A stretch of DNA of 36,684 nt, from the NCBI GenBank assembly GCA_021463145.1, contig JAJTWZ010000043.1, positions 1-36,684 of the forward strand. Reading direction: 5' to 3'. Below the pieces are notes generated by a model. That model had not been told where the DNA came from, did not search any database, and worked only from the letters and a program-made list of their open reading frames with translations. The DNA is from Blastocatellia bacterium (GTDB taxonomy: Bacteria; Acidobacteriota; Blastocatellia; UBA7656; JADIYM01). Positions 1-36,684 of this stretch are shown one piece after another. A program made the position numbers and the translations under genes. Within the stretch, counting starts at the first letter, position 1. Each line of letters opens with the position of its first letter.

Positions 1-485
1 AGGGCGGATCGCTTCGCTCACCGCCCTGACCCCCGGCTATCTTCTGTGACCGCTTCGCGGTCAAAGCCGCGACCCCCGGGCCGGCCGTTACGACCGTTTC
101 GCGGTCAAAGCCGCGCCCCACCGAATGAACCCGCCCGAGAGTTTCGTAGCAGATCCCCACGCGCCTGCGGCGCGCCCCGTCGGACGAAACGAGCAGTGTT
201 TAAGGTCCGCGGGCCAATCTGAAGCGCCGGAGCAACGGTGTTTCCTGTCAACGTGGAAATGCTTCGAGCTTGGCCTTTCTAGAGGCAAACGGGTCCGCGA
301 CCGCGGAGCGGTCGATGCAAGAGCAGGGGGTCGTGCGCTGACGAATTTAGTGAGCCTACGCGCGCGACCCGAGGGACGGCCGCAATCGAGGCACGACCTC
401 CGTCAACCACAAACCAGGGACGTCTCGCGAAATCGCATTTCTCGAGTCACAGAGTCCGGCCGAAGCTCGGTGTCCACTTCACGCG
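1..485. repeat. Intergenic repeat cluster 1 (modules A, B, C)
   Basis: No credible gene lies here; open frames on both strands are short and Arg/Ser-rich. The stretch holds repeat modules that recur near the other end of the window: module A (about 5-62), module B (about 141-190) and module C (about 224-314). Hairpins of the form GACCGC-N3-GCGGTC occur at 48-62 (loop TTC), 92-106 (loop TTC, one G-T pair) and 299-313 (loop GGA). Positions 48-75 and 92-119 are near-identical direct repeats 44 bp apart. Bases 1-7 and 21-27 are also an inverted repeat (AGGGCGG/CCGCCCT). From about 330 to 485 I see nothing recognisable. Function unknown; REP/BIME-like elements are the nearest known type. Confidence 0.8.
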
Positions 486-2096
486 CTAGTCCTGGAACCT
501 CAGCATAAGCGGATGCGCGAGCACGTCCTTCGCTTCCTGCTCGGGCGAGTCCGCGATCAACGCGCTGAGCTGCTTGCAGGCGTGCGCATCGATGCCGAGA
601 GCGAAATTCCCGGTCACTATCTTGAACTTCTTCGACACCTGCGCCGAGAGGTAGTTCGCTACCACAAGCGCCGCGCGTCGCGGCAGGGGCGCTTTCCGGC
701 GGCCGAGCGCGACGCAGGCCTCGTCCTTGAGCGGCTGGCCGAGATCGAACTCGGAGCCACGCTGCCCCGTGGCAATCTCGGCGACGATCGAGATGGCCGT
801 CTCGTTGCCGCTGTCGAGCATCAATTCCATTGCCTGGAACAGATGTCGCTTCAGCGATTCCGTGTCGTCGATCGTGCCTGCCGGGTAAGCGGCCGGATCG
901 ACCGCTCGCACGACATAGGGCACGCATTCGCGCCCTCCCTGGTGCTTCAGGGCCGCCAGGGCAGCCGTCCGCAACTGAGGTTGATCGCTGGTCACGAACC
1001 GCCCGACGGCCTCGATGGCACGCTTCCTCGTGCTGTCGTCGGGCGCATCGATGCGTGACAGCAAATAGAGCAGGTTTCGAGTCAGGTACCAGGGCTGTGC
1101 GCTCGCGACCGACGGCGCAAGACGGTCCACCAGCAGGGGCATCGCTTCGGCGCCGTAGACCTCGAATGCATTGAGGAACAAACGTCGCCGGTCGCGTCGC
1201 TTCTCCTCGGCCAGCACGAGCAAAGCGTCGAACGGGTTCAGATAGCCGAGCGTCCGGACCATCGGCGCCGCCTCCGCCCGCCGCTCCGAATCCTGCAGTA
1301 CTTTGGCCAGCAGTCCCTCGTTGATGTCCGTTTCGCGAACCGCGGCCTGCACCTCGAGGCGTCCTTCGGGCGAGATCTTCAATCTATCGAGCGATTCGTC
1401 GATCAGTGAAAACACGCGTAGCGCCTGCGGCACGCGGCCGGTGTTGAAGATGGCCGCGCCCGCGCGCGCGATCCGGTGAAGTGCCGTGTGGATCGGCAGG
1501 CCGACACGGGTCGACATCGCGGTCTGCAGATCGGCGAAGACGCTCTCGAACACATCGTCTGTCATGTAGGCCTCGTGCTCGAGGCGAGCGATCGCCTTCT
1601 CCTGCCCCGTCTTCAACGGATATCGGGCGCCCTGGATCTCGATCGAGTTCTCTCCGCCAGACGCATCGGCAGCCACCGCGACACTGCGGGCAAGCGAGGA
1701 GCGGAGTTCGCGCAGCCCGGCGTGCAGTCCCCCGGCCTCCGACGACGGACACAGGCTCGAAAGGCCCGGTCCGATCGCGACCAGGAAAGAGTCGGGATCG
1801 AAATCCCTGACGGCATTCGCGCGATGTGCATCGACAATTTTTCGGAGCGCGTTGAGGAAATACACGCTGCGAGGCTGATGCGACAGCCTGGCCCGTTCCT
1901 CACCCCACGCCGCGATGAGCTCGGCGACGTCCGAGGCCTGCACGTGGAATGGCGCTTCCGTTCTGAGCAGCCACGAGAGCGACTCTCCAACGAACATCGA
2001 CGGCCGAACATCGTTGAGGAAGTCGAGGAAATCGCTCCTGGCGCGTAACCCGGCGTCCTGATCGTCTGGTCCTTCCAGCGTCACGTCGTCCGTCAT
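486..2096 (-). CDS. HEAT-like repeat protein of unknown function
   Basis: A 536-residue soluble protein with no signal peptide or membrane segment. I do not recognise a named family. The second half (about residues 290-470) consists of paired amphipathic helices with Leu/Ala spacing, such as a segment beginning RKRAIEAVGRFV followed by RTAALAALKHQGG, as expected of HEAT/armadillo scaffolds. The N-terminal 280 residues are also helical and acidic. The ATG at 2096 is preceded by AAGGTG at a 7-nt spacing, which supports this start. The gene is divergent from the peptide transporter operon, with a 210-bp shared upstream region, and stands alone with a repeat cluster downstream. A scaffold or protein-binding role is inferred from the fold only. 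Confidence 0.8.
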   Translation of the reverse strand: MTDDVTLEGPDDQDAGLRARSDFLDFLNDVRPSMFVGESLSWLLRTEAPFHVQASDVAELIAAWGEERARLSHQPRSVYFLNALRKIVDAHRANAVRDFDPDSFLVAIGPGLSSLCPSSEAGGLHAGLRELRSSLARSVAVAADASGGENSIEIQGARYPLKTGQEKAIARLEHEAYMTDDVFESVFADLQTAMSTRVGLPIHTALHRIARAGAAIFNTGRVPQALRVFSLIDESLDRLKISPEGRLEVQAAVRETDINEGLLAKVLQDSERRAEAAPMVRTLGYLNPFDALLVLAEEKRRDRRRLFLNAFEVYGAEAMPLLVDRLAPSVASAQPWYLTRNLLYLLSRIDAPDDSTRKRAIEAVGRFVTSDQPQLRTAALAALKHQGGRECVPYVVRAVDPAAYPAGTIDDTESLKRHLFQAMELMLDSGNETAISIVAEIATGQRGSEFDLGQPLKDEACVALGRRKAPLPRRAALVVANYLSAQVSKKFKIVTGNFALGIDAHACKQLSALIADSPEQEAKDVLAHPLMLRFQD

Positions 2097-2222
2097 TGGA
2101 ATTCACCTTCCGGCATAGTGAGACTTCGGGAGCGGGTCTACCTTCGCGTTCCGTTGATACTTCGATTGGGACGAACGAGTCAACGCGGCAAAGAGCCCGG
2201 TCAAACACCGCAGATTCGCATT

Positions 2223-2252
2223 TTGGCGCACTTTGTGCCGCTGTGGTATCGT
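2223..2252 (+). promoter_or_regulatory. Candidate sigma70-type promoter of transporter operon
   Basis: A TTGGCG -35-like box at 2223-2228 and a TATCGT -10-like box at 2247-2252 are separated by 18 bp, about 50 bp before the ATG of the binding protein. Each box matches the E. coli consensus at four of six positions, so the call is weak. It is the best spaced pair I saw in the 2097-2306 divergent gap. Confidence 0.25.
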
Positions 2253-2306
2253 GGCGGCGAACTCAGCTCACACCATCTCACCATATCCGACCTGGAGATC
2301 GATGCC

Positions 2307-4121
2307 ATGAAGTTGCGCGCAATCGCGTTTGCTCTCGTGACCGTGTTCTGCATTGCGACTGGATGCTCCGGACCTGCTTCCGGGCCTCCGGGGGCTGGAC
2401 CCACAGGCGTCGCCAACCCGCCTTTCGAGGGTGAACCGCCGGCCGAGCCCTATGTCTACGAGGGAGAGACCGGCGTCTACGGCGGGATGCTCGTCATCCC
2501 AACCGCGCAGGATCCGAAGTCGTTCAACGGTCTTACCGCGGGCGAGACGTCGACGACCGGGATCGTGAATGGTCCCATCTACTCGGCGCTCATCGGATTC
2601 GACAACATCGCGCAGAAGATCGACAACGGCCTCTGCACTTCGATCGAATCGTCGGAAGACAAACTGGTCTGGACGTTCAAGATCCGAAAGGGTGTGAGAT
2701 GGTCCGACGGAGAACCGTTCACGGCGAACGACGTGAAGTTCAACTTCGACGTGGCGTTCGACAAGAACATCGACAATTCGGTCAAGAGTTCATTCGAGCA
2801 GTCGGACGGGACACTTCCCAAGGTCGAGGCCGTCGACGATCTGACGGTCAAATTCACGCTGACGGAGCCGAATGCAATCTTCCTCGACAACGTCGGATCG
2901 ACGTATCTCGTGCCCAGGCACAAGTGGGAAGAGTCGTACAAGAAGGGCGAGTTCGCCGATCGGGCCTTGACGATAGACACAAGGCCCGAAGACGTCGTCG
3001 GCCTGGGACCGTTTCGTCTCAAGGAGTTCGCCTCCGAGCAGCGCGTCCTGATGGAGCGCAACCCGTACTACTGGAAGGTCGACAAGAAGGGCCAGCGTCT
3101 GCCTTACCTCGATCGGGTGATCTTCCGGATCGTTCCGGACATGAACACGATGCTAAGCGTGTTCCAGAATGGCGAAGTCGACATGCACTGGAACGTCAGG
3201 CCCGAAGACTACTCACTGCTCAAGCGCGAGGAGCAGAACGGCGACTACACCGTGCAGGAACTGGGGCCCGGCTACAACGTGCTCTACATCATGGTTAACC
3301 AGAACACCGGTAAGAATAAGGCTGGAAAGCCGAATGTCGACCCGGTGCTCAGCGAGTGGTTCAGGAATGTGAAGTTCCGTAAGGCTCTCGCGCACGCGAT
3401 AGATCGCCAGGCAATCATTACGACTGCGTTCCAGGGACTCGGCACCCCGGTCGAAACATTCTGTCCACCGGCGAACAAAGTCTGGTACGACAAGGATGCG
3501 TCCGTCAGTTACGACTACTCGCCCGACAAGGCGAAGGCGTTGCTCAAGGAGGTCGGCCTCGAAGATCGCGACGGGGACGGCGTAGCCGAAGATGCCGCGG
3601 GCCACAAATGCGCATTCCGGCTCGTCACCAACAGCAACAATCAGGCTCGCGTTGCCGCGGCAACCGTCATCAAGGAGAACCTCAAGGCAGTAGGAATCGA
3701 CATTACGTACCAGGGCGTCGAATTCAACTCGATGGTGGACGCTCTCCAGAAGACTTTCGACTGGGACGCCGCCATCGGCGGTTGGCAGTCCGGAAATCCA
3801 CCCGATCCTGTACTGATGAAGAACATCGTCCTCTCATCCGGGATGCTTCATTTCAGTTTCCCGCTCCAGAAGTCGCCATCGACCGAGTGGGAGAAGCGGA
3901 TCGACGAGCTGATGATGGCCAACGCACGGACGGTCGACCTTGCCGAGCGAAAGAAGCAGTTCTCCGAGGTGCAGCACCTCTGGTCCGAGAACCTCCCCGA
4001 GATCGATCTTCTCGTTCCAAACTATTTCGTGGCCGTCAAGAACAAGGTCGGGAACGTCCGATCGTCTCCGCTGGCGACGTACACCTACTGGAATATCGAC
4101 GAGCTCTACCTCAAGAAGTAG
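2307..4121 (+). CDS. ABC transporter peptide-binding lipoprotein (SBP_bac_5)
   Basis: A 604-residue extracytoplasmic solute-binding protein of the DppA/OppA family, expected to capture di- or oligopeptides for the permeases encoded next. The start is the ATG at 2307, with GGAG at 2294-2297, although the frame stays open upstream to 2118; from here the protein begins with a basic, hydrophobic signal ending IATGC, so Cys20 is the likely lipidated residue (the lipobox is not perfect, Ala at -3). The family core follows, including the conserved WTFKIRKGVRWSDGEPF segment near residue 115-135. An acidic loop DRDGDGVAED near residue 420 resembles a calcium-binding loop, which is common in long members. 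Long for the family (E. coli DppA is about 535). Substrate cannot be fixed from sequence; nickel or sugar specificity exists in this superfamily. Confidence 0.93.
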   Translation: MKLRAIAFALVTVFCIATGCSGPASGPPGAGPTGVANPPFEGEPPAEPYVYEGETGVYGGMLVIPTAQDPKSFNGLTAGETSTTGIVNGPIYSALIGFDNIAQKIDNGLCTSIESSEDKLVWTFKIRKGVRWSDGEPFTANDVKFNFDVAFDKNIDNSVKSSFEQSDGTLPKVEAVDDLTVKFTLTEPNAIFLDNVGSTYLVPRHKWEESYKKGEFADRALTIDTRPEDVVGLGPFRLKEFASEQRVLMERNPYYWKVDKKGQRLPYLDRVIFRIVPDMNTMLSVFQNGEVDMHWNVRPEDYSLLKREEQNGDYTVQELGPGYNVLYIMVNQNTGKNKAGKPNVDPVLSEWFRNVKFRKALAHAIDRQAIITTAFQGLGTPVETFCPPANKVWYDKDASVSYDYSPDKAKALLKEVGLEDRDGDGVAEDAAGHKCAFRLVTNSNNQARVAAATVIKENLKAVGIDITYQGVEFNSMVDALQKTFDWDAAIGGWQSGNPPDPVLMKNIVLSSGMLHFSFPLQKSPSTEWEKRIDELMMANARTVDLAERKKQFSEVQHLWSENLPEIDLLVPNYFVAVKNKVGNVRSSPLATYTYWNIDELYLKK

Positions 4122-4130
4122 ATTGCCTTG

Positions 4131-4159
4131 CCTCCGCGTGGCGATTCGCCGCGCGGAGG
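4131..4159 (+). promoter_or_regulatory. Hairpin burying the permease ribosome binding site
   Basis: In the 48-bp gap between binding protein and first permease, CCTCCGCG (4131-4138) pairs perfectly with CGCGGAGG (4152-4159). A T-G pair and an inner GGCG/CGCC stem around the triloop ATT make a near-continuous 13-pair hairpin. The right arm contains GGAGG (4155-4159), the Shine-Dalgarno sequence for the ATG at 4170. It could both stabilise the upstream message and lower permease translation, giving the excess of binding protein usual for such transporters. Structure is seen; effect is inferred. Confidence 0.7.
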
Positions 4160-4169
4160 CGCGTCGCCC

Positions 4170-5141
4170 ATGAAGACTTTTCTGCTTCGCCGCTTCCTCG
4201 CGATCGTACCGCTCATCCTCGCGGTGACCTTCATCACGCAGGTGCTCCTGATCGCGTCGCCCGGCGACTATTTCTCCACGCTTTCGGAAAGTCCGAGCAT
4301 GACGCCGGAGCGGCTCGAGTTCCTGCGTGCCAAGTACCATCTCGATACCGAGAATGTATTCATACGTTACTGGTACTGGCTGTCTGGAGTGCTGACTGGC
4401 GACTTCGGTTACTCGTTCAAGTACCAGACTAGCGTCTGGTCGCTCATCGGCGACCGCATCCTCAACACGCTGTTGCTCGCAGTCGGCGCGCTGCTCATCT
4501 CGTGGGGACTCGCCATTCCACTCGGCATTCTGTCCGCAGTGAAGAAGGACAGCATCGTCGATCGGCTCGCGGGCGGACTGTCGTTCGTCGGCCTGTCGAT
4601 CCCCAGCGTTTTCTTCTCGCTATTGATGGTGCTGTTTGCCGCCAAGACCGGGCTGTTCCCCGTTGGAGGGCTTCACGATCAGGTGTACTGGGACTTCATG
4701 ACGCCCTGGCAGAAGTTCGTCGACGTGATCTGGCACCTCTTCCTGCCCGCTACCGTGCTCGGCACGATCGGGATGGCGCAGTACATGCGGCAGATGCGAG
4801 CCGAGATGATCGAAACGCTCTCGCAGGACTATATTCGAACCGCGAAAGCGAAGGGGCTTTCGCTGCGGACGGTGCTGTTCCGGCACGCGCTCGGCAACGC
4901 GATCAATCCGCTCATTACTTTGTTCGGGTTCTCGTTCGCCTACCTGCTCTCCGGCGCCTTCATCACGGAATTCGTCTTCGCCTGGCCTGGAATGGGCCGG
5001 CTAACGGTTGACGCGCTCATCATCAAGGACGAACCGCTCGTAATGGCTTCGATAGTGATGGTCACGGTAATGCTCGTCGCCGGCAATCTTCTCGCCGACA
5101 TCCTTCTCGCGGCGGTCGATCCGCGAATCCGACTGGAGTAG
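4170..5141 (+). CDS. ABC transporter permease, DppB/OppB family
   Basis: A 323-residue inner-membrane permease. The N-terminus MKTFLLRRFLAIVPLILAVTFI is the typical first transmembrane helix of DppB/OppB proteins, followed by a periplasmic segment and five more helices. The cytoplasmic EAA loop that contacts the ATPases is visible as RQMRAEMIETLSQDYIRTAKAKG, and the C-terminus DPRIRLE is typical. The start is ATG 4170 rather than the first frame-compatible codon at 4128, because homologues begin here and GGAGG lies ten bases upstream. Length is slightly above DppB (about 339 in E. coli is comparable). It is second in a tightly packed operon and its ribosome site lies in a hairpin. Confidence 0.93.
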   Translation: MKTFLLRRFLAIVPLILAVTFITQVLLIASPGDYFSTLSESPSMTPERLEFLRAKYHLDTENVFIRYWYWLSGVLTGDFGYSFKYQTSVWSLIGDRILNTLLLAVGALLISWGLAIPLGILSAVKKDSIVDRLAGGLSFVGLSIPSVFFSLLMVLFAAKTGLFPVGGLHDQVYWDFMTPWQKFVDVIWHLFLPATVLGTIGMAQYMRQMRAEMIETLSQDYIRTAKAKGLSLRTVLFRHALGNAINPLITLFGFSFAYLLSGAFITEFVFAWPGMGRLTVDALIIKDEPLVMASIVMVTVMLVAGNLLADILLAAVDPRIRLE

Positions 5142-5144
5142 CCG

Positions 5145-6296
5145 GTGCCGTCGAACGCAACGTCTATCGAATCGCCGCCCGACGGGTCCGGGATGCCGTC
5201 CGGATCGGCGTCCGCGGTGGTCAACCGCACCCCGTGGCAGATCCTTTGGCTCAAGCTCGAGCGAAACCGTGTGGCGATGGCGGCGATGTGGTTGCTCGTG
5301 TTGCTCTACGCCCTTGCGGTGTTTGCGGACTTCATCTCGCCGTATTCGTACGACGCACAGGACGCGAAGCGTTCGTTTCATCCACCCCACCTGCTCGGCC
5401 GAATTCACGTGGTCGACGAGCAGGGCAACTGGGGGCGTCCGTTCGTTTACGGCTCGAAGCTTGCGAACGTGTACGACAAGGAGTACTCCGAGGACAGGTC
5501 GGCTAAATATCCGATCCGGCTCTTAGCCGAAGGTAGCGAGTACCGCCTGCTCTGGTTCATTCCGATGAAGACCCACCTCTTCGGCGTCGACGAGCCTGCG
5601 CGGTTGTATCTGTTCGGCGGCGATCAGTTCGGGCGCGACATCCTGTCTCGCATTCTCTATGGCGGCCGGATCTCACTGTCGGTCGGCATCGTCGGAATCG
5701 CCATCTCTACGTCGATCGGCATGCTGGTCGGCGGAATAGCCGGCTATTTCGGGGGCGCGGTGGATTTCGGACTGATGCGGCTCGTGGAGCTGATCCTCGC
5801 GCTGCCCAGCCTCTACCTGATCCTCGTCCTCCGCCAGAGCTTCGGCGCGAACATGTCCTCGACGCAGCTGTATCTGATCATCATTCTCATTCTGTCCTTC
5901 ATAGGATGGGCCTCCATCGCCAGGGTCATCCGCGGCATGGTCCTTTCGATCAAGGAACAGGAGTACGTCATAGCGGCGCAGGCGCTCGGCTTCAGCAGGA
6001 TGTGGATCGTGCTCAGGCACATCCTGCCGAACACTTTGTCGTTCGTGATCGTGACGGCGACGCTCAGCGTGCCGTTCTACATTCTCGGCGAGGTTGCGCT
6101 CTCGTTTCTCGGCGTTGGCGTCCAGGAGCCAGAGGCTTCCTGGGGCAACATGTTGCAGGCGGCGCAGAACCTGAGATACCTGACCGACTACTCGTGGATC
6201 CTGACGCCGGGGGTTTTCATTTTTCTCGCGGTGATGGCGTGGAACGTATTCGGCGACGGACTGCGCGACGCCGCGGATCCGAGGACCGAGCGATGA
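5145..6296 (+). CDS. ABC transporter permease, DppC/OppC family, with long periplasmic insert
   Basis: A 383-residue permease that pairs with the upstream DppB-like subunit. GTG at 5145 is the start: it lies three bases after the previous stop, with GGAG at 5135-5138 and a six-base spacing. An N-terminal tail rich in Pro, Ser and Gly precedes the first helix (about residues 44-62). About 90 residues (roughly 64-150, including RIHVVDEQGNWGRPF and the LFGVDEPARLYLFGGDQFGRD region) then lie outside before the five-helix core. Standard DppC proteins are about 300 residues, so the insert explains the extra length. The EAA loop is visible (VIRGMVLSIKEQEYVIAAQALG). The end overlaps the next gene by ATGA. 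Confidence 0.93.
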   Translation: MPSNATSIESPPDGSGMPSGSASAVVNRTPWQILWLKLERNRVAMAAMWLLVLLYALAVFADFISPYSYDAQDAKRSFHPPHLLGRIHVVDEQGNWGRPFVYGSKLANVYDKEYSEDRSAKYPIRLLAEGSEYRLLWFIPMKTHLFGVDEPARLYLFGGDQFGRDILSRILYGGRISLSVGIVGIAISTSIGMLVGGIAGYFGGAVDFGLMRLVELILALPSLYLILVLRQSFGANMSSTQLYLIIILILSFIGWASIARVIRGMVLSIKEQEYVIAAQALGFSRMWIVLRHILPNTLSFVIVTATLSVPFYILGEVALSFLGVGVQEPEASWGNMLQAAQNLRYLTDYSWILTPGVFIFLAVMAWNVFGDGLRDAADPRTER

Positions 6297-7297
6297 GTGC
6301 GGAGGCCGCCGCAGGGCGCCCGTTGTTGTCGATTCGGGACCTCAGGACGTACTTCCATACGTCCGACGGCATCGCCCGATCGGTTGACGGCGTTTCATTC
6401 GACATATTTCCGGGGGAGACGCTCGCGGTCGTTGGCGAGTCCGGCTGCGGCAAGTCCGTCACTGCTTTCACGATCATGGGTCTCGTTCCGGTTCCACCGG
6501 GCCGAGTGGAGGGAGGCGAGATTCTCCTTGGGGACCGTGATCTGCTGAAGTTGCCGGAGTCGGCGATGCGCGACGTGCGGGGCAACGACATCTCGATGGT
6601 CTTTCAGGAACCGATGACGTCGCTGAATCCTATCCTTACGATCGGGCGCCAGATTTCGGAAGCGATTCTCAGGCACAAGGACGTCACGAAAGTAGAGGCG
6701 CGGCGCCTTTCGATCGAGATGCTCTCCCGAGTCGGCATCCCATCGCCCGAGCGGCGAGCGGACGAGTACCCACACCAGCTCTCGGGTGGAATGAAGCAAC
6801 GGGCGATGATCGCAATGGCGCTCGTGTGCCGGCCCAGGCTCCTGATCGCCGACGAGCCGACGACGGCGCTCGACGTTACGATTCAGTCGCAGATACTCGA
6901 TCTGCTCAACGACCTGCGTGAGGAGTTCGAGATGTCGGTGCTGCTCATCACGCACGATCTCGGTGTAGTGGCGGAAGTGGCTGACCGGGTGATCGTGATG
7001 TACGCGGGAAAGGTGGTCGAGTCGGCCGGCGTCGTGGATCTGTTCGAACGGCCGGGACATCCGTACACTCGGGCGCTTTTCAGGTCACTGCCTTCGCTCG
7101 AGCATCGCGGGGAAGCTCTGCAAGTCATTCCGGGCAACGTCCCCAACCCGCTCGACTTCCCGTCCGGATGCAGGTTCCGCACGCGTTGCCCCATCGCGAG
7201 GCCGGAATGCGCGACGACGGATCCGCAGCTGATTGAGGCCGCGCCGCGGCATCTGGTCGCGTGCCCGTTCTCGAGCGATGGAGGCGACGCGCAATGA
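6293..7297 (+). CDS. Peptide ABC transporter ATP-binding protein, DppD/OppD family
   Basis: A 334-residue ATPase subunit. Walker A is GESGCGKS near residue 45, the signature LSGGMKQR near residue 163, and Walker [13 protein letters not shown] follows, with a His switch in LLITHDLG. The C-terminal oligopeptide/dipeptide domain has a Cys cluster ([14 protein letters not shown]) typical of DppD/DppF proteins, some of which hold an iron-sulfur cluster. I chose ATG 6293, which overlaps the permease stop as ATGA, over the long upstream frame that is only a shadow of the permease. Coupled translation with the permease is likely. It would form a heterodimer with the next protein. Confidence 0.94.
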
Positions 7298-8334
7298 TCA
7301 AGCCCGGTGCTCGTCCGCTGCTCGAGGTTGCTAATCTCCAGAAGTTCTACCCGATCAGGAAGGGTCTGATCCCGCGTGTCGTGGGCAACGTGCAGGCCGT
7401 GGGCGACGTTTCGTTCTCGGTAGCAGAGCAGGAAACTCTCGGGCTCGTGGGCGAGTCCGGTTGCGGGAAAACGACTGTCGGACGGTGCGTGCTTCGTCTG
7501 ATCGAGCCGACTGGCGGCTCGGTGAGATTCGACGGTGCGGACGTACTGGCTCTTTCGAGCGGCGAGTTGCGCGGGTTGCGCCGCCGGATGCAGATCATCT
7601 TCCAGGATCCGTATTCGTCCCTGAATCCGCGCCACACCGTTGCGGAGACCGTCGGCGATGCAATGCGCCTTCACGGTATCGTCAAGTCGCGCGCTGCCGT
7701 ACGCGATCGCGTTTCGCAGTTACTCGAACGTGTCGGACTCAATCGGAACTACATCAACCGTTATCCGCACGAGTTTTCCGGTGGACAGCGGCAGCGAATC
7801 GGTATCGCGCGCGCTCTTGCCGTCGAACCCGAGTTCATCGTTTGCGACGAGGCGGTTTCGGCGCTCGACGTCTCGATACAGGCTCAGATTCTCAACCTGC
7901 TCTCGGAACTCCAGCGGGAAATGAAGCTCGCCTACCTTTTCATTGCGCACGATCTGTCGGTTGTGCGGCACATATCGGATCGAATCGCGGTGATGTATCT
8001 CGGCCATATCGTAGAGGAGGCGGGCACCGACGACCTGTTCGCCTCTCCGGCGCATCCCTACACGAGGGCGCTGCTCTCGGCCATTCCGATACCGGTGCCG
8101 AAACGCGCTCGTACGAACATCCCGCTCGAGGGAGATGTGCCGTCGCCGATAGACCCGCCAAGCGGTTGTCATTTCCGAACCCGCTGCCCGCTCGCAACCG
8201 CGGAGTGCGCCGAGGCCCGGCCGCCCCTGGTCGAGATCGGACCGGGACATCGAGCGGCGTGCATTCACCTGGATAGAATCGATGAGCTGCCGATGCCGTT
8301 TGCGTCCAGCCTCGCGCGTGAGGGCTCCAGGTGA
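7294..8334 (+). CDS. Peptide ABC transporter ATP-binding protein, DppF/OppF family
   Basis: A 346-residue ATPase subunit, partner of the DppD-like protein. Walker A GESGCGKT, the DppF-typical [15 protein letters not shown]-loop segment, signature [15 protein letters not shown], Walker [15 protein letters not shown] and the HDLSVV switch are all present, followed by the Cys-containing C-terminal domain ([14 protein letters not shown]). The start ATG 7294 overlaps the preceding stop as ATGA; an in-frame GTG at 7261 lies inside the upstream gene and is less likely. The last codons form the left arm of a hairpin that hides the ribosome site of the downstream kinase. Confidence 0.94.
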
Positions 8335-8355
8335 ATCGCCGCGCGGACCTGGAGC
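8324..8355 (+). promoter_or_regulatory. Hairpin linking ATPase end to kinase ribosome site
   Basis: GCTCCAGGT (8324-8332), within the last codons of the DppF-like gene, pairs perfectly over nine bases with ACCTGGAGC (8347-8355) across a 14-nt loop. The right arm contains GGAG (8351-8354), which is the Shine-Dalgarno sequence for the kinase ATG at 8363. Ribosomes finishing the ATPase gene would melt the left arm, so kinase translation is probably coupled to transporter translation. Pairing is seen; coupling is inferred. Confidence 0.65.
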
Positions 8356-8362
8356 TTGATAG

Positions 8363-9220
8363 ATGAACGAGGAAGCGCCGGAGTCTGCGCTCGCCGGATC
8401 TCGAGTCTCGCATTACACGATCGAGAGAATGCTCGGCCGCGGTGGGATGAGTGCGGTTTACGCAGCGCGTGACGCGAGGACCGGAAGGGAAGTCGCGCTC
8501 AAGGTCCTCAACCACGACCTTGCCGCCGACCCGCGATATCTCGAGCGATTCCAGCGCGAAGCCGTTGCATTGTCCGCTCTCAGCCATCCGAACGTCGTCG
8601 AAATCCTCGACTCGGTCATCCTTGCGGACGGCAGGCCAGGCATCGTGCAGGAGCTGCTTTCGGGCCCTACGCTCACCTCGTGGATCGGATCGACTGGCGT
8701 TCTTCCTCCCCGCCAGGTCGCGGAACTTCTCGTGCCGGTCTGCCAGGCCGTGTCGGTGTTCCACGACGCCGGGATCGTGCACCGAGACCTGAAGCCCGAC
8801 AACCTCGTATTCCCGGAAGCGTCCGCGATGCCGGCGTCGATCAAGATCGTAGATTTCGGAGTCGCTCGCATCACCGAGAGCGCCGCGTCGAACCTGACCG
8901 GAAAGAACATTCTCGGGACGCCCGAGTACGTCGCGCCGGAGATCATCGAGGGCAACACGGCCGATGGGCGCGCCGACGTCTACTCGCTCGGAGTGGTGGC
9001 GTACCAGCTATTGACCGGCGCGACTCCGTTCACGGGCGCGACGGTCGGTGCGATCCTTATCCAGCACCTGACGAAAGTACCGGCGCCGCCTACCAGTCAC
9101 CGGCCGGATCTGGGGCAAGTGGTCGACGAAGTCGTGCTGCGGGCAATCGCCAAGGATCCCCGCGCCAGGTACTCGACGGGTCGTGAATTCGCGGTGGCGC
9201 TCGGTACGATTGCTGGCTAG
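8363..9220 (+). CDS. Soluble Hanks-type Ser/Thr protein kinase
   Basis: A 285-residue protein that is almost entirely one kinase domain (about residues 16-283). Seen motifs are the glycine loop LGRGGMSAVY (24-33), the ATP lysine Lys47 in VALKVL, the catalytic loop HRDLKPDN with Asp142, the DFG motif with Asp164, and the activation-segment end GTPEYVAPE. It therefore looks catalytically competent. There is no transmembrane helix and no PASTA, TPR or WD sensor domain, unlike most bacterial members of this class. It is the last gene of the transporter operon, 28 bp after the DppF-like gene, and its ribosome site is in a hairpin. Phosphorylation of transporter subunits is an attractive guess without direct evidence. 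Confidence 0.92.
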   Translation: MNEEAPESALAGSRVSHYTIERMLGRGGMSAVYAARDARTGREVALKVLNHDLAADPRYLERFQREAVALSALSHPNVVEILDSVILADGRPGIVQELLSGPTLTSWIGSTGVLPPRQVAELLVPVCQAVSVFHDAGIVHRDLKPDNLVFPEASAMPASIKIVDFGVARITESAASNLTGKNILGTPEYVAPEIIEGNTADGRADVYSLGVVAYQLLTGATPFTGATVGAILIQHLTKVPAPPTSHRPDLGQVVDEVVLRAIAKDPRARYSTGREFAVALGTIAG

Positions 9221-9288
9221 ACGACCTCGTCTTCGGCCGTTCGCAGAGACACGGCGGCCAGACCGCGATTCTCCGCGGCGTGCAGGAG

Positions 9289-9630
9289 TTATCCCGGAAT
9301 CGTTCCTTCGAACCCTCCAACACCCATCACGTCATCCAGCAGGGTGTCGACAGAAGTGGGCGCGGATCCAGATGGCCGGTCGCAGAAGATCCTGAGAACC
9401 TCGGCCACGATGCGAGCCTGGTCCGATTCCTTCATGTCTCTAAGTCCGGAAAGGCTGGCTTCGGGGACCTCCACATCGACGGCTTCACGTGCGACCTGCT
9501 CAGGCGTGGCCTCAGATATCGTGCAGCAGTAGGCCCACGCAAACGCATCGAGCCGTGCCTTCGGCGACATTGCCAGGAAGTTCTCGTTGCGAAGGTCCTC
9601 GAGCGTCTTGTGGGCGAGCGTCTGAGCCAT
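9289..9630 (-). CDS. Small hypothetical protein
   Basis: A 113-residue soluble protein of balanced composition, acidic and mostly helical, with a Cys-Cys pair near residue 35 and a Gly-rich tail (GVGGFEGTIPG). I do not recognise a family. It is convergent with the kinase gene and divergent from the sensor kinase gene. No clear Shine-Dalgarno site precedes the ATG at 9630, so start and reality are less certain than for its neighbours. Overlapping frames on both strands are more Arg/Ser-biased and look like shadows. Confidence 0.6.
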   Translation of the reverse strand: MAQTLAHKTLEDLRNENFLAMSPKARLDAFAWAYCCTISEATPEQVAREAVDVEVPEASLSGLRDMKESDQARIVAEVLRIFCDRPSGSAPTSVDTLLDDVMGVGGFEGTIPG

Positions 9631-9773
9631 CGTAATCTGGAAACTGGACCGGCGAGCTTAACGGCGAATGATCGCAAAGGCGCGTAACGGGGGTCAACCC
9701 GGGTAATGAACGGAGCCATTCCGGCCGATGAGTTGACGGGAACGCGGATCGACTGGTTCACGGTCCCCCCAGA

Positions 9774-12527
9774 GTGCGATCTATGTCGCGATTGGCCCCC
9801 ACGCTGATTCTGCTCGGGATGATCTGCCTCGCCGCCTCTCCGGGTGTCGCGCGGGCCGGTGCATCTCCGGTTGCGATCGACTCTCACGAGTCGCCGCTGC
9901 GGCTCGCTTCGGGCTGGCAGGAGATACGAACGGCGGACGGAGAATCCGAGCCATCGGCCGGCGATCCTCGCTGGAGCGGCGTCGATCCCTCCGATGTGCT
10001 TGGCGCTACAGGATCCGTCAGCCACGCCGGGGTCACGTGGCTGCGCACGTCGATCGTCCTGTCACAGGTCACGGCAGGCACGAACATTGGTGTGCGGGTG
10101 GGGCCCGTGGAGTATGGCGGCGTTTCGGTCCACGTGCAGGGCCGGCTTGTAGGTGCATTCGGACCGTCAGGGACTGGACAGCCACACGTGCTGCCCCGTC
10201 CCTTCACATTCGACTTGCCGGCCGAGCTCAGGTCTTCTCCACCGACCTGGATCGTGCTGCGCGTCTGGCGGGATCCGGAGTACGCCGGGATTCCGGAAGC
10301 TCTCGGATCGACCGAACGTTCGAGTGTCGAAATCGGGCGGTCGACAGAGTTACGGCTCGAGACGGAGCAGGCGCTGTCGGCTGCATTGCTCACGCGGGTC
10401 GACATCCTGGCGCTTGGCATCGCCTTCGTACTCGCGGGTCTTTACCACATACAGCTCTACTGGCGGCGGCGCGAGCAGACCGGGTACCTCTGGTTCGGCG
10501 CAATAGCGGTGTTTGCGTCGCTAAACATGATTTTCGCGAGCGTCTGGGGCAAGGCCGCCCTGCAGCCGCTGACGGCGTTCTTCATCGCCCGGACGGCGTT
10601 TCACCTCGCAGGCGCTGCATGGATCGGATTCATATGGACGATGTTCGACTGGCGCATCGGACTGATTCCGAGAGCGTTCATGGGCCTGCAGATTGGACTT
10701 GCGGCTCTCACCGTCGCTGCGCCGTCGTTTGTCCTGATCACGCTCGCCGACTATCCGGTGTTCAATCTGATTGCGGTACTTGCCTTGTGGTTCGTACTGA
10801 TCCCCTACAAGGCGATCCGCGGCAGTCGCGAGGCCCGCACCATCTGTGTCGGCGTCGTCTTTCTCGCCTCGGCGCGACTGTGGCAGACGCTCGGTGGCCT
10901 GGGCTTCGTCCCACCTGCAAACTACGCGCATTGGGGTTTCTTTGCGCTTCTCGTGTCCAGCTCGATCTCGCTCTCGAACAGGTTCAGCAGGGTTCACGAA
11001 GAGCTCGACGAGCTCAATCAGCGCCTCGAAGAAAAAGTTGCCGAGCGCACGGCCGAGCTTGCGCAGACCGTCGAGAGGCTCAGGGAGTCGGAGCGCCTCG
11101 CCATCGAGGCGCGTGAGTCTGCGCAGGTCGCCAGCGAGTCGAAGAGTCTGTTTCTCGCCAGCATGAGCCACGAGCTCCGGACGCCGCTCAATGCGATCCT
11201 GGGCTTCGTTCAACTTCTCCGGCGACGACAACCGTTGAACGAGGAAACCCGGCACGGACTTTCGGTGATCATGCGGAGCGGCGAGCATCTTCTCTCGCTG
11301 ATCAACGACATACTGTCGATCACGAAGATCGAGGCGGGCCAGATGTCGCTCAAGGAAGAGCCTTTCGACCTGCACGGCCTGGTTGACCATCTGGAGATCA
11401 CGTTCCGGCCTCGCGCCGAGGTGAAGGGCCTGGAACTTCACGTTCGGCGCGATGACGGCGTGCCGAGGTTCGTCTGCGGCGACGACGGCAAGGTACGACA
11501 GATCCTGATCAACCTGCTGGGCAATGCAGTGCGGTATACACAGGCCGGGCGCATCGAGTTGAGCGTCTCGAAGTGCGACGGTGAGACCGCCTTCACGGTG
11601 AGCGACACTGGATACGGCATCGCCGAGGAGGAATTCGACCGGCTGTTCACGGCCTTCTCGCAGACGGCGAGTGGGCTGAGCGCGCGTGTGGGGACCGGGC
11701 TCGGCCTTGCGATCAGCAGGGCGAACGCCCGCTTGATGGGTGGCGACATTACTGTGGAAAGCCGGCTCGATGTGGGGTCCAGGTTCGTTCTGACGCTTCA
11801 CCTTCGAGAGATCGAGGCATTCTCGCTGGAACCGGCCAGTCGCGTGGACGGACTGGAGCCAGGGCATCCCGACGTGAGAATCCTCGTGGTCGATGACGTG
11901 ACGGAGAACAGGCACATACTGTCGTCCCTGCTCGCCGATGCGAGGTTTACAGTCGCCGAGGCGTCGACCGGCCGCGATGCAATCGCAAAGTGGGCGAGCT
12001 GGAAACCGGATCTCATCTGGATGGACATACGGATGGCCGGTCTCGACGGAATTGACGCCACGCGGGCAATCAGGGAGAGGGAAAAGGAGTCGCAGCGTCG
12101 ATGCGTGATCATCGCTCTCACGGCGAGCGCCTTCGACACCGACCGTGACGTGATTCTCGATGCCGGTTGCGACGACTTCGTGCCAAAGCCGTTCCTTGAC
12201 TCGGTCATCTTCGCGAAGATCAGGGAGCACCTCGGGGTTCGATATAGTTACACCGGCGAGACGGAAGAATCGGCCGGGACCGGTCAGGCGCGGTCGGGAG
12301 GATACGGGATCGATGTCGACGCGCTCTCGGCCCTTCCTGCTGAGTTACTGGATGGGCTCGAGCGGGCCGTCCGCGAGGGCGACGCCGAATCCGCCATCGA
12401 GGTGTCCGGCCTCATCGAGGAACTGGACGGCAGGCTGTCCGGAGAAGTGCGTGTCCTGGTCCGCCAGTACAGGTTCGACGAGATAGCCGACGCGTTGGAG
12501 GCGGTCCGGCGCGGCACTGGGGTCTGA
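9774..12527 (+). CDS. 7TMR-DISM-like hybrid sensor histidine kinase/response regulator
   Basis: A 917-residue membrane sensor. Order of parts: signal peptide (about 1-28); periplasmic beta-rich domain (about 30-200) resembling 7TMR-DISM extracellular regions; seven membrane helices (about 206-402); coiled coil (about 403-455); HisKA with SMSHELRTPLN and phospho-acceptor His466; HATPase with N box LINLLGNAVRYT, DTGYGIA and GTGLGLAIS; receiver domain with LVVDDV, phospho-acceptor Asp751 and Lys805; and a helical tail (about 840-917). The tail looks like the C-terminal module after receivers in BarA-like hybrids but has no HPt histidine. The start may be GTG 9774 or ATG 9783; neither has a clear ribosome site. 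No partner regulator is adjacent. Ligand unknown; this class often senses carbohydrates or small organic ligands. Confidence 0.93.
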   Translation: MRSMSRLAPTLILLGMICLAASPGVARAGASPVAIDSHESPLRLASGWQEIRTADGESEPSAGDPRWSGVDPSDVLGATGSVSHAGVTWLRTSIVLSQVTAGTNIGVRVGPVEYGGVSVHVQGRLVGAFGPSGTGQPHVLPRPFTFDLPAELRSSPPTWIVLRVWRDPEYAGIPEALGSTERSSVEIGRSTELRLETEQALSAALLTRVDILALGIAFVLAGLYHIQLYWRRREQTGYLWFGAIAVFASLNMIFASVWGKAALQPLTAFFIARTAFHLAGAAWIGFIWTMFDWRIGLIPRAFMGLQIGLAALTVAAPSFVLITLADYPVFNLIAVLALWFVLIPYKAIRGSREARTICVGVVFLASARLWQTLGGLGFVPPANYAHWGFFALLVSSSISLSNRFSRVHEELDELNQRLEEKVAERTAELAQTVERLRESERLAIEARESAQVASESKSLFLASMSHELRTPLNAILGFVQLLRRRQPLNEETRHGLSVIMRSGEHLLSLINDILSITKIEAGQMSLKEEPFDLHGLVDHLEITFRPRAEVKGLELHVRRDDGVPRFVCGDDGKVRQILINLLGNAVRYTQAGRIELSVSKCDGETAFTVSDTGYGIAEEEFDRLFTAFSQTASGLSARVGTGLGLAISRANARLMGGDITVESRLDVGSRFVLTLHLREIEAFSLEPASRVDGLEPGHPDVRILVVDDVTENRHILSSLLADARFTVAEASTGRDAIAKWASWKPDLIWMDIRMAGLDGIDATRAIREREKESQRRCVIIALTASAFDTDRDVILDAGCDDFVPKPFLDSVIFAKIREHLGVRYSYTGETEESAGTGQARSGGYGIDVDALSALPAELLDGLERAVREGDAESAIEVSGLIEELDGRLSGEVRVLVRQYRFDEIADALEAVRRGTGV

Positions 12528-12576
12528 TTGCAGCCTTGCGGCCCCGTGAGCCCGTGTGATACCTACCGTCGGTTCG

Positions 12577-12604
12577 GACGGAGGGCTGGGGGCGCTCCGT
12601 CTTT
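12577..12604 (+). terminator. Terminator-like hairpin after the hybrid kinase
   Basis: GACGGAG (12577-12583) pairs with CTCCGTC (12595-12601) across an 11-nt loop and is followed directly by TTT. It lies between the sensor kinase stop at 12527 and the ATG at 12623, so it could end the kinase transcript or act as an attenuator for the next gene. Confidence 0.45.
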
Positions 12605-12622
12605 CCCATCGAGGTTGAACAG

Positions 12623-13159
12623 ATGTCAAACACCCAGAAATCCACGTCAGACGTGCAGCCCTGTCCCAATTGCGAGACCGAACTGCCGGTTCCGAAGTCC
12701 ACTCGCTCGTTCATCTGCCGCGAGTGCGATGCAATCATCAAGGTAATCGCGACCGACGACGGCGCGGTCCTGAAGGTCGTGGGAAAGTCGGTCGAGGAAG
12801 ATCCCACTTACCAGTCTTACGAGGCACAGGTGGCGGAGCTGGTCGCCGAGCTCGACGATCTGCACAAGCGCTATGTTGTAGAGATGGCAAAGAAGCCTGG
12901 TCCTTCCGCTTTTCGAATCGGACTGTTGGGGCTCGTGGCGTTCATCGCCGGAGCGCTCACGACGATCTGGAGCCTGTCGATTGGTGGAGTGATCGGAGGA
13001 CTTGGACTGCTGGTCGCCGTGGCGGCGTTCGTTCTGCACGGCACGAGGATGGCGGCGTTTCAGTCGCGTGCGGGCGAGATGTCGAAGGCAATTGAGCGCA
13101 TCGGGCACGAACGGGACGTCATCCAGCGTAAGGCCGCGTTGTTGAAGGTCACGATCTAG
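12623..13159 (+). CDS. Zinc-ribbon membrane protein of unknown function
   Basis: A 178-residue protein. A four-cysteine zinc-ribbon is visible at the N-terminus: Cys14, Cys17, Cys32 and Cys35 in CPNC and CREC pairs. A charged helical stretch (about 60-90, possibly coiled coil) precedes two closely spaced membrane helices (about 97-140, Gly-rich), and a second charged helix closes the protein. GAGG at 12611-12614 lies eight bases before the ATG, supporting the start. It resembles small zinc-ribbon/TM proteins of no assigned function. It could share a transcript with the sensor kinase, though a hairpin lies between them. Confidence 0.82.
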   Translation: MSNTQKSTSDVQPCPNCETELPVPKSTRSFICRECDAIIKVIATDDGAVLKVVGKSVEEDPTYQSYEAQVAELVAELDDLHKRYVVEMAKKPGPSAFRIGLLGLVAFIAGALTTIWSLSIGGVIGGLGLLVAVAAFVLHGTRMAAFQSRAGEMSKAIERIGHERDVIQRKAALLKVTI

Positions 13160-13261
13160 AGCGTCTCGTCGACTTTGGATCTCGGCAGTTCCTCGCCGGC
13201 CGAACCCGGCCAGTCGAGTCGAAAGGACGTCGGCCCTGATTCGAGATCGGGGTTACGCCTT

Positions 13262-13425
13262 CCCGTGACAGCGGTCAGGATTCGTCAGCGGTGCTGCGCC
13301 GTCCCGTGACAGCGGCCTGGGTTCGTCAGCGGCTCTGGGCCGACCCGTGACAGCGGCCTGGATTCGTCAGCGGTTCTGCGCCGCACTGTGACAGTGGCCT
13401 GGGTTCGTCAGCGGTTCTGGGCCTG
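13262..13425. repeat. 41-bp tandem repeat, four copies
   Basis: Four units begin at 13262, 13303, 13344 and 13385, exactly 41 bp apart, with a few substitutions each. Every unit carries GTGACAGCGG in its first half and CGTCAGCGG in its second, so the unit is itself two diverged half-repeats of about 19-22 bp. There are no unique spacers, so it is a minisatellite-like array and not a CRISPR. Confidence 0.9.
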
Positions 13426-13778
13426 GTATCTGGAGGGCGCCGGAGCAACGGTGTTTCCTGTCAACGTGGAAATGCAGGGTCGCGCAAGCAGCAGGGCCCA
13501 CGATCGGAAGGCCCGAACTCGGCCTCGAATTGGTAGGCCGTGAAACTCCGCGACCGCGGAGCGGTCGACGCAATAGCCGTGGGTCGCGCGCAGGCGAGTG
13601 CAACGAGCCTTGGCGCGCGACCCGCGGAAACGCCGCCCTCATCGCGCCGACCGCGGAGCGGTCGCACGGACACCATCGCGACCAGAACGGCGGAAGTTGC
13701 GTAATTTACGAACCAGTGCGACCGCTCTGTGTCGCATCGATTCGGTGAGCACGCGTCCAGTCCAACAAAACGGACGGT

Positions 13779-13800
13779 GTCCCGGCCTTGAAACCGGGAC
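13779..13800 (-). terminator. Candidate terminator of POT transporter operon
   Basis: GTCCCGG (13779-13785) pairs with CCGGGAC (13794-13800) across an eight-base loop, only five bases beyond the stop of the minus-strand POT gene. There is no immediate T run on the minus strand (TTTT follows about ten bases later), so intrinsic termination is uncertain. Confidence 0.45.
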
Positions 13801-13804
13801 CCAC

Positions 13805-15148
13805 CTATACGCCAGGCATCGCCTTCTTCAGCGGTTTGAGCAGGAAGAACAGCACGACCGCCATGAAAAGAGCCGCGGCAGAGAGCATCAGCCAGAAACT
13901 CGAGTGCAGCCAGTACGTCCAGAGCACGCCGATCTGGGTGAGCTTGTTTCCAATGGCCGTAGCCACGAACCATCCGCCCATCATGAGCCCGCGCTTGCTG
14001 ATCGGTGCGACCTTCGACACGAGCGACAGGCCCATGGGCGACAGCATCAATTCGCCGAGGGTCAGAACCCCGTAGGCTCCAACCAGCCAGAGCGGCGATA
14101 CCTCGAACGCGTATGGATTGTCTCCCGTGACCGTGGCTTCGCCGGTGCGCGCCGCAATGAACAGGATGAAGAACGCGACACCCGTGAACACCATTCCGAA
14201 CACCATCTTCGTCGGCGTCGAGGGCTCCTTGCCCTTCGAATCCAGCCACTTCCAGAACGCGACCAGCGGGAAGGTGAGCAGAATCACCCAGGCCGGGTTG
14301 ATGGCGTTGGAAATCGTGCCCGAGAAGTCCCACGCGGTGTTCTCTTCCGCCCAATATGTCATCGTCGACGCGTTCTGATGGAAGACCATCCAGAAAATGA
14401 TGACGACGAGGTAGATGACGATCAGAGCGCCGATTCTCCGGCGGTCCGGTACCAGATCGATTGCCATCGCCGGCGCCGGCGTGTGCACCCTCTGGTCGAG
14501 TCCCGCAACCGCCCGATCCATATCGATCTGTGAGCCTGTATCGGCAACCTCCGGCTTGGGCGCTTCGACATATCTCCGGAACTGTCCAAGAATCCAGACC
14601 GAAATGAGCATGCCGAACGCCGCAACCGCGAACGCGACGTGCACGCCGTAGACGCGCTTGACGACCTCGGCCACGAGCGGCGCCGCCGTCGCACCGACGT
14701 TGATGCCCATGTAAAAGATGTTGTAAGCGCGATCCTTGAGGTGGCTGCCTTCGGGATAGAGGTTGCCGACCATGGTCGACACGTTCGGCTTGAAGAAGCC
14801 GTTGCCGATGACGAGGCAGGCGAGGGCCGCGTATACGATCGGCAACGACCTGAACGAGAGCAGAAGATGGCCTGCCATGAAGAAGAAGCCGCCAATCATG
14901 ACCGCCCGCCGATACCCGATGAACTTGTCGGCTATGTACCCGCCAACGAGGGGACTCAGGTACACGAACATCGAGTAGTTCGCGTAAAGCGTCGTTGCGT
15001 CGGCGGCATCCCACCCGAATCCTTCGACCGGATCTCGAAGGTAGAGCGTGAACAGGGCGACCATGGAGTAGAAGCTGAAGCGCTCCCACATCTCCGTCGC
15101 AAACAGTACGTATAGGCCCTTTGGGTGCCTTTCGGCTACCTTCGCCAT
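13805..15148 (-). CDS. Proton-coupled peptide transporter (POT/PTR2 family), copy 1
   Basis: A 447-residue multi-helix carrier that imports di- and tripeptides with protons. The first helix contains the ExxER motif (EMWERF) followed by FYSM, the loop signature GGYIADKFIGYRRA follows, and FYMGINVGA is the second PTR2 signature. The family has 12-14 membrane helices; the C-terminus ends in a short cationic tail (LLKPLKKAMPGV). Start ATG 15148 has no strong ribosome site. It is 80 bp downstream of a second POT gene in the same direction and is probably cotranscribed with it. Shorter than copy 2 by about 75 residues, mostly in loops. Confidence 0.93.
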   Translation of the reverse strand: MAKVAERHPKGLYVLFATEMWERFSFYSMVALFTLYLRDPVEGFGWDAADATTLYANYSMFVYLSPLVGGYIADKFIGYRRAVMIGGFFFMAGHLLLSFRSLPIVYAALACLVIGNGFFKPNVSTMVGNLYPEGSHLKDRAYNIFYMGINVGATAAPLVAEVVKRVYGVHVAFAVAAFGMLISVWILGQFRRYVEAPKPEVADTGSQIDMDRAVAGLDQRVHTPAPAMAIDLVPDRRRIGALIVIYLVVIIFWMVFHQNASTMTYWAEENTAWDFSGTISNAINPAWVILLTFPLVAFWKWLDSKGKEPSTPTKMVFGMVFTGVAFFILFIAARTGEATVTGDNPYAFEVSPLWLVGAYGVLTLGELMLSPMGLSLVSKVAPISKRGLMMGGWFVATAIGNKLTQIGVLWTYWLHSSFWLMLSAAALFMAVVLFFLLKPLKKAMPGV

Positions 15149-15228
15149 TCTTGTATTCTCACTTGGGTCGAGGATGGAAGGAGAGCCCGGCCGTCAAATA
15201 CGCGAGCCCCCGGAGGAAACTCGGCGCG

Positions 15229-16803
15229 CTAGTGACCGCCGGCGGCCTCGGTCGTCGAACGATCGAGCATGCGCTGCACAGGTTTCGCGAGCAGGAACAG
15301 GCCGACGCCTATTGCGATGGGGAATCCGGTCATAAGGAGGAAGAAGCTCTCCATACTCATCTCTTTCGTAAGCCCAACGGCCTGGCCTGCCATGAAGTTG
15401 CCGATCGACGTGGCCAGGAACCAGACACCCATCACCAGCCCGACCAGGCGCTGCGGAGCGAGTTTCGTCATCGAAGACAATCCAACAGGGCTCAGGCAGA
15501 GCTCGCCGCACGTGTGTACGAAATAGAGTATGACGAGCCAGTGCCAGCCAACGAGCGAGCCACCGGCGATGATCCTGGCTGCCGGGACCAGCACGAGGAA
15601 TCCGAGGCCGACCCCTACCATTCCGAGGCCGAACTTGACGATGGTGTTCGGCTCCTTGCGCATGCGGGCAAGCTTGATCCAGACCCAGGCGAACAACGGA
15701 CCCAGCAGGACCACAAAAACCGCATTCAAGGACTGATAGTAAGTAGCGCCGAACGCAAATCCGAAAATCGTCCGATCCGTATGACGATCCGCGAAAAGCG
15801 TAAGCACCGAACCCGCCTGCTCGAAACACCCCCAGAAAACGCACGCCGCAAAGAACAACAGCGCTATCACGATTGCTCCGCGGCGTTCACTGGCGTCACG
15901 CACGCCGAAAAGAAGGAGGCCCCCAAGCGTCAGTACCGCGGTCGCCAGCAGGATATACCCGAATGCAGACCCGACACGCTCAGGAGTGAGTTCCAACACG
16001 CCCGCCGCCGAAAGCCCGACGATGACGAGAGGCAGCACGATGAATACCAGCAATATCCCAACAAGGATCGATCGATTCCGGGATCCCTCGGCGGCATCTT
16101 TCGGAGGCGTAGGCCGAAGACCGGCGTCGCCAAGCCGCTTTCGGCCGATGACGTACTGAACGAGCCCGAAGAACATTCCAACCGCCGCCGCCGCGAACGC
16201 GAAATGCCAGGCGGAGTTCGGCGAAATGCCAACCGACGACAGGAGATTCCTAAAGGCCGGACTCTCGGCAATCAGTCCGCCGCACACGATCGGCGCGAGA
16301 AACGCGCCGATATTGATCCCCATATAGAAGATCGTGAAGCCCGCATCGCGCCTCTCGTCGCCTTGCACATAGATCTGCCCCACGATCGAACTGATGTTCG
16401 GTTTGAGCAAGCCGGTCCCGAGCGCGACGAGCGCAAGCCCAAGGAAAAACATCGGCAACTGTGGGAAAGCCAGGCTGATGTGCCCGCACATGATAAGGAC
16501 TCCGCCGATCAGCACGGAGCGCTGCTGTCCGAGAAAGCGGTCGGCGACCCAGCCTCCCGGCACGCTCAGCATGTAGACCATCGCGGTGTACGTGCCGTAG
16601 ATCACGCCGGCGCGCGCATCCTCGAAGCCAAGTCCGCCACTCGTCACTGGCGCGACCATGAACAACACCAGGAAGGCCCGCATTCCGTAATAGCTGAAGC
16701 GTTCCCACATCTCCGTGAAGAAGAGGGTCATCAACCCTCTCGGATGTCCGGCGAATCCGGACGTGTCGCGTTCGGCGGTCGGCAGGGCTTCGGCTGGAGT
16801 CAT
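15229..16803 (-). CDS. Proton-coupled peptide transporter (POT/PTR2 family), copy 2
   Basis: A 524-residue POT carrier. Key motifs are GHPRGLMTLFFTEMWERFSYYG with the ExxER proton/peptide motif, GGWVADRFLGQQR in the first cytoplasmic loop, and FYMGINIGA. A cytoplasmic insertion near residues 225-250 (RLGDAGLRPTPPKDAAEG) separates the two helix bundles, as in DtpA-like and longer bacterial members. The C-terminus ends after a polar tail. The gene is upstream of copy 1 and divergent from the DPP IV gene across 333 bp, which supports a shared peptide-use role. The two copies are clearly different in sequence, so they are not a recent duplication. Confidence 0.93.
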   Translation of the reverse strand: MTPAEALPTAERDTSGFAGHPRGLMTLFFTEMWERFSYYGMRAFLVLFMVAPVTSGGLGFEDARAGVIYGTYTAMVYMLSVPGGWVADRFLGQQRSVLIGGVLIMCGHISLAFPQLPMFFLGLALVALGTGLLKPNISSIVGQIYVQGDERRDAGFTIFYMGINIGAFLAPIVCGGLIAESPAFRNLLSSVGISPNSAWHFAFAAAAVGMFFGLVQYVIGRKRLGDAGLRPTPPKDAAEGSRNRSILVGILLVFIVLPLVIVGLSAAGVLELTPERVGSAFGYILLATAVLTLGGLLLFGVRDASERRGAIVIALLFFAACVFWGCFEQAGSVLTLFADRHTDRTIFGFAFGATYYQSLNAVFVVLLGPLFAWVWIKLARMRKEPNTIVKFGLGMVGVGLGFLVLVPAARIIAGGSLVGWHWLVILYFVHTCGELCLSPVGLSSMTKLAPQRLVGLVMGVWFLATSIGNFMAGQAVGLTKEMSMESFFLLMTGFPIAIGVGLFLLAKPVQRMLDRSTTEAAGGH

Positions 16804-17136
16804 GATCGGGCGAGTTCTCCTGAGATGCGCGGTTGTGCGTCAGGCCGATGGCGCGCCGGTCGGCACTGGCAGGGAAGCCAGTGTACAGGCTCGGATCGAC
16901 GCGGAGTTATGAACGTTGGGAGCGCCGGATCGTTGCATGCCGCCCCGGCGCCCGCGCAGTCTACCCCGATTTGCGAAACTCTAGCGAGAAAATCGCGAAT
17001 GAGAATGGGCGCATCCGTGCGATCTCAACCGATAGACAAGGGATGGACCGGTACGTATCGTAGTGCGTCTGTCGGCTGGTCTGCGCACCGTCACGGAGGC
17101 GCTCCATTGACCAATACTTCACTCATCGAGGTTCGA
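16804..17136. other. Divergent control region between POT operon and DPP IV gene
   Basis: This 333-bp region has no convincing gene; it must carry promoters in both directions. CACTGGC (16864-16870) and GCCAGTG (16877-16883) form a perfect seven-base hairpin about 60 bp before the POT start, which could be an operator or leader structure. A rightward promoter candidate is listed separately. GAGG at 17128-17131 is the ribosome site for the peptidase. Confidence 0.55.
17033..17061 (+). promoter_or_regulatory. Candidate promoter of DPP IV gene
   Basis: TAGACA (17033-17038, five of six matches to the -35 consensus) and TATCGT (17056-17061, four of six) are separated by exactly 17 bp. Transcription would begin near 17068, leaving a leader of about 70 bases before the ATG at 17137. 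Confidence 0.4.
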
Positions 17137-19338
17137 ATGCATATGAAACGTGCCGTACTCTGCGCGCTGGTCGCGCTGTTGTTCGCCGGAGTGCCGGCGC
17201 CGGCTCAGACGAAGAAGAAACTCACGCTCGAGGATCTCTTCGATCCGGCAAAGCGAGTCAACTTCAATGGCGTCGTGCCTGCCATCACCTGGTTGCCCGA
17301 CGGGAATTCATATCTGCAGGTCGTATTCGGGCCGTCGGCGGCGCAGGGAATCACGCGCGTGGATGCAAAGACCGGGACGGCAGCGCCCTTCCTGGACACG
17401 AACCAGATGCGCAAAGCCGTTGGCGCTGTTCCGGGAGTCACCCCGGAAATGGCGGAGTCAATCTCGAATCGCCGCGGGTTTACCTTCGACGCAGAGTACG
17501 GGCAACTTCTGACAGGAATCGGTGACGACCTGCTCGTCTACGATATCGGCAAGGGGAAGGCCGCGCGACTGACGTCGGCGCCCGGTGAGGAGGAGAACCC
17601 CTCTTTCAGCCCGAACGGGAAGTTCGTCGCGTACACCCGTGGCGAGGATCTCTATTGCGTCGACGTCGAGACGCAGCACGAGCGGCGACTGACGACGGGG
17701 GGCGGACCTGACCGGCTCAATGGAAGGCTCGACTGGGTCTACGAAGAGGAACTCTATGGAAGGGGCCAGACAGGCGGATATTTCTGGAGCCCCGATTCGA
17801 ACTCGATCGCCTATCTCAGCTTCGACGAGACGCCGGTTCCGTTCTACACCCTGATCGACGACGCGAGGACCGACCAGTCCTCGGAAATCACGCGCTACCC
17901 GCGGGCCGGCGACCCGAACCCGATAGTGACCCTTGGCGTGGTGCCCACTATCGGTGGGTCCACCACATGGATCGATCTCTCGAAGTGGGAGGCGCCGGAC
18001 AGGCTTGTCACGCGGGTCGCGTGGTCGGCTGACAGCAAGAACGTCGTCTTCCAGATGCAGAACCGCATCCAGAACCGGCTCGACCTCGTGGCGGCCGACA
18101 GAAACACCGGAGCCGGAAAGCCACTGATCCACGAAGAAAGCAAGTACTGGCTCGACACCGTCGACAATCCGAACTGGCTGCCTGATGGATCGTTCCTCTG
18201 GCAGAGCGATCGCACCGGTTACCGGCACGTCTACCACTACGCGGCCGACGGAAAGCTGATCGGCGCCGTAACCACCGGCGACTGGGACGTGCGTAACCTG
18301 TACGGCGCGGCGAAGGACGGATGGGTCTACTACCAGAGCTCCGAGCAGTCGCCGGTCGAGAATCACGTCTACCGGATCAAGCTCGATGGAACGGGCAAGG
18401 TGCGGTTGACCGAAAAGGCGGGTGATCACACCGCCAATTTCAACAGCCAGTTGACGCAATTCGTCGACGTCGTCAGCGACATCAACACGCCTCCACAGGC
18501 GAACCTGCATTCGAACTCGGGAGCGCTGGTCCGCGTCATCGAGAAAAACACCGTAAGCGCGCTGAACGACTACGCGCTCGGTGCGATCACCTGGCACCAG
18601 CCGAAGACCCGTGACGGGTTCACGATGGAGGCCTACATGATCAAGCCGCCCGACTTCGACCCGAACAAGAAGTATCCGGTCATGTCTTTCACGTACTCGG
18701 GACCGGGGTCACAGTCGGCGAGAAACCGGTGGGGACGCTCGACGATGTGGTACCAGCTTCTCGCGCAGCACGGATACATCATCTGGGTGTGCGACAACCG
18801 TACCGCGAGCGGCAAGGGGCTGGTGAGCCAGCACACCGGGTATCGGAATTTCGCGGTCGGCGAGCTTGCGGATCTGGAGGAAGGGGTCGCCTGGCTCAAG
18901 TCCCAGCCGTATATCGACGGAAGCCGGATCGGGTTGTGGGGGTGGAGTTTCGGCGGGTTCATGACGTCGTTTGCGCTCACTCACTCGACCTCTTTCAAGC
19001 TTGGCATCGTAGGCGCACCGGTGACGGACTGGCGTCTCTACGATTCGATCTACACGGAGCGATACATGGGACTGCCGTCGGACAATCCCGAGGGCTACGA
19101 CCGGACGTCGGTGCTGAAGGCGGCGGACAAGCTCAGCGGCAAAATGCTGTTGATTCACGGCGCCGTCGACAACAACGTGCATCCGCAGAACTCGGTCCGG
19201 TTCATCGACCAGTTACAGAAGGCCGGCAAGCAGTTCCGGTTCATGACCTACCCGCAGTCGCAGCACGGCGTGTCCCATCCGCTGCGGGTCAAGCACATGC
19301 AGCAGATGATGACGGACTTCATCCTGGAGAATCTGTAG
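17137..19338 (+). CDS. Secreted dipeptidyl peptidase IV-like serine peptidase (S9B)
   Basis: A 733-residue exported prolyl dipeptidase. The signal peptide (about 1-24) ends near APAQT. A beta-propeller region follows, with the substrate-clamping acidic motif DWVYEEELYG (Glu203-Glu205) that anchors the free amino terminus in DPP IV. The C-terminal alpha/beta hydrolase has nucleophile Ser604 in GWSFGG, Asp678 in GAVDNNVH and His710 in SQHGVSH. The triad is complete and in the usual order. I chose ATG 17137 over 17143 because GAGG at 17128-17131 is five bases upstream; the frame is open back to 15121 only as a shadow of the POT genes. It would release X-Pro or X-Ala dipeptides, which the divergent POT carriers could import. 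Confidence 0.94.
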   Translation: MHMKRAVLCALVALLFAGVPAPAQTKKKLTLEDLFDPAKRVNFNGVVPAITWLPDGNSYLQVVFGPSAAQGITRVDAKTGTAAPFLDTNQMRKAVGAVPGVTPEMAESISNRRGFTFDAEYGQLLTGIGDDLLVYDIGKGKAARLTSAPGEEENPSFSPNGKFVAYTRGEDLYCVDVETQHERRLTTGGGPDRLNGRLDWVYEEELYGRGQTGGYFWSPDSNSIAYLSFDETPVPFYTLIDDARTDQSSEITRYPRAGDPNPIVTLGVVPTIGGSTTWIDLSKWEAPDRLVTRVAWSADSKNVVFQMQNRIQNRLDLVAADRNTGAGKPLIHEESKYWLDTVDNPNWLPDGSFLWQSDRTGYRHVYHYAADGKLIGAVTTGDWDVRNLYGAAKDGWVYYQSSEQSPVENHVYRIKLDGTGKVRLTEKAGDHTANFNSQLTQFVDVVSDINTPPQANLHSNSGALVRVIEKNTVSALNDYALGAITWHQPKTRDGFTMEAYMIKPPDFDPNKKYPVMSFTYSGPGSQSARNRWGRSTMWYQLLAQHGYIIWVCDNRTASGKGLVSQHTGYRNFAVGELADLEEGVAWLKSQPYIDGSRIGLWGWSFGGFMTSFALTHSTSFKLGIVGAPVTDWRLYDSIYTERYMGLPSDNPEGYDRTSVLKAADKLSGKMLLIHGAVDNNVHPQNSVRFIDQLQKAGKQFRFMTYPQSQHGVSHPLRVKHMQQMMTDFILENL

Positions 19339-19351
19339 GACTGGAAAGGAC

Positions 19352-19406
19352 CTGAAGAGGAATCACGCGAACGGCCCAACGAAGTACTGCCGTGAATCCT
19401 CTTCAG
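19352..19406. terminator. Bidirectional terminator-like hairpin
   Basis: CTGAAGAGGAATCACG (19352-19367) and CGTGAATCCTCTTCAG (19391-19406) pair at 15 of 16 positions around a 23-nt loop, between the convergent peptidase and EttA genes. No strong T run follows on either side, as in many GC-rich genomes. Confidence 0.65.
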
Positions 19407-19430
19407 TTCCCCTCGGTCGCGTCCAGCTCT

Positions 19431-21107
<1,677 letters not shown>

Positions 21108-21216
21108 CGGTGGCGGAGACTCCTTGTCGCGTGACTCAGGTTGGTTTCTGGACCGGACAGACTATCAGTACCGGGAGCGGCGGCGAGTGGGTTGTGTGCG
21201 CGAGGATGCGCGCGAC

Positions 21217-21317
21217 GGTCACTCGTCGAGCGCCGACCCGCTCGCTGCCGCTCGCGGTCCCGATGAGCGCGCGAGGGTGACTCCGGCGACGTCGACCCGC
21301 TCGCTGCCGCTCGCGGT
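21217..21317. repeat. Direct repeat pair in the EttA-ATPase gap
   Basis: Two 42-bp units (21217-21258 and 21276-21317) lie 59 bp apart. Their last 25 bases (21234-21258 and 21293-21317, containing GCTCGCTGCCGCTCGCGG) are identical. They lie between the start of ettA and the end of the large ATPase gene, in an otherwise featureless 242-bp gap. No coding potential is apparent. Confidence 0.75.
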
Positions 21318-21349
21318 ACTGAAGCCGCGCCCGTTACCGGCGCTCGTGC

Positions 21350-24300
21350 CTACGACCTGCTCGCGAGCAAGTCGTTGAGCGCGCTAACGGTATCGGGATC
21401 TATCGCCGGCATCTCTTCGTCTCCGGTAAGCGCGGCGATCGCCTTGATCGTTTCGAGCCCGTACGCGGTCTTGCGCGCCTTGAGCTTGGCTCGCAGTTCC
21501 GAGCGGCGGATGTTGAGCAGCCTTCGGTGATGCTGAACGCCGGTCTGGATAAGCTCGCTGGCGCTTGCCGCCATCGCGGCGATACGGCTTCGATCCCCGA
21601 ACTTGAATCCGCAAGTGCATCTGGGCCGGTCGGCGAGTAACGCCTCGACTTCCGCATCGCATTGGGTCTCGCGAAGAGTCGAGATGAGGTTCGTCACCTC
21701 AACGAGATAACTCGGATTGCCGATGGACAACGCCGACAGTCCCTCGAGCGCCTGCCAGGACTGCGACTCGATCAGCGCGTTGGACAGCCGGTCGATTACC
21801 GGAGCGCTGACGCTGCGGTTGTGCTCGGTCGAGTAATACTTGATGTATTCCGTGCGGTAGGCGTCGAACGCGTCGTTGAACGCGATGCGACGGGTTTCGT
21901 CAACGAAACTCTCCGGCTTTTCGAGCCATTCTACGAGGGTTCCACGTAGCGATTCGACGTCGGCGTCCTCGAGCGTCTCGGCCTCGGCCAGATAACGCCT
22001 GAACACTTCAGTCGAATCCAGCCACGCAGAGAACCGTTCGAGCCATTCGAGACGCTGCCGCGCCTCCCACAATCTATCGTGAGACTCGAAGACCGATTCG
22101 AGCGCGTCCGACAGTCCAATCAGTGAGCCGGAACCGACGGTTCGCCGCACGCTGAACAGTGCGACGTCGAACTGTTGCTTGGCCTCGAGCGCCGCGGCAA
22201 TCTCGCCGCTCTGGAATCCGCGTTCCCCGAAGAGCCGCACCGGCGCGGAGACGTCGCGCGCAACGCCGGCCGCGTACCACGTCTCGAGGCGCTGCAGCCA
22301 GTTCTGCTCGTCGCGGATGAGCATCATGTCGTTAACTTCTTCACGTGTCTCGGCCGAGAGGTGGGCGAGCCACAAACGATCGATTCGGGCCGCCGAATCC
22401 ACCGTACAGCCTGAGTCTCCGGCGGTTACGGCCTGAGCCATCGGCGCAAGCACTTCGGCCGGAATAAGCCTCACGACGAGACTCTCGTCCCGAACGGGCT
22501 GCACGACCTGTCCCATCGGGTCCGAGCGTTCGTGCGTGACGAGCATGCCCCGCTCGATGTAGACACGGCTGAAAACTGCCGCGGCCTGTTCACGGAGGTC
22601 CCTGCGCAACTCGGCCAGCCCTGAGAAGCGGTTCGTCCTGTCATCGGATTCGAGACGCGAAACGGCAAGCCACTGTTTGAGCACCTGGCGTCCGGAAGGC
22701 GTGGGAGCAGCCCCAATCCAGCACGCCGTATTCGCAGACTCGCCGACCACTTCGCGTGCCTCCGACCACGACCTGCCCGGCGCGAGGATGACGAGCCGGG
22801 GGCGGTCTGGCATGTCGGGGACGCTGCCGTCCGGTAGCCTGGGCTTGAGCGCGACGGATCCGGGCCGCTGCGAAATGTCCCAGAGGTCCGATCGCCCGCT
22901 GCCGCCAGTCAGCGTTCCGAGGGGCCAGTCGGCAAAGAACTGTCCGCCGAACCCGAGCAACGCCCAGTTGATCTCTTCTTCGTCGTCGATCGAGTCCGCG
23001 AGCTCGTCGATCTGAACCTGGATGGCTTCGCGCTGGCCGGATACCAGCGAGTACCGCCGGAGCATTCCTTCGCCGCTCGCGACGATCTGTCCCCGGCCGA
23101 GCGACTCGAGCTGCTTCAGCACCGCGGCCATGAACACGTAGCTCGACCCGCTTCCGTGAAGCGAATAGAGCAGCACGCTGTTCGTGAGTGTAATGACGTC
23201 CACCGGAATGTCGGCGATCGTGTGCATGATCATCGACTGGAGCGCGAGCCGTCCCCACAGGCGCTGGGACTGACCGAGCCTCGGAAGAGAGTCGGTCAAC
23301 AAATGGTCGTACGCCGCGAAGATCGGCCCAAGCGACTCGACTCGCCGCAGCTGCGCCTCGTAGTGCGCGAACATGTCGTTCAGGGCGAAGAGACTCTGCG
23401 AAGGACGCCCACGCACGCTTTCGGCGGCACGCGCGGCAAACTCCGGAAACGAGAAGTCCTCGATCCAGCGGTGCAGGTGTCCGCCGATCGTCCACGTCGA
23501 AACTTCGAGCGGGTAGAGCTCGATGAACTCGTCGTCGCTGTAGTTGAGTTCCGGCAGTTTTTCGCGAAGACGCCCCAGAACCTCGAGGATCTCCCGGCGC
23601 TGCCGCGCGTTCTTGCGAAGAACCCGGCTGGCCGTGGCAGTCCGTACCGTGTGAGCCGGCAAATACTGAATCTGGAAGTCCGCGTGCAACGCAGCCATCC
23701 ATCCGCGGCCGTCGGCCGAGTTCGCATCGTCGTAGAGCAAGCCGCTACCGGCCACGGAACAGGTAGACAGGGGCATCGTGCGCGAGATCGTTCCGAGCCG
23801 GGTCATTGTCTGCAGGTTGTCGTAGGCATAACGCCCAGCGCCACGAAGCCATCGGTCGAGGTCGTCGATCGCAATGATCAGGCGGTGGTTTCGAGGAAGT
23901 GACATTGCCGCTTCCGCGATGATGTCGAGCCAGGAACCGGACGAATCCTCGACGTCGTTATTTCGGAAGGTCATGCCGCTAGTACGGAAATAGTCGATGA
24001 TGAGCCGCTCGATCGTCGATGCGAGGCGGCGGCCCTTTCCACAGTCCGTAACCCGAATGACGTGCGAAGTCAGGTCGCCAAGCCCCTTCCTGATCTCGGT
24101 GAGTCTCGAGTGCATTTCGGCCGTTGGCTCGACCTCGAGGAGGCTGACAGCCACCGATAGAAGCGTGCTCTTTCCGCAGCCGGAACTTCCGACGATCAGG
24201 CAGTTCTTCGGTTGCTCGGTCAGCCCGGCCAGCCGCTCTACAACACGCGTGAGCGCATCGCCGAGGTCGTACGTAAGAAGGAAGGACGAAATGGCGCGCT

Positions 24301-24376
24301 CAGGTGCGGACGAGCCTTCGGCTACTGGGTTCCCGACCGGGACTATTTCAACTAGGTCCTTGATTCTACCGCTCAA
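21350..24376 (-). CDS. Large P-loop ATPase, PglY/BrxC (DUF6079)-like
   Basis: A 1008-residue soluble protein. The N-terminal P-loop ATPase domain has Walker A GSSGCGKST (63-71, Lys69) and Walker B RLIIAIDDLD (165-174). The opening RIKDLVEIVP, then SFLLTYDLGDALTRVVERL and NCLIVGSSGCGKST, follow the layout I know from BrxC/PglY (DUF6079-type) ATPases; this match is from memory. The rest is helical, with a CxC pair (CTCGFKFGD) about 95 residues from the C-terminus and coiled-coil-prone ends. The start is TTG 24376: GGAG lies six bases upstream and no earlier start exists in frame. It is downstream of a SUV3-like helicase on the same strand. No BREX methylase, PglZ or BrxL lies nearby, so defence is not established. 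Confidence 0.85.
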   Translation of the reverse strand: MSGRIKDLVEIVPVGNPVAEGSSAPERAISSFLLTYDLGDALTRVVERLAGLTEQPKNCLIVGSSGCGKSTLLSVAVSLLEVEPTAEMHSRLTEIRKGLGDLTSHVIRVTDCGKGRRLASTIERLIIDYFRTSGMTFRNNDVEDSSGSWLDIIAEAAMSLPRNHRLIIAIDDLDRWLRGAGRYAYDNLQTMTRLGTISRTMPLSTCSVAGSGLLYDDANSADGRGWMAALHADFQIQYLPAHTVRTATASRVLRKNARQRREILEVLGRLREKLPELNYSDDEFIELYPLEVSTWTIGGHLHRWIEDFSFPEFAARAAESVRGRPSQSLFALNDMFAHYEAQLRRVESLGPIFAAYDHLLTDSLPRLGQSQRLWGRLALQSMIMHTIADIPVDVITLTNSVLLYSLHGSGSSYVFMAAVLKQLESLGRGQIVASGEGMLRRYSLVSGQREAIQVQIDELADSIDDEEEINWALLGFGGQFFADWPLGTLTGGSGRSDLWDISQRPGSVALKPRLPDGSVPDMPDRPRLVILAPGRSWSEAREVVGESANTACWIGAAPTPSGRQVLKQWLAVSRLESDDRTNRFSGLAELRRDLREQAAAVFSRVYIERGMLVTHERSDPMGQVVQPVRDESLVVRLIPAEVLAPMAQAVTAGDSGCTVDSAARIDRLWLAHLSAETREEVNDMMLIRDEQNWLQRLETWYAAGVARDVSAPVRLFGERGFQSGEIAAALEAKQQFDVALFSVRRTVGSGSLIGLSDALESVFESHDRLWEARQRLEWLERFSAWLDSTEVFRRYLAEAETLEDADVESLRGTLVEWLEKPESFVDETRRIAFNDAFDAYRTEYIKYYSTEHNRSVSAPVIDRLSNALIESQSWQALEGLSALSIGNPSYLVEVTNLISTLRETQCDAEVEALLADRPRCTCGFKFGDRSRIAAMAASASELIQTGVQHHRRLLNIRRSELRAKLKARKTAYGLETIKAIAALTGDEEMPAIDPDTVSALNDLLASRS

Positions 24377-24886
24377 GATCTACTCCGACTGGCGTTGGAT
24401 TGGCCTTCATACTCTGTTGCCGGCGAGATCGAGGCTGCGCCGAACTGTTCGATGGAGAACCACGCAGCACGTATCGGCAGGAGGATGGGGGCGGATTAGT
24501 ACAAAATTCCGATTTCCCTATTCTCGTGGGCTGACGCTGTCTGCCCGCCAAACGAGTGGCCAGCGGTGTGGGGTCATTGGGAAGCGATTCGATCCGAGCC
24601 GTTCCCCGGCTCGATCCTTGAGTTCGATCGCGCCAGCGGCGTCGATTGCAGCTGCGATGGAGGTCGTTTCGCAAGGGTGGGCGGGAATCGGAAAATGCTC
24701 GACCGCTGCGGCGGTATCGCTGTCGTTCGTTTCGTTCATCGGGATCGGCTCAGGGTCGGGCCGGCGATGCCAAAGCCGGAGGCTACCACGTATCGGAAGC
24801 CAGGTTCGGGCCTCGGCCCACTGTCGTCGGCTCGAAAGGTGTCGGCATTAGGCTCGACCCTTCCGTGCAACGCAGAAATCTCGAGG
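24377..24886 (-). other. 510-bp gap between helicase and ATPase genes
   Basis: A long gap inside a same-strand pair. It contains GGAG at 24383-24386, the ribosome site of the TTG-started ATPase gene. Two small minus-strand frames fill most of it: 60 codons from 24918 (overlapping the helicase end) to 24736, and 73 codons from 24739 to 24518; they join by an ATGA overlap. Otherwise I see no repeat, RNA gene or clear promoter. Confidence 0.6.
24518..24739 (-). CDS. Possible small protein between helicase and ATPase
   Basis: A 73-residue open frame with an acidic start (MNETNDSDTAAAVEHFPIP) and no recognised domain. Its ATG overlaps the stop of a 60-codon frame (24918-24736) as ATGA, an arrangement typical of coupled genes, and it lies in the direction of the helicase-ATPase pair. 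Against it, I see no Shine-Dalgarno site, and third-position GC is lower than in neighbours. It may be chance. Confidence 0.28.
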   Translation of the reverse strand: MNETNDSDTAAAVEHFPIPAHPCETTSIAAAIDAAGAIELKDRAGERLGSNRFPMTPHRWPLVWRADSVSPRE

Positions 24887-27763
24887 TCAGTATCGTCGCC
24901 GGCCCCTGTAACAGCCATCGCACAGCGCGTAGTTCGACATCGCCGGCATTGCGGCGCCGCACTGCTTGCAGCGCCGGAGGCGTCCGCGCTTCCGTAGCGT
25001 GCGTTCGATGTACCTGTTCAGGATCGCGCGCTGGCGGTCGCACTCTTCCAACTCCGGGAATCGCTCCGGATATCTGTACGCGAGCCAGGCATACACCGTC
25101 AGCAACTTCACCTGGACTTCGGAGTGGTAGAAGGCCTCCGGATCCGATTCGCCGGTCGTCCGCTCGTACTTCGACGGCAACCGGTCGAGCCGCGAGCGTC
25201 GCCCCTCGGCAAAGGCCGCCATCCAGAGTTGATACGACCGCATGATGAAAGCGTTCCTGGTGTCGACCGGAGCGCACGCGAACACGAACCGGTCCTCGAG
25301 CGGCATTCCAGTCGCATCGGCAAGCGCGGCAAGCTCCATCATCTCGTCCGGAACCGACGCAACCAGTTGGGCGGCGTCGAATCGAATGCGCCGGCGGAAG
25401 AGATCGAGCAGCCGTCCGAGGTTCCTGGAGTCGAGCACTTCGCTCATCGTCAGAACGTGCTGGAGTCCTGGTCGAACCTGTGCGCGAATCGGCAGCGGGT
25501 CCGGCGGGTGTTCGAACGCGGCACGTACGGCCACAAGGTCCGCGTGCGTAAGCGCGCCGACGAATCCGGCGTCGTGCTTTCCGTAGCGCCCCGCGCGCCC
25601 TCCGATCTGTCGGATCTCGGATGGAGTCAGGCGCACCTCTTCGCGGCCGTTGAACTTCCAGGTCGAATAAAAGACGACGGTGCGGATGGGCAGGTTGAGT
25701 CCGAGCGCGATTGCGTCGGTAGCCACGAGTACTCTGGTCTCGCCGGTCCGAAATCGCCTTGCCTCTTCACGTCTAACCGGTGGCGACAAGTTTCCGTAAA
25801 TCACCGACACGCGATTGCGCTGTTCGAGGTGCTGCTTGAGCCCCAGCACGTCGCGGCGCGAGAAGCAGACAACGGCCGTTCCAGGTTCGACGTGGTCAAG
25901 ATCCGATGCCGACTCCAGCACTGCGAGCGGGTTGAACCTTTCGACGTGTCGCACCGTGAGGGGCTCACCGAGGTAGCGCGCCAGATCCTCGACGAGGGGA
26001 ACGCAGTCCGGCGAACCCGTCATGACGATTCGCCTCGCTGGCGCGCCGACTACCGCCGCCGACCAGGCCCAGCCGCGGTCCAGGTCCGAGAGCAGTTGCA
26101 CTTCGTCGATGACGGCAGCATCCACGACGCGATTCGGGTCCATCATCTCGATGGTACTGCTCCAGAATGTGGCGCCTTCGCGCAGGTCTCTTTCCTCACC
26201 CGTCAGAAAACTCGTTGCACAGCCGCGCTTTTCGAGCTCCTCCTGCCCTTCGAGCGCGAGCAGCCGAAGCGGTGCGAGGTAGATCCCCGAAGCACCCTCC
26301 GCGAGGGCGTTGAGCGCCTGATACGTCTTTCCGCTGTTCGTCGGTCCGACGATGAGCTCGAGCCGGCGCTCCATCGATCTAGCGGTGGTGAAAAAATCGG
26401 CGTAGCGGGCGAAGTTCGCTTCGGTCAGCAAAGTTTGGACGGCTTCAGTTTCCTTCGCCTGCTTCACCAGCCGTTCCACGAGCGAGCGAACGCGCGTGAG
26501 GAGCGACTCTGCATCGAACGACTTCGAGGCAAACTCGTTTCGCAGGAGTGTGACGACTGCGGCACGATCGAATCCGGCGACCCCGTCACCCCGGCCGATC
26601 TGGTGCGTGACGCGATCGAGCGTGCGTTCGATGTCCGCGCGCTCGTCGTCGATCGCCTCGGCTACGAGGACGTCCGCGATGCCGGCCGCAACATCGACGG
26701 GCTCTCCTAGGATGGCCTCGCGCAGGTCGCGCGGCATCTCTATTCGCCTGTTGAGAACTGCCGAGAAGTCTGCACCCAGGACCGAGTATTCTACTCCGGT
26801 GACGTATGCGAGCATTGGCGCCTTGCGCTCGCCCGCAGGTACCCAGGAGCCCGTGTGCGAGGCACGGCTCGCGCGAAACATCTCGCGCCGGCAGGACCAG
26901 ATTGCGTCGCGCGCCATCTCCCTCAACGCCGGCAGCACTCTTCCGAGGGCGCGCGCTCCGGGTTTCGCGAACCGCTCGACGGCCGATTCCGTCAGCGAGC
27001 GTCGAATACCCGCGGCGCTTTCGGGATCGACCAGGGCTGCCGTCTCCTCGATCAGCGCCGAGGCTTCGGCCACGCGCGCATAGATGGTCTGCCGCAGGGC
27101 GGACGCAGCCGCGGATCTGGCCGCCGAAGCGCGCTGTGTGACCTCGGCACGGAACGAAGCGAGGTCGGTCATCAACAGAAGCGGCCGCAACTCGTCGTCG
27201 ATCTCGATCTTCGCCAGATCGACGCCGTGCTGTGCGACGTCCTGCCCAAAGGCCGTGAACCGTACATCACCGGTGACGAGAATGTCGGGTACTCCAAGCC
27301 GAACGCCGGCAATGCCGTCAAGCGCGCGCACGAGCCGTCGCGGTACGAGCAGCCGTTCGAGCGATTCTCGTGTGATAGAGCGGGCATCGGTCGCCTCTAT
27401 TCGTTTGGCGAGCGAAGCGCGCTCCTCTTCGGTAAGCCAGGGGTAGGGGTCCAACAGGCGCGCGATCTCGGCACGTCGGCGCTCGATTCGCTCGGCCTCG
27501 AGGCGCCGTCTCTCCTTCCTGTGATCGGCGACCGCCTCGGCCGCGGCCTCGAACGCGGGAACGTCCTGGATGCTGACGAATAGTGCGGGCTGTCTGCGAG
27601 GACGTTCGGGCCGGATGCAGACGTATCCGAGGCGCTCCGCGTCGCGCGCCGATCTTGCGCCGAGGTCGCGAAGCGTCGTCGTTCTCTCGGCGAGAAGGTC
27701 CGCGTGGATCGTCGAGACTTCCGGAAAGAGCGCCGCCTGCCATTGGCTTGGAGATCTGTTCAT
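24887..27763 (-). CDS. SUV3-like DExH RNA helicase with C4 zinc finger
   Basis: A 958-residue helicase. The motor starts midway: motif I GPTNSGKT (473-480), Ia YLAPLRLLALE, II DEVQ (553-556), III MTGS, V VLVATDAIALGLNLP (678-692) and VI QIGGRAGRYG (719-728). The GPTNSGKT and GLNLP forms are typical of the SUV3 family, whose mitochondrial member unwinds RNA for the degradosome. The first 470 residues form a charged helical region I cannot assign. The C-terminus adds Cys932, Cys935, Cys948 and Cys951 as a likely zinc finger. I chose ATG 27763 over a TTG 66 bases upstream, since the extension is Arg/Pro-rich. It is divergent from the M28 gene (140 bp) and upstream of the large ATPase. Confidence 0.92.
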   Translation of the reverse strand: MNRSPSQWQAALFPEVSTIHADLLAERTTTLRDLGARSARDAERLGYVCIRPERPRRQPALFVSIQDVPAFEAAAEAVADHRKERRRLEAERIERRRAEIARLLDPYPWLTEEERASLAKRIEATDARSITRESLERLLVPRRLVRALDGIAGVRLGVPDILVTGDVRFTAFGQDVAQHGVDLAKIEIDDELRPLLLMTDLASFRAEVTQRASAARSAAASALRQTIYARVAEASALIEETAALVDPESAAGIRRSLTESAVERFAKPGARALGRVLPALREMARDAIWSCRREMFRASRASHTGSWVPAGERKAPMLAYVTGVEYSVLGADFSAVLNRRIEMPRDLREAILGEPVDVAAGIADVLVAEAIDDERADIERTLDRVTHQIGRGDGVAGFDRAAVVTLLRNEFASKSFDAESLLTRVRSLVERLVKQAKETEAVQTLLTEANFARYADFFTTARSMERRLELIVGPTNSGKTYQALNALAEGASGIYLAPLRLLALEGQEELEKRGCATSFLTGEERDLREGATFWSSTIEMMDPNRVVDAAVIDEVQLLSDLDRGWAWSAAVVGAPARRIVMTGSPDCVPLVEDLARYLGEPLTVRHVERFNPLAVLESASDLDHVEPGTAVVCFSRRDVLGLKQHLEQRNRVSVIYGNLSPPVRREEARRFRTGETRVLVATDAIALGLNLPIRTVVFYSTWKFNGREEVRLTPSEIRQIGGRAGRYGKHDAGFVGALTHADLVAVRAAFEHPPDPLPIRAQVRPGLQHVLTMSEVLDSRNLGRLLDLFRRRIRFDAAQLVASVPDEMMELAALADATGMPLEDRFVFACAPVDTRNAFIMRSYQLWMAAFAEGRRSRLDRLPSKYERTTGESDPEAFYHSEVQVKLLTVYAWLAYRYPERFPELEECDRQRAILNRYIERTLRKRGRLRRCKQCGAAMPAMSNYALCDGCYRGRRRY

Positions 27764-27903
27764 CGCTCGCTGAGGATGCCGCCTTCGACGCTGTGTCTCA
27801 AGTGGGCAAGGCGAGGGCGCCCGCCGCAACGAAAAAGTCGAGGCAACTCTCGCGTGTTCGGACCGTATGGAGTCAGTACACCTTTACCACGGAGACACCT
27901 GAG

Positions 27904-29580
27904 ATGACCCGTATTCGTCCGACCGCGCGCTCCTTCGCAGTCTTGACCGCGGCATTCGCCCTTTTCGCTCCGGCTTTGTCCGTCCGTTCACAGTCCACGT
28001 CGGCCCCGGCAGTGGCTATGGCATTGTCGAGGGAGGAGAAGTCGGCGGCAAAGGACGTCGACGAACGTGACATTCGTGAGTTCACGATCGAGCTTGCCGC
28101 TCCCGCAATGGAAGGGCGAGCGACCGGCGCACCTGGAGGCGAAAGGGCCGCGGCGGCGATTGCCGCGCATCTGGCCAAGGCCGGGTTGAAGCCTGGCGGC
28201 GACAACGGCACCTTCATGCAACTGGTTCCGTTCGTGGCGCGAACGGTGTCGCCGGAAACTACGTTCGAGGTCGGCGGTACGAAGCTCGCGTTCGGTAAGG
28301 ATTACGTGCTGGCGCCGCCGCTTCCGGCCGAGGTGAAGCGGGTGGAGGCCGAAGCCGTACTCGCTGGATACGGAGTGGTCAGCGAAGAGTTGAAACGCGA
28401 CGACTTCGCCGGGCTCGATGTAAAGGGCAAGGTCGTTCTGCTGATTGCCGGCAGGCCGGCCGGCGTCGACGAGAAAGCCTGGGCCAAGGCCAGCGGGCAG
28501 ATGTCCGTGATGACCAACGTCGTTTCTCGCGGGGCGGCGGGCATCGTGGTAGTCGGATTTTCCGGCGGGTCACGGCCGTTCGCGTCAATCGCTGACTACC
28601 TTTCTCGCCGGAGCGTGGCTCTGGCAGGAGCGCAGGGGATGTCGCTTCCACTGCCGCCGATCGTACTGACGGGCACAGAGGGTGCGAGGAGCATTTTCGC
28701 GGCGGCTGGGATGAACTTCGACGAGGTAAGCGCGAAAGCCTCAGCCGGTGAGGCGGTTTCGAAAGCTCTCGGCTTGACGGCAAAGCTCGTTGCCGCTGCG
28801 GACAGAAAGGAAGTGAAGGGGAGCAACGTCGTTGCCGTGCTGCCGGGGTCGGATCCGGTGCTAGCGAAACAGGCCGTGGTGATTACGGCCCACTACGACG
28901 CTTACGGAATGTCGGTTGGCGGGGGCGTGTACGCCGGTGCGGCCGACAACGCGCTCGGCGTTGCCCAGTTGATGGCGATCGCGAAGGCCGCGTCCAGGGC
29001 CAGGCCGAAGCGAACGATGGTCTTCCTTGCCGTTTGTGGAGAGGAGCACGGACTGCTCGGCGCGAAATACTGGACGGAGCATCCGACGTGGCCGATTGCC
29101 GACATTGCGGCAAACCTCAACTTCGACGGGATTGGCACGGAGATATATGGTCCGGTGGAGCGCATCGTCGGATTCGGCGGCGAATTCTCGTCGCTCGGGC
29201 CTCAACTCGAGGCGGTTGCAACGGCGTTCGGTGCTCGTGTAATTGCGGATCCGATGCCGGAGGAGAAAGCGTTCCTCAGGTCGGATCACTATGAATTCGT
29301 GAAGAAGGGAGTGCCGGCGCTAATGCTGCTCGGCGCACCCGGAGGCGACGAGCAGCAGTGGATTGCCCGGGCGAAGAAATGGCTCGAAACGGATTACCAC
29401 CAAGTGACGGACGTCGTCCGGGACGACTGGAATTGGAGAGGAGCGAAGACGACGGCATCCATCGCCCTCGTAGTGGCACTGCGAGTGGCAAATGCCGCCG
29501 ACGTACCGGTGTGGAACGCGGACTCGAAATGGCAGCGGGCCGCGCCCACGTCTGACGGCCGGCCTGCTCCCGGGGCGTAG
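27904..29580 (+). CDS. Exported M28-family zinc aminopeptidase
   Basis: A 558-residue exported metallopeptidase. A signal peptide (about 1-30) ends near VRSQS. The M28 zinc-site residues are all present: His330 (TAHYD), Asp348 (AADNALG), Glu380 and Glu381 (CGEEHG), Asp408 (NFDGIG) and His462 (SDHYEF). A region between about residues 100 and 300 has the look of a protease-associated insert. ATG 27904 has GGAG at 27891-27894, nine bases upstream; the open frame extends back to 27583 only as a shadow of the helicase. Expected to trim amino-terminal residues from peptides outside the inner membrane. The tail after residue 530 is polar. M28 also includes glutaminyl cyclases and carboxypeptidases, so exact specificity is open. 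Confidence 0.93.
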   Translation: MTRIRPTARSFAVLTAAFALFAPALSVRSQSTSAPAVAMALSREEKSAAKDVDERDIREFTIELAAPAMEGRATGAPGGERAAAAIAAHLAKAGLKPGGDNGTFMQLVPFVARTVSPETTFEVGGTKLAFGKDYVLAPPLPAEVKRVEAEAVLAGYGVVSEELKRDDFAGLDVKGKVVLLIAGRPAGVDEKAWAKASGQMSVMTNVVSRGAAGIVVVGFSGGSRPFASIADYLSRRSVALAGAQGMSLPLPPIVLTGTEGARSIFAAAGMNFDEVSAKASAGEAVSKALGLTAKLVAAADRKEVKGSNVVAVLPGSDPVLAKQAVVITAHYDAYGMSVGGGVYAGAADNALGVAQLMAIAKAASRARPKRTMVFLAVCGEEHGLLGAKYWTEHPTWPIADIAANLNFDGIGTEIYGPVERIVGFGGEFSSLGPQLEAVATAFGARVIADPMPEEKAFLRSDHYEFVKKGVPALMLLGAPGGDEQQWIARAKKWLETDYHQVTDVVRDDWNWRGAKTTASIALVVALRVANAADVPVWNADSKWQRAAPTSDGRPAPGA

Positions 29581-29609
29581 CCGAACTACCTTCGGAGGCC
29601 GGAGCCAGG

Positions 29610-29652
29610 GACCTGCGCGAAGCGCCGTGCTGAAAGGCGCTACTCGCAGGTC
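29610..29652. terminator. Bidirectional terminator-like hairpin
   Basis: Between the convergent M28 and nuclease genes, GACCTGCG (29610-29617) pairs with CGCAGGTC (29645-29652), and inside it AGCGCC (29621-29626) pairs with GGCGCT (29636-29641), separated by a 3x3 internal loop and closed by a nine-base loop. All 14 pairs are perfect. No T run follows. Confidence 0.65.
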
Positions 29653-29688
29653 GCCCGTTCGGAATCACTGGCGAGAGTCTCGATCGCG

Positions 29689-30594
29689 CTACCGGTCTCC
29701 ATCGCGATTCCGGCTCTCGAGTTCAGCCTCGACGTCGTCGGGCAGCTCCGACAGGAAGTCGAGCCCGGTGGCTTCCTCGATCGCGTCTACCGTGGTCTGG
29801 TAGGTGCGCCAATCCACGTGCCTCGCCCCATCCCGATTCGGCATCGACACGGCGATGACGCGCGTGTTCGGATCCACGCGCGCCAGATCGTCGTCACCTG
29901 CCGGAAGCACCAGGACTACTTTCCAGACGGCCTCCGGCGCAAACACCCGCGACCCGCGCGGGAGCTGCGTGAACGGTCCCGAGCCGCCTGCGACGATGTA
30001 AAGCTCGTTACCGTCCCGAGCAAGTTCGCGGCACATCATCTCGAGGTCGTTCCAGGGCCCCTGGTTGTTGTCGTCTGCCTGCGGAAGCACGTTCGTCAGC
30101 AGGAACGTCGCCGCGTTGTCTTCCCGGCTGGCCGTTCGATCCCCCGACGGGCACATGTGGCCGCGACCGAATCCGCTGCCGCGGAAATCCCTGGACGTCG
30201 CACGCGGAAATCCCTGCGGAAGCGAGTCGTCGGGTTGGAAGTCCGAGCGTGGCGCGGGTCCGAGGTCGGAAGCTTCGAGGTGCCACGCGACCCAGTTGGG
30301 AATGCAGCGCCGCCGGTTGTACGACAGCACGTACTGCGTTCTCTCGATCAGGTAGTCGTCGGGCGTCGTCTCCGCGGCGTCACTCGGCATTCCGGGCACG
30401 ACGTTCAGTTCAGCTCGGGCGACCCTGGCCCGAAACCCCGGAGGATTCACCTTGCGCCGCGCCTCCTCCGGCGCTACCTCACGGCCGAGCGGTGGGGCCG
30501 GCGAGCACGATCGCAATCCCGCAACGAGCAGCACGGCGACGACGATCACGCCTCCGGCCGCCCACAACGACATCGAACGGATTGGCGCCGCCAT
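29689..30594 (-). CDS. DNA/RNA non-specific endonuclease (NucA/EndoG-like)
   Basis: A 301-residue exported or membrane-anchored nuclease of the beta-beta-alpha-metal fold. One membrane helix (about 9-27) ends in LRSC, a near-lipobox with Cys30. The active site is GRGHMCPSGDR with general base His146; the family norm is DRGH, so Asp is replaced by Gly143. The metal-binding Asn is Asn177 in DNNQGPWNDLE, matching the NQGxW element of Serratia nuclease. The start lies three bases after the J-domain gene stop, so the two are cotranscribed. A role in degrading external nucleic acid is inferred. Activity is likely but the Gly substitution deserves a check. Confidence 0.92.
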   Translation of the reverse strand: MAAPIRSMSLWAAGGVIVVAVLLVAGLRSCSPAPPLGREVAPEEARRKVNPPGFRARVARAELNVVPGMPSDAAETTPDDYLIERTQYVLSYNRRRCIPNWVAWHLEASDLGPAPRSDFQPDDSLPQGFPRATSRDFRGSGFGRGHMCPSGDRTASREDNAATFLLTNVLPQADDNNQGPWNDLEMMCRELARDGNELYIVAGGSGPFTQLPRGSRVFAPEAVWKVVLVLPAGDDDLARVDPNTRVIAVSMPNRDGARHVDWRTYQTTVDAIEEATGLDFLSELPDDVEAELESRNRDGDR

Positions 30595-30597
30595 ACC

Positions 30598-31473
30598 TCA
30601 GGCAACGTGCTGCAGGAGGTCCAGACGGGACTGCTGCTTGCGGATCTTCCGGTCGAGTTCGGCGAGTTTCTCGGCGACGAGGTCACGGCCCTGTCGCGCT
30701 GCGTCGAGCGCCTCGCGCCATAGGTCGTGGAACTCCGAGCGCTCGAGCGCTTCGATCTCGCGCTCGACATCGGCGAGCCGGCGTTCGCCGACGGCAATCC
30801 GGCGCAAAAGGCGCGCGAGATCGCTGCCTGCTTCGGCGCCGACGTCCACGTCTGCAAGCAGGGATTGGAGCAGGCCGTGGTCTCCGTCCCGATACGCGCG
30901 GTTCGCTTCGATCATCAGTTCGTGACGGAACGCCGCCTCGTCTTCGTCGTCGGCACGGTCGGGATGCATCTCGAACGCAATCCTGCGAAACAGCCGCTTC
31001 AGACCGGTGGAAGGCGTGTGGCAGCTCGAGACGTCGGCCTCGGGGAAATCCTCGCCGTACTCTGCAGCGGACCGCTCGGCTCGCAACCTTGCGGCCTCCG
31101 CGCGTTCGGCCAATTCGGAGTCCTCCGGCGACATTGCGGACATTGCCGCGAGGATGCCTGCTTCCAGCCTGTCGAGTTCGACGTATCGCGAGCGCACGGC
31201 ACGAAGGTAGCGAGTTTCGAATGCGACGATCTCGGCGCGCAGCGCCACCAGGTATTCGTTGCGATCGGTGAGCCTCGCCTGCAGTTCGACCAGCTCGGCG
31301 GCCTTTGCGGCCACCTCGCCGGTGGCCGCCGAGGCCGGCGACACAACGATTGCATTCCCAGTGCCGTCCATCGCCGTGGAGTGTACACGCTCCGCGCGCG
31401 AAGCGCTCTGGAGTGCGGCCCGAAGCGCCGCTTTGGATCGGTCCGAATCGACGACTTCTCCTTTCTCCAGCAC
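30598..31473 (-). CDS. J-domain coiled-coil protein (DnaJ-like)
   Basis: A 291-residue soluble protein. Residues 155-200 look like a J-domain: GLKRLFRRIAFEMHPDRADDE with the HPD tripeptide at 170-172, which stimulates Hsp70 ATPase, followed by FRHELMIEANRAYRDGD. It is flanked by long charged coiled-coil segments (about 50-135 and 218-288) and has no zinc-finger or client-binding DnaJ domains. Start is GTG 31473 with GAGG eight bases upstream; ATG 31371 would shorten it by 34 residues. It sits 34 bp after pgi and three bases before the nuclease gene, in one operon. The Hsp70 partner and client are unknown. Confidence 0.85.
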   Translation of the reverse strand: MLEKGEVVDSDRSKAALRAALQSASRAERVHSTAMDGTGNAIVVSPASAATGEVAAKAAELVELQARLTDRNEYLVALRAEIVAFETRYLRAVRSRYVELDRLEAGILAAMSAMSPEDSELAERAEAARLRAERSAAEYGEDFPEADVSSCHTPSTGLKRLFRRIAFEMHPDRADDEDEAAFRHELMIEANRAYRDGDHGLLQSLLADVDVGAEAGSDLARLLRRIAVGERRLADVEREIEALERSEFHDLWREALDAARQGRDLVAEKLAELDRKIRKQQSRLDLLQHVA

Positions 31474-31507
31474 GCCTCACGCCTCAAGCTGCAGATGCAC
31501 GCCCCTC

Positions 31508-33304
<1,797 letters not shown>

Positions 33305-33310
33305 TCAATA

Positions 33311-33601
33311 ATGATCGTGGTATTTGCAAACGTCCGGGCCAAGGAGGGAAGGGAGGCCGAGTTCGGCGAGGTGGTGCGGAAACTGGTTCGCGAGACCCGG
33401 ACCGAGGAGGGATGTCTTCAGTACGACGCCCACCAGGCGACCGAGAACCCGTGTGCATTCGCCTTCTACGAGCGCTGGGCGTCGAAGGAGGCGCTGGATT
33501 TCCACCTGCGGACGCCGCACATCGCCGAGGCTTTCGCTGTATTGCCCGAGCTCGCGGAGGGCCCACCCGCGATCGTCACTTACGACCTGATCGAGGCGTA
33601 G
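33311..33601 (+). CDS. Antibiotic biosynthesis monooxygenase (ABM) domain protein
   Basis: A 96-residue single-domain protein of the dimeric alpha-beta barrel fold. MIVVFANVRAKEGREAEF, EEGCLQYDAHQ, FAFYERWASKEALDFH and HIAEAF follow the YgiN/ABM pattern. Family members include quinol monooxygenase YgiN and heme-degrading enzymes, but many have unknown substrates. AGGAG at 33300-33304, six bases before ATG 33311, fixes the start; the open frame reaching back to 32969 is a shadow of pgi. It is divergent from pgi (159 bp) and convergent with trxA. Substrate not predictable. Confidence 0.92.
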   Translation: MIVVFANVRAKEGREAEFGEVVRKLVRETRTEEGCLQYDAHQATENPCAFAFYERWASKEALDFHLRTPHIAEAFAVLPELAEGPPAIVTYDLIEA

Positions 33602-33611
33602 CCCGCAGACG

Positions 33612-33652
33612 GCAGCGCGGATCGGCCGTTGAGTCCGGACGATCCGCGCTGC
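33612..33652 (+). terminator. Terminator-like hairpin after ABM gene
   Basis: GCAGCGCGGATC (33612-33623) and GATCCGCGCTGC (33641-33652) form a perfect 12-bp stem with a 17-nt loop, ten bases after the stop of the ABM gene. Only a short AT-rich stretch (TCAATATT) follows, not a true T run. Confidence 0.7.
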
Positions 33653-33663
33653 TCAATATTCGA

Positions 33664-33687
33664 TCCGGCCACGGGACGCGGGCCGGA
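33664..33687 (-). terminator. Terminator-like hairpin after thioredoxin gene
   Basis: TCCGGCC (33664-33670) pairs with GGCCGGA (33681-33687) across ten bases, nine bases beyond the trxA stop on the minus strand. With the neighbouring 12-bp stem it forms back-to-back terminators between convergent genes. Confidence 0.5.
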
Positions 33688-33696
33688 CCGGGCCGA

Positions 33697-34032
33697 TCAG
33701 CCGATGAGCGAGTTCAACCGCCCTTCGAGCGAGCTCTTCGGAGCGGAGCCTACGATCTGATCGACCACCCGACCGTTCTTGAAGAAGAGCAGCGTCGGGA
33801 TCGACCGGATGTTGAACCGGCTGGCCGTCGCGCTGTTGTCGTCGACGTCCATCTTCCCAATCTTCGCGCGGCCAGCGAACTGACCGGCGAGTTCCTCGAT
33901 GACGGGCGCGATCGCGCGACAGGGTCCGCACCAGGTTGCCCAGAAATCAACGAGCACCGGTTCCGGGCTGTTGATCACTTCCGAATCGAAATTGCTGTCA
34001 GTCAAAGTCACGTACTTCGCGTCATCCGCCAT
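33697..34032 (-). CDS. trxA: Thioredoxin
   Basis: A 111-residue cytosolic disulfide reductase. VLVDFWATWCGPCRAIAPVIEEL contains the redox pair Cys35 and Cys38 in WCGPC; the cis-proline IRSIPTLLFFKNGR and the GSAPKSSLEGRL end are typical. Length equals classic TrxA (about 108). The start is ATG 34032 with GGAGG five bases upstream; the longer frame to 34158 overlaps the regulator gene and is not thioredoxin-like. It lies 58 bp after the TetR gene and may be read with it or from its own promoter. No reductase gene is in view. Confidence 0.96.
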   Translation of the reverse strand: MADDAKYVTLTDSNFDSEVINSPEPVLVDFWATWCGPCRAIAPVIEELAGQFAGRAKIGKMDVDDNSATASRFNIRSIPTLLFFKNGRVVDQIVGSAPKSSLEGRLNSLIG

Positions 34033-34090
34033 GATTTCCTCCCGGGATTGCTGAGCGCGCGGCCTCACCGCGCCAGTGCCGGAGCGGCGT

Positions 34091-34708
34091 TCAAGCCGTC
34101 CGGGAAACGCGTGAGCGAGCCGGACCGAACCCGGCGAGCAGCACGCCAATGATGTCATCTATGGATTTCCGGTCAGCGGAGACCTTCGAAACCACCTGCA
34201 GTCCCTGCAAAGTGCAGATAACGAAGCGGGCCAGCGCGCGCTCTTCGATCGGCGATTCGAGGTCGCCCTGGGCACGTGCCCGAGCCATCGCGTCGCAAAA
34301 GGCATCTTCGGTTCGCCGATAGTATTCGGCGACCGTCCTTGCCGTGTCGCGGCAGTGCGGCGCAAGCTCGACCGCCGAGTTCGTCATAAGGCAACCGCGG
34401 CGGCGCCGGTCGTGCGCCATTGAATCGGCAAGGGATCGTATTGCTACCTCGATGCCGTCGCGCGCCCGCTCGTGAGACTCGAGCTCGTGCACGGTCGCCG
34501 CGAGAGCTCGCCCGTAGTAGCGCTCTATCGCCGCGAGAAACAGAGCGTGTTTGTCGCCAAACGTGGCGTACAGGCTACCCCGATTGATCCCCATGCCTTC
34601 CACGAGATCCTGAATGGAGGTCGCTTCGTACCCCTTGCACCAGAAGGCTTCGATCGCCCGATCGAGGACTTCGTCACGCTCGAAAGACTTAGGTCGCGCC
34701 ATTTCCAT
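34091..34708 (-). CDS. TetR/AcrR-family transcriptional regulator
   Basis: A 205-residue repressor-type regulator. The N-terminal helix-turn-helix covers about residues 8-58 (RDEVLDRAIEAFWCKGYEATSIQDLVEGMG then INRGSLYATFGDKHALF). The C-terminal ligand domain includes RRGCLMTNSAVELAPHC, as in the ComR/AcuR-like branch. Start may be ATG 34708 or ATG 34702; the second gives the usual MARPKSF opening and suits the promoter, which would put the start of RNA near 34714. It is divergent from ackA and upstream of trxA. Ligand and targets unknown; autoregulation is usual in the family. Confidence 0.92.
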   Translation of the reverse strand: MEMARPKSFERDEVLDRAIEAFWCKGYEATSIQDLVEGMGINRGSLYATFGDKHALFLAAIERYYGRALAATVHELESHERARDGIEVAIRSLADSMAHDRRRRGCLMTNSAVELAPHCRDTARTVAEYYRRTEDAFCDAMARARAQGDLESPIEERALARFVICTLQGLQVVSKVSADRKSIDDIIGVLLAGFGPARSRVSRTA

Positions 34709-34720
34709 TCACCGGACGCA

Positions 34721-34763
34721 ACTATCGCACATTCTGGAACGATCAGTCAAGAACGAGTGTTCC
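34721..34763 (-). promoter_or_regulatory. TetR gene promoter with possible operator
   Basis: On the minus strand TTGACT (34750-34745) and GATAGT (34726-34721) are 18 bp apart, and the -10 box is preceded by TGC as in extended -10 promoters. GGAAC (34736-34740) and GTTCC (34759-34763) form an inverted repeat that covers the -35 box and could be a repressor operator. The promoter is moderately supported, the operator weakly. Confidence 0.45.
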
Positions 34764-34871
34764 GGGCGGGATGGCGGAAGAGGGAAAGGCATCGTGGCGA
34801 AAACTGCGATCGAGGTCAAGCCCGCATCCGGCCGTTGAAGGAGCGGCCGTATGGCATGATCTCCGGCCCGG

Positions 34872-34892
34872 GGTGACGGATCCGGCGTCACC
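34872..34892 (+). promoter_or_regulatory. Leader hairpin upstream of acetate kinase
   Basis: GGTGACG (34872-34878) pairs perfectly with CGTCACC (34886-34892) around a seven-base loop. It ends eight bases before the AGGAGG ribosome site (34901-34906) and leaves that site free. It may affect transcript stability or ribosome access, or be an operator. Confidence 0.4.
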
Positions 34893-34911
34893 GCTTTGGC
34901 AGGAGGCATTC

Positions 34912-36159
34912 GTGAACGTACTCGTCCTCAACTGCGGCAGTTCGTCGCTGAAGTTCCAGGTCATCGAGTCCGATCTCGACTTGATAGAGCGGGATGCGGA
35001 TCGAACGCTTGCATCGGGTGTCATCGAGCGCATCGGAAGCGAGGCGCTGATCACGGTGCGAGCGCCGGGAGCGCCGGTGCTGAAGCGCGCCGAGCCGCTT
35101 CGCGATCACCGTGCCGCCCTCGAATACGCAATTGGGCTCTTCAGGTCGGGCGACGTTCGAATCGAAGAGGCTTCGTCGATCGCCGACGTGCACGCCATCG
35201 GGCATCGGATCGTCCACGGTGGCGAGAAGCTGACGAAGAGCATCATTATCGATTCGTCGGTCGTCGAGCAGATCGAAGACTGCATAGAACTGGCGCCGCT
35301 TCACAACCCCGCAAATCTCAAGGGCATCGCCGCCGCGAAGGCCATTTTCGGCGACTCCGTGCCGCACGTGGCCGTGTTCGATACCGCATTCCACGCCACG
35401 ATGCCCGCGACTTCGTTCCTTTATGCCTTGCCATACCAGCTCTACGTTCGCCATCGCGTGCGCCGCTATGGATTCCACGGCACCTCGCACAGATACGTCG
35501 CCTACCGATACCGTCAACTGACGGGCAAGTCGCGCGAAGAGACGAACATCGTCACGGTTCACCTTGGCAACGGGTGCTCGATCTGTGCAATTCGCGGCGG
35601 AGAATCGCTCGACACATCGATGGGGATGACGCCCGTCGAAGGCCTCGTAATGGGTACGCGAAGCGGCGACCTCGATGCGTCAATCCTGCCGTTCCTCCAC
35701 CACAAGGAAGGAATGCAGGTCGACGAGCTGGACGGGATGCTCAACAAGCGGTCCGGCCTACTCGGGATTTCGGGATTGACGAACGACATGCGCGACCTGC
35801 TCGAGGAGGAGCGCGCGAACCAGGACCGCCGCGCCGGGCTTGCTGTCGACATCTTCTGCCAGCGGGTGCGGAAGTACATCGGTGCGTACCTAGCGATAAT
35901 GAATGGCGCCGACGCGCTGGTATTCACGGGCGGCATCGGCGAGAACTCGGACGAAATCCGTCGCCGTATCTGTGCGGACATGGGATTCCTGGGTATCTCG
36001 CTCGACGAGAAGCTAAATTCGGCGACGGTGGGGCGGCTCGAAGGAGAGGTGTCGGGTTCCGGATGCCGGGTCCGCATTTTCGTGATACCGACGAACGAAG
36101 AATTGCTGATCGCGCGCGACACGGTGCGCTGCGTCAGGGACGCGCCTCGGAGGTGGTAG
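34912..36159 (+). CDS. ackA: Acetate kinase
   Basis: A 415-residue cytosolic enzyme converting acetyl phosphate and ADP to acetate and ATP, or the reverse. Family signatures are clear: VLVLNCGSSSLKF at the N-terminus, AIGHRIVHGGE, VFDTAFHATMP, RRYGFHGTSHRYVA, HLGNGCSICAI, and FTGGIGENS near the C-terminus. GTG 34912 has a perfect AGGAGG with five-base spacing, which decides the start against the longer frame from 34771. Slightly longer than E. coli AckA (400). No phosphotransacetylase or phosphoketolase gene is adjacent; acetyl-phosphate supply must be encoded elsewhere. Divergent from the TetR gene across about 200 bp. Confidence 0.97.
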   Translation: MNVLVLNCGSSSLKFQVIESDLDLIERDADRTLASGVIERIGSEALITVRAPGAPVLKRAEPLRDHRAALEYAIGLFRSGDVRIEEASSIADVHAIGHRIVHGGEKLTKSIIIDSSVVEQIEDCIELAPLHNPANLKGIAAAKAIFGDSVPHVAVFDTAFHATMPATSFLYALPYQLYVRHRVRRYGFHGTSHRYVAYRYRQLTGKSREETNIVTVHLGNGCSICAIRGGESLDTSMGMTPVEGLVMGTRSGDLDASILPFLHHKEGMQVDELDGMLNKRSGLLGISGLTNDMRDLLEEERANQDRRAGLAVDIFCQRVRKYIGAYLAIMNGADALVFTGGIGENSDEIRRRICADMGFLGISLDEKLNSATVGRLEGEVSGSGCRVRIFVIPTNEELLIARDTVRCVRDAPRRW

Positions 36160-36684
36160 TCACCGTGACGCGGCGGGCCGCGCGCGGCGAGTCCGCCGCC
36201 GCGTGGCGGTCGCACAGTCACCAACTCGACGAGCACGGCGGAAGTCGCATCCTTCAGGAACCAGTGCGACCGCTCTGCGGTCAGGATCTTCCTTGGGGTG
36301 CGACCCGGGGTTGACGCCGGATCGCTTCACTCACCGCCGTGCCCCCGGCTATCGCCTGTGACCGCATCGCGATACTGCCGACCGCGGCGCGGTGGATAGC
36401 GCCGGAGCAACGGTGTTTCCTGTAAAGCAGGAAATGCCTCGAGTTTGGCCTTCCGAGCGGCAAACGGATCCGCGACCGCGGAGCGGTAGGTAGCGCCGGG
36501 GCAACGGTGTTTCCTGTAAAGCAGGAAATGCCTCGAGTTTGGCCTTCCGAGAGGCAAACGGGTCCGCGACCGCGGAGCGGTCGAGGTAATAGTTCCCCAC
36601 ACGCCTGCGGCGTACCCCCTGGGATGAAACGGGCAGAGGGGAGCCGTATACTCGCGTCGGCGCCGACGTCGCAGGTCGTCACTG
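36160..36684. repeat. Intergenic repeat cluster 3 (modules D, A, C, C, B)
   Basis: No credible gene. In order the stretch holds module D (36206-36279, as at 13658-13731), module A (36318-36374, as at 5-62), a tandem pair of module C (36397-36490 and 36491-36584, 94 bp each) and module B (about 36592-36645). Hairpins GACCGC-N3-GCGGTC occur at 36268-36282 (TCT loop), 36380-36394 (GGC loop, last base changed), 36474-36488 (GGA loop, last base changed) and 36568-36582 (GGA). All modules have the same orientation as in clusters 1 and 2. The final 40 bases show nothing. Confidence 0.8.
36397..36584. repeat. 94-bp tandem duplication with TTTCCTG/CAGGAAA hairpin
   Basis: Two adjacent copies of module C, 94 bp apart, differ at few positions. 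Each contains the perfect seven-base hairpin TTTCCTG-TAAAG-CAGGAAA (36416-36434 and 36510-36528) and ends in a GACCGC-GGA-GCGGT hairpin. Related single copies at 224-314 and 13437-13475 have TTTCC/GGAAA arms only. Confidence 0.88.

Follow-up and report, generated by a model that had tools for sequence, protein, structure and literature searches.

ABC importers need their binding protein in excess, and to our knowledge it is hardly known how operons beyond the model bacteria reach an excess of the substrate-binding protein (SBP). Several described systems bear on this. In all five E. coli ABC importers for which differential decay was found, the binding protein is the favoured gene, and the stabilised mRNA segments carry more ribosomes (PMC5927463). 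The malE-malF junction holds a known protective intergenic structure, for which the authors propose protection combined with blocked downstream initiation (PMC5927463). Cellulolytic Clostridia place internal terminators, with a U tract that was found to be necessary, right after the 5′ SBP gene (PMC9045158). In Vibrio, when initiation at oppB is blocked, Rho terminates transcription inside that gene (PMC7398697).

The locus described here resembles each of these systems in part. As at malE-malF, a stem follows the first, binding-protein gene of an ABC importer operon, and more SBP than permease would be expected (PMC5927463). Here, unlike at malE-malF, a single short and almost perfect stem encloses the whole permease Shine-Dalgarno (SD) site; its sequence does not belong to a repeat, the orthologues have stems of unrelated sequence, and the structure is a prediction from sequence. 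The position immediately behind the 5′ SBP gene and a similar folding energy are shared with the clostridial terminators; however, the U tract is missing here (PMC9045158). As for OppZ and oppB in Vibrio cholerae, translation of the oppB-like gene would be the step at which oppBCDF comes under separate control from oppA, but the block here would be a hairpin in cis rather than a small RNA acting in trans with Hfq (PMC7398697). The principle is therefore already known from other bacteria, and this hairpin is an unusually extreme case of it.

The window, that is, the whole stretch of 36,684 nt that was analysed, is an entire contig (C112) of a 5.28 Mb genome (G000) with 63% GC in the sampled part, whose nearest relatives among the genomes compared are Blastocatellia of the Acidobacteriota. 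By Pfam, positions 2307-8334 form a peptide/oligopeptide ABC importer operon with an SBP_bac_5 protein, two permeases and two ATPases (Table 1). The start of the first permease gene at ATG 4170 is backed by an N-terminus conserved across seven orthologues. TTG 4128 was considered as an alternative start and dropped, as the conserved N-terminus begins at ATG 4170. The hairpin fills the 48-nt gap between the SBP and DppB-like genes. The other junctions of the operon are overlaps or 3 nt, and a gap survey found no hairpin at the 3-nt DppB-DppC junction. Across this gap, the SBP stop and the DppB ATG share a reading frame (4119-4170). Readthrough from SBP into DppB was nevertheless dropped, because the corresponding gaps in relatives are not multiples of three. 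The gaps in the five relatives with repeat stems (94, 100, 121, 145 and 166 nt) are all a multiple of three plus one, which is probably coincidence.

Table 1. Features of the importer operon and of its first intergenic gap (window coordinates).
Feature	Position	Strand	Basis or remark
Substrate-binding protein, peptide/oligopeptide ABC importer (SBP_bac_5)	2307..4121	+	PF00496, 317.7 bits, E 1.4e-94
SBP stop TAG	4119-4121	+	sequence
First permease, DppB/OppB-like	4170..5141	+	PF00528, 145.7 bits; PF19300 from residue 1
Second permease, DppC/OppC-like	5145..6296	+	PF00528, PF12911
ATPase, DppD/OppD-like	6293..7297	+	PF00005, PF08352; 4-nt overlap with DppC/OppC-like gene
ATPase, DppF/OppF-like	7294..8334	+	PF00005, PF08352; 4-nt overlap with DppD/OppD-like gene
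Hairpin 5′ arm, GCCTCCGCGTGGCG	4130..4143	+	holds SD partner CCTCC 4131-4135
Hairpin loop ATT	4144..4146	+	
Hairpin 3′ arm, CGCCGCGCGGAGGC	4147..4160	+	
GGAGG, permease Shine-Dalgarno site	4155..4159	+	sequence; entirely within stem

A sequence-only reading of this DNA had proposed a hairpin of 13 pairs at 4131-4159. The hairpin is present at that place and has the three-base loop, but it comprises 14 pairs and spans 4130-4160: 13 are Watson-Crick pairs and one is U4139-G4151. In isolation it is predicted to fold with -31.8 kcal/mol (RNAfold; z -6.9 against shuffles), and the identical stem folds in a 101-nt context (z -3.8) and in a 201-nt context. The same reading rightly placed it just after the binding-protein stop, as the stem starts 8 nt downstream of the TAG, which is just clear of a terminating ribosome. 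It was also right that the GGAGG of the DppB-like gene lies fully inside the stem. This motif, 10 nt from the DppB ATG, occupies the lower 3′ arm, is paired with its CCTCC partner in the dominant fold and has a probability of being unpaired of ~0.00. The hairpin is not a canonical intrinsic terminator, since it has no U tail: there is almost no T in the ten bases 3′ of the stem (CGTCGCCCAT), and a terminator scan did not list it. An Rfam search of the window gave no match at the gathering score.

We compared the hairpin with a background of 737 kb (14%) of its own genome, in which genes were called with a simple hexamer model. GGAGG or AGGAG was found at 23% of starts versus 2% of a control stretch, a twelve-fold enrichment, showing that SD use is real in this genome and that a buried GGAGG is meaningful. 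The opening cost of a start was taken as the cost of unpairing its bases -18 to +3. With 60 nt of upstream context the DppB start was the costliest to open (26.9 kcal/mol, rank 1/539 sampled starts; median 9.9, 99th percentile 20.4, runner-up 22.4 kcal/mol) and with 180 nt it ranked 2/537, although start errors of the simple gene caller would add noise to these ranks. Perfect stems of at least 14 bp with a loop of 3-8 occurred 20 times in the 737 kb, 15 of them intergenic, against ~5 per shuffled copy of all 737 kb, of which ~0.6 would be intergenic. The chance expectation of such a stem in a 48-nt gap, taken from the shuffles, is ~3e-4. The hairpin is beyond chance. At the threshold used, strong hairpins were present in 23/211 co-directional and 13/57 convergent gaps, while of the 76 co-directional gaps with a length of 30-80 nt the DppB gap alone held one this strong. 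At a paralogous SBP-permease junction of G000 (L133), the gap appears to be very short and to lack a hairpin. Elsewhere in the window, a long stem of 18 pairs with a loop of 7 lies between convergent genes (33601-33696) and is likely a shared 3′ end.

Conservation of the pairing in orthologous operons had been named as a check, and here the outcome was divided. The order is represented by eight genomes, that of the window and seven others (G001-G007), six of which have the SBP gene adjoining the permease gene; the best SBP match of G006 sits on a different contig from the permease. A strong stem was found at 6/7 orthologous junctions (G000-G005), but the sequences are unrelated and the 38-nt gap of G007 has no strong stem. 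The junction stems of G001-G005 are inverted arrays of ~7-bp units that differ widely (GTCCGTA, CAGTTTT, GTCAGAA, GTCGGTA). These five gaps share no alignable sequence and show no clear SD outside the stems. The permease-permease junctions of these operons never had a strong stem, even the four with gaps of 25-147 nt. In four of these genomes (f2), length-matched co-directional gaps held a strong stem in 17/61 cases (28%), so that a stem at four of four junctions has P ~0.006 if these are independent, though the f2 species may share descent. Together these counts give a moderate junction-specific enrichment of stems. In other families of the class an SBP gene was hardly ever found immediately 5′ of this permease gene, the pair being divergent or apart in several cases and so providing no junction, and a single scan of genome contigs for further relatives returned the same relatives only.

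Burial of the ribosome-binding site is less uniform. The permease start was costliest or second costliest among sampled starts in G000, G002 and G004, and the opening cost was extreme or high in 4/7 orthologues (G000, G002 and G004 extreme, G005 high), whereas the remaining 3/7 (G001, G003 and G007) were ordinary. Therefore, the stem recurs and burial of the ribosome-binding site varies. The translational block that had been read as built in is strongly predicted on thermodynamic grounds in G000, but as such it is variable across the orthologues. Taken together, the comparison is suggestive of conservation of structure without conservation of sequence at the SBP-permease junction. Tentatively, and with the balance of probability against it, selection across the order may keep a strong stem here while its sequence is repeatedly rebuilt, mostly by inverted 7-bp arrays abutting the permease start; the stem would then be an evolvable dial for the SBP:permease ratio.

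We propose, at roughly even confidence, that the hairpin serves as an inbuilt ratio setter between SBP and permease, skewing expression towards the SBP by 3′-end protection together with throttled translation of the permease. Within this scheme, all that concerns the decay of the mRNA, its translation and the resulting protein ratio is inferred. As the 3′ terminus of the SBP cistron, the stem would block 3′-to-5′ exonucleases, and the SBP mRNA would outlast the permease portion. With no more than 48 nt between the two genes, the permease SD is swallowed by the stem, and few ribosomes would initiate on dppB. The thinly translated downstream mRNA would then be exposed to RNase E/G cleavage and to Rho. 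Genes for RNase E/G, PNPase, Rho and RNase III are present in the genome, with the RNase E-type endonuclease and the 3′-5′ exonuclease over cut-off for PF10150 and TIGR03591. With a stable structure between SBP and permease, no intrinsic terminator motif and genes for both nucleases, the hairpin would, by analogy, closely fit the description of malE-malF-type protective structures. Blocked initiation may be the other half of the dual role proposed by Dar and Sorek (PMC5927463). Against the scheme stand the ordinary opening costs in G001, G003 and G007, the strong stems at many further co-directional gaps and the paralogous junction at L133. In a simple equilibrium model, an occlusion of 27 kcal/mol would allow almost no DppB, so something would have to open the site or initiation would have to be non-equilibrium. 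Possible routes to some permease are non-equilibrium opening, processing or a very low need for it.

The hairpin could instead be purely a 3′ protector of the SBP message; the SD would then be buried only as a by-product, where a GC-rich palindrome occupies a short gap. The orthologues share the stem behind the SBP stop and not the buried SD, and many other 3′ stems in these genomes begin within 10 nt of a stop; RNA stability, named in the sequence-only reading as the usual cause of uneven expression, fits a recurrent stem in this place at least as well as a block does. Against this, a by-product would have had to bring the permease starts of G000, G002 and G004 to the top two ranks, and we regard protection alone as unlikely, if worth serious consideration. 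Alternatively, polymerase might stop past the stem in some passages and leave a monocistronic SBP mRNA, as in the cellulolytic Clostridia (PMC9045158). The position and operon type are the same, the folding energy lies between the published extremes of -38.3 and -10.1 kcal/mol (PMC9045158), and other strong stems in this genome often lack T tails too. However, the genome does contain stems with T-rich tails, the tail here is nearly T-free, the hairpin is absent from the terminator-scan list and a stem-loop stripped of the tail yielded no band other than the bicistronic one (PMC9045158). Partial termination is thus improbable. Its location and the missing U tract make the hairpin more likely a protective 3′ structure of the SBP message than an intrinsic terminator.

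Two further explanations concern opening of the site and the origin of the palindrome. A regulated switch would have the SD opened on demand, by the SBP-terminating ribosome (coupling), a helicase, a small RNA or a protein. The CCTCC partner of the SD is the part of the stem closest to the SBP stop, and when the RNA is covered up to 4134, GGAGG can be freed for 8.7 instead of 15.3 kcal/mol. A ribosome at the SBP stop should reach only ~4128-4131, however, and with the RNA covered that far, opening of the whole site still costs 22.7-27.6 kcal/mol. Even with cover up to 4134, ~20 kcal/mol remain, and simple coupling is therefore unlikely to free the site. The V. cholerae oppB start does offer a precedent as the point where OppZ breaks the coupling of oppA to oppBCDF and sets off Rho (PMC7398697), but with neither an Rfam match in the window nor a sequence conserved in relatives, we rate a switch as very improbable. 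Lastly, intergenic palindromes and arrays of 7-bp repeats abound in these genomes, and the hairpin might be a copy of a mobile or neutral REP-like repeat that has no role. It lacks the many genomic copies of a REP or repeated palindrome, being single-copy in the whole genome of G000 at up to 3 mismatches, its own reverse complement aside. Moreover, stems recur at the SBP-permease junction and not at the next one, which leaves a repeat copy scarcely credible.

If the hairpin does both jobs of the proposed ratio setter, it would be a compact natural test of the proposal that a structure protecting one message also keeps the following gene from being translated, and this in a phylum where RNA biology has hardly been studied. 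Unrelated stems recurring at one junction would make conservation of structure without sequence directly testable.

The arrays of the relatives extend beyond this operon. Inverted arrays of ~7-bp units were seen between co-directional genes in G001, G002, G003 and G005 (L005-L009, L037-L056; for example the gap after 3303 in L112 and that after 3300 in L113). They often begin 10 nt or less from a stop codon, they end near the next start, and the unit varies from array to array. The TAACTGA heptamers of Beggiatoaceae (PMC4679880) are likewise 7-bp intergenic repeats near start codons with few canonical ribosome sites beside them. However, the Beggiatoaceae repeats are direct, whereas the orthologous Blastocatellia gaps hold inverted, stem-folding arrays, and the window's own hairpin, unlike the heptamers, is not an array (PMC4679880). 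In the literature on heptamer repeats in Acidobacteria or Blastocatellia we found no description of repeat stems. G000 also has inverted arrays, of ACAGGATT-like units (L060, L137; contigs C1, C2 and C13), and that at L137 lies downstream of an SBP-like gene and ends 2 nt upstream of an ATG. The window itself carries two other repeats. A 94-bp interspersed repeat that contains a palindrome (GGTGTTTCCTGTAAAGCAGGAAATGCC), with 53 genomic matches that are often close to contig ends, is present as two tandem copies at the right contig end (36379-36566) and as a diverged copy at the left one (223-297). At 48-119, a 28-nt direct repeat (GACCGCTTCGCGGTCAAAGCCGCGACCC) with a short internal palindrome occurs in two copies 44 nt apart.
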